Below are positions 1 to 64,000 of a stretch of 64,000 nt of DNA, one piece after another. The stretch comes from Sulfurimonadaceae bacterium (GTDB taxonomy: Bacteria > Campylobacterota > Campylobacteria > Campylobacterales > Sulfurimonadaceae): NCBI GenBank assembly GCA_028683835.1, contig JAQUHB010000013.1:1-64000 (forward strand), in the 5' to 3' direction. Under the pieces are notes generated by a model that saw nothing but the letters and a program-made list of their open reading frames with translations, searched no databases and was not told the origin of the DNA. Both the position numbers and the translations under genes were made by a program. Numbering within the stretch: the stretch's first letter is position 1; the number at the start of each line of letters is the position of its first letter.

Positions 1-906
1 CATGAGTATTGGAAACATTACAAAGAGTTGGCACAAAAAGCTGATTTGAGAGCTTGTTGGGCAGAACCTATCGTGTCATCTTTTGGCAAAGTTCTCGGAA
101 CATTTGCTATTTATTATACAAAACCAGGTTTTATTTATGGTTTTAATTATGAACAAGCATCATATACATCTGCTGGACTAGAACCTAGAGTATCGATGGT
201 ATATGAATTGGATACACAAAATATATTTAAAGCTATGTACAGCCGTGCGCATAGAGATCCATCATGGCAGGAGATGTTTACGGAAAATAACCGTGCGAGA
301 GTAGGCAATTCTGATTTACAACCTGAAAAAGTTGATGCCTTTGAAACTGCATATATTAAGAAATTTTCAAATGACTCATATTTGCAGACTGATCTTTTCT
401 ATCTTCTTAATAAAAATCAAATATATAATTCAATAACCAATCCTCAGTATCAAAATATTGAAGATACAAATCTATATGGTTTTGAAGTTGAATATAAAGG
501 GCATATATCTTCTGTTGATACATTATATTTAAACTATTCCTATGTAACCGGTTCGTCTCATATCCAAAATCAAGGTACAAATAGTTCTTTGCCAAATGTT
601 TCACATCATCTGGCTAAAGGATATTATATTTATAATATAAACGATACTTTGTCACTGAGCGGTGTTGCAAAATATGTTAGTTCAAAAGACAGAGAACCTG
701 GAGATGTACGTGAAAAAGTACCTGCATACTCCACACTAGATGCTTCACTCAGATACAAAAATCTAAAATACAAATACAGTGTAATGTTTAGTATCAAAGA
801 TATATTTAATGCAAGTATCATATATCCATCTCCTCCAAATACTTATGTTCAAGATTATGCGCAAGAACGCAGAAACTTCTTGATAACTTTAACAAAGGAG
901 TTTTAA
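1..906 (+). CDS. TonB-dependent outer-membrane receptor, C-terminal part
   Basis: The reading frame is open from base 1, so the gene begins outside the window. About 301 C-terminal residues are visible. They show alternating aromatic/polar strands typical of a TonB-dependent receptor barrel: a SRAHRDPSW segment, then NSDLQPEKVDAFETAYIKKF, the strand that in this family follows the 'NP.L.PE' signature. The chain ends in phenylalanine (TLTKEF), the usual C-terminal residue of outer-membrane barrels. Such receptors import siderophores, vitamins or metals using TonB energy; the ligand cannot be read from this fragment. An AAGGAG ribosome site for the next gene lies inside the last codons. A receptor followed by a YfiR-like protein and a membrane GGDEF-EAL protein suggests one operon linking surface sensing or uptake to c-di-GMP. 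Confidence 0.88.
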   Translation, partial: HEYWKHYKELAQKADLRACWAEPIVSSFGKVLGTFAIYYTKPGFIYGFNYEQASYTSAGLEPRVSMVYELDTQNIFKAMYSRAHRDPSWQEMFTENNRARVGNSDLQPEKVDAFETAYIKKFSNDSYLQTDLFYLLNKNQIYNSITNPQYQNIEDTNLYGFEVEYKGHISSVDTLYLNYSYVTGSSHIQNQGTNSSLPNVSHHLAKGYYIYNINDTLSLSGVAKYVSSKDREPGDVREKVPAYSTLDASLRYKNLKYKYSVMFSIKDIFNASIIYPSPPNTYVQDYAQERRNFLITLTKEF

Positions 907-1440
907 ATAAAAAAAATAATCTTTCTTTATTTAACTTTTGTTAATTTAGCATTTGCTCATAATTATAATGATGTCATATTAAAAGCGCAAGCTTCTATTT
1001 TCCCTAAAATTATACTTTTGGATAAGAAACTTGTAAATAAACTCATAGATGGAAAAATAATATATACTATAGTCTATGACCAAAGTGATTATTATACAGC
1101 TTTAAATATAGCAACAACTATAAATAAAGAGTATAAGGGGCATCTAGACAAATATGATTATACTATCAACCTTGTTGAGTTCTCAAAATTTTCATATAAT
1201 ACAAAAGCAACGGCTACATATATTTTAAACATAGACAGAGGTGTTGAAAAAATAGCTGATATAAGTAAACAAAAAGGGGTTATATCTTTTTCGTATGATA
1301 TAAACAATTTAGAAAAGGGACTTATGTTTTCTTTAATGATAGAAAAATCAACCGTTCTTTATCTAAATAAAGAGAACTTATCTACTAAAAAAATTGATTT
1401 CGTTGATGAATTATTTCAAATAGTTAGATTTATAAACTAA
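907..1440 (+). CDS. YfiR-like periplasmic protein, apparent ATA start
   Basis: The conservative ATG/GTG/TTG start is a TTG at 1018, but the frame is open back to the previous stop codon. The upstream part reads as a signal peptide: (I/M)KKIIFLYLTFVNLAFA followed by HNYNDVILKAQ. AAGGAG at 895-900 lies six bases before an ATA codon at 907, exactly where an ATG would be expected, so I place the start there (177 residues). The C-terminal half (GVISFSYDINNLEKGLMFSL, then a conserved YLN and a final hydrophobic helix) resembles the YfiR/DUF4154 family, periplasmic proteins that restrain membrane diguanylate cyclases. The next gene encodes a membrane GGDEF-EAL protein, which fits that role. Either ATA is used as a rare start, or the gene has lost its ATG by one G-to-A change. 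Confidence 0.7.
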   Translation: MKKIIFLYLTFVNLAFAHNYNDVILKAQASIFPKIILLDKKLVNKLIDGKIIYTIVYDQSDYYTALNIATTINKEYKGHLDKYDYTINLVEFSKFSYNTKATATYILNIDRGVEKIADISKQKGVISFSYDINNLEKGLMFSLMIEKSTVLYLNKENLSTKKIDFVDELFQIVRFIN

Positions 1441-1467
1441 AATAATTGAGAAAATGAAGTCATATGC

Positions 1468-1473
1468 TACAAT
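1468..1473 (+). promoter_or_regulatory. Possible -10 element before the GGDEF-EAL gene
   Basis: TACAAT sits in the 73-base gap between the YfiR-like gene and the GGDEF-EAL gene. An AAGGA ribosome site at 1496-1500 lies 13 bases from the ATG, longer than usual. The element is supported only by its match to the AT-rich -10 consensus. Confidence 0.35.
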
Positions 1474-1513
1474 ATCTGCAGTTATAAAATATATTAAGGA
1501 ATAAAATTTTTAA

Positions 1514-2668
1514 ATGAAAAAAGTTCAATCTCTTTCTAAAAAAATAGTATTTTCAATTGCAGTAATATCAATCCTAACCATATTGGCTATGATTAATATT
1601 TTTGAAAAAATAAATAGAGAAGCTTTTTATACTGTAGAGATGGAAAAAGCAGATCTTATTGTAAATACTATTGAACCCTTAATAGCGCTTAATATTTATC
1701 TTAATATGAACGATAAAATCGATAAAACAATTTTTCAGTTTGTTCAAAATCCAAATATATTGGCTGTTAAAGTTTTAAAAAATAATGTAGTGATTAATGA
1801 GATAGCATCTAAAGAGTATAAAAGTGGTGTTGGTGAATCATTTATTATAAAAAAAACTATTTTTCAACCTAATTCCAAAAAAGAGATTGGCACTTTAATC
1901 CTTGTTTATTCAACTAAAAATTATGAAAAACTGATAAGTAAATATAATAAAGTATTGATCGAAAGTTTTTTTGTTTTTAGTATATTCTTTTTACTGTTTA
2001 GTCTTTATGTAAAAAGGCTTTTATCTCCTCTTAGAAAAATTGCCGAGTCATTAAAAAAGTATTCTCCAAATCAAAAAATTGATATACCTTTAATAACGCA
2101 GAACAATGAAATCGGATTAATTTCAAATGCTCTCATTGATATGCAAAACAACATATTGGAATACTCACACAAACAAGAAGATATTAATAATTATCTAGAA
2201 AAAAAAGTAAATGAGAAGACATTAGAATTACGCAAACAGCTTTATACAAATAGTTTAACAGGAATACCAAATAGACTAAGTTTATTGAATACTCTCAAAA
2301 ATTCTAATGAAGCGGCGCTTCTTATGATTAATATTGATGACTTTAAAGAGATAAACGATTTTTTTGGACATATGGCAGGGGATTATATTTTGATCATGTT
2401 ATCACGTATGTTAAATAACCTTTTTGAAAAACAAGAAGGTGTAACATTTATACATTTATCAGGTGATGAATTTGCCATACTTTTTGTTAAAAAACCTTTA
2501 ATTGATGAGTTTATACGTATTGCTCAAACATTAGTTTATGATATTGAAAAGATGATTTTTCCCTATGAAAGTAATGAATTATCTGTAAGAATTACTATTG
2601 GAGGCGTGTTCCAAAAAGAAAAAGCTTTGGAAAAGGCGGATATAGCTTTAAAATTAGCCAAAAAATAA
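1514..2668 (+). CDS. N-terminal half: periplasmic sensor and GGDEF domain
   Basis: Residues about 9-29 form a first membrane helix. A periplasmic sensing segment of about 120 residues follows, then a second helix at about 150-168, a HAMP-like linker (LLSPLRKIAESL) and a coiled region. The GGDEF domain runs from about 245 to 384. Its active-site motif is SGDEF (316-320), and the metal-binding NIDDF segment (273-277) is present. SGDEF variants can still be active, so diguanylate cyclase activity is possible. As it stands the protein ends at residue 384, just after the GGDEF domain. It would sense a periplasmic or membrane signal, possibly through the YfiR-like protein encoded upstream. Confidence 0.75.
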   Translation: MKKVQSLSKKIVFSIAVISILTILAMINIFEKINREAFYTVEMEKADLIVNTIEPLIALNIYLNMNDKIDKTIFQFVQNPNILAVKVLKNNVVINEIASKEYKSGVGESFIIKKTIFQPNSKKEIGTLILVYSTKNYEKLISKYNKVLIESFFVFSIFFLLFSLYVKRLLSPLRKIAESLKKYSPNQKIDIPLITQNNEIGLISNALIDMQNNILEYSHKQEDINNYLEKKVNEKTLELRKQLYTNSLTGIPNRLSLLNTLKNSNEAALLMINIDDFKEINDFFGHMAGDYILIMLSRMLNNLFEKQEGVTFIHLSGDEFAILFVKKPLIDEFIRIAQTLVYDIEKMIFPYESNELSVRITIGGVFQKEKALEKADIALKLAKK

Positions 2669-3448
2669 AAAAAATCTTTTCTGCTTTATGATGAAAAATT
2701 AAAGATAGAAAAGCAATATGAAAATAATATAGAATGGGTGAAAAAACTTAAAAACGCAATTAAAAACGATAGAATAATTCCATATTTCCAGCCTATCTTT
2801 AACAATATATCAAATAAAGTTGTTAGTGTTGAATGCTTAGTACGATTAATTGACGATGACAATAACATCATTAGCCCTTATCAGTTTTTAACAATTGCAA
2901 AAAAAAGCAAGTTATATAAAAATATTACAAAAATAATGATTCAAAAAAGTTGCCAATACTTTGAACATATAGAATGCGATTTTTCAGTCAATTTGTCAGT
3001 TGATGACATTATGGATGTAGAAATAATAAATTATCTGAAAGAAAATATTGAAAAATATGATGTCAGTAAAAAGATAGTCTTTGAAATTCTGGAAACTGAA
3101 GGGATAGAAAACTATCAGGAAGTATTGTCTTTTATACGTGAAATGAAATCTATAGGTTGCAGGATTGCGATAGATGATTTTGGTTCCGGATATTCAAATT
3201 TCGAGTATCTTCTTCAACTTAATATTGATTATATAAAAATAGACGGTTCATTAATAAAAAATATTGATAGAGATAAAAATGCACAAATTATTGTTGAGAC
3301 TATTGTAGACTTTGCAAAAAAACTAAAAGTACAGACAGTAGCTGAATTTGTCCATAATGAAGCCGTTTATCTAAAAGTGAAAGAACTGGGTGTAGATCGC
3401 ACACAAGGATATTATTTTGCAGAACCGCAAGCAAAGTTTTCTCTGTAA
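2669..3448 (+). CDS. C-terminal half: EAL phosphodiesterase domain without its own clear start
   Basis: The open frame begins directly after the TAA at 2666. The first usable start is a GTG at 2738 (236 residues) with no ribosome site before it. The EAL domain keeps the key c-di-GMP phosphodiesterase features: the glutamate of the EAL motif (VECLVRL, with Cys for Ala), NLS, FEILETE, DDFGSGYSN, KIDGS and the late VAEFV glutamate. As part of one protein it would hydrolyse c-di-GMP at the inner membrane. As a separate product it is probably poorly translated. Confidence 0.6.
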   Translation, partial: KKSFLLYDEKLKIEKQYENNIEWVKKLKNAIKNDRIIPYFQPIFNNISNKVVSVECLVRLIDDDNNIISPYQFLTIAKKSKLYKNITKIMIQKSCQYFEHIECDFSVNLSVDDIMDVEIINYLKENIEKYDVSKKIVFEILETEGIENYQEVLSFIREMKSIGCRIAIDDFGSGYSNFEYLLQLNIDYIKIDGSLIKNIDRDKNAQIIVETIVDFAKKLKVQTVAEFVHNEAVYLKVKELGVDRTQGYYFAEPQAKFSL

Positions 3449-3573
3449 CTTTTAGCTTAGGTATCAAAGTCTCCGCTCTTATTTTAAAATAAAATAGATA
3501 AAAAGTTATCACAATCTTGAACAACGACAAAAGAGTACAAAGTTTTAAAAGGTCTCAAAAAAGTGAGCTTCTC

Positions 3574-3720
3574 TTACAAACGCCGACCTTGAATGAGACG
3601 AACGAGAACCATCACAATTGCAACGACCAAGAGAATATGAATAAATCCACCCATTGCATATGAACTGACATAACCTAAAATCCATAGGATTATTAAGATA
3701 ATTGCAATAGTTTCAAGCAT
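3574..3720 (-). CDS. Small Lmo0937-like membrane protein
   Basis: This 48-residue protein starts at the ATG at 3720, which has an AAAGGA ribosome site eight bases upstream. A further in-frame ATG upstream at 3756 lacks one, so I reject it. Two hydrophobic helices (ETIAIILIILWILGYVSS and HILLVVAIVMVLVRLI) joined by a short AMGG turn match the lmo0937/DUF5670 family of small membrane proteins. Their function is unknown; they often appear among stress-related genes. It lies just downstream of the HiPIP gene on the same strand, separated from it by a terminator. Confidence 0.6.
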   Translation of the reverse strand: MLETIAIILIILWILGYVSSYAMGGFIHILLVVAIVMVLVRLIQGRRL

Positions 3721-3766
3721 GTTTTGTCCTTTATAATAAGCTTTTAAAGTAGGCAAAATAAATACT

Positions 3767-3794
3767 AAAAAAGCTCAGCTTTTAGGAGCTTTTT
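3767..3794 (-). terminator. Intrinsic terminator after the HiPIP gene
   Basis: AAAAAAGCTC and GAGCTTTTT form a stem of about nine base pairs with a short loop. Read on the minus strand it is followed by a run of T. It overlaps the HiPIP stop codon by two bases. Confidence 0.7.
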
Positions 3795-4035
3795 AGACTT
3801 TTTTAAAGTATAAACTACACCATCCGTTCGGATTGATAGAGCCTTCCACGAGTATGCATTGTTTTTCTTTAGGTAAAAAATAATTGCAGGTAGAACAATG
3901 CTGAGCATCATGAGGCAACTCTTGATACTTTACTTTATCTTTTTGAGCTTTAGCATACAGAGGAACAGCACTAAACGTGACTAAGCCAAGTAAAGCCATA
4001 TATCTAAAAAAACTTCTTCGCGATGAAACCTTCAT
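3793..4035 (-). CDS. High-potential iron-sulfur protein (HiPIP)
   Basis: The protein is 80 residues from the ATG at 4035, which has AAGGAG six bases upstream. The ribosome site lies inside the longer reading frame, which argues against the earlier ATG at 4050. A twin-arginine signal (SSRRSFFRYMALLG) is followed by an AKA cleavage-like site. Four cysteines (47, 50, 60, 73) match the HiPIP pattern, including C-x6-I-x3-GWC-x2-Y at the end. HiPIPs carry a 4Fe-4S cluster, are folded before Tat export, and shuttle electrons in the periplasm. The partner is unknown; cytochromes elsewhere in the window (P460 at 13670, a c-type cytochrome at 49297) are only candidates. Confidence 0.88.
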   Translation of the reverse strand: MKVSSRRSFFRYMALLGLVTFSAVPLYAKAQKDKVKYQELPHDAQHCSTCNYFLPKEKQCILVEGSINPNGWCSLYFKKV

Positions 4036-4154
4036 AATAATCTCCTTCAAGAAAAATTATTTAACCCAGAAAAACGCACTAGGCAAAAAGAATATCACAG
4101 TAAAACTTGTTTAAGTATTATTTTTTTTGATTATAAAATAGTTTATATCTTGGC

Positions 4155-4164
4155 TTACATGTAA
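4155..4164. repeat. TTACATGTAA palindrome, copy 1 (intergenic)
   Basis: Exact ten-base palindrome upstream of the RADAR operon, in a non-coding or remnant stretch. Confidence 0.8.
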
Positions 4165-4309
4165 AGGCAAAAGAGCGCATAGAGATCATCAAAAGAGATT
4201 CTTTTCAAATTCCTCCACATTATGAAAAACTCGTAAGAACATACTATCGAAGAATCAACATAATATAAAAAATATTAATATAAAAAGATACATTTTATTA
4301 TTTAATAAG

Positions 4310-4315
4310 TATAAT
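4310..4315 (+). promoter_or_regulatory. -10 element of the RADAR operon
   Basis: A perfect TATAAT lies 32 bases before the rdrA ATG, inside an AT-rich tract and just before the AAAGGG ribosome site at 4337-4342. No clear -35 box is visible, as is usual for sigma-70 promoters in Campylobacterota. Confidence 0.55.
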
Positions 4316-4347
4316 CAGTAATTATGATTTTTTATTAAAGGGTTTTT

Positions 4348-5208
4348 ATGAGTGATGAGATTAAGAATATTGTTATAAATCTTAAACAAACTGATACACA
4401 AGAGTTTGAATCTGGCAATTTGATACAAGCTAATGCTCAAAAAAGTTTTGAGCAATTAATTGAGAATTTTAAAAAGAGTATTGATGAATCAAAAGAGAAA
4501 GAGAAGGCAAATAAAGGAATAGACAGAGTTCACAATACTATTCTCATAAATGGAAAAAGAGGTATGGGTAAAACTTCTTTTATGCTTAGTATGAAAAACA
4601 ACCCTGAGATTATGAAAGATTTATGTCCTCTTGATATCATCGATCCTACACTTATAGAAACAAAAGAGCATGTTTTTTTAAATATTATCACTTTAATAAA
4701 AGAGAAGATAGAGGAGCATATAAAGTGCGAGAAATGTGATGATAAAAGTACAAAATATAGAACATGGAAAGAAAGCCTTAAAAAGCTTGCAGGCGGATTT
4801 AGTATGCTTGATGGTGTGGGTTCAGAGCATTTAAAAAGTGATATGTGGGATTCACCTGAACTTATTTTGGAAAGAGGACTTTCCAATGCTAAACAAGGCA
4901 GTCATTTGGAGAAAAATTTCCATAACTTTATAGATGAGAGTTTGAAAATTCTAGATAAAAAAGCTTTTTTCTTGATTTTAGATGATATTGATACTTCACT
5001 CGATAAAGGTACCGCAATTTTAGAAACTCTTCGTAAATATCTTACATCGCGTAAATTAATTATTGCAATGCTTGGCGATATTGGTCTTTATTCGACACTT
5101 GTACGGCAGCTACAATGGGAAAAAATGGATTTAAAAAATATACTTTATAAGTATGAATTTCCTGAAAATAAAGAAAGATATATAAATCAGATTGAGCATC
5201 TTGAATAG
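4348..5208 (+). CDS. RdrA N-terminal fragment: P-loop ATPase
   Basis: 286 residues, with AAAGGG just ahead of the ATG. Walker A is GKRGMGKT at residues 69-76. Walker B is FLILDDID at about 208-215, followed by a sensor-like LIIAMLGDIG segment. A CEKC pair lies at 127-130. These elements place it among the KAP/STAND-like NTPases of the RdrA type. The stop falls just after the ATPase core, so the fragment might bind ATP but would lack the large C-terminal part expected to be needed for assembly with RdrB. Confidence 0.7.
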   Translation: MSDEIKNIVINLKQTDTQEFESGNLIQANAQKSFEQLIENFKKSIDESKEKEKANKGIDRVHNTILINGKRGMGKTSFMLSMKNNPEIMKDLCPLDIIDPTLIETKEHVFLNIITLIKEKIEEHIKCEKCDDKSTKYRTWKESLKKLAGGFSMLDGVGSEHLKSDMWDSPELILERGLSNAKQGSHLEKNFHNFIDESLKILDKKAFFLILDDIDTSLDKGTAILETLRKYLTSRKLIIAMLGDIGLYSTLVRQLQWEKMDLKNILYKYEFPENKERYINQIEHLE

Positions 5209-5226
5209 CAGTATTTAACTAAAATT

Positions 5227-6849
5227 TTGAAGCCTGAAAATCGTATTGATTTACAAAATTTATTGGTTTTAAAATCAAAATTAGTTATCGATAATATTCA
5301 TAATGATTTTTCTACTTATGTAAAAAACATGATTCAATACATATTTTTTACAAAAACTGGTGATACTTCAGAATATGAATATACGTTATTAACACAATCT
5401 ACAAGATCCGTTTTACAGATTCTTCAAGCGTGGGATGAAATGGAGAGGTTGAATACAAATTTTATTGATAGGTTCAAGCACACTTTTTATACAACACTTA
5501 AAAAGAAACTCGAACCATATACTTTGATAGAATTGCCGCAAAGAGAAAAATTTTTAAATCTACTTTCAGTTTATATATTAAAAGAAACTATCAGTAGAGA
5601 TAATCATCTCAAATTAACTCCCAGTTTTGCGAAAGAAGATGACAACATAACAATGCTTTATCTGAATATGATGGCAAATCATCTTTTGAAGCCTCAAGAT
5701 TATTTGTCATATTTTATAAAAGTAGGCTATGTATTAGAACAATATAGTAATGTTGTAGTCGCTAGTGGAAAAAACGAAATTTTAAATTTTATTGATCATA
5801 TTGGCTTAGATAACCATACTTCAGCAGTGGAAATATCAAAAAAGTTGTTAACAACTTTTAAAATTGACAGTAACACTCATAATACAAAACCAATATTTTT
5901 TGGTAATTTATCAATTTCAAAAAACAATTTAAAATCTATAAAAAATAAAAATAACCTATCATTATTGATGTCTAGAGTCTATAATTTAAATGGTAATTAC
6001 TACAATATACTCTCAATATTTAATCTTATTGGACTATTGGCAGATATTTCAAATCATGAGGATATAGAAAATATTTTGAAATTAAATAATGTTATTAGAG
6101 ATTTTCGCCTTTATGACAATTCAACTACTTCAAGTAAATCAAATGAAGAACAAGAAGTTGATGATGATGAAAATGTCAGCTTTAATATATCCGAAGAACT
6201 TTCAAATTCCTTGATAGCTTGGGCAAAAACAAGTAAAGATATAAAACAGACATTATCCATGGCCGACTTGGCTAAAATTTGGATTAGATTCGTAACAAAT
6301 ATAAATGAAATTGAAAATAGATCGAATAATAGAATAAAAAATTATTCAGTCATATTAGATTTGTACTGGGCTGCATTTCTAAATGCTCTTTATATTTGGT
6401 GTGAAGATAAAAAAGGAACTACAGGAATTGATTTTAAAAATCCATCAGAATCAAGTAATTTCTTTTATGAAAAATTAAAGAAAGATGAACGATATGAAGA
6501 ACAAAGTGGATTGTTTGTTCTAAAGGAAAGTGAAAAAGAAAATGGTTATACGTTATTTGATTATCTTTATGCATGTCCTATATTTAATCTAACAGCTAAA
6601 TATTTTGAAAATTTATCAAATATTACTTCTAAAATAAATTTTGGATTGTTATCTAAAGAGCAACAAATAGAAGCTATTAAGAATATTCAAAACTGGAAAA
6701 CTAAGGCTGAAGGAACAATAATTACTGATTTAAGTAAGCAGTATAAAAACATTGTGAAAAGAAATATGAGTGCACTTATTTTAGAAATAAATCCAAAATC
6801 TCCAAAAAAAGCCACATCAATTGAAGATAATAAGGTAATCGATAGTTAA
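5227..6849 (+). CDS. RdrA C-terminal fragment
   Basis: 540 residues if initiated at the TTG at 5227, which has no ribosome site before it. The frame is open from 5209. The sequence is mostly helical and lysine/asparagine-rich, with an acidic EEQEVDDDEN patch near 6150. It shows no recognisable catalytic motif, consistent with the C-terminal helical part of RdrA. It ends one base into rdrB (TAATG overlap), which suggests translational coupling to rdrB. If ribosomes stop at 5206, this coupling may also lower rdrB expression. Confidence 0.6.
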   Translation: MKPENRIDLQNLLVLKSKLVIDNIHNDFSTYVKNMIQYIFFTKTGDTSEYEYTLLTQSTRSVLQILQAWDEMERLNTNFIDRFKHTFYTTLKKKLEPYTLIELPQREKFLNLLSVYILKETISRDNHLKLTPSFAKEDDNITMLYLNMMANHLLKPQDYLSYFIKVGYVLEQYSNVVVASGKNEILNFIDHIGLDNHTSAVEISKKLLTTFKIDSNTHNTKPIFFGNLSISKNNLKSIKNKNNLSLLMSRVYNLNGNYYNILSIFNLIGLLADISNHEDIENILKLNNVIRDFRLYDNSTTSSKSNEEQEVDDDENVSFNISEELSNSLIAWAKTSKDIKQTLSMADLAKIWIRFVTNINEIENRSNNRIKNYSVILDLYWAAFLNALYIWCEDKKGTTGIDFKNPSESSNFFYEKLKKDERYEEQSGLFVLKESEKENGYTLFDYLYACPIFNLTAKYFENLSNITSKINFGLLSKEQQIEAIKNIQNWKTKAEGTIITDLSKQYKNIVKRNMSALILEINPKSPKKATSIEDNKVIDS

Positions 6850-9149
6850 TGAAGTTAAATCTTTCAATAGCCTTTCTTGATTCCCAAAAAATTATAGAAC
6901 AATATTTTTATAAGGGATTACTTGGTGACAAAGAATTATATAACCATCTTTTTGTAGAAGCGCATAACAAAGACCCATATAAGCCTGATTATATTTTTAA
7001 AAATGTTATGAGTGATTTTACAAAAGGAAAATCTCTAAATGAATTGCTAATTGACTCACTAGAAGAACTCTCTAAGATGCTTCTCTTTAGAGGTGAAAAT
7101 ATCTATGTAAAAAATCAAGATTTTGAAAAGTGGCAAAATACGATTTTAAGTGTTTCACCTTTGTTGATTATCTCATATGCCATTTATAAGCAATCACAAA
7201 ATTCTTTTCGTATTGAGCCTGAAAAATTAATTCAAAAAATTTTTGCAAAAACTGCATTGCCATCTATATATGAGCCACAACTTGATTCTATGATAGAAAA
7301 TAGCAGACTCAATGAGATGCATATGCATTTAAACGGTACGACAGAAATAGATGTTGTATGGCATAATGCCTTGCAACAACCGCAAGACTTTTACCAATAT
7401 ATAAAAAAAACACTTAACAATTCGATAGTTACAGAACAATACCTTCAGGTAAGTAGTTTTGAGCAAGATGATTTTTATAGACTACTGAAAATTGCCTCTC
7501 AAATCCGAGATCAGATGCTATCTATGATGAATGAGCAATGTCATGAAAAAGATTATTTTACAAAAGACACTTTTGATATTGGTAAAACACTGTATTTTAC
7601 CTCTCATAAACATCCAATAAGTTTAGTTGAAAATACAGCATGTCTTGATACAAAGATGCAATATGAATCACTTTTTATAGTTCGAAGTTTAGAGTACTTG
7701 ACAAGTTCTCAAAGTGTCTATTTCGGACATCTTTTTCATTACTATTTATTGATTTACTCCTATTTTCAAAAGCTTTTAGTTCAGCAAAAAACACAAGTCG
7801 GTTTTGACCAGTTTCAAAAGATTACTGTTAATGAACTCAGAGAACTAACAGAGGAAAAATATACTGCTAGATATCATCAACTGCAGGGGATGTATGATAA
7901 TTCATTATCTGTACTTGAGGGGAGATTCGCGCCTAAAGATGACTTGAATAAATCATTAAAATTACTCAAGGATATTCATAAAGGTTATGATAAGAAATTG
8001 CAAAAACAATTTCAACTTAAACTTGTACCGCATTTTATAAAACTACAAGATGATAGAAATCCTGAGAAAATAATAACTTTCAGAGATTTGAAGTTAAGGA
8101 TTAAAAATCGAAAAACTCTTGATGTTTTACTTGAGAGTATGAAATATCATGATGAAAAGGGTAAGTATATTTTTAAAGATTTGATTGTAGGTTTTGATGC
8201 AGCAGCAAATGAACTGCACGCATCGCCTGAAGCATTTGCTCCTATATTTAGAAAATTGGCATTCTTGGGATACAAAAACTTTACTTATCATGCAGGGGAA
8301 GATTTTGTTCACATACTTTCAGGACTTCGTATGGTATATGAAGCAGTTGAATTTTTAGATATGCAATCGGGAAATCGCATAGGACATGCAACTGCATTAG
8401 GGATTGAACCTGAATTATGGAATCAAAGATTGTATGATAGTAAATTGACTATTAAAAAAGGGGAATGGTTAGACAACCTTGTTTTTGCTTATAGCTTTTG
8501 TTCTGAGCATCATGTAATGTTTGGCTATCTTGCCAAATTAGAAGCATCTATAAGACACCATTTTTCAGATATATACGGCAATGAAAAATATTATTCTATA
8601 TATCAAATAATTGAGGCATGGAAATGTAGAAAGTATGATCCAATTATTGTGTTTGGATGGAGAGAGCCAAGTTTATTTGAGGATTTTGAGTCAAAGGAAC
8701 TGAAAGAATATAACATAATAGATAAAGATATTTGTACACTTTATGAAACTTATCATGAAGGCTCAAAAATCGCGAAATATAACAAAATGATTCAGATTGA
8801 ACCTTTAGAGATTTTTGGAATTAAAGAGTTAAGAGAATTCCAAAACATGATGATTCTATTTTTAAATAAAAAGAATATTGCTATTGAAACACTTCCAACA
8901 AGTAATGTCCGTATAAGTTATTATAAGCAATACAGTGAGCATCATTTAGCAAGATGGTTGGGACTAGTAAACTCAGATGACCCAAAACCTAATGTAGTAG
9001 TAGGTAGTGATGATACGGGAATATTTATGACTAATTTACGTAATGAATACGCTCACATTTTTCAATCATTGACTGAAAAATCAGATTATGAAACAGCTTT
9101 GCAAAAAATAAATTATTTAAATATTATGAGTAAATCTTTTACATTTTAA
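6849..9149 (+). CDS. rdrB: RdrB, adenosine deaminase-family effector of RADAR
   Basis: 766 residues, with the start overlapping the rdrA stop by one base. All deaminase zinc and catalytic motifs are in order: HMH at 158-160, HAGE at 481-484 (catalytic Glu484), GHA with His513, and SDD at 720-722. The protein is about twice the size of housekeeping adenosine deaminases, with large insertions, as is usual for RdrB. In characterised RADAR systems RdrB forms a hollow multimer. With RdrA it converts adenosine to inosine in RNA or in ATP/dATP pools during infection, causing growth arrest or phage restriction. This copy looks intact and catalytically complete, in contrast to rdrA. No third RADAR gene (a small membrane protein in some systems) is seen. 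Confidence 0.87.
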   Translation: MKLNLSIAFLDSQKIIEQYFYKGLLGDKELYNHLFVEAHNKDPYKPDYIFKNVMSDFTKGKSLNELLIDSLEELSKMLLFRGENIYVKNQDFEKWQNTILSVSPLLIISYAIYKQSQNSFRIEPEKLIQKIFAKTALPSIYEPQLDSMIENSRLNEMHMHLNGTTEIDVVWHNALQQPQDFYQYIKKTLNNSIVTEQYLQVSSFEQDDFYRLLKIASQIRDQMLSMMNEQCHEKDYFTKDTFDIGKTLYFTSHKHPISLVENTACLDTKMQYESLFIVRSLEYLTSSQSVYFGHLFHYYLLIYSYFQKLLVQQKTQVGFDQFQKITVNELRELTEEKYTARYHQLQGMYDNSLSVLEGRFAPKDDLNKSLKLLKDIHKGYDKKLQKQFQLKLVPHFIKLQDDRNPEKIITFRDLKLRIKNRKTLDVLLESMKYHDEKGKYIFKDLIVGFDAAANELHASPEAFAPIFRKLAFLGYKNFTYHAGEDFVHILSGLRMVYEAVEFLDMQSGNRIGHATALGIEPELWNQRLYDSKLTIKKGEWLDNLVFAYSFCSEHHVMFGYLAKLEASIRHHFSDIYGNEKYYSIYQIIEAWKCRKYDPIIVFGWREPSLFEDFESKELKEYNIIDKDICTLYETYHEGSKIAKYNKMIQIEPLEIFGIKELREFQNMMILFLNKKNIAIETLPTSNVRISYYKQYSEHHLARWLGLVNSDDPKPNVVVGSDDTGIFMTNLRNEYAHIFQSLTEKSDYETALQKINYLNIMSKSFTF

Positions 9150-9209
9150 GTAGAAGTTAATTAAGCCTCAAAATGCTAAACTTGAAAAATTTTACAAAAA
9201 GGAGTCACC

Positions 9210-9737
9210 ATGCGTTTTTTAGTTTTAGTGTTGTTTCTTTTAAACATCTCTTATGCGGGTAGTTTTACTCTTATGAGCGATATTGGCGGTCAGTTGAGTA
9301 AGAAGCAGGAGTTTAACGGTTTTGGATGTAGTGGAGAAAATATGTCTCCCGCTCTTTCTTGGAAAGATGCTCCAAAGGGTACGAAAAGCTTTGCGATAAC
9401 TATCTATGATCCTGATGCACCTACTGGAAGCGGATGGTGGCACTGGGTCGTGTATAACATTCCCTCAACAGCCTCAAGCGTGTCTAACAATGCAAGTGCA
9501 AAAGGGATGCTTCCAAAAGGCTCAGTTGAGAGCATGACTAGTTTTGGAATGGCAAGTTTTGGCGGTGCGTGCCCTCCAAAAGGTGACAAAGCGCATAGAT
9601 ATATCATCACGCTGTTTGCTTTAAATGTGGATAAACTTGATCTTGGAAAAAATCCAAGTCCAGAACTAGTAGGCTTCAACCTAAACGCTCATGCCATCCA
9701 AAAAAGTTCTATCATCTCCTACTACGGTCGAGAGTAA
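9210..9737 (+). CDS. YbhB/YbcL-family PEBP (Raf kinase inhibitor-like) protein, secreted
   Basis: 175 residues with an AAGGAG ribosome site seven bases ahead. The first 16 residues (MRFLVLVLFLLNISYA) form a signal peptide, so the protein is periplasmic. The phosphatidylethanolamine-binding fold is marked by NMSPALSW, DPDAPTGSGWWHW and GDKAHRYIITLFAL. Bacterial YbhB-like proteins are widespread, but their ligand and role are poorly known. It stands alone: RADAR ends 60 bases upstream and the SDR gene starts 107 bases downstream. Confidence 0.87.
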   Translation: MRFLVLVLFLLNISYAGSFTLMSDIGGQLSKKQEFNGFGCSGENMSPALSWKDAPKGTKSFAITIYDPDAPTGSGWWHWVVYNIPSTASSVSNNASAKGMLPKGSVESMTSFGMASFGGACPPKGDKAHRYIITLFALNVDKLDLGKNPSPELVGFNLNAHAIQKSSIISYYGRE

Positions 9738-9810
9738 ATTCTAGTCTCGCTAAGAGGATTAGGCAAATATATCAGTCTTTTAGACTAACATTCTTTTACA
9801 GTTATGTTAT

Positions 9811-9846
9811 ATGATTGTGTTCTAATTAAAGAAAGGACACAATCAT
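9811..9846 (+). promoter_or_regulatory. Perfect 10-bp inverted repeat enclosing the SDR ribosome site
   Basis: ATGATTGTGT (9811-9820) is the exact reverse complement of ACACAATCAT (9837-9846). The 16-base loop holds the ribosome site (AAAGGA begins at 9832), and the right arm runs into the ATG at 9845. It could be a translation-blocking hairpin or a protein operator. Confidence 0.6.
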
Positions 9847-10597
9847 GAAAATTGCATTAATAACAGGAAGTAGTAAAGGTTTAGGTAAAAGTATGGCTTT
9901 GCACCTCGCAAAAAAAGGCTACGATATATTTTTAACATATAAAAGTTCTAAAATAAAAGCGAATGCAGTAGCTGAGGATATTAGGCAAAATGGACAAAAA
10001 TGCTTTGTCTTTCAGCTAGATGTATCAGATACAAATTCTTTTAACAGGTTTAATGATGAGCTTTTAAGGGTTTTAGACGTTGATTTCAAGGGCAAAAAAC
10101 TTGATCTGCTTATAAATAATGCCGGTGTTGGAATTAGCAAGTCTTTTAGTGAAACGACAGAAGTGGAATTTGATGAGTTAATGAACATTCATCTTAAAAG
10201 TCCTTTTTTCTTAACACAAATGCTTTTGCCAAATATCAATGACGGTGGACAGATACTTAATGTATCATCCGGATTAACACGTTTTTCATTACCTGGGTAC
10301 TCTACCTATGCTATGATGAAAGGTGGCATAGAAGTGATGAGCCGTTATCTTGCACTAGAATTAGGTGCGAGAAATATCACGGTCAATACTATTGCTCCCG
10401 GTGCAATCGAGACAGACTTTGGAGGTGGTGTTGTGCGAGATCATGAACATGTAAATAGTTTTATCGCATCACAGACAGCACTTGGTCGTGTAGGACTACC
10501 TGATGACATCGGTAAGGCTGTTGCAGCTTTGGCAGCAGATGATTGTCGTTGGATAAATGGACAAAGAATAGAAATATCAGGTGGAATGCGTTTATAA
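9845..10597 (+). CDS. Short-chain dehydrogenase/reductase (SDR)
   Basis: 250 residues with the complete classical SDR signature. The NAD(P)-binding TGSSKGLG motif is at 7-14, NNAG at 91-94, the catalytic Ser near 141, and Tyr155/Lys159 (YAMMK). The APGAIETDF segment and the C-terminal ISGG are also typical. The closest general class is 3-oxoacyl-ACP reductase-like enzymes, but the substrate cannot be told. The stop overlaps the start of an AraC regulator by one base, so the pair is a two-gene operon in which the regulator probably controls the enzyme. Confidence 0.85.
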   Translation: MKIALITGSSKGLGKSMALHLAKKGYDIFLTYKSSKIKANAVAEDIRQNGQKCFVFQLDVSDTNSFNRFNDELLRVLDVDFKGKKLDLLINNAGVGISKSFSETTEVEFDELMNIHLKSPFFLTQMLLPNINDGGQILNVSSGLTRFSLPGYSTYAMMKGGIEVMSRYLALELGARNITVNTIAPGAIETDFGGGVVRDHEHVNSFIASQTALGRVGLPDDIGKAVAALAADDCRWINGQRIEISGGMRL

Positions 10598-11493
10598 TGT
10601 TAGAAAAATTATCGACATTTATTGAAAATAAAACAGCACAAGAGGGATTGAACTCTACAGTTATCCCTTTTGTGAAGCTTTTTAAGTCTTCTGACAAAAC
10701 TCCTGTTTTAAATACTGTCTATGAACCCTCCTTATTTATAATCGCTCAAGGTGCAAAAATAGTTATGTTAGGAAATAATACGATCGAATATGATCGGTCT
10801 TCTTATCTTATCTCCACGATGCATCTTCCTGTATCAGGTAAGATCATCGAAGCCCAGCCGCATAAGCCATTTTTATCTGTACAAGTTACATTTGATATGG
10901 AGCTGATCTTTGAACTGTTAGGGCAAAGAATTCAAAAACCGATAAATCCGCTTCAAACGACTTTGGCAATCTCATCTTACCATGTAAGAGATCAACTTTT
11001 AGATGCAGTGATACGTTTGGTAGAGTTGATACAAACTCCAGACGATATTGAGATATTGGCTCCGCTATATCATAAAGAGATATTGTATATGTTACTTATG
11101 AATGATAAACATGCGGAGGAGTTTCGACAATTGGCTTGTTTGGAAGGAAATGCTTACAAAATCTCTCAAGCAATCTCTATGATGAGAGCAAATTTATTTG
11201 AGCCTTTAAGTGTCTTAGAGCTTGCAAATTCAGTCAACATGAGCATCTCCACTTTTCACAAACATTTTAAAACTATGATAGCGATGAGCCCAATGCAATA
11301 CCGTAAAGTACAAAGACTACAAGAAGCAAAAAGACTCATGGTATCGGAAAATATGGATGTTTCAGGTGCGGCATTTTATGTGGGATATGAGAGTGTTTCT
11401 CAATTTAGTAGAGAATATTCAAAATATTTTGGACTTTCTCCAAGTCAAGATATGAAAATACTCAGACAACGGTTAAATACCAAAGATCTATAG
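10597..11493 (+). CDS. AraC-family regulator with AraC_N cupin domain
   Basis: 298 residues from the ATG at 10597, which shares its A with the SDR stop codon (TAATG). An earlier in-frame start at 10543 lies inside the SDR gene and is unlikely. The N-terminal about 165 residues match the AraC_N type (VYEPSLFIIAQGAKIVMLG, then YLISTMHLPVSG). The C-terminal about 100 residues carry two helix-turn-helix motifs (VLELANSVNMSISTFHKHFK and VSGAAFYVGYESVSQFSREY). This resembles YqhC-like regulators, which often control adjacent oxidoreductases. It converges on the next gene, with the two 3' ends overlapping by six bases. Confidence 0.87.
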   Translation: MLEKLSTFIENKTAQEGLNSTVIPFVKLFKSSDKTPVLNTVYEPSLFIIAQGAKIVMLGNNTIEYDRSSYLISTMHLPVSGKIIEAQPHKPFLSVQVTFDMELIFELLGQRIQKPINPLQTTLAISSYHVRDQLLDAVIRLVELIQTPDDIEILAPLYHKEILYMLLMNDKHAEEFRQLACLEGNAYKISQAISMMRANLFEPLSVLELANSVNMSISTFHKHFKTMIAMSPMQYRKVQRLQEAKRLMVSENMDVSGAAFYVGYESVSQFSREYSKYFGLSPSQDMKILRQRLNTKDL

Positions 11494-12357
11494 TTTGATA
11501 GGAATATAGTAACTCAAATCAAACTCTTCGTCATCAGATAAAAAGTGATTTTTATGGTAGATGGCGTAAGAGGGGTTTGTTGTTGTTTCATATCCGCTAG
11601 CCACCAGCCAATTAAAATAAACCCAGCTCATGAACTTCAAGACATCTCCATATTTACCGCAAAAGTCAAACTTCGCATATACACCTTTTGGAATCATGAG
11701 CATCGGAAGTGAACTGTTTTTGAGCTCTTTTTCTAGGGCTACGCAGGCGATATACTGACATTCATCGAGCGGAATGATGGTCGGATTATCATGATGGAGA
11801 CCTATCTGCGTAAACTCCGAGATATCGTTGCAAAGAGTCCAAGTCTGAAGCTTTTGCCATGTTGCTTTGATGCTTTTGTCGTAGCCTTTGTGCCGTATGT
11901 AGTAGCAGTTCATCTGCGGCATTTTGAGTATTTTTGGTTTAAGAGATGAAAAATCGGCAGTAGAGTTGGAAGCGCTTTGAGACTTTGTCAAAATAGTCTC
12001 CACATAGCTGTTAAAACCGCCGTTTTTCCACTCTTTTGGTGTCATAAGAAACTTTTCTTTAAACACTTTGGAAAATGCGGTCTGTGAGCTGTAACCGCAC
12101 ATCTTGGCTATCTGCGTTATGGTCGAGTTCTTATTTGTCAAAAGAAGGCTTGCGGATTTTTGCAGTCGTATGGATTTAATGCTCTCATATACATTCTTGC
12201 CAAACTCGTTTTTAAAGACACGATGGAGATGAAACTTGCTCACACCGAGGTTTTCACTCAGCTCATCAAGGTTTATATCAGTATCGATATACTTGTAGAT
12301 GTAGTAGATGATATCGTTGGCGATCTTGGTATGTTTTTGTATCGTGTCTTTTTTCAT
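11488..12357 (-). CDS. AraC-family regulator with GyrI-like effector-binding domain
   Basis: 289 residues from the ATG at 12357; a TTG at 12381 would add eight residues, but neither start has a clear ribosome site. The two AraC helix-turn-helix motifs are at the N-terminus (LDELSENLGVSKFHLHRVFK and ITQIAKMCGYSSQTAFSKVF). From about residue 140 a GyrI/effector-binding domain follows (MNCYYIRHKGYDKS, then IACVALEKEL, and a C-terminal FDLSYYIPIKL). This is the Rob/BltR-like layout, in which the second domain binds small molecules, often toxic or drug-like compounds. It is divergent from the aminotransferase gene that follows. Confidence 0.85.
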   Translation of the reverse strand: MKKDTIQKHTKIANDIIYYIYKYIDTDINLDELSENLGVSKFHLHRVFKNEFGKNVYESIKSIRLQKSASLLLTNKNSTITQIAKMCGYSSQTAFSKVFKEKFLMTPKEWKNGGFNSYVETILTKSQSASNSTADFSSLKPKILKMPQMNCYYIRHKGYDKSIKATWQKLQTWTLCNDISEFTQIGLHHDNPTIIPLDECQYIACVALEKELKNSSLPMLMIPKGVYAKFDFCGKYGDVLKFMSWVYFNWLVASGYETTTNPSYAIYHKNHFLSDDEEFDLSYYIPIKL

Positions 12358-12475
12358 GCAGATATTATAGCAAGAGTCCAATCATTTTTGAGCAATATCA
12401 AATACTATTACTAACAATAATTATGCAGAAATAAATCCCATTTTCCTATAAAATTTCGCAAAACAAAGGAAGAAT

Positions 12476-13585
12476 ATGAAACGATCATTTATACGAGAAA
12501 TACTTGAGTCCATCGACGGCGAGACTATCTCATTTGCAGGCGGACTGCCCGATGAGAGTCTGTTTCCCATAGAGGATTTACGTAAAGCCAGCGACAAAGT
12601 GTATGAAAACCCGAAAAATCTGCAATACACCATCAGCAACGGTATCACGCCTTTACGAGAAAAGATCGCCGATTTTTACAACAAAGAGGGATTTGAGACA
12701 AAACCCTCAAACATCCTTATAACTACGGGAAGTCAGCAGGGCTTATACATCATCGCAAAATATTTTGAAAAGAAGCAGATTGTTATAGAAGAGCCGTCTT
12801 ATCTGGGTGCTGTCAATATCTTTAAGATGAACTCTATGGATATGAAAACAGTGCCACTGAAAAGTGATGGCATAGAGACGCAGAAGTTTTGCGACGCGTA
12901 CAAAGATGCGAAACTGGCATATCTCATCCCCGATTTTCAAAATCCAAAAGGCACGCAGTACACAGAAACAAAAAGAGATGAAATAGCAAACTGTGTAATG
13001 CAAAATGGCGGATATATCTTAGAAGATGCGCCCTACAGTGAGCTTTATTTTGAGCAAAAACTCAAATCGATAAGTTCGATGATTCCAGAAAACAGCTTTC
13101 ATCTTGGCTCATTTTCCAAGACTCTAGCTCCAAGTCTTAGAATAGGGTGGATACGAGCAAATGAGGAGATCATCAGAGCGCTTACGATGATAAAAGAGAC
13201 CATAGACCTGCATAGTTGCGGCATTTCTCAGTATATTTTGGATAATTATTTAGAAGATAGTGCCAGATATGAAAAGCATCTTCATCATCTACGAGGCGCA
13301 TATAAAGAGAAGATGGAGATATTTACGGATGCTTTAAAAAAGGAACTGTCTGAGTTCGTTTTTGATATGCCAAAAGGGGGAATGTTCGTGTTTGGTGCGC
13401 TCAAAGGCTTTGATACTTTCAAACTTGTTTACGAGTGCATGGATAAAAAAGTCGTTTATGTTCCCGCAAACCAGTTCTATCTTGATGGTCGCATCAGCGA
13501 TGAGATACGTTTTAACTATACTTATTCGACAAAAGAGCAGGTTACCGAGGGGCTTAAAAGGATACATAAAGTGATCCAAAAGTAA
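12476..13585 (+). CDS. PLP-dependent aminotransferase (class I/II, 2-aminoadipate/LysN-like)
   Basis: 369 residues with AAGGA just upstream of the ATG. Fold-type I aminotransferase features are clear: a SFAGGLPDESLFP N-terminal segment, TTGSQQGL, NPKG, EDAPYSEL and the PLP-binding lysine K215 in SFSKTLAPSLRIGW. The N-terminal FAGGLP pattern is typical of the LysN/2-aminoadipate and MocR-like aminotransferase group. No helix-turn-helix domain is present, so this is the enzyme alone. Its substrate (aromatic, branched or 2-aminoadipate type) is not resolved. It is divergent from the GyrI-type AraC regulator, a possible controller. Confidence 0.87.
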   Translation: MKRSFIREILESIDGETISFAGGLPDESLFPIEDLRKASDKVYENPKNLQYTISNGITPLREKIADFYNKEGFETKPSNILITTGSQQGLYIIAKYFEKKQIVIEEPSYLGAVNIFKMNSMDMKTVPLKSDGIETQKFCDAYKDAKLAYLIPDFQNPKGTQYTETKRDEIANCVMQNGGYILEDAPYSELYFEQKLKSISSMIPENSFHLGSFSKTLAPSLRIGWIRANEEIIRALTMIKETIDLHSCGISQYILDNYLEDSARYEKHLHHLRGAYKEKMEIFTDALKKELSEFVFDMPKGGMFVFGALKGFDTFKLVYECMDKKVVYVPANQFYLDGRISDEIRFNYTYSTKEQVTEGLKRIHKVIQK

Positions 13586-13669
13586 AAATAGAGTATTACG
13601 ATATGATATCCATACAATCTCCATAAACTATTTGTACAATAACCTTATATTTTAAGATAAGGTTATAAG

Positions 13670-14179
13670 ATGTTACAAAAAATAGTATTGAGTTTACTTA
13701 CATGTACGACACTGTTATTGGCTTTTAGTGAAAACGAATTGCCTATGTTAGAGATGAAAGACACAAAACTTGCATTTAAAGATATAGCAGGATATAGCAA
13801 CTATAAAATAGTTGCCACTCATTTTAGAAAAGATCAAAATGAATTACGCTATATTTTGGCAAATCCCATCGCATATAAAGCTTTAAAAAACAAAGAAATA
13901 GTGATGCCAGATGGAAGTAAAATAGTTAAAATTGGCTGGAAGGTAAAAGAAATGACTGCATTTCCCGCAGCATTTGAAGCAGATAAGATCCAAAGAGTGG
14001 AGTATATGATAAAAGATAAAACTAAACATAAAGAGAGTGATGGTTGGGGCTATGCTAGATTTATAAAAAAAGGTGATGAATACAAAGCATGGGACGGAGA
14101 TGTGAACGAGTGTGTAAGCTGTCATGCGATTATGAACTCAAATGACTTTTTATTTACAAAGTTTCAGCCAATATTTTAG
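13670..14179 (+). CDS. Cytochrome P460-family protein
   Basis: 169 residues with a signal peptide (KIVLSLLTCTTLLLAFS), so it acts in the periplasm. A single c-heme motif, CVSCH, is at 148-152 near the C-terminus, and the preceding beta-rich region (HFRKDQNELRYILANPIAYK, then GWKVKEMTAFPAAFE) matches the P460 family. Characterised members oxidise hydroxylamine and nitric oxide or are related to cytochrome c'-beta. The heme-lysine cross-link cannot be confirmed here. The next gene, a response regulator, starts two bases after the stop, so the cytochrome and the two-component system form one operon. Confidence 0.82.
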   Translation: MLQKIVLSLLTCTTLLLAFSENELPMLEMKDTKLAFKDIAGYSNYKIVATHFRKDQNELRYILANPIAYKALKNKEIVMPDGSKIVKIGWKVKEMTAFPAAFEADKIQRVEYMIKDKTKHKESDGWGYARFIKKGDEYKAWDGDVNECVSCHAIMNSNDFLFTKFQPIF

Positions 14180-14181
14180 TA

Positions 14182-14865
14182 ATGAAAAAAAATATTCTAA
14201 TTGTAGAAGATGAAGAGCAGATAGCAGAATTTATATCTAATCGTCTTGATGCCAATCTCTACAATGTAGATATCGCATACGAGGGCAGAGATGCTCTTTG
14301 TAAAATTCATGAAAATACTTATGACTTGATCACTCTTGATATTATGATTCCACACATTAATGGATTTGAGATCATAGAAGCTCTGAGAAAAAAATCAAAG
14401 CAGACCCTTGTGATAATGATAAGTGCTTTAGATACAGAAGAGTTCAAAGAGAAAGGATATGAACTTGGAGTCGATGATTACATAGCCAAACCATTTTCTG
14501 CAAAAGAGCTCTCTGTCAAAATCAAATCTTTGTTAAAAAGAAGAGAAGAGTTAAACTCTGCAAATTCAAAATATATTTCCAATATTATATTAAACGAAGA
14601 GTCCTGCGAACTTATCATTAACGGCTTTAAAATGAGTTTTACTCCAAGTGAATATTTTCTCCTAAGTGTACTTGTAAATAACAAAAAGAGAGTTTACTCA
14701 AGAAATGAACTCGCTCAATTAATCTATGATAATAATTTTGGTGAAATAGATGAACGCAGTATTGACAGCCACATATATCACATACGAAAAAAAGCCAAGA
14801 TATTTGAAACAAAAGAGATTATAAAAACAGTGCGAGGAATAGGGTATCAAATAAATGAAGATTAA
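14182..14865 (+). CDS. OmpR-family response regulator
   Basis: 227 residues. The receiver domain has the acidic pair D10/E11, phosphoacceptor D53 (ITLDIMIP), a conserved Ser in MISALD, and Lys in YIAKPFS. A winged-helix DNA-binding domain follows from about residue 130 (SFTPSEYFLLSVLV, then IDSHIYHIRKKA and VRGIGYQI). It sits between the cytochrome P460 gene and its histidine kinase, whose ATG lies inside its last codons. Confidence 0.92.
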   Translation: MKKNILIVEDEEQIAEFISNRLDANLYNVDIAYEGRDALCKIHENTYDLITLDIMIPHINGFEIIEALRKKSKQTLVIMISALDTEEFKEKGYELGVDDYIAKPFSAKELSVKIKSLLKRREELNSANSKYISNIILNEESCELIINGFKMSFTPSEYFLLSVLVNNKKRVYSRNELAQLIYDNNFGEIDERSIDSHIYHIRKKAKIFETKEIIKTVRGIGYQINED

Positions 14866-15874
14866 AACTTTTATCATTTTTATATACACAATTGCAGGAC
14901 TTGCGATCTCTGCGCTTACCGCTTTCATGACCTTTTTCATTATCAATGAACCTATCGGCATGAAGATGTTTTTGAAGATACTGTTTTCAATCCTGACCGT
15001 ACTTCCTATTATTATACTGATAAGTTATTATTTTGGAAAATATTTGTCTGATAAGTTTAGTTTTATACAAAAGCGTTTGAAAATGATAGAAAAAGAGGAT
15101 TTTAGTCAAGCTGAACATCACAACAACATAGATGAACTTCAACAGATAGATCAAAGTATGAATCTCTTATCTGTTGAGATGGAGAGGTTAATAAAAGATC
15201 TAAAAAATAAAAATAAAAATCTCTCAAATATGCTTATTTCTATGGCTCATGATATAAAGACACCTATTACGATCTTAAATGGCTATCTTGATGAGATAGA
15301 AGATGATCTTATAGAAAAAGAAAAAATTCCTTTAACATTGAAGTCTATGAAACAGGAAGTGGATTTTTTAAATGAGTTGACAGTCGATATGTTGAATTTT
15401 ATCTCATCTCTTCAAACAACGAGAAAAAGAGAGAAGATAGCTTTGTATAGATTTATAGAGGATGAAGTTTTACCTATTATTTTGATTCATAATAGAATTG
15501 AATTTATAAACAGAATAGATACAAATTTTGTAGTGGAATTTAATAGAACAGATATGAAAAAGATTTGTATCAATCTCTTATCAAATGCTTATAAATATAC
15601 AACTCAAGGCTATATCAAAATTGAATTACAAGATGAGGTGCTTTGCTTTGAAAACAGCGGAAAAGAGATAAAAGATGAATATAAAGAGAAAATTTTTGAG
15701 CCATTTTTTACAATCTCAAAAAGTAAAAATAGAAAGCAAAGCGGTCTTGGTCTTGGTCTTTCTATAGTAAAAAATCTGAGTGAAAACAATGGATATTGCT
15801 GTTATTTAAAAGAAAATGATGGAGAAAAAACAACCTTTTGCTTGTCAAAAAAAGAATTAAGTAAAGTGCTGTAA
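14855..15874 (+). CDS. Sensor histidine kinase paired with the P460 operon
   Basis: 339 residues, overlapping the response regulator by 11 bases. Two membrane helices (about 5-30 and 40-60) are joined by a very short loop, so there is almost no periplasmic domain. Sensing is therefore likely in the membrane or through the HAMP-like and cytoplasmic parts. The phosphorylated histidine is H132 in the SMAHDIKTPIT box. ATP-binding motifs follow: N-box NLLSNAYKY, then ENSGKEI, a PFF segment and GLGLGLSIV. Its target is probably the adjacent regulator. The operon suggests a response to a nitrogen species handled by cytochrome P460, which is inference. Confidence 0.9.
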   Translation: MKIKTFIIFIYTIAGLAISALTAFMTFFIINEPIGMKMFLKILFSILTVLPIIILISYYFGKYLSDKFSFIQKRLKMIEKEDFSQAEHHNNIDELQQIDQSMNLLSVEMERLIKDLKNKNKNLSNMLISMAHDIKTPITILNGYLDEIEDDLIEKEKIPLTLKSMKQEVDFLNELTVDMLNFISSLQTTRKREKIALYRFIEDEVLPIILIHNRIEFINRIDTNFVVEFNRTDMKKICINLLSNAYKYTTQGYIKIELQDEVLCFENSGKEIKDEYKEKIFEPFFTISKSKNRKQSGLGLGLSIVKNLSENNGYCCYLKENDGEKTTFCLSKKELSKVL

Positions 15875-15922
15875 ATATAACACTATAAATCTACTTCACG
15901 GTAGGTTCTAGTTTAAATTTGC

Positions 15923-15928
15923 TATAAT
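15923..15928 (+). promoter_or_regulatory. -10 element before the DUF695/RraB gene
   Basis: TATAAT within TTTGCTATAATCTC, 21 bases before the ATG at 15949, with AGAGA as a ribosome site. Confidence 0.5.
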
Positions 15929-15948
15929 CTCAATAAAAAAAGAGATTT

Positions 15949-16695
15949 ATGAGAGAGTTTTATACACAAGTTGAAGATAGCAGTTTAGTAAAGATCGAAG
16001 TTGAGCTTGAAGCTGAAGACAATATAATGGATAAAGCGATCTATCCTTGGCTTTATACGGTGTTTATAAAACTCAAATCTCCGCTTCCTAATGGCCTTGC
16101 CGACGAAGATGAAGAAGACTTTTTATCCGAATGCAAAGACAGGCTTGCCATCAAACTCGAGGAAAAAGAAAAAGCTATTTATGTGGGTTCAAAAACAAGA
16201 GACGGCTGGTATGAACTCTACTTTTATCTTGAAGAGCCAAAAGGTGTTGAAAACAAGACAAAAGACCTACTCAGCGCTTTTGGCTACAAATATGAAAGTA
16301 ACTCTGTAAAAGATAAAAAATGGAATATTTATGAAGTTTCACTTTGTCCAAATTTAAAACAAACTCACCATATCCAAAGCCGTCAGATTATAGAAGAGAT
16401 GGCAGAAGAGGGCGATGATATATCAAAACCTCGTGAAGTTGAACACTATATCCTGTTTGAGATAGCTTCTTTGCGTGAAAAGTTTGAAGAGGTACTTGTT
16501 GAAAAAGCGCTTACATCTAAAGGGGATTTTGAACGTGAAGATGAAGAGTATATCTACGGTGTAGCAGTGGCGATCACTCATAATCTCGAAGAACAAACTA
16601 TCAATGAAACGACAGATATGCTCATGGATCTCAGTAAAGAATATCACGGGCATTATGAGGGTTGGAGTGCATCTTTGGCGGATGAGCAAATTTGA
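15949..16695 (+). CDS. DUF695 and RraB-like two-domain protein
   Basis: 248 acidic residues. The first half (FYTQVEDSSLVKIEVEL, then YPWLYTVFIKLKSPLPNGL and IYVGSKTRDGWYELYFYLEE) matches DUF695. The second half resembles RraB, the inhibitor of RNase E (FEREDEEYIYGVAVAITHNL preceded by an LVEKALTSKGD segment, and a GHYEGWSAS end). Campylobacterota generally lack RNase E, so RraB-like activity on that enzyme is unlikely; the fold may bind another partner. The next gene starts at a TTG inside the stop codon region, implying co-translation with the MFS-acyltransferase. Confidence 0.75.
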   Translation: MREFYTQVEDSSLVKIEVELEAEDNIMDKAIYPWLYTVFIKLKSPLPNGLADEDEEDFLSECKDRLAIKLEEKEKAIYVGSKTRDGWYELYFYLEEPKGVENKTKDLLSAFGYKYESNSVKDKKWNIYEVSLCPNLKQTHHIQSRQIIEEMAEEGDDISKPREVEHYILFEIASLREKFEEVLVEKALTSKGDFEREDEEYIYGVAVAITHNLEEQTINETTDMLMDLSKEYHGHYEGWSASLADEQI

Positions 16696-18527
16696 AAAAA
16701 CTTTTTGAGATACAGGGTATTTTTTATTATACCTTAGCTCTTTTTTTAAATGCTTTTACCGATCTCGGACATAAGATCATCATCCAAAATACGATCTTTA
16801 AGATCTATGATGGAAGTGAGCAAATAGTTCTCACAGCTATCGTAAATGCCCTGATACTGATCCCTTTTATCCTTCTTTTTACACCATCGGGCTATCTTGC
16901 TGATAAATATCCAAAAAATATCATTATGAAATACTCCGCACTTTTTGCGGTTTTTATCACTTTTGGTATTACGCTCTCTTATTATTTGGGTTGGTTTTAT
17001 CTCTCTTTTGGTCTGACTTTTTTATTGGCACTGCAGGCTGCTTTATACTCTCCGGCAAAGTATGGTTACATCAAAGAGCTTGTAGGAGTAAAGCTTTTAA
17101 CAGCTGGAAATGCTCTTGTGCAGGCGACAACAACAGTCGCTATCTTGGGTGGTATCATCTTTTACACGGTGCTTTTTGAGATAAGTCTCAAGCCAACATT
17201 TTTAAATGAATCCGACATCTTAAAGATGATTGCACCTCTTGGATGGTTGCTGTTTTTCAGTTCAATCGTCGAATACTATTTTACATGTAAACTTGAAAAA
17301 AAAATGCTTTTTCCAAGCACTTTCAAATTTAATATTAAAAAATATCTCAGTGGATATTACCTCAAAAAAAATCTTTTGACGATGACAAGAAAGCGTGATA
17401 TCATCGACTCTATCGTGGCTTTATCTATTTTTTGGTCAATCTCACAAGTCGTACTTGCCATCTTTGGCACGTATGCAAAAGACACCTTACATGTCAGTAA
17501 CACCATCTACGTTCAAGGTGCTATGTCACTTGCTGGTTTTGGTATCATCTTAGGTTCTTATCTAGCTTCAAAAGTTTCACGTTACTATATCCATCTTGGG
17601 ATGATTCCCTTCGCTGCTTTTGGTCTAAGTCTGATGGTTTTACTGCTTCCTTTTAGTACAACATTTACGCAAGTTATCATCCTTTTTATGCTCTTTGGAG
17701 TTTTTGCGGGACTTTTTATCGTTCCGTTAAACGCATATATCCAAGAGATTGCTCCAAGCGCGCATCTTGGGACTATCCTCGCGGGCAATAACTTCATCCA
17801 AAATATTTTTATGTTTCTTTTTTTATCTCTTACAACAGTTTTTGCCTATGAGGGGATAGATGTCGAAATCCTTTTTTACTTTATGTTTTTTGTCGGCTTT
17901 TTGATGGCTTTGTATACGCTTAGACGTCATTTGATTATGTTTATTTGGTTTTGGTTTGAAGTGCTTTTAAAGTTGCGATACAAATACAAGTTTATAGGTG
18001 TCCAAAATATTCCTCGTGATGGCGCCATACTTTTTATGGGTAATCATATCAGCTGGATCGATTGGATGATCATGCAGTTTCCTATAGAACGACGCGTCTC
18101 TTTTATGATGGAGCGCGATATTTATCATTGGAGATTTTTCAGTAAGCTTTTTCGACTTGGAAATGCGATTCCTCTTTCGATAAAAGCAAGTAAAGATGCA
18201 TTTTTAGAAGCGAGAAAACGTGTTGCAGATGGTAAATGTGTGGTTATTTTTCCAGAGGGAGAGATCAGTCGTACAGGTGAGATGGGTGAGTTTTATAGGG
18301 GATATGAATTAATCGCAGGTAAAAGTGAAGGTGTTATAATTCCATATTACATCGGCGGGATGTGGGGAAGTAGACTTTCAAGAAGCAAAAAACGTATAAA
18401 AGATGATGGCTCGCTTTTCAAACGTTATGTGACCATCATCTACGGCGAACCGTTGCCGCTCAACACAAAAGTAGAAGAGATAAAAAAAGTGCTTTATACA
18501 CTCAAGGAAAAATATGAAACCAAATAA
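16692..18527 (+). CDS. MFS transporter fused to PlsC-type acyltransferase
   Basis: 611 residues starting at a TTG that overlaps the previous stop. Residues 1 to about 420 form an MFS transporter with about a dozen hydrophobic helices, similar to lysophospholipid transporter LplT. The C-terminal about 180 residues are a PlsC/LPLAT acyltransferase with the catalytic HxxxxD box (NHISWID, His452/Asp457), a MERDIYHW segment and FPEGEISRTG. The layout recalls Aas/LplT phospholipid repair proteins, but without the acyl-ACP synthetase domain. A likely role is to flip lysophospholipids inward and re-acylate them. It overlaps the diacylglycerol kinase gene by 14 bases, which supports a lipid-recycling operon. 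Confidence 0.86.
   Translation: MKKLFEIQGIFYYTLALFLNAFTDLGHKIIIQNTIFKIYDGSEQIVLTAIVNALILIPFILLFTPSGYLADKYPKNIIMKYSALFAVFITFGITLSYYLGWFYLSFGLTFLLALQAALYSPAKYGYIKELVGVKLLTAGNALVQATTTVAILGGIIFYTVLFEISLKPTFLNESDILKMIAPLGWLLFFSSIVEYYFTCKLEKKMLFPSTFKFNIKKYLSGYYLKKNLLTMTRKRDIIDSIVALSIFWSISQVVLAIFGTYAKDTLHVSNTIYVQGAMSLAGFGIILGSYLASKVSRYYIHLGMIPFAAFGLSLMVLLLPFSTTFTQVIILFMLFGVFAGLFIVPLNAYIQEIAPSAHLGTILAGNNFIQNIFMFLFLSLTTVFAYEGIDVEILFYFMFFVGFLMALYTLRRHLIMFIWFWFEVLLKLRYKYKFIGVQNIPRDGAILFMGNHISWIDWMIMQFPIERRVSFMMERDIYHWRFFSKLFRLGNAIPLSIKASKDAFLEARKRVADGKCVVIFPEGEISRTGEMGEFYRGYELIAGKSEGVIIPYYIGGMWGSRLSRSKKRIKDDGSLFKRYVTIIYGEPLPLNTKVEEIKKVLYTLKEKYETK
17281..17290. repeat. TTACATGTAA palindrome, copy 2 (inside the MFS-acyltransferase gene)
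   Basis: Exact copy read as Phe-Thr-Cys-Lys in the loop between transporter halves, so it coexists with coding function. Confidence 0.8.
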
Positions 18528-18885
18528 ACCAAAATATACGCTCTTTAAAAACGCAACTTATGCGCTTGAGGGATTTATCGAGATCACAAAACATGAAAGT
18601 TCTTTTAAGCTTCAGCTCCTTCTTTTTGTCGTCATGAATGTCGTCTCTTGGATGCTTCCAATCAGCTTTTTTAACAGTGCCGTGCTTTCACTTTCTCTGT
18701 TTATCCCGATCATCGCCGAGGTCACAAACAGCGCTATTGAACGTGTTGTTGATCTCGTCACCGTTGAGCATCACATCATGGCAAAACGTGCAAAAGATGC
18801 GGGTGCTACGCTTGTACTTTTAAGCCTTATCCTGACAGGACTTATCTGGATAGTTATCCTGTTGGATGCTTTTAAAATCGTATAA
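18514..18885 (+). CDS. dgkA: Diacylglycerol kinase
   Basis: 123 residues, the usual size for prokaryotic DgkA, a small trimeric inner-membrane enzyme that phosphorylates diacylglycerol to phosphatidate. An amphipathic N-terminus (NATYALEGFIEITKHESSF) is followed by three membrane helices. The catalytic signature EVTNSAIERVVDLVT lies between helices one and three, and AKDAGATLVLLS is also conserved. It overlaps the MFS-acyltransferase, and the pentapeptide-repeat gene starts four bases after it. Confidence 0.93.
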   Translation: MKPNKPKYTLFKNATYALEGFIEITKHESSFKLQLLLFVVMNVVSWMLPISFFNSAVLSLSLFIPIIAEVTNSAIERVVDLVTVEHHIMAKRAKDAGATLVLLSLILTGLIWIVILLDAFKIV

Positions 18886-18888
18886 CTA

Positions 18889-19494
18889 ATGAATAAACTT
18901 AAAATCTTCGATAACCTTGATTGCTTTGCGGAGAAGTTTGAGGGGATCGATCTCCATGGCATGACAATCAAAAAAGCGGAATTTGAGGAGTGTACTTTTG
19001 CCTCGTGTGATTTTAGCGAGACCTTGTTTCACTCATGCAGGTTTATTGATTGTCATTTTCAAAACTGCAATCTCAGTGTCATGAAACTCACAAACTCAAA
19101 AGTCAGTAACACTGAGTTTATCTCTTGTAAGATGATCGGCATTGACTGGACGATGTGTGACTTCAAAAGTCTACTCAACCCTGAACCGTTAAAATTTAAA
19201 GAGTGTATCTTAAACGACAGCAATTTTTTTGGTCTTACTCTTGAGCGACTTGTTCTCAAAGAATGCCGCGCAAAAGATGTCGATTTTCGCTCCGCTTCTT
19301 TTTTAAATGCCAACTTCACTTCTACTGATTTTAAAGGTGCGCTCTTTGGCAACACTCACCTGGAAGGTGCCAACTTCACAGATGCTCAAAACACTCAAAT
19401 AGATATAAAAAACAATTATCTTAAAGGCGCGATATTTAACCGATATGAAGCGCTTTATCTACTTGAAAATATGGGGATTGTACTGGTAGATTAG
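18889..19494 (+). CDS. Pentapeptide-repeat protein
   Basis: 201 residues of A(D/N)FxxC/S-type repeats, seen as CTFASCDFSETLFHSCRFID early and DFRSASFLNANFTSTDFKGA late. They would fold as a right-handed quadrilateral beta-helix. A central stretch (ECILNDSNFFGLTLERLVLK) continues the pattern. Some relatives mimic DNA and protect gyrase (Qnr-like), and this two-block layout with a central non-repeat unit resembles Qnr-type proteins, but no function can be assigned. It is the last gene of the 15949-19494 run. Confidence 0.83.
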   Translation: MNKLKIFDNLDCFAEKFEGIDLHGMTIKKAEFEECTFASCDFSETLFHSCRFIDCHFQNCNLSVMKLTNSKVSNTEFISCKMIGIDWTMCDFKSLLNPEPLKFKECILNDSNFFGLTLERLVLKECRAKDVDFRSASFLNANFTSTDFKGALFGNTHLEGANFTDAQNTQIDIKNNYLKGAIFNRYEALYLLENMGIVLVD

Positions 19495-19604
19495 GCTTAC
19501 ATGAAAAAGATTTTATAATATATGTTTATTTTTATTATGTCACAATTTCAGCTTGATTCTAGTACTATTCTTTCCTACAATTATCTAAAAAGAGAAAGTT
19601 TTAT

Positions 19605-21563
19605 ATGATCAAAAAAACTACTTATGCAAAGATTACCGCTAAAATTATTTTTGTCACCTTATTTATTACACTTTTGGGCGCATATTTTTATGGCGAATAT
19701 ATGAAAAAAGAAGCAATTCAAGAGATGGCCCAAATCGATGCTTCTAAGACAAGTAAACTTGTGTTTGAAGCGCTTTATTCGGAGATGAAAAAGGGATGGA
19801 ATAAAGATGATATCCATGAAGTGATATCAAGACTCAATAAAGTCGATTCACAAATGAAAATTGATATTTACAGAAGTGAAGTGGTAGCCAAACTTTTTGG
19901 AGATATAGAAAAAGATAAGCAAGCAAGAGAAACAGATTTAGAAGTTATGCAGGCCATTCATGGTAAGAAACTTCTCAATATTGTCGATTCTAAAATGATC
20001 ATATATGATTATCCTATTGTAGCAAAAGATGAGTGTAAAAAATGTCATGTGAACGCTCAAGTAGGTGATATTTTAGGTGTCATAAAGATAACTTACCCCA
20101 TAGAAAATCTAAAGGTCTCTTTTGAGGAAATGATAAACTTTTTTATTATATTCATTCTTATATTCTCTATTATTATTTTTATTGGATTGTTTTTAGAACT
20201 TAATTTGTATCTTATAAGACCTATTCGTAATTTTTCAAATACAATCAAAAATATTACAAAATCAAAAGATTTAAAATTGCGTATAGATGTAAATAATCAT
20301 ATCCAAGAGATAGATTCTATACAAGAAACCTTTAACAATATGCTAAGTTCTATCGAATATCAATTTTATCATGATGCTTTAACAGGTTTGGAAAATAGAA
20401 AAAAATTGATAGAAAATTTAGAAAAAAAGGTCAACTCTTTTTTAGTGATAATTAACATTGATTCTTTTCAAGAGATAAATGACCTTTATGGTGATATAAG
20501 TGGAGATATTATCCTTCAAGAACTCGCAAAATTTTTAAAAGAGAGTATGCCTAAAGATGCATTGATATATAGGTTACATTCAGATGAATTTGCTTATTTG
20601 TGTCAAAACAATAATGATTTTAAAGAGTTTTTAACATTTGCTTCATTACTTAGTGAAAATATCTCTAAAAAGATTTTTGTAATCGAAGAACAAGGTGGAG
20701 AAGTAAACTTAACTGTGACTCTAGGAATCTCTTACGGAGATAATTTTTTACTGACCAATGCAGATATCGCCCTTACTCTAGCGAAAAAAAGTAGAAAGCA
20801 TTTTTTAGTTTATGATGAGTCCATGGCTATGGCAAAGGAATATGAAAAGAATTTTGAATGGGGTAAAAAACTCAAAAAAGCTATAGATGAAGATAGAGTT
20901 ATTCCCGTTTATCAGCCTATTGTTGATATTAAAACACAAAAAATTATAAAGTATGAAGCATTGATTAGAATAAAAGACTATGATGGAAAATATATAGCTC
21001 CTATACATTTTTTAGAGCTTTCTAAAAAAAATAAACTTTATCATCGATTGACAAAGATCATGATAAGTAAAACCTTAGACAAATTTAAAGAGTTGCCATA
21101 CCTTGTATCTATAAATATATCTGTCGAAGATATTTTAAATCAAGAAATATATACTTTTATAATAGAAAAACTAAAAAATAGTGCAATGGGTGATAGAATA
21201 ATCTTTGAGATTATAGAATCTGAGGGGATAGAAAACTTTGAGGAAGTACTTACTTTTATAGATGATGTTAAAAAATGTGGTGCGAAGATCTCTATCGATG
21301 ATTTTGGAACAGGTTATTCAAACTTTGATTATCTTATGAAGCTAAAAGTTGATTATATAAAGATCGATGGTTCAATGATTAAAAATGTAGATACGGATAA
21401 AAACGCACAGATGATTACCCAAACAATCGTAGAATTTGCAAAAAAACTTAAAATTCATACTGTTGCCGAATTCGTTTATTCTAAAAATATTTTTGAGAAG
21501 GTAAAAGAGCTAGATGTTGATTTCGCTCAAGGATATTATTTTGGAGAACCAAAAGAGTTATAA
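19605..21563 (+). CDS. c-heme-motif sensor protein with GGDEF and EAL domains
   Basis: 652 residues. A membrane helix at about 11-30 is followed by a periplasmic domain with a c-type heme motif, CKKCH (144-148), in a DUF3365/Tll0287-like context (VSRLNKVDSQMKIDIYR, then YPIVAKDECKKCH). A second helix runs from about 178 to 200, then HAMP. The GGDEF domain has HSDEF (325-329) instead of GGDEF, so cyclase activity is unlikely. The EAL domain keeps its catalytic set: E451, N504, E536, D565/D566, K587 and E622. The protein is best read as a c-di-GMP phosphodiesterase controlled by a periplasmic heme that may sense redox state, NO or oxygen. It is the intact paralogue of the interrupted gene at 1514. 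Confidence 0.88.
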   Translation: MIKKTTYAKITAKIIFVTLFITLLGAYFYGEYMKKEAIQEMAQIDASKTSKLVFEALYSEMKKGWNKDDIHEVISRLNKVDSQMKIDIYRSEVVAKLFGDIEKDKQARETDLEVMQAIHGKKLLNIVDSKMIIYDYPIVAKDECKKCHVNAQVGDILGVIKITYPIENLKVSFEEMINFFIIFILIFSIIIFIGLFLELNLYLIRPIRNFSNTIKNITKSKDLKLRIDVNNHIQEIDSIQETFNNMLSSIEYQFYHDALTGLENRKKLIENLEKKVNSFLVIINIDSFQEINDLYGDISGDIILQELAKFLKESMPKDALIYRLHSDEFAYLCQNNNDFKEFLTFASLLSENISKKIFVIEEQGGEVNLTVTLGISYGDNFLLTNADIALTLAKKSRKHFLVYDESMAMAKEYEKNFEWGKKLKKAIDEDRVIPVYQPIVDIKTQKIIKYEALIRIKDYDGKYIAPIHFLELSKKNKLYHRLTKIMISKTLDKFKELPYLVSINISVEDILNQEIYTFIIEKLKNSAMGDRIIFEIIESEGIENFEEVLTFIDDVKKCGAKISIDDFGTGYSNFDYLMKLKVDYIKIDGSMIKNVDTDKNAQMITQTIVEFAKKLKIHTVAEFVYSKNIFEKVKELDVDFAQGYYFGEPKEL

Positions 21564-21571
21564 AATGAAGG

Positions 21572-21591
21572 TTGTTACTTGTATGTAACAA
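21572..21591 (+). promoter_or_regulatory. Perfect hairpin before the LpxH-like gene
   Basis: TTGTTAC and GTAACAA pair over seven bases around a six-base loop (TTGTAT). It lies nine bases after the GGDEF-EAL stop and 21 bases before the next ATG, with no T-run on the plus strand. It may be a weak terminator, an RNA end stabiliser or a leader structure. Confidence 0.45.
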
Positions 21592-21612
21592 TCCAAATGT
21601 AAAATCCTACAT

Positions 21613-22353
21613 ATGAATTATAAATCAATCTTTGTATCAGATATCCATCTTGGAACACGTTTTTCTCAGGCCGAACTCTTTTTGGATTTTTTAAAAGAGA
21701 TAGAATCTGAAAATCTTATTTTTGTTGGCGATATCATTGACGGCTGGGCCATTAAACGAAAGTTTAATTGGGAGCAGTCCCATTCAGATGTGATGCAAAA
21801 GATTCTCCGCAAAGCTAGAAAGGGGACCAAAGTCACTTATATTACGGGTAATCATGATGAGTTTTTACGTGATTTTATTCCTCTCTTCTTGGGTGATAAT
21901 TTTGAGATAAGAAATGAGATGGATTATCATGCCATTAACGGTAAACGCTATCTTGTGACGCATGGAGATTTCTTTGATTCTATTACGATGACAAAAAGAT
22001 GGCTCGCTGTCCTTGGTGATATCGGTTATGACTTTACACTTTATCTCAACCATCATCTTAATACTCTTCGCAAACTTTTTCGTATAAAAAAACATTGGTC
22101 ACTCTCAAAATATATCAAAGACAATGTCAAAAGTTCTGTGAGTTTTATCACTAATTTTGAAGAGATTCTCTCAGAACATGCAAAAAGAAACACTTATGAC
22201 GGTGTTATCTGCGGACATATTCACAAAGCTGAGTTCAAAGAACTCAATGGAGTCGAGTATCTCAATTGTGGTGACTGGGTAGAATCTTGTACAGCTGTCG
22301 TGGAGCATTTTGATGGAAGATTTGAGATTCTTCACTGGCACTCTCATGAGTGA
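21613..22353 (+). CDS. LpxH-like metallophosphoesterase
   Basis: 246 residues with all calcineurin-like phosphoesterase motifs: SDIHLG, GDIIDGW, GNHDE, THGD and GHIH. The W in the GDIIDGW motif and the overall length fit the UDP-2,3-diacylglucosamine diphosphatase/COG2908 group, which makes lipid X in lipid A synthesis. Distant LpxH-like proteins can have other phosphoester substrates. The start codon of the patatin gene lies inside its last eight bases, so the two are translated together, a hint at a shared role in envelope lipid turnover. Confidence 0.82.
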   Translation: MNYKSIFVSDIHLGTRFSQAELFLDFLKEIESENLIFVGDIIDGWAIKRKFNWEQSHSDVMQKILRKARKGTKVTYITGNHDEFLRDFIPLFLGDNFEIRNEMDYHAINGKRYLVTHGDFFDSITMTKRWLAVLGDIGYDFTLYLNHHLNTLRKLFRIKKHWSLSKYIKDNVKSSVSFITNFEEILSEHAKRNTYDGVICGHIHKAEFKELNGVEYLNCGDWVESCTAVVEHFDGRFEILHWHSHE

Positions 22354-23095
22354 AATAACACTCGCACTTTCAGGTGGTGCGGCACGCGGGGCTTATCATC
22401 TGGGAGTGTTGCAGTTCATCGAAGAAAACGACATCCATGTAAAGGCTATCTCTGCTACATCTATCGGCGCTATCATCGGCGCAAGCTGGCTTTGCGGCGT
22501 GAGTGCAAAAGAACAACTAGAGATATTTAAATCTAAAGAGTTTAAAAAAATATTTTCTTTTAATTTTTTTCGAGGTTCACTCTATAAAATAGATAGCAAT
22601 GCAAAGATTTTAGATCGTCTTGTTCCAAAAAACAACATCCAAGATCTTGAAACTCCTCTTTATATTACAGCTGTAGATCTTCAAAGTGGAGAAAATATTT
22701 TTTTTGACAGCGGAAATATTAAAACACTTTGTATTGCCTCTTCAGCACTTATTCCCATATTTGCGCCGGTACATTACAATGGATATGACCTTGCAGATGG
22801 AGGATTTATAGATCATATTCCGATGCAGCCTCTGCATTCATATGGATGCGATATAGTAGCTGTCAATCTGCATCCGATGTATAAAACGGATGGAAAGGGG
22901 AGTTTTTATAAAAACCTTAAAAGGGCACTTTATTTGAGTATGTACAGTGACAGTTTGAGCGCAAAAGTGAATGCTGATATCTATATAACTTCTAAGAAGT
23001 TATTCGATTACAGTATCTTTTCTTTTAGCAATTTTGATGCACTTTTTGATCTAGGATATCAGGATGCAAGAGAGAAATTTAGTTTAAAACTATAA
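22346..23095 (+). CDS. Patatin-like phospholipase
   Basis: 249 residues from the ATG at 22346; the longer reading frame upstream lies inside the phosphoesterase gene. The oxyanion-hole motif GGAARGAYHLG is at about 10-20. The nucleophile serine sits in ATSIG, where most patatins have G-x-S-x-G. The catalytic aspartate is in the DGGFIDHIP segment. This is the RssA/YlbK-like group of short bacterial patatins, serine lipases acting on phospholipids. No signal peptide is present, so it is cytoplasmic or peripheral on the inner membrane. Confidence 0.87.
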   Translation: MSEITLALSGGAARGAYHLGVLQFIEENDIHVKAISATSIGAIIGASWLCGVSAKEQLEIFKSKEFKKIFSFNFFRGSLYKIDSNAKILDRLVPKNNIQDLETPLYITAVDLQSGENIFFDSGNIKTLCIASSALIPIFAPVHYNGYDLADGGFIDHIPMQPLHSYGCDIVAVNLHPMYKTDGKGSFYKNLKRALYLSMYSDSLSAKVNADIYITSKKLFDYSIFSFSNFDALFDLGYQDAREKFSLKL

Positions 23096-23137
23096 ATGAT
23101 ATAATTTTAGACTTAATAATATTTACGAGGAATAAAA

Positions 23138-24313
23138 ATGACAACAACATTAATAATAGGTGCAGGTGGAGTAGGGCGCGTTGTAGCGCATAAGTGTGTG
23201 ATGAACAAAGATGTATTTGGACGTATCGTACTTGCAAGCAGAAGCATCGGAAGATGTGAGACTATCAAAGATGAGTTAAACGGCGCTATCGACATTACCA
23301 CTGTGGATGCAGACAAAACTGAAGAGGTCATAAAACTTATCAATGAGACGAATGCAAGCATCGTTATCAACGTGGCTCTTCCATATCAAGATCTTACGAT
23401 CATGGATGCGTGTATCGCAACAAAGACTCCATATCTTGATACTGCAAACTACGAGCATCCAGATGAAGCGAAGTTTGAATACAAACTTCAATGGGAAAGA
23501 GATACTAAGTTCAAAGAAGCGGGGATCATGGGACTACTCGGTTCAGGTTTTGACCCGGGTGCGACAAACGTGTTTTGTGCGTATGCTCAAAAACATTACT
23601 TTGACGAGATCCATACTATCGACATCCTTGACTGTAATGCAGGTGACCACGGGTATGCGTTTGCGACAAACTTCAATCCTGAGATCAATCTTCGTGAAGT
23701 AAGTGCAAACGGACGTTACTGGGAAAACGGTGAATGGATAGAGACAAAACCTTTGGAGATCATGCAGGTCTGGGATTATCCTGAAGTAGGACCCAAAGAC
23801 TCTTATCTTCTTTACCATGAAGAGATGGAATCTTTGGTACAAAACATCAAAGGGCTTAAACGTATCCGTTTCTTTATGACTTTTGGACAAAGTTACATCA
23901 AGCACATGGAAGTTTTACAAAATGTAGGAATGCTTGGAATCGAGCCTATTGAACATCAAGGGCAGCAGATTATTCCTATCGAGTTCTTAAAAACATTGCT
24001 TCCTGATCCTGCAAGTTTGGGTGCGCGTACAAAAGGTAAAACAAATATCGGTATCGTAGCTGAGGGTATCAAAGACGGTAAACCTCGTAAAATCTATATC
24101 TACCAAGTAAAAGATCATGAAGAGTGCTACGCGGAGGTAAAAAGCCAAGGTGTTTCATATACGACTGGCGTTCCTGCGATGATCGGTGCAAAACTAATGC
24201 TTCAAGGTATCTGGAGTGGACAAGGTGTTTTCAACATGGAACAGATGGATCCTGATGCTTTTATGGATGAGATGAATACGCAAGGTCTTCCTTGGCAGGT
24301 TAAAGAGCTGTAA
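23138..24313 (+). CDS. Carboxynorspermidine synthase (saccharopine dehydrogenase family)
   Basis: 391 residues with an N-terminal Rossmann motif (IIGAGGVGRVVAHKC) and saccharopine-dehydrogenase-type features (NVALPYQDLTIMDAC, YLDTANYEH, GSGFDPGATNVFCAYA). In Campylobacterota this family condenses aspartate semialdehyde with putrescine (or diaminopropane) to carboxyspermidine or carboxynorspermidine, using NADPH. The identification is strengthened by the matching decarboxylase gene at 26052. AGGAA is placed before the ATG. Confidence 0.88.
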   Translation: MTTTLIIGAGGVGRVVAHKCVMNKDVFGRIVLASRSIGRCETIKDELNGAIDITTVDADKTEEVIKLINETNASIVINVALPYQDLTIMDACIATKTPYLDTANYEHPDEAKFEYKLQWERDTKFKEAGIMGLLGSGFDPGATNVFCAYAQKHYFDEIHTIDILDCNAGDHGYAFATNFNPEINLREVSANGRYWENGEWIETKPLEIMQVWDYPEVGPKDSYLLYHEEMESLVQNIKGLKRIRFFMTFGQSYIKHMEVLQNVGMLGIEPIEHQGQQIIPIEFLKTLLPDPASLGARTKGKTNIGIVAEGIKDGKPRKIYIYQVKDHEECYAEVKSQGVSYTTGVPAMIGAKLMLQGIWSGQGVFNMEQMDPDAFMDEMNTQGLPWQVKEL

Positions 24314-24318
24314 ATCAG

Positions 24319-25152
24319 ATGACATATGAAAGCTTAGTTAAAAACATAGAGAAGATGCCACCGTTATCAGATATTGTCACAGGTGTGAGGTCTTTATATG
24401 CGGGTGGTGTTGAGAATGTCAATACAAAGAAACTAGCAAATGTTATAGAATCTGATGCTCTTTTATCAGCGAATATTTTAAAAATAGTAAATTCTCCATT
24501 GTTTGGATTGTCGCAAAAAATCTCTTCGATTCCACATGCTGTTACAGTATGTGGCGTAGAGAGAACTTATTCTATTGTATTACACTATGCCATGAATTTA
24601 CAATTGCAAGCAGATACAGCTATTTATGGTTTCAATAGCACACAGTTCAATGAGATGTGTATACTTCAAAGTTCGTTAATGATGCAGTGGTATGCAAGAA
24701 TAAATATTAAAGATGCACAATTTATGTCACTTTTAGCTTTCATCATGGAATCTGGAAAAATTGTGATTTTAAAAGAGTTGATGGCCAGTGATCAGGTCGA
24801 AGTGTTTAGAGAAGGTTTTTTGGCATGTACTAACATACAAGAGTTTGAACGTGAATTTTTCGGTATCACCTCATATTATTTAAGTGCCTTATTGTTTGAA
24901 CATTGGAAATTAGAGCCTATCTATGTAGAAATATTAAAAGAGTTAGACTTTAAGAGCAAAGAGCTAGATCCAAAAATGCAGGAATACATAAATGCAGTAC
25001 ATGTGATCAGAACAGCTATCAATCTCAAAGAAGTTTTAACTGATGCATCAATAGAAAAAGCTTGTCATATCATAGAAAATGATATGCAGTTGAGCAGTGA
25101 TAAATTTAGAGTTGTAGCAGGAAAAATAAGAGAACTCTATGAAGACCAATAA
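24319..25152 (+). CDS. HDOD-domain protein
   Basis: 277 residues, starting five bases after the previous stop. The HDOD domain covers most of the chain: PPLSDIVTGV, LANVIESDALLSANILKIVN, SPLFGLSQKISSIPHAVTVCG and the central helix bundle. HDOD proteins resemble HD hydrolases without the metal site and usually act as signalling scaffolds, for instance with c-di-GMP or chemotaxis pathways. No partner domain is attached here. The gene ends at an intrinsic terminator at 25191-25211. Confidence 0.85.
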   Translation: MTYESLVKNIEKMPPLSDIVTGVRSLYAGGVENVNTKKLANVIESDALLSANILKIVNSPLFGLSQKISSIPHAVTVCGVERTYSIVLHYAMNLQLQADTAIYGFNSTQFNEMCILQSSLMMQWYARINIKDAQFMSLLAFIMESGKIVILKELMASDQVEVFREGFLACTNIQEFEREFFGITSYYLSALLFEHWKLEPIYVEILKELDFKSKELDPKMQEYINAVHVIRTAINLKEVLTDASIEKACHIIENDMQLSSDKFRVVAGKIRELYEDQ

Positions 25153-25190
25153 ACAAGAACAATTCTTAAAAAATCATCTATGTCAGGTTG

Positions 25191-25211
25191 AAGAGCTGTA
25201 AAGCTCTTTTT
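25191..25211 (+). terminator. Intrinsic terminator after the HDOD gene
   Basis: AAGAGCT and AGCTCTT form a seven-base-pair stem with a four-base loop, followed by TTTTT. It lies only nine bases before the apparent start of the next gene. Confidence 0.75.
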
Positions 25212-25219
25212 ATATCATC

Positions 25220-25945
25220 TTGTACTTCGCAATATTTAATTTTTTATTTTCTTTCATCATCGGTATTATAGGTATTAAAACACTTCGTAGAGTGAGTTCT
25301 CCAAATGAGGTCGTCTTTGGTAGTCTTCCTCTTCTTTTTGCTCTGCATGAGTTTACTCAAGGCTTCGTGTGGCTTGGAGTGTATGGCTATATAAATCCGC
25401 GAGCGCTTGAAATAGCTGAAACGCTCTTTGTCTTTTATGCTCAAGGTTTGTTACAGTTTGTAGTACCTCTGGCTATTTGGCTGATAGAGCCACAGGGGAT
25501 GCGCAAAAATATTATCGCTATCTTAATGTTTGTTGGTACTTTACTTTCGGCATATACTTTATGGGGACTGAGCGTCGTGCCTACTTCGGTATCGCTTCAA
25601 AATCATCTGCTTTATTATGTCAACCCTACGACAGATTATCATTGGGTAGCGATTATTTATCTATTAACGACGTGCGGTTCGCTTTTACTCAGTAGCAATA
25701 TTTCAATACAGCTTTTCGGATGGTTAAACGTCCTTGGTATAAATCTGGTCTATTGGATCGTACCTGAGGGTGTGACATCCCTTTGGTGTCTTTATGCAGC
25801 GATTGTAAGCACTGTTTTATATCTACATTTTGTCAAACGACGTATCGCTTTTCTTGAGATGATAAGAAGTAATGAAAGCCAGTGGGAAGAGAAACTAGAA
25901 AAAGAGCTGGATAGGCTTTTAAAGGGAAAATCTAGAGATTTGTAA
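25220..25945 (+). CDS. DUF6629-like integral membrane protein
   Basis: 241 residues from a TTG at 25220, with seven or so hydrophobic helices and a charged C-terminal tail (EEKLEKELDRLLKGK). The N-terminal pattern (F-x-F-x-x-G-x-x-G-I-x-T-L, then PLLFALHEFTQGFVWLG) matches the DUF6629 membrane family, which usually starts MCFSA; here the equivalent is L/M-YFA. Function is unknown. The start is odd: no ribosome site is visible, and a strong terminator ends nine bases upstream. The gene may be expressed by readthrough, weakly, or from a start I cannot see. Confidence 0.65.
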   Translation: MYFAIFNFLFSFIIGIIGIKTLRRVSSPNEVVFGSLPLLFALHEFTQGFVWLGVYGYINPRALEIAETLFVFYAQGLLQFVVPLAIWLIEPQGMRKNIIAILMFVGTLLSAYTLWGLSVVPTSVSLQNHLLYYVNPTTDYHWVAIIYLLTTCGSLLLSSNISIQLFGWLNVLGINLVYWIVPEGVTSLWCLYAAIVSTVLYLHFVKRRIAFLEMIRSNESQWEEKLEKELDRLLKGKSRDL

Positions 25946-25994
25946 AGTTCTTTTATTGCTTAAAAGATGTTTTGATTAGCTTTCAAAGATACTC

Positions 25995-26004
25995 TTACAT
26001 GTAA
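25995..26004. repeat. TTACATGTAA palindrome, copy 3 (upstream of nspC)
   Basis: Exact copy; its left half falls where a -35 box would sit relative to TACAAT at 26018. Confidence 0.8.
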
Positions 26005-26017
26005 AATCAAAAGATGA

Positions 26018-26023
26018 TACAAT
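26018..26023 (+). promoter_or_regulatory. Possible -10 element of nspC
   Basis: TACAAT followed by TTCGCAAAA, 28 bases before the nspC ATG. The TTACAT half of the nearby palindrome lies 17 bases upstream. Confidence 0.4.
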
Positions 26024-26051
26024 TTCGCAAAAATTATATAAAGTAGAAACT

Positions 26052-27200
26052 ATGAATATAGATGAGATAAAAACTCCCTGTTATGTGTGTGAAGAACAGC
26101 TTTTAGAAAATAATCTCAAACTCCTAGAACGTGTGCAAAAAGAGAGTGGGGCGAAGGTGATTTTGGCGCTTAAAGGTTTTGCAATATGGTCAACTTTTGA
26201 TCTTGTCAGCAAATATCTTCAAGGGTGTACATCAAGCGGTCTGCATGAAGCAAAACTTGCCTACGAAGAGTTCAAAAAGTTTGACTCCAAAAAAGAGGTA
26301 CATACCTATTCTCCGGCTTTTAAAGAGGAAGATATCGATGAGATCGCTTCTATCTCAGATCATATCGTTTTCAACTCGCCTTCTCAGCTACTAAGATTTA
26401 AAGAAAGAGTCTTGAGGGTAAACCCAAATATTTCTATCTCTCTTCGCATCAATCCTGAGTTTTCCTCATCTCCAGCTGACATGTACAATCCTTGCGGAGT
26501 TTACAGCCGTTTGGGTACGACTTTGACAAACTTTGATGAGTCGATTTTAGAGCATATTGATGGGCTAAACTTTCACGCGCTTTGTGAGCAAAATGTAGAT
26601 GCATTAGAGGGCGTATTAGGTGCTTTTGAAGAGAAGTTTGGCAAGTATATCGATGGACTCAAATATATAAACTTCGGCGGCGGGCATCACATAACAAGAG
26701 CCGATTATGATGTAGAACGTCTCATCGAAGTGGTAAAAGAGTTTAAAGCGAAACACAACAATATCGAAGTCTACCTCGAACCGGGTGAAGCGGTGGGTTG
26801 GCAGACGGGTTACTTAGTGGCGACTGTGCTTGACATCGTTCACAACGGTATGAATATTGCCATTTTAGATACTTCCGCAGAAGCCCATATGCCAGATACT
26901 CTCGCTATGCCTTACCGCGCGGATGTACGCAATTCTGCAGAAGCGGGAATAAAAAAATATACTTATAGATTTGGCGGAAACACTTGTCTAGCGGGTGATA
27001 TCATGGGAGACTACTCTTTTGATGAACCTTTACATGTAGGCGACAAAATCATCTTTGAAGATCAGATTCATTATACTTTTGTAAAAAATACGACCTTCAA
27101 CGGTATCAAACTTCCATCTTTGGCAATTTTACGTAAAGATGGAAAACTCGATATCATCAAAGAATTTGGTTATGAAACATACAGAGACAGATTATCTTAA
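26052..27200 (+). CDS. nspC: Carboxynorspermidine decarboxylase
   Basis: 382 residues, a fold-type III PLP enzyme related to diaminopimelate decarboxylase. The PLP lysine is in the VILALKGFAIW segment, and further features are GCTSSGLHEAKLAYEE, INPEF, LNFHALCEQN, NFGGGHHIT, LEPGEAVGWQTGYLV, and the late AGDIMGDYSF. It decarboxylates carboxy(nor)spermidine to (nor)spermidine and completes the pathway begun by the synthase at 23138. This replaces the S-adenosylmethionine-dependent spermidine route. The two pathway genes are separated by an HDOD and a DUF6629 gene. Confidence 0.93.
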   Translation: MNIDEIKTPCYVCEEQLLENNLKLLERVQKESGAKVILALKGFAIWSTFDLVSKYLQGCTSSGLHEAKLAYEEFKKFDSKKEVHTYSPAFKEEDIDEIASISDHIVFNSPSQLLRFKERVLRVNPNISISLRINPEFSSSPADMYNPCGVYSRLGTTLTNFDESILEHIDGLNFHALCEQNVDALEGVLGAFEEKFGKYIDGLKYINFGGGHHITRADYDVERLIEVVKEFKAKHNNIEVYLEPGEAVGWQTGYLVATVLDIVHNGMNIAILDTSAEAHMPDTLAMPYRADVRNSAEAGIKKYTYRFGGNTCLAGDIMGDYSFDEPLHVGDKIIFEDQIHYTFVKNTTFNGIKLPSLAILRKDGKLDIIKEFGYETYRDRLS

Positions 27201-27226
27201 ATAGCTTACTTGTAAGGATAGAAAAA

Positions 27227-27778
27227 ATGATAGAAGATAAAGAACGCTGGAATATTCGTCATGTCGACAAACCGATGCCAAGTTATGTCGCACCCACTTT
27301 GGAAAAATATATCAAAGAGGCAAATATTGGACATGCGCTTGATGTAGCTTGTGGAACTGGGAGAAATACTCATTTTTTGGCTGATCTTGGTTTTGTGGTA
27401 GATGCTGTGGATCTTTCAGATTATGCACTTAGCTGTATTCGCGAAGATGCAAATATCAACAAACATGAAGTAGATCTTGATACTTATAATATCGAAGATA
27501 AATATGATCTTATCATTAACATCAACTATCTCAACCGTCGTTTGATACCACAGATGCTAGATAGTTTAAAGAAGAGCGGAATTGTTATATTTGAAACATT
27601 TATCACGGCGCATGACATACCTGAAAAAGGAAGTATGAACCCTGATTTTCTTTTAAATACTAACGAGCTTTTACGCTCATTTTTAGATTTAGATATTATT
27701 TACTATGAAGAAAAAGATATCGTCAACCTTCGAGGAGAAGATGCAAGACTTGCAACTTTGGTGGCCAGAAAATCCTAA
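27227..27778 (+). CDS. Class I SAM-dependent methyltransferase (TehB-like)
   Basis: 183 residues. Motif I is ALDVACGTGRNTHFLADLG, the S-adenosylmethionine-binding loop; VDAVDLSDYAL and DLIININYLNR follow as motifs II and IV. The N-terminus (EDKERWNIRHVDKPMPSYVAP) is like the TehB/tellurite-resistance methyltransferase group. The real substrate is unknown. A variant of the window's palindrome, TTACTTGTAA, overlaps its ribosome site at 27206-27215. Its 3' end overlaps the convergent peptidase gene by four bases. Confidence 0.83.
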   Translation: MIEDKERWNIRHVDKPMPSYVAPTLEKYIKEANIGHALDVACGTGRNTHFLADLGFVVDAVDLSDYALSCIREDANINKHEVDLDTYNIEDKYDLIININYLNRRLIPQMLDSLKKSGIVIFETFITAHDIPEKGSMNPDFLLNTNELLRSFLDLDIIYYEEKDIVNLRGEDARLATLVARKS

Positions 27779-28287
27779 GCCCAGGCCTCGATCTTACCTG
27801 AGATATCCATAGATGTGAGGTATAGCCGAAGGTCAAATTCAAGTTGATGATAAGCAGGTTCCATGTGGGTGCAAAGACTGTAAAAAGCTTTGTTATGTTC
27901 TTTTTCTTTAAAGTGTGCGAGTTCATGCACGACTATCATACGTAAAAACTCTTCCGGAACACTTTTGAACATCGAAGCTACACGTATCTCATTTTTGGCT
28001 TTGAGTTTGTTGCCTTGTACTCTTGAGATAAAATGGTGCGTTCCTAAAGCATTATGAATCACATTGATCTTTCCATCATAAAGCACTTTACTTAGAGGCG
28101 CCGTCTTTTTCATATACTCGTTTTTAAGTTCGTTCACATAGGAAAAAAGTGCTTTGTCTGTTTTCAGCGTGTGCGGATTTTTGTATTTGTTTTGCAAGTG
28201 GGCTTCAAGTTTATCCTGCTTTATAAGTGCTTGAACTTGAAGCTTCGTCTGCTCGTTGTAATGGCTGAGATATTTGAGTTTATTCAA
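27775..28287 (-). CDS. YgjP-like M48-type metallopeptidase
   Basis: 170 residues. The zinc motif HELAH followed by FKEKEHNKAFY gives HExxH plus the third histidine typical of YgjP/DUF45 proteins; the N-terminal region contains the usual GKINVIHNALGTHHFIS strand pattern. These are putative cytoplasmic zinc metalloproteases of unknown substrate. The gene starts one base after the end of the ferritin-like gene, on the same strand, so they are likely co-transcribed. Confidence 0.83.
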   Translation of the reverse strand: MNKLKYLSHYNEQTKLQVQALIKQDKLEAHLQNKYKNPHTLKTDKALFSYVNELKNEYMKKTAPLSKVLYDGKINVIHNALGTHHFISRVQGNKLKAKNEIRVASMFKSVPEEFLRMIVVHELAHFKEKEHNKAFYSLCTHMEPAYHQLEFDLRLYLTSMDISGKIEAWA

Positions 28288-28288
28288 A

Positions 28289-29098
28289 TTATAAGAGCTT
28301 TTTCATAAGTTCTATGTGATAACTTTCTTGATAATTCACAAAATCAAAAAAACGTTTGAGTTCATCATCATGTATCGCGTCTGAAAGTGCTTTACACATC
28401 TCTTTTGCACCTTCCTCTTCAGCGATACCATCAATCACAAACCTCTCTATATCTTTGACAATGTACGTCATCTCATGAAGCTCTCTTGGAAGTGCCAAAA
28501 TTCCCATTTTTGCCATCATTTCGCCAAACGATTGCAGATGAAAATGAGACTCGTCTATAAGGTCTTGAAATACGTTAAAATGGGTAAGATTGGTCGTACG
28601 TGCTTGCATATAAGCATACACCAAGATAAGCTCATACTCTTTATAAGACTCTTCAAATAAGAATATTGTGAGTGCATCTGTCTGCTCTTGAGACAAGTTT
28701 TTATCCCCATATTTTCTAGCCATATTAAAAGCGGTAATTTGTGCATCATTGGTTCTGTCATCAAGCAGTGCGGCAATATGATGGATCATATAATCTTCAT
28801 CAGTGATCATTCTAGCATTTAAAATATCTTCACCATATAGTGCAGAAGTTTTTTTGAGTTCAACAATAAGATAACGGAGTATATCAAAAACACTTTCGCG
28901 TTTATGCAGCATTTTTGTACGGTCATAATTATAGTCATCACCATCTTTTAAAACTTTATCTCCAAGCCATTTCATATGACGAAACTCTATGGTTGAAAAG
29001 TTGTACAGATCATGTTTGATCTGTTTATCGTTGATGGCAAAGGACGCAAAAAGGATGTCTAACCACAATTCATGTTTTGCTTGATATAATTTATTCAT
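28289..29098 (-). CDS. Ferritin-like iron-binding protein, two helical-bundle repeats
   Basis: 269 residues from the ATG at 29098 (a weaker start five codons upstream also exists). The protein is almost wholly helical and carries carboxylate/histidine motifs of ferritin-like bundles: IEFRHMKWL near 35-43, FEESYKEYEL, DESHFHLQSF, AEEEGAKEM and NYQESYHIELM at the end. This suggests one or two diiron sites in a rubrerythrin-like duplication. I do not recognise a named family. It overlaps the NifU-like gene by eight bases, so a link to iron handling or Fe-S cluster supply is plausible. Confidence 0.65.
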   Translation of the reverse strand: MNKLYQAKHELWLDILFASFAINDKQIKHDLYNFSTIEFRHMKWLGDKVLKDGDDYNYDRTKMLHKRESVFDILRYLIVELKKTSALYGEDILNARMITDEDYMIHHIAALLDDRTNDAQITAFNMARKYGDKNLSQEQTDALTIFLFEESYKEYELILVYAYMQARTTNLTHFNVFQDLIDESHFHLQSFGEMMAKMGILALPRELHEMTYIVKDIERFVIDGIAEEEGAKEMCKALSDAIHDDELKRFFDFVNYQESYHIELMKKLL

Positions 29099-29546
29099 TT
29101 TCTTCATCCTCACAGCTTTCTTTCATTTTAATAATGTGCATCTCTTCATTTTCACCTCTTAAGAGGTTTTCTTGATTAATGAGTGCGGCTACAAAACTCT
29201 CGAGCACCATATCTGTACATACTCTTTGTTTTGGAGTGAGTCCACCCAATTTTAGTTCCATCTTTGCAATCGCTTTTTTGCCGTTTTGAATATTATCACC
29301 TTTGACCATTGCACTAAACATCGAACCCACAACTACAGTATCTTGGCATCCGTTTGTAGCAAATTTCAAATCTTCTATAATCTCACCGGCTGTTTGGATA
29401 TAAAAGATCACATATTCGCCGCTTGTTTCATCCATAGCAACGCCGACGCCGCTTGGATTTTCAATCTTTCCATAGTTTTTTGGAGCCATCAAGTGTTCTA
29501 AAACTTCAGGATTCATTCCCTCTGGCATTTTTACGTCTTCAAACAT
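29091..29546 (-). CDS. NifU/IscU-like iron-sulfur cluster scaffold
   Basis: 151 residues from the ATG at 29546; the longer open frame upstream has no NifU similarity and no ribosome site. MAPKNYGKIENPSGVG is the usual N-terminus of IscU/NifU_N. Two of the three cluster cysteines are visible, in NGCQDTVVVGS and RVCTDMVLES. The first cysteine, normally in a GDCGD-type loop, is replaced (VGVAMDETSGEY). The C-terminal tail is acidic with one more Cys (MKESCEDEENE). The protein may hold a cluster with a different ligand or be a specialised scaffold working with the ferritin-like protein downstream. Confidence 0.85.
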   Translation of the reverse strand: MFEDVKMPEGMNPEVLEHLMAPKNYGKIENPSGVGVAMDETSGEYVIFYIQTAGEIIEDLKFATNGCQDTVVVGSMFSAMVKGDNIQNGKKAIAKMELKLGGLTPKQRVCTDMVLESFVAALINQENLLRGENEEMHIIKMKESCEDEENE

Positions 29547-29676
29547 TTTGTATCTTTCATTTTTTTTGATTATTATACTCAAGAATAGAGATGTAAACAT
29601 TAAAAAAACTCTAATTTCAGTAGATTTAACTGCAAACTTGAGTACAATTTCTAAAAATAGATTGAGGTGATGCGGC

Positions 29677-30057
29677 ATGAGTATGGACAAAATAATTTCG
29701 GGATTTTTCTTTATTTTAGCGATGACACTCAACTTCGGATTTTTCATTGGAGATATTACTGTTATAGAGCAACACAGTGCGTTTGAACTTTTTGCGGCTA
29801 TTATCATCAATATTATCGCAACTATTTTAAAACTTGGGGATAAAACACAACTTGGTGCCGTACTTCTAGCTACAAGTCTTGTTGCAGATATTCAGCTTAT
29901 CGCATCAGCTACTGTTTGGGCTTTTGCAGAATATGTTCTTGGTGGATTAAATGTAGAATCGACAACAGCTATAGTCTCTCTCTCAGGTGGTGCATTGCTT
30001 GCAAATGTCGTTTCAGTCATCCTTTTTGTTGGGGACACAATCAAATCAAAAAGATAA
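29677..30057 (+). CDS. DUF6394 membrane protein beside potassium channels
   Basis: 126 residues with a GAGGTGA ribosome site. It has four hydrophobic stretches and motifs of DUF6394 (FGFFIGDITVIEQHSAFELF, IIATILKLGDKTQLGAV, LVADIQLIASATVW, LSGGALLANVVSVI). The function is unknown. It starts a plus-strand cluster with two channel-RCK proteins and a TrkA-like protein, and ends nine bases before the first channel, so a role as an auxiliary channel subunit or regulator is a reasonable inference. Confidence 0.8.
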   Translation: MSMDKIISGFFFILAMTLNFGFFIGDITVIEQHSAFELFAAIIINIIATILKLGDKTQLGAVLLATSLVADIQLIASATVWAFAEYVLGGLNVESTTAIVSLSGGALLANVVSVILFVGDTIKSKR

Positions 30058-30066
30058 AATCTCTTT

Positions 30067-31746
30067 ATGAATGATCAAATAATCTGGATTGTCCTTAAAC
30101 GTTTAAGAACCCCTTTTCTCGTCATTATTGTTACTTTTTCGATCTCTATTTTAGGTCTTATGCTTATTCCTGGGGCTGACAATTCAGGAAAAATCTATCA
30201 TATGAATTTTTTTGATGCTTTTTATTTTGTCAGTTATACCGCCAGTACTATCGGTTTTGGAGAAACTCCCTACACTTTTACTTATCCACAAAGAATGTGG
30301 GTGAGTGCTTCTATCTATATTACTGTTATCGGATGGTTTTACGGTATTGGTACGATTATCTCTTTGATTCAAGATGAAACACTCAGAAAAGCGATCAACA
30401 GAAATAGTTTCAGAAGAGAGATTTTAGGGCTTGTTGAGCCTTTTTATATCATCCTTGGATATAACAGTATTACAAAAAGTATCATTAACAGAGTCAATAA
30501 AAATGAGTTTCGTGTTGTTGTTTTAGATAGAAGTGAAGAAAAAATAGAAGAGTTGATCTTAGAAAACTTCTATCCAAATGTTCCAGCATTTGTAGGAGAG
30601 GCAAGTAACCAAAAGATGCTTCAAATTGCTGGCATCCATCAAAAAAACTGTTTTGGTGTTATCTCTTTATTTGAAAATGATTCAAAAAACACGGAGATAG
30701 CGACAATATGCAGGCTTTTGAATAAAAAAGTCGATGTCATCGTAAAAGCAAGTGCACCGCAACATCTTGAGTATTTTAAATCTATCGGTTTGGAGCATGT
30801 TCAAAACCCTTTTGAGATCATCTCTAAAAGGATGTATTATAGTATTACAGCGCCCCATATTTGGCTTTTGGAGATGTGGATCTATGGACATGCACTTCAT
30901 CTAAGAAATAGAGATTTACTCCCGCATGGGAGATATATCATCTGCGGTTATGGACGAATGGGGATCGCAATTGAAGAGGGCTTAAAAAAAGCTGGTATCG
31001 ATTATATATTTTTTGACATCAACTCAGAAGAATATAAACAGCGAAAAGATACAACAATCTTTGGAGATGAAGAGGATGTTGAAAAACTTCTTGAGCTTGG
31101 GATTATGGAGTCAGAATGTATTATCGCTGCAACAAAAGATGACCTTTTAAATCTTACCATACTCAATAAAGCAAAAGTTTTAAATCCAGCTATCTATACG
31201 ATCGCACGAGAAAACTCTTTAGATGGTATCAACATCTTTCAAGCCGCAAAAATTGATAGAATCTATATATTAGAACAAATTTTGGCAGATACGACTTATA
31301 ACTACTTAGCACAACCTCTGACAGAAATTTTTATCCAAGAGATCCGAAAAAAAGATGAAGAGTGGGCTATTGTTATTGTCAATATGCTCCATACAATTAC
31401 AGGAGCTAATCCAGATTATTTTGAAATTCAAATTATTGAAGAGAATGCTTATGCGCTCTCTTTAGAACTTTCTAAAGGAACAAAAGTCACTTTATCAAAT
31501 CTCAGACGCTCAAGGGAAGATAGAAATAAATTATTGCACATCGTATATTTACTTCTAAAAAGGGGTGAAGAGATCTACCTTATACCTGAGTCTCATATGG
31601 AAATTCAGCTTGGAGATCAACTTTTAATTGTCTGTAATGATGAAAGCAGAAATGATTTTGAATATATCATTAATAATATTCATGAGCTAAATTATGTCCT
31701 TACCAGTAAAGAAAAAAGTTATAACTTTTTTCAAAAAAAAGATTGA
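30067..31746 (+). CDS. Potassium channel with TrkA-N/TrkA-C (RCK) domains, two-helix pore
   Basis: 559 residues. Two membrane helices (about 16-36 and 76-98) flank a pore loop with the filter TIGFGE (61-66), a variant of TVGYGD. Two RCK units follow, each starting with a Rossmann pattern: EPFYIILGYNSITKSII at about 120 and HGRYIICGYGRMGIAIEE at about 290. TrkA-C domains follow. It would form a gated K+ channel or K+-channel-like protein controlled by nucleotide or ion binding at the cytoplasmic ring. The GFGE filter with Glu after Gly may change selectivity. The next gene overlaps its end by 53 bases. Confidence 0.87.
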   Translation: MNDQIIWIVLKRLRTPFLVIIVTFSISILGLMLIPGADNSGKIYHMNFFDAFYFVSYTASTIGFGETPYTFTYPQRMWVSASIYITVIGWFYGIGTIISLIQDETLRKAINRNSFRREILGLVEPFYIILGYNSITKSIINRVNKNEFRVVVLDRSEEKIEELILENFYPNVPAFVGEASNQKMLQIAGIHQKNCFGVISLFENDSKNTEIATICRLLNKKVDVIVKASAPQHLEYFKSIGLEHVQNPFEIISKRMYYSITAPHIWLLEMWIYGHALHLRNRDLLPHGRYIICGYGRMGIAIEEGLKKAGIDYIFFDINSEEYKQRKDTTIFGDEEDVEKLLELGIMESECIIAATKDDLLNLTILNKAKVLNPAIYTIARENSLDGINIFQAAKIDRIYILEQILADTTYNYLAQPLTEIFIQEIRKKDEEWAIVIVNMLHTITGANPDYFEIQIIEENAYALSLELSKGTKVTLSNLRRSREDRNKLLHIVYLLLKRGEEIYLIPESHMEIQLGDQLLIVCNDESRNDFEYIINNIHELNYVLTSKEKSYNFFQKKD

Positions 31747-33313
31747 TGAGAATACTTTGAAACAAAAAAAACATTTTTTTCTCTCATTCGCTTATTTTAT
31801 TGAGAGTTTTAACACTTATCGTAGGATAAAGAGTTTCGTTTATAACTTGATAGAAAATGATCAATATTCATATAAAAAATATTTTGATTTTTTTATGATT
31901 ATTGTTATTTTGACTAGTGTTACTTTACTTGTTATTGATGTGAAGCATCATATTCCTGTGTGGATAGATGAATTTGATTTCTACTTTGTTACTTCGATTT
32001 TTATCTTGGAATATCTCGCTCGCATGTGGGTTTACAGCGATATTCATAAAATAATTATAGATGAGTATGAAGAGAGCAGATTTTTTGATAAGCGGCTTTC
32101 TTTTTTTCGTCTTTTTTGGAAAATATTTCAAAATAAATGGGGATATATCTCTTCATTGTCTGCTATCATAGACCTTATTGCCATACTTCCAAGTTATAGA
32201 GGCATACGGATTTTACGCGTTCTTATTTTATTTAGAGCTTTTAAAATGCTCAGATACACTAAAAGTCTCAATGGATTTATTTATGTCTTAAAAAATAAAA
32301 AATTCGAACTTATAACACTTTTAACTCTTGTCGCATTTTTCATATTTATTGCCGGAATTATGCTTTATGTTTTTGAAGGAGACAACAAAAATCCAAATAT
32401 CCATAATCTCTTTGATGCATTTTACTGGGCACTCATTACCATCTCCACTGTTGGGTATGGGGATATTGCTCCTGTTACTCCAGAGGGACGAATGGAAACG
32501 ATGGTTATTGTTATCATCGGGATTGGACTTATCGCTTTTGGAACCTCTTTAATCGTTGCTTCCTTCAATGAAAGAATGAGCGTTCTTCGTGAAGAGAAAG
32601 TTATTGTCAATGTAAGTAGAAAAAAATCTTTGATCGTGATCTGTGGATATGGACTTTTAGGGCGTCTTGTAGCGAAAGGTCTTCAAAAAGAGGGCTTGGA
32701 CTTTATCATTATCGATAAAGATGAGCACTTGATCTCACAGGCTTTTAATAGTGGATACAACACAATCTGTACCGATGCTTCTCAAGGTGAGATCTTTGGA
32801 AAGCTCGGTATAGAAAAACGTATCTCTCATGTACTTTGTCTCACTTCTGATGATATTCAAAATGCGTTCATCGCTATCAACGTCAAAAGTTTAAACGAAA
32901 AAGTACATGTAACGGTGCGATGCAGTGATGAAGAGATAGCTCAAAAAATGGAATTCGCACATATCGATCAAGTGATTATGCCCGAAGAGATCGCAGGGAT
33001 GATGAGCGCTGTGTATGCAGGAGAACCTGTCGCATTTGAAGTTTTACTCTCCATTATTGAGGAAAAAGAAAAAACACAAATTGACGAGATCGCCATTACG
33101 AAAGGTAGTTTTTTAGAGCATAAAACTATCGGTGACGTTCATTTTGATAATTATAGACTCATTCTTCTTGGTATTTTTACAAGTAAAGATAATGGTAAAA
33201 CGCTTGGAGAATTTTTATTTAATCCATCAGATGATTATTATTTACATGTGGGCGATAGACTTGTCTGTATCGGATATTCTACGGCTATTGCCAATTTAAA
33301 AAAGAGGATGTAA
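31694..33313 (+). CDS. Six-helix voltage-gated-type potassium channel with RCK domain
   Basis: 539 residues from the ATG at 31694, inside the end of the previous gene; a start near 31757 is possible and would remove the overlap. Six membrane helices are visible, including an S4-like segment with regularly spaced arginines (RGIRILRVLILFRAFKMLR, from 169). The pore has the canonical filter TVGYGD (252-257). A TrkA-N domain begins with KSLIVICGYGLLGRLVAKG, followed by a TrkA-C domain. This is a Kv-type channel with a ligand-gated cytoplasmic ring in the inner membrane. Confidence 0.88.
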   Translation: MSLPVKKKVITFFKKKIDENTLKQKKHFFLSFAYFIESFNTYRRIKSFVYNLIENDQYSYKKYFDFFMIIVILTSVTLLVIDVKHHIPVWIDEFDFYFVTSIFILEYLARMWVYSDIHKIIIDEYEESRFFDKRLSFFRLFWKIFQNKWGYISSLSAIIDLIAILPSYRGIRILRVLILFRAFKMLRYTKSLNGFIYVLKNKKFELITLLTLVAFFIFIAGIMLYVFEGDNKNPNIHNLFDAFYWALITISTVGYGDIAPVTPEGRMETMVIVIIGIGLIAFGTSLIVASFNERMSVLREEKVIVNVSRKKSLIVICGYGLLGRLVAKGLQKEGLDFIIIDKDEHLISQAFNSGYNTICTDASQGEIFGKLGIEKRISHVLCLTSDDIQNAFIAINVKSLNEKVHVTVRCSDEEIAQKMEFAHIDQVIMPEEIAGMMSAVYAGEPVAFEVLLSIIEEKEKTQIDEIAITKGSFLEHKTIGDVHFDNYRLILLGIFTSKDNGKTLGEFLFNPSDDYYLHVGDRLVCIGYSTAIANLKKRM

Positions 33314-33316
33314 AAA

Positions 33317-34036
33317 ATGGTTGATAAAAAAAATATTTTTCTCTTTGGCTATGGAAACTTTGGGCGACAACTTTATAAAAATCTCTTTCTTGCTGGACAT
33401 AATATCAAAGTCCTTACTGCAACGGCAGAGTCTATCGTAAATGCACAAGAAGATAAAGTTGATCTTATACAAATAAATATCAAACGCAATGACGATATCT
33501 TGTCCTTAAATATTGACCAAGAAAATGATATGCTTTACTGTGCCATGAGCAAAACCGCTAACAATCTTTTTTTGGTTCTCACACTTAGAGCTCTCTTTCC
33601 TTATGCCGATATCATAGCCATCAGCAACTCTCTTGAAAACACAAGAAAGCTCAAATATGCAGGAGCAAACAGTGTCATAGACCTCTATGAAGCAACCTCA
33701 AGAAGACTCATAAACATTTTAACAAAACCCGCTGTAACAAAGGCTATAGATGAGATTATCTATAAACAAAACAATCTCAAAATGGCAGAAGTTATTATCC
33801 CGCCAAGAAGCTTTTTAGTTGGCATGTATATCAAAGATATCTCTTTTAAGAGTATGGGCGTTGTTTTAGTGGCGATTATTGATAAGGAGTCTGAACATGA
33901 ACTTGTATTTACAGATCAACGCTTAAGCCAACAACTTGAAGCGGGAGAAACACTGGTCGTTGTCTCAAAAATAGATGATTTAAAAATCTTTAAAGATCTT
34001 GTTCACAGTGAGACGCATCCCTTAGTTTCACATTAA
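33317..34036 (+). CDS. TrkA-like NAD-binding potassium-channel regulator
   Basis: 239 residues, starting three bases after the channel stop with an AGAGGA site before it. TrkA-N (IFLFGYGNFGRQLYKNLF) is followed by TrkA-C (AEVIIPPRSFLVGMYIKDI and LEAGETLVVVSKIDDL). No membrane segment is present, so it is a soluble RCK protein. It may assemble with the two adjacent channels as an extra regulatory subunit. It is the last gene of the DUF6394-channel cluster. Confidence 0.87.
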   Translation: MVDKKNIFLFGYGNFGRQLYKNLFLAGHNIKVLTATAESIVNAQEDKVDLIQINIKRNDDILSLNIDQENDMLYCAMSKTANNLFLVLTLRALFPYADIIAISNSLENTRKLKYAGANSVIDLYEATSRRLINILTKPAVTKAIDEIIYKQNNLKMAEVIIPPRSFLVGMYIKDISFKSMGVVLVAIIDKESEHELVFTDQRLSQQLEAGETLVVVSKIDDLKIFKDLVHSETHPLVSH

Positions 34037-34093
34037 TCTAGTATTATTCGAAAATAAAAAGAGTTTTTTATACTTTTCAAAAAAGGCAACACT

Positions 34094-35869
34094 TTGAGCA
34101 AACACCATAACAGCAAGCAGATTTTAAAATCGTATCATAGCTTTACATGTAAGGATTTTTTACCTACAACAAAAGAGGAAATGGATGCACTTGGGTGGGA
34201 TCAATGTGATGTTATATTAGTGAGTGGAGATGCCTATATTGACTCTCCATTTATCGGTGTTGCAATGGTTGGGCGAATGTTACAGCGTATGGGCTACAAA
34301 GTCGGTATGATCGGCCAACCTGATATCAAAAGTGATGTGGATATCAAAAGACTTGGTGAACCAAAGCTTTATTGGGGTGTAAGCGGTGGAAGTGTAGATA
34401 GTATGGTTTCAAATTATACAGCTACAAAAAAGTTTAGAAACTCAGATGATTACACTCCCGGAGGCGTGAACAATAAGCGTCCTGACCGCGCTGTTTTAGT
34501 GTACTGTAATCTTATCCGCCGTTTTTACAAAGATACAGCGCCCATCATTTTAGGCGGGATAGAAGCGAGTCTGCGACGTGTGACGCATTATGATTACTGG
34601 ACGAACAAGCTTCGAAAACCGATTCTTTTTGATTCCAAAGCAGATGCACTTATTTATGGCATGGGAGAGATCGCACTTCAAGAACTCACAGATGCCATAA
34701 GAGATAAAAAAGATTTTAAAGATATCCGTGGAGTTTGTTATATCTCAAAAGAGGCAAAAGAGGAATATATCCAACTTCCAAGTCATAAAGAGTGTTTGGA
34801 TAATAAAGAGCGTTATATCGATCTTTTTGATGATTTTTATGATCATAACGACCCGATCTCTGCACGTGGACTTTGTGAAGAGGTAGATGGAAGATATCTT
34901 ATACAAAACCCTCCGTGTGATTATCTAAACGAAGTAGAGATGGATGCGAACTCCAACCTTCCGTTTACAAGAGAATTGCATCCATACTATGCAAAGCAGG
35001 GGAAAGTAAAGTGTTTAGAAACGATAAAATTTTCTATCATGACTCATCACGGCTGTTGGGGCGAATGTAACTTCTGCGCTATCGGTGTGCATCAAGGGCG
35101 CACTATCCGTACTCGTTCTGAAGATAATATCTTGCAAGAGGCAAAAGATTTTAATGAGTATAAAGATTACAAAGGGATCATCAGCGATGTAGGCGGACCA
35201 ACTGCGAATATGTATGGTTATGAATGTAACAAAAAGCTCAAACTTGGCACCTGTGATCATCAACGATGTGTCGATGCAGACCACTTGTGTAAATCGATGA
35301 AAGTTGATCATAGCCGCAATATAAACCTTCTTAGACAAGTTCGAGAAGTAGAAGGTGTACGAAAAGCGTTTGTGGCTTCAGGTGTACGCTATGATCTTAT
35401 AAACGCAGATAAAAAACATGGCTACTCATACTTAAAAGAGATGGTACGACATCATATCTCTGGACAGATGAAAGTAGCACCTGAACATACCCAGCAAAAT
35501 GTTTTAGAACTAATGGGAAAACCGGGGAAAGAGGAGCTTGTCGAATTTAAAAAACTCTATGATAAACTCAATAAAGAAGAGGGAAAACAACAGTTTTTGA
35601 CCTACTATCTTATCGCTGCTCATCCAGGGTGTACGGACAAAGATATGCATGAACTCAAGCGTTTTACTACAGATGAACTTAAAATGAATCCAGAACAAGC
35701 ACAGGTATTTACTCCAACTCCAGGGACATACAGCGCTGTCATGTATTACACGGAGATGGACCCAAAAACACGTAAAAAAATCTTTGTTGAAAAAGATCCT
35801 ATTAAAAAAGAGAAGCAAAAGCAGATAGTTGTAGCAAAAGAAAGTTTTAAAAGTGGTTTTGCATCTTAA
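34094..35869 (+). CDS. YgiQ-family radical SAM protein
   Basis: 591 residues from a TTG at 34094. The 4Fe-4S/SAM motif is CWGECNFC, C321-x3-C325-x2-C328. The YgiQ (UPF0313) signatures are present: MDALGWDQCDVILVSGDAYIDS-type N-terminus, GGIEASLRRVTHYDYW, HQGRTIRTRSEDN, and the C-terminal AHPGCTDKDMHELKRF with QVFTPTPGTYS. Function is unproven; relatives are common single-copy genes in Bacteria. It stands alone between the channel cluster and the GAF-PAS-GGDEF-EAL operon. Confidence 0.92.
   Translation: MSKHHNSKQILKSYHSFTCKDFLPTTKEEMDALGWDQCDVILVSGDAYIDSPFIGVAMVGRMLQRMGYKVGMIGQPDIKSDVDIKRLGEPKLYWGVSGGSVDSMVSNYTATKKFRNSDDYTPGGVNNKRPDRAVLVYCNLIRRFYKDTAPIILGGIEASLRRVTHYDYWTNKLRKPILFDSKADALIYGMGEIALQELTDAIRDKKDFKDIRGVCYISKEAKEEYIQLPSHKECLDNKERYIDLFDDFYDHNDPISARGLCEEVDGRYLIQNPPCDYLNEVEMDANSNLPFTRELHPYYAKQGKVKCLETIKFSIMTHHGCWGECNFCAIGVHQGRTIRTRSEDNILQEAKDFNEYKDYKGIISDVGGPTANMYGYECNKKLKLGTCDHQRCVDADHLCKSMKVDHSRNINLLRQVREVEGVRKAFVASGVRYDLINADKKHGYSYLKEMVRHHISGQMKVAPEHTQQNVLELMGKPGKEELVEFKKLYDKLNKEEGKQQFLTYYLIAAHPGCTDKDMHELKRFTTDELKMNPEQAQVFTPTPGTYSAVMYYTEMDPKTRKKIFVEKDPIKKEKQKQIVVAKESFKSGFAS
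34143..34152. repeat. TTACATGTAA palindrome, copy 4 (inside the YgiQ gene)
   Basis: Exact copy near the 5' end of the gene, read as Phe-Thr-Cys-Lys, the same reading as copy 2. Confidence 0.8.
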
Positions 35870-35936
35870 AAAGTGATATTTAAACAAAAAAACAGCAAAT
35901 AACATATATACTAAAGCACTTTAATAAGGGTGTTTC

Positions 35937-38117
35937 ATGGAAAGTAAGTCTTGTTTAAATTTAGAAAATACTTCTCTTGGAGAAGTTAAGATTACAGAAG
36001 AAGAACATAATAGTATTTTAGAGATGCAACTCTCTGTTCTTGAACTCCTTGCTTCAAATAATAATTCAAAAATTATCTTAGACAGGCTTTGTACTTCTGC
36101 TGAAGCTTTACTTCCAAACTCTGTAGCTTCCATTATGTTTCTAGATACTCACACAGGACTTATGAATGTATTATCGGCTCCAAGTGTTCCTGAAGCTGGA
36201 CATCAGGCACTAGCAGGATTAAAACCGGGAGTTGGCGGTGGTTCTTGTGGTAATGCTATATTTTCAAATGAACCTACTTTTGTGGGTGACACTTTTACTG
36301 ATCCAAAGTGGCATGATTTAAGACAACTCGCCTATGATTTCAATCTTTGCTCGTGCTGGTCAATTCCTGTGAGAAATGAAGCTAAAAAGCCGATTGGCAC
36401 CTTCGCATTATCCTCTTTTGAACATAGAATGCCATCTCTTTTTCATAAAAAACTTTTGCATATAGGTTCTGAGATAGTTAATATCGTTCTCAAAAAGCAG
36501 GAGCAAGAAGAGAAGATTTTTGAGAATGAAAAAAGAATTGAGCTCTTTTCTACGGCTCTTCAAAACACTTCAGAGGGATTTTATATCACAGATAAAGATA
36601 ATAAAATTGTAGAGATTAACGACGCCTTTACAACATTGCTTGGATATACAAAAGAGGATGTTGTAGGAAAGAATCCCAAAATACTCTCTTCTGGTAAACA
36701 TGATAAAGCATACTATAAAGAGATGTGGAGATATATCTTAGAGAAAAAACATTTTTCAGGAGAGATAATAAATAAGAAGAAAGATGGGGAATTTATCACA
36801 CAATGGATCAGTATAAATCCTATTTTTGATAACAATAAGAAAATTCAAAATTATGTAGCAATTTTTACAGATATTTCAAAACTCAAAGAATCTGAGGAAA
36901 GAATAGAATACCTCGCATATCATGATCTTTTAACATCTACTTACAATAAAGTTTATTTAGAACAACAACTTTCGAACAAGGACCTTAAAGCTACATCTTC
37001 TCTCATACTTTTAAATGTTGATAATTTCAGTTACGTCAATCTTTCTTATGGTTTTGATATCGGCGATAAACTTTTGATCGGTATTTCAAATGAGCTCAAG
37101 CAAATATGTCAACTATCGAATATTTTTCGAATAAATTCTGATGAATTTGCTCTTTTTACTCAAAATAATTTAGATGTCAAAATAAAGATAGATAAGATAA
37201 GAGCTCATTTTTCGAAAGTCTCATTTTATATTGACGATCTCAACATAAATGTTTCATTTAGTTATGGAGCATCTTTTAATGAAAGCTGTTCTTTACAAAA
37301 CTCTGCATTGGCATTAAAACATGCGAAAGAGGGTGGAAAAAATAGATATCACATCTTCAATAAAGAAGATAATGCTTCTGATATACAAAAGAGAGAAAAA
37401 TTTGTTAAATACAATAATATCCTGCATGAAGCTATAGAATTTGGATATATCACCCCTTATTTTCAAGGCATTAGAAATAACACAACAGGTGAGATCAAAA
37501 AATATGAAGCACTTGTCAGAATTATAAAAAATGATGAAGTCATAACCCCTTACCAATTTTTACAAACAGCAAAACTCTCAGGCATGTTGCCTGATATTAC
37601 AAAAATCATGATTGATAAGAGTTTTGCCGTGATGGCATCAAACAGTTATTCATTTTCTCTTAATATCACAGAAGATGATTTGGATCTTGATTATTTAAGC
37701 CAATATCTTCAAGAGAAATCAAGAGAGTATAATATATCTCCAAAAAGAGTGAGCTTAGAGATACTTGAAGGGATGAGCTCAACTGGAAAACGTGATCATA
37801 TCAGACAACTCAATGCCTTAAAAAGGGTAGGTTATCTGCTTGCTATAGATGATTTTGGAGCAGAGTATTCAAATTTTGAGCGAGTTTTGGATCTTGAGAT
37901 AGATTTTTTAAAGATCGATGCAAGATATATAAAAGATATTGATATCAACAATAAAAGTTATGAGATTACAAGAGCAATCGTATACTTTGCAAAAAATGCG
38001 AAAATTCGCTGTATAGCAGAGTTTGTTCATAATGAAAATGTTCAGAAAATTGTGGAAGAGCTAGGGATAGAGTATTCCCAAGGATATTTGTTTAGTGAGC
38101 CACAAGAGTTCAAATAA
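35937..38117 (+). CDS. GAF-PAS-GGDEF-EAL cytoplasmic signalling protein
   Basis: 726 residues, no membrane helix. A GAF domain (about 25-185) with several Cys (C104, C138, C140) contains PGVGGGSCGNAIFS and CSCWSIPV, a pattern seen in redox- or NO-responsive GAF domains. A PAS domain follows at about 203-320. The GGDEF site is degenerate (NSDEF, 400-404), so cyclase activity is unlikely. The EAL domain keeps E524, SLNI, the SLEILEG glutamate, D638/D639 (DDFGAEYSN), KID and AEFVH, so c-di-GMP hydrolysis is expected. It ends directly before a response regulator gene (stop and ATG adjacent), forming an operon with a two-component system. Confidence 0.9.
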   Translation: MESKSCLNLENTSLGEVKITEEEHNSILEMQLSVLELLASNNNSKIILDRLCTSAEALLPNSVASIMFLDTHTGLMNVLSAPSVPEAGHQALAGLKPGVGGGSCGNAIFSNEPTFVGDTFTDPKWHDLRQLAYDFNLCSCWSIPVRNEAKKPIGTFALSSFEHRMPSLFHKKLLHIGSEIVNIVLKKQEQEEKIFENEKRIELFSTALQNTSEGFYITDKDNKIVEINDAFTTLLGYTKEDVVGKNPKILSSGKHDKAYYKEMWRYILEKKHFSGEIINKKKDGEFITQWISINPIFDNNKKIQNYVAIFTDISKLKESEERIEYLAYHDLLTSTYNKVYLEQQLSNKDLKATSSLILLNVDNFSYVNLSYGFDIGDKLLIGISNELKQICQLSNIFRINSDEFALFTQNNLDVKIKIDKIRAHFSKVSFYIDDLNINVSFSYGASFNESCSLQNSALALKHAKEGGKNRYHIFNKEDNASDIQKREKFVKYNNILHEAIEFGYITPYFQGIRNNTTGEIKKYEALVRIIKNDEVITPYQFLQTAKLSGMLPDITKIMIDKSFAVMASNSYSFSLNITEDDLDLDYLSQYLQEKSREYNISPKRVSLEILEGMSSTGKRDHIRQLNALKRVGYLLAIDDFGAEYSNFERVLDLEIDFLKIDARYIKDIDINNKSYEITRAIVYFAKNAKIRCIAEFVHNENVQKIVEELGIEYSQGYLFSEPQEFK

Positions 38118-38753
38118 ATGGCAATAATTTTACTTCTTGAAGATGATGAAATGTTAGCTCAAACTATTACAAGTATTTTGATAATAGAAGGTCATGATGT
38201 GCACAAAGCGTCTAGTGGTCACGAAGCATACGATTTGACGTTTTTAAATCAATATGATCTTTACTTATTTGACGTTAATGTACCGCCTCCAAATGGATTT
38301 AAAGTGTTACAAGAATTAAGAAATGCAGGAGATACAACAACTACTTTTTTTATTACGGCATTAAATGATATAAACTCTATTTCACAAGGTTTTGAGATAG
38401 GAGCCAATGACTATATAAAAAAACCTTTTGATCTTGATGAATTTCTTATTCGCGTTCGAGCAGCTTTAAAACGAAAGCAGCAAGTAATTCATTACAACAA
38501 CATAATATTTGAACCATCCACGCAACAAGTTTATATCAATAATTTAGAATGTGATCTTTCACCTGTTGAACGTATGATTTTTTCAGTGCTAATACAAAGT
38601 ATTGATCGTACGGTTTCAAAAGAGTCATTTTATGAGCTTATGGATAAACCTTCAGATGCAGCTCTACGTGTACATGTCACTCGCTTGAAGCATAAATTGG
38701 GCATCGATATAACAAATATAAGAAGTGTAGGGTATCGTCTTGAATCGTCTTGA
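38118..38753 (+). CDS. OmpR-family response regulator
   Basis: 211 residues, starting at the base after the preceding stop. The receiver has acidic D9/D10, phosphoacceptor D52 (LYLFDVNVPPPNGF) and Lys in YIKKPFD. The winged-helix output domain is slightly shortened (LSPVERMIFSVLI, then ALRVHVTRLKHKLG and IRSVGYRLE). The histidine kinase gene begins inside its last codons. The target may be the downstream membrane-protein genes at 39915-41547, which is inference. Confidence 0.9.
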   Translation: MAIILLLEDDEMLAQTITSILIIEGHDVHKASSGHEAYDLTFLNQYDLYLFDVNVPPPNGFKVLQELRNAGDTTTTFFITALNDINSISQGFEIGANDYIKKPFDLDEFLIRVRAALKRKQQVIHYNNIIFEPSTQQVYINNLECDLSPVERMIFSVLIQSIDRTVSKESFYELMDKPSDAALRVHVTRLKHKLGIDITNIRSVGYRLESS

Positions 38754-39804
38754 AACGGAATCCTTTTTTAAATCCTTTTTTATTTTCTTTTTCTCTTTAT
38801 TGAGTGTCAGTGCATTGGCTCTGTATTTGTATACCAATGAACAAGAACAATTCTATTATGAAAAGATGCTCAGTACAATGGATGCTTTTAGCTATTCAAT
38901 GAAGGGAAAGCAATTTAGTTATGAAATAATTCCCTTTACCACTCAAGTGAAAATCCATGAACTTATCATTACAAATAATGAAATTTATGCACTTTTCCCG
39001 TGGCCCAAGAATCCTCATATTTCACTTATAAAAGTAATATACCCCTATTCATCATATATACAAGGAGTTCATGAGCAAGAACGGAAAGGGATGATTTTAT
39101 TTGTTGTCATTGCTGTAATTATTTCTTTATTGTCACTATTATTTTCACGCTATTCACTCTTTCCTTTACGCAAAAGTCTTATTATTATGGAAGATTTCTT
39201 AAAAGATATTATTCATGATCTCAATACTCCTGTAACATCAATATTACTTAATAGTCAACTCTTAAAACGTAAGTACGACGATGAAGAGATTGATCGAATT
39301 TATATCAGTGGACAAACCATCACAGGACTCTACAAAAATCTTGAAGTGCTATATCGGGAACTGCCAATTCAACAACACAACGTAATTTTAGATCTATTTT
39401 TAAGAGAACGAGTTCAATATTTTCAAACGCTTTATCCAGCTCTTGTTTTTACATTGAATGGAGAGTTTGGTCTAAATATCACTATCAATAAAGAGATATT
39501 CATGAGAATTGTTGATAATCTACTTTCAAACGCATGCAAATACAATCATTCAAAAGGACGAGTAGATATCTATTATGATGCACGATCTATTAAGATTATT
39601 GACACGGGTTTTGGTATTAAAAATGTCAATAAAGTTTTTAATCGTTTCTATAAAGAAACAGAACGAGGACTTGGCATAGGACTACATATAGTAAAGACTC
39701 TTTCTAAGAAAATTAATATAAAAATCCTTATAAAGAGCCAAGAAAATATAGGTACAAGTGTGACTATACTATTTGATTCAAACTCACCTTCAGTAGATCA
39801 ATAA
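38740..39804 (+). CDS. Sensor histidine kinase
   Basis: 354 residues, overlapping the regulator by 14 bases. Membrane helices at about 12-30 and 117-136 enclose a periplasmic sensor of about 85 residues with aromatic-rich motifs (YALFPWPKNPHISLIKVIYP). The phospho-accepting His159 is in IIHDLNTPVTSILL, with no clear HAMP domain. N-box NLLSNACKYNHS, IDTGFGIKNV and GLGIGLHIV form the ATPase domain. It pairs with the regulator upstream. Confidence 0.9.
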   Translation: MNRLETESFFKSFFIFFFSLLSVSALALYLYTNEQEQFYYEKMLSTMDAFSYSMKGKQFSYEIIPFTTQVKIHELIITNNEIYALFPWPKNPHISLIKVIYPYSSYIQGVHEQERKGMILFVVIAVIISLLSLLFSRYSLFPLRKSLIIMEDFLKDIIHDLNTPVTSILLNSQLLKRKYDDEEIDRIYISGQTITGLYKNLEVLYRELPIQQHNVILDLFLRERVQYFQTLYPALVFTLNGEFGLNITINKEIFMRIVDNLLSNACKYNHSKGRVDIYYDARSIKIIDTGFGIKNVNKVFNRFYKETERGLGIGLHIVKTLSKKINIKILIKSQENIGTSVTILFDSNSPSVDQ

Positions 39805-39914
39805 TTTTTTTCCTTCTATAAAATATGCTAATACTACGTTAATGCTTTTTTGTTACAGTTCCGCAAATTCTTCTACAGATAGAGGTAGTAAGAGAAAAAA
39901 GGACATAATAAAAA

Positions 39915-40751
39915 ATGAAAATGAGCTCTAAAGATCCAAAAAATAAAGTTTTACAACTTTCTATGGCTGCTTTATTCTTAGGAACAACACAACTTTTTGC
40001 AGGACCACCGTTTATGACAGATGATCCAGTTCCAGTGGATTATAAACATAGTGAATTTTATATTTTTTCAACATATGATAAAACTAATGATGGCCAAGAG
40101 ACAGCTATACCGGCATTTGAATATAACTATGGGGTACTTCCAGATGTGCAGCTTCATGTAATGATGCCGTTTATAAGCAGCCAACCTAATGGTAGTAAAA
40201 CTGAATATGGTCTAAGTGATATAGAACTTGGAGCCAAATATCGTTTTATTCAAGAAACAGAAAATATACCTCAAGTTGGTATTTTTCCAATGGCTGAAAT
40301 TCCAACTGGTGATAGTAATAAAGGCTTAGGAAATGGAAAAACTTGGTGGCGTCTTCCAGTGTGGATGCAAAAAAGTTTCGGAGAGTGGACCTCATATTGG
40401 GGTGGTGGTTATGTTATAAACGAAGCGGATGGGCAAAAAAATTATATTTTTGGCGGAGTGCAAGTTCAAAAAGATGTCGGAACAAAATGGTCTTTGGGAG
40501 GAGAAATTTTTGCACGAGAGAAAGATACAGTTGATGGTATGTCAGCAACGATTTTAAATTTTGGTGGATTTTATAAGTTTACACCGGATTTTAATCTTCT
40601 TTTTTCCGCAGGACGTAGTATAAATGGTGAAAGTCATACAGTTGGTTACATAGGCTTATGGTGGACATTTGGCGGAGATGAACAGGACACAAAACAAACA
40701 GCATCAGCTCCATCTTGGTCAATGACTCAAGCAGCAAAGGAAATAAAATAA
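39915..40751 (+). CDS. Outer-membrane beta-barrel protein, transporter-like
   Basis: 278 residues with an N-terminal signal (LQLSMAALFLGTTQLFAGPP). The rest is rich in amphipathic beta strands and glycine, with a GLSDIELGAKYRF motif seen in the MetA/phenol-degradation-type transporter barrels and a HTVGYIGLWWTFGG near-terminal strand. The start GPPFMTDDPVPVDYKHSEFY is the common N-terminus of this family of predicted small outer-membrane porins of unknown cargo. It begins 110 bases after the histidine kinase, so it may be in the same operon or be the kinase pathway's target. It overlaps the next gene by one base. Confidence 0.75.
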   Translation: MKMSSKDPKNKVLQLSMAALFLGTTQLFAGPPFMTDDPVPVDYKHSEFYIFSTYDKTNDGQETAIPAFEYNYGVLPDVQLHVMMPFISSQPNGSKTEYGLSDIELGAKYRFIQETENIPQVGIFPMAEIPTGDSNKGLGNGKTWWRLPVWMQKSFGEWTSYWGGGYVINEADGQKNYIFGGVQVQKDVGTKWSLGGEIFAREKDTVDGMSATILNFGGFYKFTPDFNLLFSAGRSINGESHTVGYIGLWWTFGGDEQDTKQTASAPSWSMTQAAKEIK

Positions 40752-41233
40752 TGTTATCTGACTTTTTAATCTTTGCACACCCTGCATTTGGAGTTTTAGC
40801 AATATTGGCAACAACTTGGCTGTTAGTAGAAGCTATGAATGCGAATGCTACTAATGGATTTCGTTTACGAAAAGCAGCATGGAGTGTTGCTTTTTTTATG
40901 GTATTGGCACTGCTCTTTGGCGGACAATGGTATGTTGTATATTATCCGATAGAAAAGGCTGTTATTTTAAAGGGTCCATGGCCGTTTGCACATAATTTCT
41001 TTATGGAAGTTAAAGAACACCTCTTTTTTATTCCTCTTATTCTTTCACTTTACTTACCAATAATCGTAAGTAGAAATAAACTTGAAACTAATCTTGGAGC
41101 ACGTAAAATAGTTATTACTATATGTTCTATTATTATTGGTTTATCCCTATTTATTGAAGGTGCAGGTGCAATAATCAATGAAGGTGCTAAAATCTCATAT
41201 AAACAAACAAATATGCAAGGAGAACAAAAATGA
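40751..41233 (+). CDS. Inner-membrane protein of unknown function
   Basis: 160 residues from the ATG at 40751, which shares one base with the barrel gene's stop; a GTG at 40715 inside the barrel gene is rejected. Four to five membrane helices are visible (ILATTWLLVEAM, AWSVAFFMVLALLFGGQWYVV, HLFFIPLILSLYLPIIVS, ICSIIIGLSLFIEG). Charged histidines and a GPWPFAHNFFMEVKEH loop suggest a possible metal or heme site, but I do not recognise the family. It is translated with both neighbours. Confidence 0.72.
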   Translation: MLSDFLIFAHPAFGVLAILATTWLLVEAMNANATNGFRLRKAAWSVAFFMVLALLFGGQWYVVYYPIEKAVILKGPWPFAHNFFMEVKEHLFFIPLILSLYLPIIVSRNKLETNLGARKIVITICSIIIGLSLFIEGAGAIINEGAKISYKQTNMQGEQK

Positions 41234-41547
41234 GTAAAGATATTCAACAGATAGATGGTATCTCAACAGCTTTCGGAGTTTCCGCAGTAATCACACTGAT
41301 CTTAAATACTCTCTTGGCAATAGCAAAAGATTTATATCCACCCCTTCAAAAAATGATGGCATCTTTAAGCACTCATCATTGGATCACGCATGCTATTTTT
41401 GATATTGTCATCTTTTTTGCATTGGGTTATTTTATTTATCTTACAAAAAGTACCAAAACAATAAATTCAGATCAACTTGTTAGATGGCTTTACAGTTCTA
41501 TTTTTGTATCAGTCTCAGGATTAGTAGGATGGTTTTTTTTCGTATAA
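41230..41547 (+). CDS. Small inner-membrane protein of unknown function
   Basis: 105 residues, overlapping the previous gene by four bases (ATGA), with AAGGAG upstream. It has three hydrophobic helices (AVITLILNTLLAIAKDL, AIFDIVIFFALGYFIYL, SSIFVSVSGLVGWFFFV). A cytoplasmic or periplasmic HHWITH segment carries three histidines. No known family. It closes the operon of one barrel and two membrane proteins that follows the two-component system. Confidence 0.68.
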   Translation: MSKDIQQIDGISTAFGVSAVITLILNTLLAIAKDLYPPLQKMMASLSTHHWITHAIFDIVIFFALGYFIYLTKSTKTINSDQLVRWLYSSIFVSVSGLVGWFFFV

Positions 41548-41571
41548 AAAAATAAAAGAGATTTAAAATCT

Positions 41572-41603
41572 ATCCCCAGAAAGCTCGACTTTCAAATGGG
41601 GAT
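41572..41603. terminator. Hairpin between the convergent operons
   Basis: ATCCCC (41572-41577) pairs with GGGGAT (41598-41603), and an inner GAAAG/CTTTC stem extends it. A T-rich tract follows on the minus-strand side, so it mainly serves the ychF operon and may also end the plus-strand operon. Confidence 0.6.
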
Positions 41604-41612
41604 AAAGTAAGA

Positions 41613-42713
41613 TTATAAATTGAATCTAAAGTGCATAACATCGCCATCGGCTACGATATACTCTTTTCCTTCTAGACGCATTTTTCCGGCTTCTTTTGCT
41701 TTTGCTTCACCGCCACATGCAATATAGTCATCATATGCGATAACTTCTGCGCGGATAAAACCTTTTTCAAAGTCATTATGGATAACTGCGGCTGCTTTTG
41801 GAGCAGTGGTATTTTTGCGTATAGTCCAAGCACGAACTTCTTTGACACCCGCTGTAAAATAGCTCATAAGTCCAAGTTTATCAAACCCTTTTTGGATAAT
41901 CTGTGCTAAACCTGACTCTTTAACACCCAAATCATCTAAAAATTCCTGCGCTTCTTCATCACTTAAACCGATGAGTTCCTCTTCAATTTTTGCGCAAAGT
42001 TTTATCACTTCACAATTTTGTCTTGATGCATGTTCTTTGACTGCAACGACAAATTCATTGTCTTCCAAAAGCCCGTCTTCATCGACATTTGCACCATACA
42101 TAATCTCTTTTGCAGTAAGGAGTCTTAGATCTTTGTTGAGTTCGATAAACATCTCATGATCTGCTTTAGCAAAGTTGCGTGCAAGTTTTCCCTCTGCCAA
42201 AAACTCCATCAATTCCTCAGCGAAATCAGCCAAAGCTTTTCCATTTTTATCAGATTTTGCCTGTTTTTGTAAACGCATAATTCTGTTTGATAAAACTTCG
42301 ATATCCGCTAAAATAAGCTCATTTTCGATAATATCGATATCACGGATAGGATTGATCGTGCCCTCTGTGTGAACGATGTTGTCATCTTCAAAACATCTTA
42401 CGATTTGCAAAATTACTTCAGTTTCACGGATATTTGATAAAAATTTATTTCCAAGACCTTCACCTTTACTCGCACCTTTTACAAGACCTGCGATATCCAC
42501 GAAGTCCAAAGTAGAGTGTTGTACACGCTCAGGATTAACAATTTTAGAGAGTTCGTTCAAACGTACATCTGGAACTGGAACGATCGCTTTATTTGGTTCT
42601 ATCGTACAAAACGGATAGTTTGCTGCTTCTGCATTTTGAGCTTTTGTTAAAGCATTGAAAGTTGTTGATTTACCTACGTTTGGAAGACCCACTAGACCGA
42701 TCGCTAATCCCAT
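41613..42713 (-). CDS. ychF: Redox-regulated ATPase YchF
   Basis: 366 residues, the normal length. G1 is GLPNVGKSTTFNAL, G3 DIAGLVKGASKGEGLGN, and the TGS-like C-terminal domain contains AIIHNDFEKGFIRAEVI. YchF/Ola1 is an Obg-family P-loop protein that prefers ATP, binds ribosomes and takes part in stress responses. AGGG is placed before the ATG. It is the last gene of the long minus-strand run and is followed by a hairpin. Confidence 0.95.
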   Translation of the reverse strand: MGLAIGLVGLPNVGKSTTFNALTKAQNAEAANYPFCTIEPNKAIVPVPDVRLNELSKIVNPERVQHSTLDFVDIAGLVKGASKGEGLGNKFLSNIRETEVILQIVRCFEDDNIVHTEGTINPIRDIDIIENELILADIEVLSNRIMRLQKQAKSDKNGKALADFAEELMEFLAEGKLARNFAKADHEMFIELNKDLRLLTAKEIMYGANVDEDGLLEDNEFVVAVKEHASRQNCEVIKLCAKIEEELIGLSDEEAQEFLDDLGVKESGLAQIIQKGFDKLGLMSYFTAGVKEVRAWTIRKNTTAPKAAAVIHNDFEKGFIRAEVIAYDDYIACGGEAKAKEAGKMRLEGKEYIVADGDVMHFRFNL

Positions 42714-42778
42714 GATTACCCTTTATATGACTTATAAATTATTTTTGCAATTTTAACGCAAGTTTGCTCTTGTAAGCC

Positions 42779-42788
42779 TTACATGTAA
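42779..42788. repeat. TTACATGTAA palindrome, copy 5 (between pepA and ychF)
   Basis: Exact copy in a cluster: TGTAAGCC just before and GCATGTAAGG just after are partial versions of the same word. Confidence 0.8.
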
Positions 42789-42817
42789 AGTTCTTGCATG
42801 TAAGGATATTATTGAAG

Positions 42818-44233
42818 TTATTTAATATTTTGTAAATAGTTGCTTATCATTCTCACACCTGCACCTGTTGCGCCGTACGAGTTACAATCCCAAGCACTTT
42901 CAGAGTAAGCGGAACCAGCAATATCAAAATGCATCCATTTCTCTTTATTCTCATCTTTGATGAATTTATCCAAAAATAGTCCAGCTGTGATCGCTCCGCC
43001 ATAAGGTTTTGAAGAGACATTTGAGATATCTGCTATTTCACTTTTAAGGAGTTTTACAAGGTGTTTGTTAAATGGCAGAGAACCTACAAGCTCTCCTGAG
43101 CTACTTGCCGCAGAAGAAATTTTATGTTTAAGAACACTTGAATGTCCCATAATCCCTGTTGTGTATGGCCCAAGAGCCACCATACAAGCACCTGTAAGTG
43201 TTGCAAAATCGAAAATGAAATCTGATTTTACTTTATCTTGCGCGTAATCAAGTACATCCGCAAGCACTAAACGTCCCTCGGCATCAGTATTTCTTACTTC
43301 TATAGTCGTACCGCTTCTTGAAACTAGAATATCATCAGGTTTATAAGCATTGCCACCGATCATATTTTCAACCGCACCGATAAATCCATGAATCTCGATA
43401 TCAAGTTTTAACTCACTTGCCGCTTTTAGGATTCCTAAAACAGCGCATGCTCCAGCCTTATCCATCTTCATACTTACCATCGAAGTGGCAGCTTTGAGAC
43501 TGAGCCCGCCGCTGTCATATGTCAAACCTTTTCCTACAAGAGAGATAATCTTTTTAGGATTTTTTGGTTTATACGAAAGATGAATAAGATGGCTTTCATG
43601 CACCGAAGCTCGTCCAACTGCGAGCATTGCATTCATTTTCTCTTTTTTAAGACCTTTTTCATCCAAAACATTGCATGTAAGGCCATTCTCTTTGGCAAGT
43701 TTTTCTGCAATTTCAGCTAAAACTTTCGGATAAAGTTCTTGGGGCGCAGTATTTACAAGATCTCTTGTAAAACAAGTTGCTTCTGCGATAATAAGGGTTT
43801 CTTCAAAGATAGTCTTGAGTTTTTTATGATCTAACTCTTCTGTAGAAAATGAGATCGTTGTTAAAGCAGTTTTTGTATTTTCTGATTTATATTCATTGAA
43901 TGCATATTCACCTAAAACAAACCCTTCTACAAGTGCGCTAAATGTTTTTTCCGCTTTAATCTGTGTTTTTGCACTTTTATAATTTGCATTTTTGAGAGTA
44001 CGTACAGCAAGAGTCGCTGCAGCACGAAGATTATCAGCGCTTTTGTCTTCAAGGCCACAAACTAAAATTGCTTTTTCATGTAAAAAACAGATCTGATCTT
44101 CTTTGCCTTTAAAGCCGGCCTGTGAAAGTAAAGTTACCTCTACATGAGAGCTTACTTCATCAACTGTTAAAAATTCTATTGTGATATCTGCTTTGATATC
44201 TGAAACTTTTTTATTTACTAGTTTTGTTTGCAT
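42818..44233 (-). CDS. pepA: Leucyl aminopeptidase (M17)
   Basis: 471 residues. The M17 signature NTDAEGRL and the metal/catalytic lysines in GKGLTYDSGGLSLK are present, with the MKMDKAGACAVLGI segment and a normal C-terminal domain (GAGVRMISNYL). It is a cytosolic hexameric zinc/manganese exopeptidase that removes N-terminal residues. The ribosome site GGAG precedes the ATG. It follows trpB by 32 bases on the minus strand. Confidence 0.94.
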   Translation of the reverse strand: MQTKLVNKKVSDIKADITIEFLTVDEVSSHVEVTLLSQAGFKGKEDQICFLHEKAILVCGLEDKSADNLRAAATLAVRTLKNANYKSAKTQIKAEKTFSALVEGFVLGEYAFNEYKSENTKTALTTISFSTEELDHKKLKTIFEETLIIAEATCFTRDLVNTAPQELYPKVLAEIAEKLAKENGLTCNVLDEKGLKKEKMNAMLAVGRASVHESHLIHLSYKPKNPKKIISLVGKGLTYDSGGLSLKAATSMVSMKMDKAGACAVLGILKAASELKLDIEIHGFIGAVENMIGGNAYKPDDILVSRSGTTIEVRNTDAEGRLVLADVLDYAQDKVKSDFIFDFATLTGACMVALGPYTTGIMGHSSVLKHKISSAASSSGELVGSLPFNKHLVKLLKSEIADISNVSSKPYGGAITAGLFLDKFIKDENKEKWMHFDIAGSAYSESAWDCNSYGATGAGVRMISNYLQNIK

Positions 44234-44265
44234 CTGATCTCCATTTTATTGTTTTAGTTTACATT

Positions 44266-45468
44266 TTAATCAAAATGTAAAATCTCTTTTGCTTGGATCA
44301 TATCTTTATCCCCTCGGCCAGAAAGGTTTACGATAATAAGTTTGTCTTTAATATCTTCCATTTTTTTAAGGTATGCCACGGCATGAGCACTTTCAAAAGC
44401 TGGAATAATTCCCTCTTTACGGCTTAACCATACAAAAGCGTCAAGCGCTTCTTCATCTGTAACATTAGAGTAAGAAACAGTATTATTATCTTTATGAAAA
44501 GCATGTTCAGGCCCGATTCCCGGATAATCAAGTCCAGCAGAAATAGAGTGAGCTTCAAGAATTTGTCCATCTGCGTCTTGGAGCAAGTAGCTCATTTGCC
44601 CATGAAGCACCCCAGGGCGACCCATCAAAAGTGAACAGCCATGCTTATCTGTTCCCACTCCATGTCCTCCAGCTTCGATCCCGATACAACGAACTTCTTT
44701 GTCATCTAAAAAGTGTGAAAAAGCACCGATGGCATTACTTCCACCGCCGATACATGCGATAACATGATCTGGAAGGCGACCCTCTTTTTCTAAAATCTGC
44801 GCGCGAGCTTCCCAGCCTATGATCGCCTGAAAATCACGAACCATCATTGGATATGGATGCGGACCTGCAACGGTTCCGATGATATAAAAAGTATCTCTCG
44901 CATTTGTAACCCAGTGACGAATAGCATCATTCATTGCATCTTTAAGCGTCTTGCTTCCACTCTCTACAGAGTTTACTTTTGCACCAAGAAGTTTCATACG
45001 AAAAACATTAAGTTCTTGACGAGCGACATCTTTTGCACCCATAAATATCTCACACTCTAAACCTAAAAGTGCCGCAATCGTCGCAGTTGCCACACCATGT
45101 TGACCTGCACCCGTTTCTGCTATCACTTTTTTATAACCTAAGCGCTTTGCCATCAAACCTTGAGCGATAACATTGTTGACTTTATGTGCGCCTGTGTGGT
45201 TGAGATCTTCACGTTTGAGGTAGATCTTTGCACCAAGTTCTTTAGAGATATTTTCTGCCAAATAAAGCGGGGAAGGGCGGCCCACATAATCTGTTAGATA
45301 GTAATCTACCTCTTTCCAAAAATCCTTGTCAAATCTTATTTTTTTATACTCTTCATCAAGCTCCAAAAGAGCGGGCATCAGTGTTTCAGGAACGTAACGT
45401 CCTCCAAAAATACCAAAGTGTCCATTTTCATCAGGATCATGTTTTAGCGGTGTTGGTATATAGTACAT
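44266..45468 (-). CDS. trpB: Tryptophan synthase beta subunit
   Basis: 400 residues of the TrpB1 type ([20 protein letters not shown]-terminus). The PLP lysine is in [14 protein letters not shown], and the phosphate-binding [10 protein letters not shown] and the late GRGDKD motif are present. It condenses indole and serine to tryptophan. No trpA lies nearby; the gene is embedded in an unrelated housekeeping run. Its start overlaps the apt stop by one base. Confidence 0.95.
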
Positions 45469-46010
45469 TAATCAATTCCTATGAGAGTATAAACTTTTGT
45501 TTGTTTTTTAAGTTTGTCTTGACCGTCTAAAAAGTTAAGACCGAGAATAAAACAAGCTTCTTCACATTTAGCGCCCGTTTTGTTGATAAGGGAAGCCGCC
45601 GCATTGGCCGTTCCACCCGTGGCGATAAGATCATCTATGAGAAGGACTTTTGCATTTTTTATATCACGAAAAGCATCTATATGGATCTCTACTTCATCAA
45701 AACCATATTCTAATGAGTATTTCTCAGAGATAGTTGTATATGGAAGTTTCCCTTTTTTACGAATAGGAACAAATCCACATCCAAGCATCTGCGCTAAAGC
45801 CGCGCCAAAAATAAAACCGCGAGCATCGATCCCTGCAATAAAATCCAGATCATAACTTTTATATCTCTTTGCTAGATGATTCATAAGAACGCCATAGGCA
45901 TCTTTATCATTTAAAAGTGTTGTGATATCTTTGAATATAATTCCCGGTTTTGGAAAATCTGGTATATCACGAATCGCATCATTGATGATTTTTTTTTCTT
46001 CTTGTGTCAT
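45468..46010 (-). CDS. apt: Adenine phosphoribosyltransferase
   Basis: 180 residues. [16 protein letters not shown] is the Apt N-terminal signature, and the PRPP-binding motif is [17 protein letters not shown]. The enzyme salvages adenine to AMP in the cytoplasm. AAGGA lies before the ATG. The stop overlaps the trpB start. Confidence 0.95.
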
Positions 46011-46018
46011 AAAAATCC

Positions 46019-46351
46019 TTAGAGTAAAGCGTCTATTCTGCTCTCTAGCGCTTTTATTTTTGAATTAAGTCTGTCTGTTTCAAGTCTATGTTTTGAGTTT
46101 CTTTGTTTGAGTGTTTTAAGCTCATTTCTAAGTTTATTGAGCTCATCACTTAAAATATCTACATTTCCAAGTGCGCGTTGGAGTTGAATCTGATATTTTC
46201 GTATAAGTATCTCAGCTTCTTTTAGGGTGAGTTTCATCATCTCATTACTTCGCTGTTCTTTGACTGTAATACTCTTGAAGTAAAACATTTTTACAAATAA
46301 AAATATAGCCAATAATGTAATTGTTGTTAAAAGAGACCACTCACCAAACAT
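46019..46351 (-). CDS. Membrane-anchored coiled-coil protein
   Basis: 110 residues. One N-terminal helix ([19 protein letters not shown]) anchors it. The rest is a continuous coiled coil ([20 protein letters not shown], then [19 protein letters not shown] and [17 protein letters not shown]). The function is unknown. It sits between rpiB and apt, with only a few bases to either side, so it is part of the housekeeping transcript. Confidence 0.72.
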
Positions 46352-46354
46352 ATC

Positions 46355-46792
46355 TTATCCTTGTATAGATTCTATCTTTTCGACTCGCCCACAGTGTCGT
46401 CCACCCTCAAAGCTTGAAGCAAGCCATGAGTCAATGATCGATTCTGCGACACCGCGACCTACGATACGCTCTCCAAAACAAAGAATATTTGCATCATTGT
46501 GTCCGCGTGCAACTTGCGCAGTATATGCATCATGACAAAGTGCCGCGCGGATACCGTGAAATCTATTTGCCGCTATACTCATTCCGATACCTGAACCGCA
46601 GATAAGAATACCTTGACTTGCTGAATCTGCTAAAACGCTTTGCGCTACTTTTACAGCATAATCAGGATAATCAACTCTCTCTTTATCAAATGGTCCGAGG
46701 TCTATCACTTCATGACCTTTTTGTTTTAAAAGTTCAACCGTATAATCTTTTAAATCAACTCCGGCATGATCTGTTGCTATGTAAAATTTCAT
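46355..46792 (-). CDS. rpiB: Ribose 5-phosphate isomerase B
   Basis: 145 residues, matching RpiB/LacAB length. Features are the N-terminal YIATDHAGVDLKD, the active-site cysteine in GILICGSGIGMSIAANRF, and LCHDAYTAQVARGHNDANIL. It interconverts ribose-5-phosphate and ribulose-5-phosphate in the pentose phosphate pathway. AAGGA lies before the ATG. Confidence 0.94.
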   Translation of the reverse strand: MKFYIATDHAGVDLKDYTVELLKQKGHEVIDLGPFDKERVDYPDYAVKVAQSVLADSASQGILICGSGIGMSIAANRFHGIRAALCHDAYTAQVARGHNDANILCFGERIVGRGVAESIIDSWLASSFEGGRHCGRVEKIESIQG

Positions 46793-46802
46793 TGTTTTTC
46801 CT

Positions 46803-47480
46803 TTATGATAATAATAGATGTAATACCATTTGAACTGGCATTATCAGTAAATAATCTTTGAGCGGTGTCATAATAACTACAAGAACGATAATCATACCGT
46901 AGCGCTCTAATCTATAAAATGTTTCTGCTATCTCTCTTTGATTAAACTTAAGAGCAAGATACATCAAAAAATGTGCTCCATCAAACTGTGGAATCGGCAG
47001 AAGATTAAATACACCAAGGATTACATTGATCATGACGAGTTGCATAACAAGCATATATGAAAAGATATAAACTAAAGAATCACTTTCCACAGGTGCGCTC
47101 ATAGACAGAAGTACCATCGATGCAAATGCGGCAAGGGTAAAGTTATATACGATTCCGGCTAAACTAACTTGCATAGCAGCGTTATAGCCACCTTTATTTA
47201 TAACGGTTCGCATGTCCACTGGAACAGGTTTTGCCCATCCAAAAATAAAGCCGCCACCCATTCCAAGTAATAATGGTAAAAAGTACATTGTAAAAGGGAC
47301 GATAATAGTCCCCACCAAATCTACATGCAAAAGAGGATTGATCGACAAACGTCCGGCATTTTTTGCCGTCATATCTCCGTACTTGTATGCTATGTAACCA
47401 TGCATAATCTCATGACCGATAATAGCAACCATAAGAGCCAAGACAGCTGTTATGACTTTAAAAATATCAATCGAGTCCAT
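46803..47480 (-). CDS. Site-2-protease-type M50 membrane metallopeptidase
   Basis: 225 residues, several membrane helices. The zinc motif HEIMH (with GHEIMHGYIAYKYGD) lies in the first helix, and the third ligand is in NLLPIPQFDGAHFL. This is the short, PDZ-free M50 group (SpoIVFB/Rip-like and widespread in Campylobacterota). The substrate is unknown. It overlaps lepB by 14 bases. Confidence 0.88.
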   Translation of the reverse strand: MDSIDIFKVITAVLALMVAIIGHEIMHGYIAYKYGDMTAKNAGRLSINPLLHVDLVGTIIVPFTMYFLPLLLGMGGGFIFGWAKPVPVDMRTVINKGGYNAAMQVSLAGIVYNFTLAAFASMVLLSMSAPVESDSLVYIFSYMLVMQLVMINVILGVFNLLPIPQFDGAHFLMYLALKFNQREIAETFYRLERYGMIIVLVVIMTPLKDYLLIMPVQMVLHLLLS

Positions 47481-48381
47481 TATCTTTTCTATCCTCTTTC
47501 ACTCTTTCAGCTACAGCACGTTTGAGATGTTCAGGTTCTTCCAGATCTGTTGGAGTTTTCCCCATTCTGTCCCAACGGATCTCAAAATGATCATCCATAC
47601 TGAAGTAGACAAACCATGGAGTTCCTTCCAAGTTTGCATAAGGTACAGGACCCCAAAAGCGGCTGTCATTACTATGATCACGGTTATCACCCATCATAAA
47701 ATAGTTTCCTTTTGGGACTGTTATGACTTCAGTTTCAAAGATAGGATTATGCTTGAACATTTTGACACCTTCTGGCAATTGATATATATTCATCGCAGCC
47801 ATATTCATCTTCTCTTCTGTATCGATTCTTTCCATTCTTCCATCATTTGCAAGAAGTACAGGTGTATCTCCTACAATGGCATCATCATGATGAATTCCGG
47901 GGTGTTGTTTTACATAAGGATTTTTAACCCAAAGTTTGCCATCAACTGTTACGATGTTTTCTTTAGGATAATTTTTATTGATAAAATCATCTCCTTCAAC
48001 AGGACGAAGATAGAGTTCTTTATCTTTTACAAAAAGTTGATCTCCCGGAAGTCCGACACAGCGTTTTACATAATGCATTTTTACATTATGTGGATATCTA
48101 AAAATGACAATATCTCCGCGCGCAGGCTCACCGCCATTTACAAGATGCAGATCACTCGTCCACGGAGTAAGAGATACTTCCAAAAATGGAAGATGTGGAG
48201 TCGGGATACCATATACAAATTTTTTAGCAAAAAGGTGATCGCCGATAAGAAGAGAATCTTTCATAGAACCACTTGGGATTCTAAACGCCTGTGCAACAAA
48301 AAAAATAACAAATAAAACAATAATAACTGTACCTGTCCATGAGTTTGAAAATTTGTACGCTTTATATAAGAAATTTTTCAT
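47467..48381 (-). CDS. lepB: Signal peptidase I
   Basis: 304 residues. One N-terminal membrane helix (GTVIIVLFVIFFVAQAF) is followed by the catalytic serine in RIPSGSMKDSLLIGD and the catalytic lysine in YVKRCVGLPGD. GDNRDHSNDSRFWGPVP is box E. It cleaves signal peptides of exported proteins at the outer face of the inner membrane. A periplasmic insertion in the middle (VNGGEPARGDIVIFRYP, then a longer loop) is normal for Campylobacterota. It overlaps folD by four bases. Confidence 0.94.
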   Translation of the reverse strand: MKNFLYKAYKFSNSWTGTVIIVLFVIFFVAQAFRIPSGSMKDSLLIGDHLFAKKFVYGIPTPHLPFLEVSLTPWTSDLHLVNGGEPARGDIVIFRYPHNVKMHYVKRCVGLPGDQLFVKDKELYLRPVEGDDFINKNYPKENIVTVDGKLWVKNPYVKQHPGIHHDDAIVGDTPVLLANDGRMERIDTEEKMNMAAMNIYQLPEGVKMFKHNPIFETEVITVPKGNYFMMGDNRDHSNDSRFWGPVPYANLEGTPWFVYFSMDDHFEIRWDRMGKTPTDLEEPEHLKRAVAERVKEDRKDNGLD

Positions 48382-49235
48382 GAGTTCGCTTTAGAATGAA
48401 GTTGTGCTGCTTTGAGTGTGTTACTAAGAAGCATTGAGATTGTCATAGGACCTACACCACCAGGAACAGGCGTTATATAAGAGCATTTTTGAGCTACATT
48501 TTCATAATCGACATCGCCGACAAGTTTGCCATTTTCAGCCCTATTAATACCGATATCAATGATAATAGCACCATCTTTTACCATATCTTCTTTAATCAAG
48601 TTTATAACACCTACTCCAACTAAAATAATGTCGGCATTTAGAGTGTGTTTTTTCAAATCATCTGTAAAAATATGACAGATTTCAACGGTTGCATTCGCAT
48701 TTAAAAGGAGGGCAGCCATCGGTTTACCGACGATATTGGATGCACCTACGACTACGCAGTTTTTCCCCTTAAGATCGATATCATATTCTTTAAATATTTC
48801 CATAACACCTAGTGGAGTACATGGAACAAAACCGTCAAGACCAGTTGTTAAGCGTCCCACGTTATATGGGTGAAAGCCGTCGACATCTTTGTTTGGAGAA
48901 ACAAGTTCAAGGAGTTTTGTTGTGTCAATTTGCGCAGGAAGTGGAAGCTGAATTAAAATACCATCGATATTTGGGTTATTATTCATCATCGTAATCGTAT
49001 TTTCTATCGCATCTTGAGAGATATTTTTTGGCATTTCATGAGTAACTGAGTAAAATCCCACTCTATCACAAGCCTTTTTTTTCATGCTTACATACGCTTG
49101 ACTAGCAGGATCATTTCCAACTAAAATAACAGCAAGTCCAGGAACACGTCCTGTTTCCTCTTTTAGCAGCTCAGTCTGACTCAATACCTTATCTTCTATC
49201 TTTTTTGCTAAAGTTTTACCATCTAGAATCTTCAT
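48378..49235 (-). CDS. folD: Bifunctional methylenetetrahydrofolate dehydrogenase/cyclohydrolase
   Basis: 285 residues. The substrate-binding lysine segment (AYVSMKKKACDRVGF), GILIQLPLPAQID and the NADP-binding VVGASNIVGKPMAALLLN, plus the C-terminal TPVPGGVGPMT, are all present. It interconverts methylene-, methenyl- and formyl-tetrahydrofolate in the cytoplasm. It is the first gene of the long minus-strand run and is divergent from the cytochrome gene at 49297. It supplies formyl-THF, the substrate of purU further along the window. Confidence 0.95.
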   Translation of the reverse strand: MKILDGKTLAKKIEDKVLSQTELLKEETGRVPGLAVILVGNDPASQAYVSMKKKACDRVGFYSVTHEMPKNISQDAIENTITMMNNNPNIDGILIQLPLPAQIDTTKLLELVSPNKDVDGFHPYNVGRLTTGLDGFVPCTPLGVMEIFKEYDIDLKGKNCVVVGASNIVGKPMAALLLNANATVEICHIFTDDLKKHTLNADIILVGVGVINLIKEDMVKDGAIIIDIGINRAENGKLVGDVDYENVAQKCSYITPVPGGVGPMTISMLLSNTLKAAQLHSKANS

Positions 49236-49296
49236 TTAGTCACCATAAATTATTTTTTTGATAATATAGCGATAATTGTCTAAAAGGTCGCTTTGA

Positions 49297-49626
49297 ATGA
49301 AACTATTTCTCCTGTTAACTGTATGTACATATCTCTCAGCCGCAACATCTTTCATCACTGATGAAGAGTATGCATCTTCACTTTATAAAAATCCAAGAGG
49401 CATCGGTTGTAATAATTGCCATGGCGATAGTGGAAAAGGAAAGCTTGTCGCAAAATATGAACAAAAAGGGGTAATGAAAAATTATGGCGGTTCTGATATA
49501 ACAGATATTGGCTTTAAAGACTTTTATGAAGCACTCGATACAAGAATCACGGGGATGCCTCGATACTTTTTAACAAAAGATGAGATTGAAGCTCTTTACA
49601 GATATTTGCATAAAGTAAAAAAATAG
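49297..49626 (+). CDS. Small c-type cytochrome
   Basis: 109 residues with a signal peptide (KLFLLLTVCTYLSAATS). A single heme motif, CNNCH, is followed by GDSGKGKL, and a distal methionine is likely in GMPRYFLTK. This is a class I monoheme cytochrome of periplasmic electron transfer. Its stop shares one base with the GTG start of the next gene. Confidence 0.85.
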   Translation: MKLFLLLTVCTYLSAATSFITDEEYASSLYKNPRGIGCNNCHGDSGKGKLVAKYEQKGVMKNYGGSDITDIGFKDFYEALDTRITGMPRYFLTKDEIEALYRYLHKVKK

Positions 49627-50573
49627 TGAAAGAATTTCCACTCCAAGAGATAGAAGCAGCTTTAGCAGAGAAAAATCTTTTACGCCTTGATACAATGGCT
49701 GTACCAATACAACGAGTCATCAATAAAAGAGATGATTATCGTTCAATTTTAATGCTCTCGGCTCATAATTTAAAGCACCTTATGAAGATTCCTTCTCTTA
49801 AAGCCGAGTGCATTATGCTCAACCTTGAAGATGGTGTTTCAAAAGAGCAAAAACCCTTTGCTCTTGCGCTATGTGCAATATTTTTAACGCATTATAAAGA
49901 CTCAGAAAAAAAACTTGTCGTTCGTGTCAATGCTCTTGATGAAGGGGGATATGATGAGATTACTTATCTCAATCAATTTAAACCTGATGCTATTCGTGTA
50001 CCAAAAATCCGTACTCCAAAAGAGGTCAATAATATCTTGCATCTTCTGGACGAGGATATTGAACTTCATCTTTCCATAGAAACCTGTGAAGCTTGGGCAA
50101 ATCTAGCCTCTTTGAAAATAGACAAAAGGGTCAAGACTTTTTATCTTGGTATCTTAGATTTGTTTGCCGACATGCGTCTCTCGCAAAGCCACATCAAACG
50201 AGACAATCCTACAATGCTGTATATTTTGAGCCACTTTTTAGTTACATGTAAAGCCATACATGTCAAGCCTGTTTCTTTTATGTATCAGGATTTTAAGAAT
50301 CTTGATGACTTTCAATTATGGCTTGAGTTGGAAAAAAGGATGGGATATGATGCAAAAGGATGTATCTCTCCAGATCAAGTTACTCTTGTCAACGAGATAT
50401 TCAAAAATGAAGTAGCAGAAATAGAGCGTGCAAAGATCATCGTCAAACTTTTTGAGATGCATCAAGAACTCGGAATCAGTGGATTTGTGGATGATGAGTA
50501 CGGTTTTATAGATGAACCTATCTATAAAGGTGCTCTATCCATTTTAAGTAGGCTTGGAAACGATAAGACGTAA
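49626..50573 (+). CDS. HpcH/HpaI aldolase/citrate lyase-family (CitE-like) protein
   Basis: 315 residues from a GTG start at 49626. The family TIM-barrel motifs are visible: LMLSAHNLKHL, MLNLEDGVSKEQK, VVRVNALDEGGYDEI, DAIRVPKI, and the metal-binding glutamate and aspartate in LSIETCEAWAN and YLGILDLFADM. The group includes malyl-CoA, citramalyl-CoA and citryl-CoA lyases; the substrate here is not determined. Copy 6 of the palindrome lies inside it. Confidence 0.82.
   Translation: MKEFPLQEIEAALAEKNLLRLDTMAVPIQRVINKRDDYRSILMLSAHNLKHLMKIPSLKAECIMLNLEDGVSKEQKPFALALCAIFLTHYKDSEKKLVVRVNALDEGGYDEITYLNQFKPDAIRVPKIRTPKEVNNILHLLDEDIELHLSIETCEAWANLASLKIDKRVKTFYLGILDLFADMRLSQSHIKRDNPTMLYILSHFLVTCKAIHVKPVSFMYQDFKNLDDFQLWLELEKRMGYDAKGCISPDQVTLVNEIFKNEVAEIERAKIIVKLFEMHQELGISGFVDDEYGFIDEPIYKGALSILSRLGNDKT
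50242..50251. repeat. TTACATGTAA palindrome, copy 6 (inside the CitE-like gene)
   Basis: Exact copy within coding sequence; a near copy ATACATGTCA follows about ten bases later. Confidence 0.8.
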
Positions 50574-50734
50574 CTAAATACACTGCAAAAAAGTACAGCT
50601 GTTTTGGACTTTATAATGATCCAAATATGCCAAATCAGCTACAAAAATATTCATCGTAAAACCAATACCTTCCAAAAAGTTGATTCATATTTGTATCTTC
50701 AGATAGTGTTACAAAGCATAGTTTGACAGTTGCT

Positions 50735-51613
50735 TCAATAACCTTTTAAATTATAATAAACTTTATAGCGTATAAGTGTCTTTTGCTGCGGTCTTGGATA
50801 TTTACTATAGGCATATTCTATGGTTTCTCTTGTTGTATCGTCAAGAATATAATAGTTGCTATTTTTCAAAAATTTAAAATCTGTCATATCACCGTTTGGA
50901 TGGAGATAGAACTCTATTATATTAATACTATTAACTCTGAGACTATCAGGAATATTGACTCTTCCGACTCTGTTTAAGATCTCTTGAGTAATCTTTCTCA
51001 TCGTCTCCATATTATCTTCTATATATTTTTGCTCGCCAGGGCTAAGTTGACCAAACTTCGCACCATAAAGTTCTTTAACATTTTGATCTAGCTGAGAACC
51101 TCTTTGACTTGAAGATTTATTATCATTTGGATCATCTTTTTGGTTTACATTTTCTTGAGAAAGAAATTTATAAAGTTTCGCGTGCTCTTTTGGAACTTGT
51201 ACTGTTGTACTTTTAGTTATTGTATCTGGCGGTTTAGGTGCTGCGATATAAGACTTATTTTGTGGTGTTGCCTGTACAGAAGGGGTAGATTTTTCCACAA
51301 CAGGTTCAGGTTTATTGATTGTAGTCTCATGAAAAGGTTGTTTCACAGGTTTGGGAATATACTTTTGTAATGTTTTTTGTACAAGAGGATTATGTGTCGG
51401 TGGAATAATTTCTGGTTTTTGAATGGTCTTCTTTACACCCACTTCCTCTTTTTTTGGAGTTTTAGGAAGTTCTTTGAGTGAGATTTTCATACGTTTTTCA
51501 TGAGGCTGGCTATCTTTGATGATTTTAAAATCTTTTGCAAATAAAATTACCACAAGAAGGAGTAAAAGATGGAACAATAATGCTATTAAAAATGCTGCTG
51601 TAGAACGGTTCAA
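50735..51613 (-). CDS. TonB-like energy transducer protein
   Basis: 292 residues from a TTG start with AGGG before it. One N-terminal membrane helix (FLIALLFHLLLLLVVILFA) is followed by a proline/lysine-rich periplasmic spacer (KELPKTPKKEEVGVKK and similar) and a C-terminal TonB-type domain (IEFYLHPNGDMTDFKFLK, then YPRPQQKTLIRYKVYYN). It couples the proton motive force through ExbB/ExbD to outer-membrane receptors; ExbBD are not in the window. A receptor is present at 1-906, but pairing cannot be inferred. Confidence 0.78.
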   Translation of the reverse strand: MNRSTAAFLIALLFHLLLLLVVILFAKDFKIIKDSQPHEKRMKISLKELPKTPKKEEVGVKKTIQKPEIIPPTHNPLVQKTLQKYIPKPVKQPFHETTINKPEPVVEKSTPSVQATPQNKSYIAAPKPPDTITKSTTVQVPKEHAKLYKFLSQENVNQKDDPNDNKSSSQRGSQLDQNVKELYGAKFGQLSPGEQKYIEDNMETMRKITQEILNRVGRVNIPDSLRVNSINIIEFYLHPNGDMTDFKFLKNSNYYILDDTTRETIEYAYSKYPRPQQKTLIRYKVYYNLKGY

Positions 51614-51710
51614 ATAGGGCCCTAGTGATAATTTGCGTCATTATAGCAAAGATGCATTAATGGATGATTGGTTATAATAACAAAAACATGGAAGGTCAGG
51701 ATTTTATTTT

Positions 51711-52997
51711 ATGAGTATTGAAAAGTCTGTAAAAGCATTTGAAGAAGCACAAAAACTTATCCCCGGAGGCGTAAATTCTCCTGTTCGTGCATTTGCCAGT
51801 GTTGGCGGGATTCCCCGTTTCATCGCATCAGGTGAGGGCGCTTACATCGTAGATATCGATGGAAACAGATATGTAGATTATGTTCAAAGTTGGGGACCAT
51901 TGATATTTGGTCACAGAAATGAAGAGATAGAAAGTGCCGTGATAGAAGCGGTAAAACACGGTTTGAGTTTTGGTGCTCCGACTGAAGCAGAAACAGAACT
52001 AGCATCTATGGTCACAAACTTTTTTGATTCTATCGATAAAGTACGCTTTGTAAGCAGTGGAACTGAAGCGGTAATGAGCGCTATCCGTCTTGCAAGAGGT
52101 TTTACGGGACGTGATGATATCGTGAAGTTTACTGGTTGTTATCATGGGCATAGCGATTCTCTTCTAGTTCAAGCTGGAAGTGGAGCGGCAACTTTTGGAA
52201 ATCCAAGTTCTCCGGGAGTTCCGGCTGATTTTACAAAACATACACTCCTTGCGACTTACAACGACATTGAAAGTGTCAAAAAATGTTTTGCAGATTCTAA
52301 AGATATCGCGTGTGTGATCATCGAGCCGATAGCTGGGAATATGGGGCTTGTTCCTGCTGATAAAGAGTTTTTGGTCCAGCTTAGACGTCTGTGTGATGAA
52401 AATGGCGCATTACTTATTTTTGACGAAGTGATGAGTGGATTTCGTGCCTCTATCTTTGGTGCGGAGTCGATTACGGGTGTAAAACCGGATATCGTAACTT
52501 TGGGTAAAGTGATCGGTGGAGGTATGCCAGTGGGAGCTTTTGGCGGACGTGCAGAGATTATGGCAAAACTTTCTCCAGAAGGTCCTGTGTATCAAGCCGG
52601 AACTCTTAGCGGAAATCCTGTAGCGATGGCAGCAGGTCTTGCGGCACTGACAAAACTAAAAGTACATGCAAGAGTTATGGATACTTTACATGTAAGAGCT
52701 GCTCGCTTAGTTGAGGGCATGAAAGAGATGGCACAAAAACATGGGATCACTTTGCAAGTGGATTCAAGAGGTTCTATGTTTGGATTCTTTTTTAATGATA
52801 AACCAGTCAAGAATTTTGCCGATGCGCTTACATCTGATACGGTAATGTTTGCAAAATTTCATGCTGGGATGCTCGATGAAGGTTATTATTTTGCATGTTC
52901 TCAGTTTGAAACAGGATTTATTTCAACTGCTACTACTGATGAAATGATAGAAGAAACAATTAAAGCGTGTGATAGAGTATTTGGTCGTATCAAATGA
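51711..52997 (+). CDS. hemL: Glutamate-1-semialdehyde 2,1-aminomutase
   Basis: 428 residues. The N-terminus ([17 protein letters not shown]) and the class III aminotransferase motifs [10 protein letters not shown] and [16 protein letters not shown] (PLP lysine) are diagnostic. It converts glutamate-1-semialdehyde to 5-aminolevulinate, the first committed step of the C5 heme pathway. Its stop overlaps the AtpZ-like gene by four bases (ATGA). Confidence 0.95.
52686..52695. repeat. TTACATGTAA palindrome, copy 7 (inside hemL)
   Basis: Exact copy read as Leu-His-Val-Arg (CTT-TAC-ATG in another frame); a near copy GTACATGCAA lies about 25 bases upstream. Confidence 0.8.
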
Positions 52998-53317
52998 GCC
53001 AAGAGAGAGAACCGCGCTTAAAACCTATTATTGAAGGTGCTGAGAGTCTGTCTCTTGGTATCTCTATGGTTGTAGCAGTGCTTATCGGTGTAGGAATCGG
53101 CCTTGGACTAAAACATCTTTTTGGTCATGCATGGTTACTTTGGATTGGTGTATTTATCGGAATTGCAGCTGCAGTTTTAAATGTATACAAGGCGTATTCT
53201 AAACAGTTTAAAGAGTATGAAAAGCTAGCTCAAGAACCACGCTATCAGTACAAGAGAGATCTTGAAAAAGACGCATTAGAAGAAGATGAAGAGGATTTTG
53301 GTGCAAAAAAATATTAA
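52994..53317 (+). CDS. AtpZ/AtpI-family protein
   Basis: 107 residues with two membrane helices ([19 protein letters not shown] and [20 protein letters not shown]) and charged ends. The helix pair with a short turn is the AtpZ/AtpI layout. Such proteins aid F-ATP synthase assembly or form Mg/Ca channels next to atp genes; no atp genes are visible here. It overlaps hemL by four bases and the next gene by about 17. Confidence 0.82.
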
Positions 53318-53798
53318 AATATTTCTTGGGGCAGAGGTACTTATTCTTGCTACGAACTTTATTTCTTACAGCTTTTTTTTAAATGCTCAAGTTGCGTTTT
53401 TAAGTTCATTTCTTGTTCTTATGGGTTCGATGTATTCTTATAAAAAGCTAGTCCAAACAAGAGTAGAAAATGAAGTTTTTATAGATGATGAGAGAGATGA
53501 ACTTGATAAATTGGATGATCCACATGGGCTCTATGAAGAACAAACCGTTCAAGAGTTACAAGCTGCAGTTGCAGAAGAAAAAAAGCAGACAAAAACAAGT
53601 AATCTCAAAAATGTAAAAACAAGTTCACGTGCGACTGTTTCACTTTTTAGGATATTGCCTTATCTCTTTTTGGTAGCTGGTTTTATCGGATTAAAAAACA
53701 ACCACCACTTAGAACTTCTACCTTACCTACTTTTTTTATCTTTAGGCTTACCAGTAGGCTATCTTATAGGCAAAAATATTTTTCTTCCTAAACAGTAA
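53301..53798 (+). CDS. Four-helix membrane protein of unknown function
   Basis: 165 residues from a GTG at 53301, with GAGGA placed eight bases before it; an ATG at 53286 is possible and would add five residues. Two N-terminal helices (FLGAEVLILATNFISYSFF and AFLSSFLVLMGSMYSY) are followed by an acidic soluble segment (DDERDELDKLDD) and two C-terminal helices (ILPYLFLVAGFIGL and LLPYLLFLSLGLPVGYLIG). No family is recognised. It belongs to the hemL-AtpZ run. Its end overlaps the convergent PAS-like gene by 11 bases. Confidence 0.72.
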   Translation: MQKNIKIFLGAEVLILATNFISYSFFLNAQVAFLSSFLVLMGSMYSYKKLVQTRVENEVFIDDERDELDKLDDPHGLYEEQTVQELQAAVAEEKKQTKTSNLKNVKTSSRATVSLFRILPYLFLVAGFIGLKNNHHLELLPYLLFLSLGLPVGYLIGKNIFLPKQ

Positions 53799-54477
53799 TA
53801 AGTGGAATATTTAAAGAGATTTTATCCTCTTTGAATTCTACTGAAACACTATTTTCATCCGCTAATTGCTGGATAATAGAAAATTTAGATTTATCTATTT
53901 TCGATGCATTAATAGCGATAGAAAATAATGAATACTTCTTATCATCAAACTTAATATGCTCACCAATACGGAAGAAAAGCTTTGTTGTGATTTGCTCATT
54001 GAGTATACATGCTGAGTAAATTCTATTAAGAAGTTTTACAAAAAGATTTGTATTAAGTCTGATATCTGGGATCGATGGATCGAGGTCTTTTAAAAATTTT
54101 GCATTTGAGTTGATGGAGTTACTACTTATACATAAGTCGATGAGTGTATAAACATTTACCATTTCTCCGCTGTCTATTTTAGGTTTTGAAAAGTGGTAAG
54201 AGGGAACTTGATAGAGACGAATTCCAAGTTCGTTTTCATCTTCATAACCGACAGTAATACCAAAAAATTTATATCTTCCGAATTCAAGATCCATAAAAGT
54301 TGTCTTAAATCCAAAATTTTGGCTTGCATGATGTGTCGCAATTTCAAAAAGAGTGGAAGTGTTTGAAGCGCCAAGTAAAAACTGTGCCTCAGAGTTGAGT
54401 GAAAGAATTTTTCCCGATGCATCAAAAAGAATGAACGGATTGAAATCATATTCAATCCACTGCTGCTCAAACGTCAT
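53788..54477 (-). CDS. PAS-like protein coupled to rpoD, kinase-like tail
   Basis: 229 residues, beginning in the rpoD stop (TAATG overlap). The N-terminal part (YDFNPFILFDASGKILSLNS, then FLLGASNTSTLFEIA) is PAS-like. The C-terminal part (LRLNTNLFVKLLNRIYSACI-like helices followed by SVEFKEDKISLNIPLITV) resembles a degenerate histidine-kinase ATPase core without a phospho-accepting His or complete N/G boxes. It may be a non-enzymatic sensor. Because it is translated directly after the housekeeping sigma factor, a regulatory link to sigma-70 activity is conceivable but unproven. Confidence 0.7.
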   Translation of the reverse strand: MTFEQQWIEYDFNPFILFDASGKILSLNSEAQFLLGASNTSTLFEIATHHASQNFGFKTTFMDLEFGRYKFFGITVGYEDENELGIRLYQVPSYHFSKPKIDSGEMVNVYTLIDLCISSNSINSNAKFLKDLDPSIPDIRLNTNLFVKLLNRIYSACILNEQITTKLFFRIGEHIKFDDKKYSLFSIAINASKIDKSKFSIIQQLADENSVSVEFKEDKISLNIPLITV

Positions 54478-56351
54478 TATTCTTCGATATAATTTTTAAG
54501 TTTACGCCCGACTTTTGGGTGTTTTAGCTTTTTAATCGCACTAGATTCTATTTGGCGAACACGTTCACGAGTAACATTCAACTCTTTACCGATCTCTTCT
54601 AAAGTTCTATCACTTTCATCATCCATGATTCCAAAACGAAGTTTTATAACCGCTTTTTCACGTTCATTCAACTGTTCAAGAACACTTTCGATTTGAACAC
54701 GAAGATCATCTTTTAAAGTGACATCGGAAGGAGAAAGAGATGTTTTATCTTCAATGAAGTCACCAAAACGTCCATCATCTTCATTACCGATTGGTGCTTC
54801 AAGAGAGATTGGCTCTTTTGTGATTTTGATAACATTTTTAACTTTCTCAACTGAAAGACCAACCTCTTGTGCGATTACTTCAACATCCGGCTCTTTGCCA
54901 TGTTCTTGAAGGTGTTTACGCATGATCTTGTTGATACGATTAATTGTTTCGATCATATGTATTGGAATACGGATAGTACGTGCTTGATCTGCGATAGCGC
55001 GTGATATTGCCTGACGAATCCACCAAGTTGCATAAGTCGAGAATTTATAACCTTTTTTATATTCAAACTTATCAACGGCTTTCATAAGACCAATATTACC
55101 TTCTTGGATAAGATCAAGGAAAGGTAAACCTCTATTTGTATAGCGTTTTGCAATCGAAACAACGAGACGAAGGTTTGATTTTGCCATACGAGTTTTTGAA
55201 ATTTCTGAGATATTTTTACCACGTTTGATCTGTTCTAAAATATCTGCAAGTTTATCTGGCTCCATATTGAAGCTATCTTTTGACGCTTCTTTTGTCTGGA
55301 TAAGTTTTTTAATCTCAACATAAGTTGAAACCATTGTAGCTTCGGGAACCATCCCAGTGATATCTTCTTTTGTAAGATCACAGATTTGTTCTACGATTTT
55401 TTTGTGGTTATCTTTAAGAGTATCATTAAAAAGTGGAAGTTTGTACTCCAGACGTCTTAATTCTTTATCAAAACCTTCATCACTTTTAAGTGCTGTTTCC
55501 ATAGATTTTACAAGCTCATTGATAAGTTTAGAAGTTGGTCCAAGATCTAAAAGCTTTTCTTTTAAGATTGACTTTTTAAATGTTGCAGTCAGCATTAACA
55601 TGACAAGATCTTCGGTGATCTCATCGTTATAAGTTTCTAACGCTTTGTCGGCTGATTTCACCCACTCTTTTTTCGCTTTTTCTAAGGCTTTAAAGCTAGT
55701 AACAACTTTTTCTACACGTTTTTTATCTTTCGCAGAAAAAACTTTTTCCGCACTTTCATCATCATTATCATCTATATCATCAGAATCTGTATCATCATCT
55801 GAATCATCTTCTTCTTTTTCATCTTCAAAACTTTTGAAAAGTTCTTTAACGCGTCTTTCACGGTTAATAAGAGGATCTTTATAATCAAGAATAAAATCGA
55901 TAAGATAAGGAACCGAACAAATGGCGTCAATAATGATACTTTCACCAGATTCTATTTTTTTTGAGATTTCAATCTCTTCATCTTTCGTTAGAAGAGGAAT
56001 CTGACCCATTTCACGAAGATACATTCTAACAGGAGAATCTGAACGAGACCATTCAAGGAGTTCATGCTCTTTTAAGATATCAAACTTATCAGATTCATTA
56101 TCTTCAAGCATTTTTATCTGAGCATTTCTTTTTGCTTCTGCTTCTCTGTCATTGAGCATTTTTGCATGTTCAGAAGAGGTATATAAACACTTATTGTATT
56201 TTATTGCTAGCTTAAAAATATTTTTAGCCTGAGTCGAGGTAGGCTGTTTTTCCAATAAGGTTATGATTGATTCGTATGTCACACATTCATGAGTAGATTT
56301 TTTTTCAATAAATAAATCTTCTAGTGCTTTGGTAAGTTCTTTTGCAGTCAT
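54477..56351 (-). CDS. rpoD: Primary RNA polymerase sigma factor RpoD
   Basis: 624 residues. Region 1.2 ([17 protein letters not shown]), regions 2.1-2.4 ([59 protein letters not shown]), region 3 and region 4.2 ([19 protein letters not shown]) are all complete. The long acidic insert between 1.2 and 2.1 ([20 protein letters not shown]) is typical of the non-conserved region of Campylobacterota RpoD. It is divergent from the flagellar genes across a 155-base gap. Confidence 0.97.
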
Positions 56352-56457
56352 ATGAAAATGCTCCGAAGTTTCTTGTCTCTTTTTAAAAGGAATGGATTAT
56401 ACCCAAATTTAATTAAAAAATAACTTACTTATAAAAATATTTGCCTTAAAACAAAAT

Positions 56458-56473
56458 TGGAACACTAAATGCT
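56458..56473 (+). promoter_or_regulatory. Sigma-54 promoter of flgF-flgG
   Basis: TGGAACACTAAATGCT has the sigma-54 layout TGG-N10-GC: GG and GC are separated by exactly ten bases. Transcription should start near 56484, before the AAGGA ribosome site and the ATG at 56507. Rod and hook genes are RpoN-dependent in Campylobacter and Helicobacter, which fits. Confidence 0.75.
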
Positions 56474-56506
56474 GATTAACAAAAAAATGAGCAGAAGGAT
56501 GGTTGA

Positions 56507-57319
56507 ATGCAAGCAGGATATTATAATGCAGCTGCCGGAATGGTTACACAATTTAACCGTCTTGAAACTATTGCAAATAATCTAGCGAACGTAAACACAG
56601 CAGGATATAAACAAGACAATCTTATAACCGGTGATTTTATGCGACTCTATAAAGAAGCAAGAGATGATCTGCCAAATGCAGCAAACACAAAAGATGCAGC
56701 AAAATTTTTAAATCGAACTTTAGATCGCGCTCCTCAAATTGTGGATTCTTATACCGATCAATCACTTGGAAATATCCAAAAAACAGACAATCCCCTTGAT
56801 TTTGCTCTTTCTAAAGAGGGACTTTTTTTCGCGGTTCAAACACCCAATGGAGTCCGTTTGACACGTGATGGAAGCTTTACTGTCGGCAGTGATGGAAAAC
56901 TCGCAACTAAAGAGGGATTTGATGTTCTGGGAAGTGATGGAAAACCAATTTCAATTGATCCAAAAGCTGCAATCATGCAGACTGATGCAAATGGAAAGAT
57001 CTCTGTTAATATTCCTGGAGGCGTGAAGTTTGTCAATGGTAAGAATTTATATATTGCTGCCCCTGACAACTTGAAAAAGTTGCAAAAACAAGGCGACAAT
57101 CTTTATTCTTATGATCAATCTGATCCTTTAAAAGCTCTCACTGATACAGGTTCTGTAAAACAAGGATTTATAGAAAAGAGCAACGTTAATGCCGTTGATA
57201 TGATGGTCAAAATGATAGAATCAAACAGATTGGTTGGAATGTATCAAAAAGTTATGGATGCGCAAATGAACGATCTTAACAACGATGCCATACAAAAATT
57301 AGCAGTTACTAAAGCCTAA
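56507..57319 (+). CDS. flgF: Flagellar basal-body rod protein FlgF
   Basis: 270 residues. The N-terminal ANNLANVNTAGYKQDN segment is the conserved rod/hook motif, and SNVNAVDMMVKMIESNRLVG near the C-terminus is the conserved terminal helix. The middle (TPNGVRLTRDGSFTVGSDGK) is typical of FlgF/FlgG. The protein is exported by the flagellar type III system and forms the proximal rod. flgG starts 12 bases later. Expression is predicted from the sigma-54 promoter at 56458. Confidence 0.9.
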   Translation: MQAGYYNAAAGMVTQFNRLETIANNLANVNTAGYKQDNLITGDFMRLYKEARDDLPNAANTKDAAKFLNRTLDRAPQIVDSYTDQSLGNIQKTDNPLDFALSKEGLFFAVQTPNGVRLTRDGSFTVGSDGKLATKEGFDVLGSDGKPISIDPKAAIMQTDANGKISVNIPGGVKFVNGKNLYIAAPDNLKKLQKQGDNLYSYDQSDPLKALTDTGSVKQGFIEKSNVNAVDMMVKMIESNRLVGMYQKVMDAQMNDLNNDAIQKLAVTKA

Positions 57320-57330
57320 AGGATAAAACT

Positions 57331-58119
57331 ATGATGCAATCACTTTATATCGGATCAACGGGAATGCTCGGGATGCAAACCCAAATAGATACGACAGCCA
57401 ACAATATCGCCAACGTCAATACAATAGGCTTTAAAAAATCCCGCGCAGAGTTTGCAGATTTAATGTATAAAACAATGGAATACGCTGGAACATCAACAAG
57501 TGATACAACAAAGTCTCCGACAGGCATCGAAGTTGGTCTTGGCGTGCGTCCTACAGCAACAAATAAAATATTTACTGAGGGAAATCTCAAGCAAACGGAC
57601 AATCAACTCGATATGGCAATTACAGGACAGGGTTTTTTTAAAGTTCAGCTTCCAGATGGGAGTGATGCTTATACAAAAAATGGTGCTTTTAAGGTAGATG
57701 AAAATGGAACTATTGTCAACTCAGACGGATATCCTCTTCAGCCCCAGATTGTTATTCCTGCTGATGCAACAAATGTAACAATCGGTGTAGATGGGACAAT
57801 TACAGTTACTCAACCCGGACAAGCACAAGCAACGCAAGTGGGACAGATCAATCTTACTAACTTTATCAATGCTTCAGGTCTTCACTCAATGGGAGATAAT
57901 TTATATGTAGAAACCGATAGTTCTGGTCAGCCAGTTGAGGGAACACCAGGAATTGATGGGCTGGGAAATATTAGACAAGGATTTGTCGAGATGAGTAATG
58001 TTCAGCTTGTCGTTGAACTTACAGATCTTATAACTGGGCAAAGAGCATATGATTCAAACTCAAAAATCATCACAACGAGTGATGAAATGCTACAAACAGT
58101 CAATGGGCTAAAACGTTAA
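57331..58119 (+). CDS. flgG: Flagellar distal rod protein FlgG
   Basis: 262 residues, the canonical FlgG length. Features are LYIGSTGMLGMQTQIDTTAN, ANNIANVNTIGFKKSRAEF and the C-terminal SNVQLVVELTDLITGQRAYD, ending SDEMLQTVNGLKR. It forms the distal rod that crosses the periplasm to the hook. It follows flgF closely and ends at a strong hairpin terminator. Confidence 0.95.
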   Translation: MMQSLYIGSTGMLGMQTQIDTTANNIANVNTIGFKKSRAEFADLMYKTMEYAGTSTSDTTKSPTGIEVGLGVRPTATNKIFTEGNLKQTDNQLDMAITGQGFFKVQLPDGSDAYTKNGAFKVDENGTIVNSDGYPLQPQIVIPADATNVTIGVDGTITVTQPGQAQATQVGQINLTNFINASGLHSMGDNLYVETDSSGQPVEGTPGIDGLGNIRQGFVEMSNVQLVVELTDLITGQRAYDSNSKIITTSDEMLQTVNGLKR

Positions 58120-58129
58120 ACCAACTTAA

Positions 58130-58168
58130 AATAGGCTAATATGAATAAATATTAACCTATTAATTTTT
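58130..58168 (+). terminator. Intrinsic terminator after flgG
   Basis: AATAGG-C-TAATAT pairs with ATATTA-A-CCTATT around a six-base loop, with one C/A mismatch. TTTTTATTTT follows. Confidence 0.75.
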
Positions 58169-58197
58169 ATTTTATATTTCTACAATCTGCATTTAGC

Positions 58198-58203
58198 TAT
58201 AAT
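58198..58203 (+). promoter_or_regulatory. -10 element of the leuD-leuB operon
   Basis: TATAAT within TTTAGCTATAATCACA, 31 bases before the leuD ATG, directly after the flgG terminator. Confidence 0.55.
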
Positions 58204-58234
58204 CACAACCATTTTTAAACATACAGGAAAATAT

Positions 58235-58741
58235 ATGCAAACTATTGATGCTAAAATATGGAAATTCGGAAAAGATATAGATACAGATCTTATCATCGCT
58301 GCAAGATACCTAAATACTTCTAACCCAACAGAACTTGCAAAGCACGTTATGGAAGATGCTGATCCTGATTTTGTAAATAAAATGAGTATTGGAGATATTA
58401 TTGTCGCTGATGAAAATTTTGGATGTGGTTCATCTAGAGAACATGCACCAATCGCACTTAAAGCAGCCGGAGTCGCTGCAATTATCGCTCCAACTTTTGC
58501 TCGTATTTTTTATAGAAACGCATTCAATATGGGACTTCCAATCTTTGAACTTAAAGAAGCAAATGAGATTACAGAAGGTGATGTTGTCAGTATAGATATG
58601 AATAATGGAACTATAACAAATAAAACTACTTCAAAAACATATAAATTCACTCCAATTCCAGAATTTATGCAAAAACTTATCAATTCAGGCGGGCTTATGA
58701 ACTTTGCACAAGAAGAGATCAAAGCAGGAGAACAAAAATGA
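58235..58741 (+). CDS. leuD: 3-isopropylmalate dehydratase small subunit
   Basis: 168 residues with an ACAGGAA site before the ATG. The aconitase swivel-domain motifs are present: [12 protein letters not shown], the [17 protein letters not shown] substrate loop, and [14 protein letters not shown]. With LeuC it isomerises 2- to 3-isopropylmalate in leucine synthesis. leuC is not in the window. The stop overlaps leuB by four bases (ATGA). Confidence 0.95.
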
Positions 58742-59814
58742 AAAAATATAATATCGCACTAATCAAAGGCGATGGAATTGGACCTGAAATCATCGATGAA
58801 GCTGTTAAAGTTTTAGATGCGGTGGCTTCAGTTGAGAATTTTGAGATAAATTATAATGAATTTTTAATGGGCGGTTGTGCATATGATGCAGTAGGAGATC
58901 CACTTCCTGAAACTACGATAACTGGTTCACTCGCAAGTGATGCTGTACTTTTTGGTGCTATCGGCGGTGAAAAATGGGATAACCTTCCACGCGAAAAACG
59001 CCCAGAAAGTGGACTTCTAAGATTTAGAAAAGAACTTGGAGTTTATGCAAATCTTCGTCCGGCATCTGTTTATGATGAGCTAGTCAATGCATCTTCACTT
59101 AAAACTGAAATCGTTAGAGGTGTCGATCTTATGGTGGTTCGTGAACTCATAGGCGGTATCTATTTTGGTGAACCAAAAGGCAGAGATGAAAACAAAGGCT
59201 GGAATACGATGGTGTACACTCGTGATGAGATTACAAGAATTGCACATCAAGCTTTTAAAATTGCAATGAACCGCGATAAACGTGTTTGCTCTGTGGATAA
59301 AGCCAATGTTCTTGATGTTTCTCAATTATGGAGAGATGTAGTAACTGAGATATCCAAAGAGTATCCAGAAGTTGAACTCTCGCACATGTATGTAGATAAC
59401 GCAGCGATGCAACTTGTTCGTAATCCTAAGCAATTTGATGTCATCTTAACTGGGAATATCTTTGGTGATATTTTAAGCGATGAAGCAAGTATGATTTGTG
59501 GATCAATCGGTTTACTTCCATCTGCTTCAGTTGGAAATAAAATAGGTGTTTATGAGCCGATTCATGGTTCAGCACCAGATATCGCAGGTCAAGGTATTTC
59601 AAATCCAATCGCTACGATTGCAAGTGCTTCTATGATGCTTCGTTTTGCACTTGGTGAATATAAAGCCGCTGATAGAATCGATGCTGGTATTAAACAAGCT
59701 CTTAAAGAGGGGTATCGTACAAAAGATTTAGCTCAGTTTGATGCAAAAGAAGTTTGTTCTACAAGTGAAATTGGTTCTATTATTGCTAATTACGCAGCAA
59801 AATGCAAACTTTAA
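58738..59814 (+). CDS. leuB: 3-isopropylmalate dehydrogenase
   Basis: 358 residues. The N-terminus ([13 protein letters not shown]), [17 protein letters not shown], the catalytic [10 protein letters not shown] region and [25 protein letters not shown], plus GSAPDIAGQ, are all complete. It oxidises and decarboxylates 3-isopropylmalate to 2-oxoisocaproate with NAD+. The next small gene starts inside its last 13 bases. Confidence 0.96.
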
Positions 59815-60050
59815 CCCTAGCCAATATTTATGAACTTCAAGGTCTAAAAGAAGAGGCTCTTGAAATTTACAAAGAGGTTTTAAAAAAAGATCCCTCAAAT
59901 ACTGATGCGAAAATAGCCATTAGAAGGTTATCTGGCATGAGAAAAAAGTTTCTTGGTGTGAACAAAGAGATGAAAGAATTTTTTGTAAAAATGGAAGATA
60001 AAATCGAGTTTTACGAGTTTGAAAGGTGGCTGTTAAAATCATGGAATTAA
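59802..60050 (+). CDS. Small TPR-like protein
   Basis: 82 residues. One clear tetratricopeptide-like helix pair ([20 protein letters not shown], then [17 protein letters not shown]) is followed by a charged tail with a [13 protein letters not shown] end. Translation is coupled to leuB (13-base overlap) and to the next gene (10-base overlap). Function is unknown. The order small protein, CiaD-like, purU recalls the Campylobacter jejuni layout, where the CiaD gene lies near purU. Confidence 0.7.
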
Positions 60051-60361
60051 AAGATGTCATATTAAGTACTTTAGCAGAGCTTGACGAAATAGAATCTACC
60101 GTCGTCGAACATAAAAAACAAGAATTTAATGAAGTTAAAAAGCAAGAGATAGAAATTTCTTTTACGCAAACCTCTATATCCAGTGATGAAAAACAATTTT
60201 TAGAGAGTATTCAAGAAAGACTGCTTGTATTATTTGAAGGGTTTCAAGCACCGAACAATATAAAAATAGAAGCAAAAGTAGACCTTACCTTAAATTTTTT
60301 AGAATATCTTTTAGCAAGTGTAGAAAATCGTATAAATTTGATAGATCATAAAGAGAAATAA
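60041..60361 (+). CDS. CiaD-like domain protein
   Basis: 106 residues from the ATG at 60041; a start at 60026 would add five residues. The N-terminus ([17 protein letters not shown]) is the conserved CiaD-like helix, and the rest is acidic and helical, ending NFLEYLLASVENRINLID. CiaD is known as an effector of Campylobacter jejuni, but in free-living relatives the domain is a small cytoplasmic protein of unknown job. Its stop overlaps the purU start by one base. Confidence 0.72.
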   Translation: MELKDVILSTLAELDEIESTVVEHKKQEFNEVKKQEIEISFTQTSISSDEKQFLESIQERLLVLFEGFQAPNNIKIEAKVDLTLNFLEYLLASVENRINLIDHKEK

Positions 60362-61197
60362 TGAAGCAATACAGAGTTTTAATAGATGCGCATGATGAAA
60401 AGGGACTTGTTTATAAAGTTTCATCAATATTTTATAAATTTAATCTAAATATCTTGTCAAATCATGAGTTTGTAGATAAAGTAAATAATAAATTTTTTAT
60501 GAGAAGTGTTGTTGTTGGTAATGTCTCAGAAATTGAGCTTTACGAAGCACTTGCAAAAGTGTTACCAAAGAAAGCGAATATCAATGTGATTACGCCTAAA
60601 AAGAAAAATATTATCCTTATGGCTACAAAAGAATCTCATGCGCTTGGTGACATTTTGATGCGTTATGAAGCAGATGAGCTTGATGCAAATATTTTGGCAG
60701 TTATCTCAAATTATGATGATCTAAAAGATTTAGTTGAAAGATTTGGAATTGCATATCATCATGTTTCTCATGAAGGACTTGACAGAGCAGAACATGAGAA
60801 TAAGGTTTTAGAACTTTTAGCACAGTTTGAAGATATTGACTATGTTGTTCTTGCAAAATATATGCGTATTTTAACACCTCGATTTGTTGAGGAATACAAT
60901 AATAAAATCATCAATATTCATCACTCATTTCTACCAGCATTTATCGGTGCCAATCCTTATAAACAAGCTTATGATAGAGGTGTCAAGATCATTGGGGCAA
61001 CAGCTCACTTTGTAAATAACAATCTTGATGAAGGTCCGATCATCGCACAAGATATTAGACATATTGATCATGCATTTGATTGGAAAGATATGCAACGTCT
61101 TGGAAAAGATGTTGAGAAAATTGTACTTTCTCGCGCTTTAAAGCTTGCACTTGAAGATCGTATCTTTGTGTATGCAAATAAAACTGTTATATTTTAA
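60361..61197 (+). CDS. purU: Formyltetrahydrofolate deformylase
   Basis: 278 residues. An N-terminal ACT domain (RVLIDAHDEKGLVYKVSSIF) is followed by a formyltransferase-type catalytic domain with LAKYMRILTPRFVEEY, INIHHSFLPAFIGANPY, and GATAHFVNNNLDEGPIIAQD. It hydrolyses 10-formyl-THF to formate and THF, supplying formate for purine synthesis. It links with folD at 48378 in one-carbon metabolism. Confidence 0.94.
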   Translation: MKQYRVLIDAHDEKGLVYKVSSIFYKFNLNILSNHEFVDKVNNKFFMRSVVVGNVSEIELYEALAKVLPKKANINVITPKKKNIILMATKESHALGDILMRYEADELDANILAVISNYDDLKDLVERFGIAYHHVSHEGLDRAEHENKVLELLAQFEDIDYVVLAKYMRILTPRFVEEYNNKIINIHHSFLPAFIGANPYKQAYDRGVKIIGATAHFVNNNLDEGPIIAQDIRHIDHAFDWKDMQRLGKDVEKIVLSRALKLALEDRIFVYANKTVIF

Positions 61198-61206
61198 GGA
61201 ATCTGT

Positions 61207-61677
61207 TTGTTTAATATAGTATTAGTTACACCACAGATTCCAAACAATACCGGAACCATTGGCAGACTGTGTGTCAATACAGGCTCTTCACTCCATCTTA
61301 TTAAGCCGCTAGGTTTTGATATTACAGAAAAAGCTGTGCGTAGAGCAGGGCTTGATTATTGGGAAAAACTTGATCTACATGTATGGGAAAATCTTGATGA
61401 TTTTTTCAATAATAATCAAATCTCGGATAATGTGCATTTTGCAACAACTAAGACAAACAAACCCTATTTTAATTCCAGTTTTAATACTGGAGATTTTATC
61501 TTTTTTGGAAGTGAAACATCTGGATTGCCAACAGAACTACTAGAAAAGTTTAGTGATAAAAATATCACTATTCCTATGACTAAAGAGGGTAGAAGCTTAA
61601 ACCTTGCAATAAGCACTGGTATCATCCTCTATGAGGCAATCAAGCAAAACTTTACAGAATATAATGAGCTCATGTGA
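61207..61677 (+). CDS. trmL: tRNA (cytidine(34)-2'-O)-methyltransferase
   Basis: 156 residues from a TTG with AAGGA at 61196-61200. SPOUT-class knotted fold motifs: VTPQIPNNTGTIGRLCVNTG, LIKPLGFD, FFGSETSGLPTELL, and IPMTKEGRSLNLAISTGIIL. TrmL methylates the wobble-position ribose of certain tRNA-Leu isoacceptors. Its stop (TGA at 61675) overlaps a GTG that starts the next tiny open frame. Confidence 0.93.
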   Translation: MFNIVLVTPQIPNNTGTIGRLCVNTGSSLHLIKPLGFDITEKAVRRAGLDYWEKLDLHVWENLDDFFNNNQISDNVHFATTKTNKPYFNSSFNTGDFIFFGSETSGLPTELLEKFSDKNITIPMTKEGRSLNLAISTGIILYEAIKQNFTEYNELM

Positions 61678-61802
61678 ATTTTATAGATATTTTTATGTCC
61701 ATCTTCTTTGTACTATTTCTAGTTTTTATCTTCAAAGGATACCATCAAAACAAACTTGAAGAAAGAGAAAAAAAAGAAGATTTTAAAAATAGAAACTCTT
61801 AA
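61674..61802 (+). CDS. 42-residue membrane microprotein
   Basis: A GTG at 61674 overlaps the trmL stop as ATGTGA. The frame encodes one hydrophobic helix (FMSIFFVLFLVFIFKGYHQN) and a highly charged tail (KLEEREKKEDFKN). The overlap suggests translational coupling. The layout, one helix plus a charged tail, recalls small respiratory-complex subunits, but there is no such complex nearby and I make no assignment. Confidence 0.5.
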   Translation: MNFIDIFMSIFFVLFLVFIFKGYHQNKLEEREKKEDFKNRNS

Positions 61803-61882
61803 AAAAATCTTTCTGCAAGTTCCTCTATTTTTCTATCAAGTCGTTCTAATATAGTTTCAGTTTTTTTGATTATACTTTGCAT
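61799..61882 (-). CDS. 27-residue amphipathic-helix microprotein
   Basis: From an ATG at 61882 with a GGAG-like site upstream. The peptide MQSIIKKTETILERLDRKIE then ELAERFF is a heptad-patterned helix with leucines and isoleucines on one face, so a short coiled coil is likely. Its stop shares two bases with the stop of the plus-strand microprotein. It is divergent from the S24 repressor-like gene. It could be a real peptide, a regulator fragment, or chance. Confidence 0.35.
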   Translation of the reverse strand: MQSIIKKTETILERLDRKIEELAERFF

Positions 61883-62026
61883 TATGTTGGCTCCATTTAT
61901 TAAATATTACAAATTCTAAATAAAAATAAAAATTTTAGTAATAAATATTTCAAATTGTCATATAATTACAAATAGAAATAGAATTCTATTATTATATGAA
62001 TCATAAATAGAGTAGGAGTTTTCCCA

Positions 62027-62686
62027 ATGAAAAGTTTTATAGAAATTGTAGAAGAGATTAAAGATATCATATCAGAAGAACATCCAGGTAGAAAAATATT
62101 TGACAAAGATATTGCTGATGTTCTTGGAATCACTCAAATGAATTTTGCAACAATGAAAAAAAGAGACAAAATGCCTTTTAATGAGCTTTTAGACTTTTGT
62201 GCGCGAAAAGCTATATCAATTAATTGGCTTTTATACGGTCAAGCACCTGAAAGTCTTGTTGAATCCACAAACCGTTTTTATATGGTTCGATATTTTAATG
62301 ACGTCAGTGCATCTGCTGGCGGCGGTGGAGATGTAGATAACGAAGGATATCAAAGCTTAGAACTTTCTGAAAATTTTATAGATATCTTAGGTGGACAGAC
62401 CCAGATGAAAAATATAGAAGCTATTAAAGTAAGCGGAGATTCTATGGAACCTACATTTTCTTATGATGACATTGTTTTTATAAACCGTCAAAAAACTGAT
62501 CTTTCCCGTGGTGGAGTTTTTGTTATAAGAACTGAGCATGGACTTTTTATTAAAAGAGTCAGTAAAAGAATAGATGGAAAAATAGATATAATCTCAGATA
62601 ATAAAGAATACTCAAAACTTACTGTACACCCTTCAGAAGTGGAATTCGTTGGTAGGGTAGTCGGTAAATTTGGAAGTGTTGATTAA
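62027..62686 (+). CDS. S24-family repressor-like transcription regulator
   Basis: 219 residues with a GGAG site before the ATG. The N-terminal about 75 residues contain a helix-turn-helix (DKDIADVLGITQMNFATMKK, followed by KAISINWLLYG) of the CI-repressor type. The C-terminal part is an S24/LexA-like peptidase with a cleavage-type Ala97-Gly98 (ASAGGGGD), the nucleophile Ser139 in GDSMEP and catalytic Lys176 in FIKRV. Such proteins repress phage or SOS genes and self-cleave after DNA damage. No phage genes follow, so it is probably a chromosomal stress regulator. Confidence 0.88.
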   Translation: MKSFIEIVEEIKDIISEEHPGRKIFDKDIADVLGITQMNFATMKKRDKMPFNELLDFCARKAISINWLLYGQAPESLVESTNRFYMVRYFNDVSASAGGGGDVDNEGYQSLELSENFIDILGGQTQMKNIEAIKVSGDSMEPTFSYDDIVFINRQKTDLSRGGVFVIRTEHGLFIKRVSKRIDGKIDIISDNKEYSKLTVHPSEVEFVGRVVGKFGSVD

Positions 62687-62709
62687 CGCTTACATAATAA
62701 GGAAAACAG

Positions 62710-64000
62710 TTGAACTATCTTTGGTCTTTATTTTTACTCTTTTTTTTAAATGCTTGTTCGCAAGTGAACACTCTAGCTTATGGAGATATTACAGATTTAA
62801 AAGAACTACCACAAACGGCGATTTCTTATACAACTTCATTAGATGAAAATAAATCACTCTATGAAGTACAGTTACAGTACGAAAAACATTATTTTCGAGC
62901 TTGGCATATGCAACTGTCAAAAATTTCGATAGAAACTATGCGATGGCCTTTTAAAAGTTATACTCCTAAAAATAGTTATGGAGAGAATCTTGAGCCAATC
63001 TCTCAAGCATTTTTAGATCGTCTCAATACAAATACAGATTTTGATAAGTATGCGAGCGTCAACGCAAAAGCAATCACTGTAAAACAAAGTAATTTGAGAG
63101 CACTACCTACAGATAAACCTTTCTTTAATGATCCAAGAAAAGCTGGAGAGGGTTTTCCTTTTGATTATCTACAGGAGAGTTCTATTCATGTCAATGAACC
63201 AATATTGGTTTCTCACTATTCACTTGATGGTGCCTGGGCCTACGTTTCTACTTCATATGCATCTGGATGGATTCATATCAATGACCTTGTTTTACTTTCC
63301 GACCAGCAATGTCAAGAGTTTGAAAATGCAAAAAAAATCTCTATTACTGTTGATGACTTTCCTATAAAAGATGATAAAAATCAATTTCTTTATTACAGTA
63401 AGATTGGTATGCAATTTCCTATTCTACAAGCAACGAATGATAACTATTATGCTTCGGTTATCGTTGCTGGGACTGATAGTAGCGCCGTTTACAAACATAT
63501 CATAATTCCAAAAAGTATTGCAACCGCTGATGTATTGGCATTAAATCAACAAAATATTACAACGCTTGTAGATGCAATTGTTCATACCCATTATGGTTGG
63601 GGAGGAATGTATGGAGAGAGAGACTGTTCATCCACACTTAAAGACTTATTTACACCTTTTGGTATATGGCTGCCGAGAAACTCTTCTTATCAAGCCAAAG
63701 TTGGCAAAATTATCTCACTTAGTGGACTCGGTGATAATGCAAAAATAGCGCTTATTAAAAAAGAGGGAGTCCCTTTTCAAACATTACTTCATAAAAAAGG
63801 GCATATTCTTTTATATACAGGTGTCTATGATAATAAGATAGTCGTTATGCATAATCTATGGGGAATAAAAATATCTGATGGCGGAAAAGATGGAAGAATT
63901 ATTGTGGGAAAAACAGTTTTCTCAACTTTAGAGATAGGCAAAGAACAAAAATTCTATAGCGGAAGCCTACTAAGTAAACTAGATAGTATGAATATCTTAA
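62710..64000 (+). CDS. SH3-domain NlpC/P60 lipoprotein, 3' end outside the window
   Basis: 430 residues are visible, from a TTG with AAGGA at 62699-62703, and the frame is open at base 64000. The N-terminus (SLFLLFFLNACS) is a lipoprotein signal with the lipobox cysteine in LNAC. An N-terminal stabilising domain (RAWHMQLSKISIETMRWPF) is followed by SH3-like repeats (AWAYVSTSYASGWIHIND-type) and the NlpC/P60 catalytic cysteine in YGERDCSSTLKDL, with His in KKGHILLYTG. It is a C40-type peptidoglycan endopeptidase, anchored in the outer or inner membrane and cutting peptide cross-links. It follows the S24 regulator by 24 bases. Confidence 0.87.
   Translation, partial: MNYLWSLFLLFFLNACSQVNTLAYGDITDLKELPQTAISYTTSLDENKSLYEVQLQYEKHYFRAWHMQLSKISIETMRWPFKSYTPKNSYGENLEPISQAFLDRLNTNTDFDKYASVNAKAITVKQSNLRALPTDKPFFNDPRKAGEGFPFDYLQESSIHVNEPILVSHYSLDGAWAYVSTSYASGWIHINDLVLLSDQQCQEFENAKKISITVDDFPIKDDKNQFLYYSKIGMQFPILQATNDNYYASVIVAGTDSSAVYKHIIIPKSIATADVLALNQQNITTLVDAIVHTHYGWGGMYGERDCSSTLKDLFTPFGIWLPRNSSYQAKVGKIISLSGLGDNAKIALIKKEGVPFQTLLHKKGHILLYTGVYDNKIVVMHNLWGIKISDGGKDGRIIVGKTVFSTLEIGKEQKFYSGSLLSKLDSMNIL

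Follow-up and report, generated by a model that had tools for sequence, protein, structure and literature searches.

An in-frame stop in a GGDEF-EAL sensor gene of a Sulfurimonadaceae bacterium: probable recent loss of a putative c-di-GMP phosphodiesterase in an apparently decaying operon

When a stop codon falls between the GGDEF and EAL domains of a membrane sensor gene, it may leave a cyclase behind, divide the protein into two working halves or abolish the enzyme altogether. This question is raised by a locus near the beginning of the window analysed here, a stretch of 64,000 nucleotides from a Sulfurimonadaceae bacterium that forms the start of contig C76 in a draft genome of 88 contigs and 2.51 Mb. 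On the forward strand, a frame runs from an ATG at 1514 to a TAA at 3446–3448, with the TAA at 2666–2668 as its sole interruption; 384 codons lie 5′ of this stop and 259 open codons lie 3′ of it. The sequence-only reading had reported such a break in an otherwise open frame, placed between the two domains, and the sequence and the Pfam matches bear it out. In other respects the EAL half is intact.

In the N-terminal half (1514–2665, forward strand), two hydrophobic helices flank what is presumably a periplasmic domain, both assigned by inspection and from the structure model; a HAMP-like linker then leads to the GGDEF domain, which is degenerate. The HAMP-like Pfam match (residues 165–215) scores 23.2 bits, under its cut-off of 25, and the GGDEF match (residues 246–384, ahead of the stop) covers profile positions 4–156 of 161. 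The EAL half (2669–3448, forward strand) is open to its own stop, and its Pfam EAL match (E=3.9e-69) spans nearly the whole profile. Since both halves match Pfam significantly and lie in one frame, in the order seen in intact relatives, the split frame is not a product of chance. A recoding of TAA seems unlikely, as several long open reading frames in the window terminate at this codon.

Orthologues were drawn from eight genomes of the genus together with named genomes, and the 17 that cover the stop site were compared; the L061 sequence is identical to L032 and was counted once, two fragments (L125 and L128) do not reach the site, and from L075 onwards all matches but L078 and L104 are more distant. 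These comparators share 59–70% identity with the query, more than the paralogue at 19605 does. At the site of the TAA, all 17 carry a sense codon, for Gln in 13, Glu in two, Lys in one and His in one. The closest sequences among the genus genomes, L032 and L033 (70 and 67% identity), both have Gln there, and among named genomes the protein's nearest relatives come from Campylobacterota metagenome genomes, many of them labelled Sulfurimonas. Judged from these alignments, a single nonsense substitution suffices to explain TAA 2666. A Ser close before the stop is found in 17/17 orthologues and is substituted in the window protein. No relatives of the gene were found among viral contigs. Internal stops are absent from all 28 EAL matches of this genome; when the full-length query was searched against the eight genus genomes, this one included, two of 53 matches contained internal stops, namely the window gene, with one, and another GGDEF-EAL gene in G001 (G001:C1:1185954-1187360), with four.

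The window also holds an intact GGDEF-EAL gene at 19605–21563 (forward strand), whose GGDEF domain is likewise degenerate, with an HSDEF motif and Asn at the Asp327 position. The broken frame had been described as collinear with this gene. The alignment of the linker around the stop is correct, but significant alignment begins only at residue 158, leaving the N-terminal sensor half unaligned. The two genes share 43% identity over 484 columns. A recent duplication was considered and rejected on this identity and on the failure of the N-terminal halves to align; by sequence, the gene at 19605 is a distant paralogue and no recent copy.

What the stop removed depends on what the intact enzyme did. 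The available part of PMC6629876 gives seven PleD active-site residues for diguanylate cyclases and a list of nine EAL residues; we mapped these through motif spacing and alignment to RbdA and MorA, PleD itself being unaligned. The reference orthologue (L061) keeps five of the seven cyclase residues, the exceptions being Asp327, replaced by Asn, and Arg446, replaced by Lys. The first metal-binding Asp of the GGDEF domain, at the Asp327 position, is Asn in 17/17 orthologues, and the phosphate-binding Arg446 position holds Lys in 16 and Ile in one, so that none of them carries the full set of seven. The I-site of the window protein has no RxxD. Eight of the nine listed EAL phosphodiesterase residues are present by sequence (Glu523, Arg527, Asn584, Glu616, Asp646, Asp647, Glu703 and Gln723). 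The ninth, Glu546, is Lys in both the window protein and L061; Lys is usual at this position in the Campylobacterota GGDEF-EAL proteins surveyed.

In a tblastn survey, Asn occupied the first GGDEF metal position in 5/26 matches of this genome, the window gene included (34 loci were searched, and the genome has 52 GGDEF matches), in 14/23 congeneric matches and in 16/57 matches among L075–L140, of which at least two (L090 and L095) are weak secondary matches. Many Campylobacterota GGDEF-EAL proteins have this Asp replaced, most often by Asn, and keep the EAL catalytic residues, as judged in full-length matches (19605–21563, L003, L004, L005, which is the 19605 paralogue, L008, L034–L060 and L075–L112). 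Among the matches listed, the literature held nothing direct on magnesium and an Asp-to-Asn change in GGDEF domains. An SGDEF motif is by itself no bar to activity, since the available part of PMC8079147 reports that MbaA, which has SGDEF, makes c-di-GMP in vivo; the purified cytoplasmic domain did not. Because the GGDEF active site is degenerate and the EAL residues are kept, the ancestor was probably a c-di-GMP phosphodiesterase with a presumably regulatory GGDEF domain, that is, a membrane sensor that would have degraded c-di-GMP through its EAL domain.

The broken gene belongs to a conserved gene group that comes to light in its intact relatives. A TonB receptor, a small periplasmic protein and the GGDEF-EAL protein occur together in 16/16 relatives with upstream DNA. 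In all 15 named loci scanned, a small gene with a KAQASIFPK motif lies upstream and the end of a TonB receptor precedes it; a receptor reading frame of about 700 codons was seen in 12 of the 15. G001 carries the same trio, and L074, which is cut, was left unscored for gene order. The small genes, at L061:3356-3982 and its equivalents, encode a conserved periplasmic family marked by this motif. We found no description of an operon of TonB receptor, YfiR-like protein and GGDEF-EAL phosphodiesterase in the open-licence literature; one paper there that touches on TonB-dependent proteins, YfiR and GGDEF concerns oxidant resistance in E. coli.

In the window, all three members of the trio are damaged. 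The receptor survives as a C-terminal remnant (124–903, forward strand) that corresponds to residues 434–694 of a relative's 694 at 72% identity. The first 433 residues have no closer counterpart in the assembly than a paralogue on contig C87, which is 28% identical. The remnant is fused in frame to a PocR-PAS-GAF reading frame at the contig start, of which bases 1–123 (forward strand), base 1 being the first of the contig, encode a piece of the GAF domain. Bases 1–127 are exactly the end of contig C55 (L152), where this reading frame matches PocR and GAF and, weakly, PAS. We take an exact 127-base overlap at contig ends to be what an assembly graph would produce. Such an overlap, together with the fusion of the PocR-PAS-GAF frame to the receptor, suggests a deletion or rearrangement. 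C55 carries three genes with 78–87% identity to neighbours of the G001 operon, and one of them also adjoins the operon in G003, which makes a join between C55 and C76, with gene order altered, plausible by sequence. The G003 stretch also carries, at its far end, a piece of another of these genes, and the PocR frame has no match in the operon stretches of G001 and G003. The small periplasmic protein gene (907–1437, forward strand), possibly YfiR-like or substrate-binding-protein-like by a weak predicted-fold match, has ATA at 907–909 in place of the ATG found in 13/13 orthologues, and its Shine-Dalgarno-like sequence is still there (−6.6 kcal/mol).

The window contains a further interrupted gene. 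A RADAR rdrA-like gene (4348–6846) is broken by an in-frame TAG at 5206, a site with a sense codon in 7/7 aligned homologues, Glu in four of them. It matches NCBIfam RdrA at E=2e-37 with 129 bits, where the cut-off is 600, and PADLOC RdrA at E=2.8e-28. The adjoining rdrB-like reading frame (6849–9149, 766 residues) is open and scores 167.5 bits against an NCBIfam cut-off of 800. Homologues are patchy: among 298 genomes from the order, 12 have a match, counting the present one, and the C-terminal part used as a query had no match in the seven other genomes of the genus. These matches, below the NCBIfam cut-offs, point to a RADAR-like anti-phage system, and sequence comparison identifies the rdrA pair as a true interruption. 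There are 16 same-frame neighbour pairs in the window, most of which are, by inspection only, opposite-strand shadows or adjacent genes. Pfam resolved the same-frame pair 60361/61207 into two different genes, and likewise the overlapping pairs 9845/10543 and 21613/22310, which lie in differing frames.

The age of the damage was approached through codon models on 14 sequences with all three genes (L063, L070, L071 and L074 left out), with background parameters fixed and branch lengths in synonymous changes per codon, on a tree with weak nodes (48% for L061 with G001). No significant rise in omega was seen on the window branch in any of the four segments. Omega on this branch against background was 0.133 vs 0.115 for the EAL half (2dlnL 0.25), 0.171 vs 0.158 for the N-terminal half (2dlnL 0.13), 0.136 vs 0.137 for the periplasmic gene (2dlnL 0.00) and 0.190 vs 0.134 for the receptor remnant (2dlnL 1.73). 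The test is a weak one because two control branches with no known lesions shift more than the window does, L066 in the N-terminal half (2dlnL 12.0) and L073 in the receptor (2dlnL 10.0); the receptor fit for L078 ran to an absurd branch length. An omega of 1 is rejected for both halves, so purifying selection is still visible, and when the window branch was divided into a period under constraint and a neutral one, the pooled neutral fraction was 0.03 (95% interval 0–0.08). It follows that the lesions must be young or that some product is still used. Among 17 sequences (the window and 16 orthologues, with L074 dropped as incomplete), private substitutions at otherwise invariant columns number 5/90 in the N-terminal half of the window gene, the highest count, tied with L104, and 2/84 in its EAL half, within a range of 0–7 for the others; the former, which includes the Ser close before the stop, hints at relaxation at most. 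Measured against the divergence from the closest relatives, the lesions, if real, are young.

In the predicted structure of L061 (pLDDT of about 78–93 by blocks in the GGDEF domain, pTM 0.44 for the whole protein), the last GGDEF helix ends at residue 385 and the last strand spans residues 390–392. The stop takes the position of residue 386, and the truncated product therefore lacks both the last strand and the Arg446 position. The sequence-only reading had proposed a change from a bifunctional to a cyclase-only protein that could raise c-di-GMP. Such a truncated domain may still fold, as its Pfam match is nearly complete (4–156 of 161), and SGDEF alone can be active, as the available part of PMC8079147 reports for MbaA in vivo. 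Against a working cyclase stand the Asn at the metal position in all 17 orthologues, a truncation that takes away the Arg446 position as well as the last strand, and an I-site that has no RxxD; we consider this outcome very improbable. The proposal thus finds no support: a cyclase product is unlikely, and the stop would remove an enzyme rather than leave a cyclase, because the ancestor seems to have been a phosphodiesterase whose GGDEF domain was already degenerate. Should c-di-GMP rise, loss of a phosphodiesterase is the likelier reason. A functional fission, in which a membrane sensor half would coexist with a free EAL phosphodiesterase restarted just before the EAL domain, is consistent with the retained catalytic residues and low omega of the EAL half, and has a precedent in Shigella, where, according to the available part of PMC11327459, nonsense alleles of dgcE, dgcQ and dgcN still raise c-di-GMP, consistent with internal starts. 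Here, the first in-frame ATG, GTG or TTG after the stop is the GTG at 2738–2740 (forward strand), which opens a reading frame and is a possible but weak restart. It lies about 70 bases past the stop and has no Shine-Dalgarno sequence, its energy of 0.2 kcal/mol being the median of 2000 random positions, and 36 of 40 reading frames in the window are as good or better. Omega is as low in the periplasmic gene, which lacks its start codon, so the low value in the EAL half needs no special protection and recency explains it. With all three operon genes damaged as well, we judge fission improbable.

The lesions might instead be artefacts of sequencing or assembly, or a minority strain allele chosen by the assembler; the genome is a draft of 88 contigs, and the damage to the receptor sits at the end of one of them, where the exact overlap is found. 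This explanation would have to account for lesions of differing kinds in neighbouring genes (nonsense, start loss and truncation, with a further nonsense change in rdrA), for changes that are substitutions rather than homopolymer indels, and for the other same-frame pair tested by Pfam (60361/61207), which proved to be two different genes. We give it little credence. Readthrough, or RNA polymerase slippage on the A6 and A8 runs flanking the stop, could in principle restore the full protein, and both the A-rich context AAAAAATAAAAAAAA and the conservation of both halves are in keeping with it. Slippage past an in-frame stop, however, requires two compensating slips, the A runs code for lysines as they do in relatives, and the lost start codon of the second gene would remain unexplained; this possibility is extremely slight. 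What is seen directly is the stop, the lost ATG and, in this assembly, the truncation of the receptor, together with conservation elsewhere and intact copies in relatives. We favour, as quite probable, a recent nonsense loss-of-function allele of a membrane sensor, probably a c-di-GMP phosphodiesterase, in an operon whose genes are all decaying. The three genes would form one transcript; with the lesions taken as real, they have struck each gene, leaving the receptor 5′-truncated and fused, the periplasmic gene deprived of its ATG and the enzyme cut, and the proteins of the operon would no longer be made. As a gene lesion, the nonsense allele would be ordinary gene decay. It cautions against assuming that a cyclase results whenever a stop parts a GGDEF from an EAL domain, the GGDEF domain of this Campylobacterota subfamily being itself degenerate.

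The intact operon invites a broader, more tentative reading. Sequence searches offer little on the periplasmic protein: 11 members of its family gave no credible Pfam match, a YfiR-type model being absent from the ten families matched at E up to 1; the L061 member had no NCBIfam match, and a PDB sequence search returned one chance-level hit (E 0.3), as did that for the sensor domain (E 0.58). The predicted model (mean pLDDT 63) matches YfiR with Foldseek at E 0.009 and with a Z of about 9.7 over 130–132 residues (rmsd 3.2–3.6). The same model reaches Z 9.9–10.3 with substrate-binding-type proteins and 9.2 with an unrelated cystathionine lyase, so the YfiR match hardly stands out. For the N-terminal half of the sensor, the best NCBIfam match is DgcN/YfiN (residues 10–371), at 94 bits against a cut-off of 325; an identity as YfiN by sequence was rejected, as the match is lost once the GGDEF domain is left out. 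By analogy, the periplasmic protein and the membrane sensor may work like the YfiR-YfiN or NspS-MbaA pairs. It is conceivable, though doubtful, that the intact operon constitutes an undescribed trans-envelope sensor, in which a TonB receptor would relay ligand occupancy to a YfiR- or substrate-binding-protein-like periplasmic protein; this in turn would control a YfiN-like membrane protein whose GGDEF domain has turned into a regulator of the attached EAL phosphodiesterase. The broken copy would then represent a loss-of-function allele found in nature, one that might have left a free EAL enzyme.

Known systems resemble the locus in part. The Shigella flexneri genes dgcE, dgcQ and dgcN are likewise nonsense-cut c-di-GMP enzyme genes that are intact in relatives; in the available part of PMC11327459, the stop precedes the GGDEF domain and nearby Met codons may permit restart, whereas here the stop follows the GGDEF motif of a degenerate domain, and no restart lies near apart from a GTG with no Shine-Dalgarno sequence. 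By sequence and predicted fold, RbdA (PA0861) and PA0575 are among the closest solved GGDEF-EAL proteins, although the RbdA alignment keeps Asp at the metal position and the sensor domain differs. The YfiR-YfiN (DgcN/TpbB) system shares the sub-cut-off DgcN/YfiN match of the N-terminal half and a partner model that matches YfiR among others; it differs in that the present protein has an added EAL domain and a degenerate GGDEF domain, its operon includes a TonB receptor and its partner is not recognised as YfiR by sequence. In the NspS-MbaA system of V. cholerae, as the available part of PMC8079147 describes it, a periplasmic binding protein gene likewise immediately precedes that of a membrane GGDEF-EAL sensor, and this sensor has SGDEF. 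Synthesis of c-di-GMP is reported for MbaA; in the present protein the metal Asp is replaced, and its operon begins with a TonB receptor.
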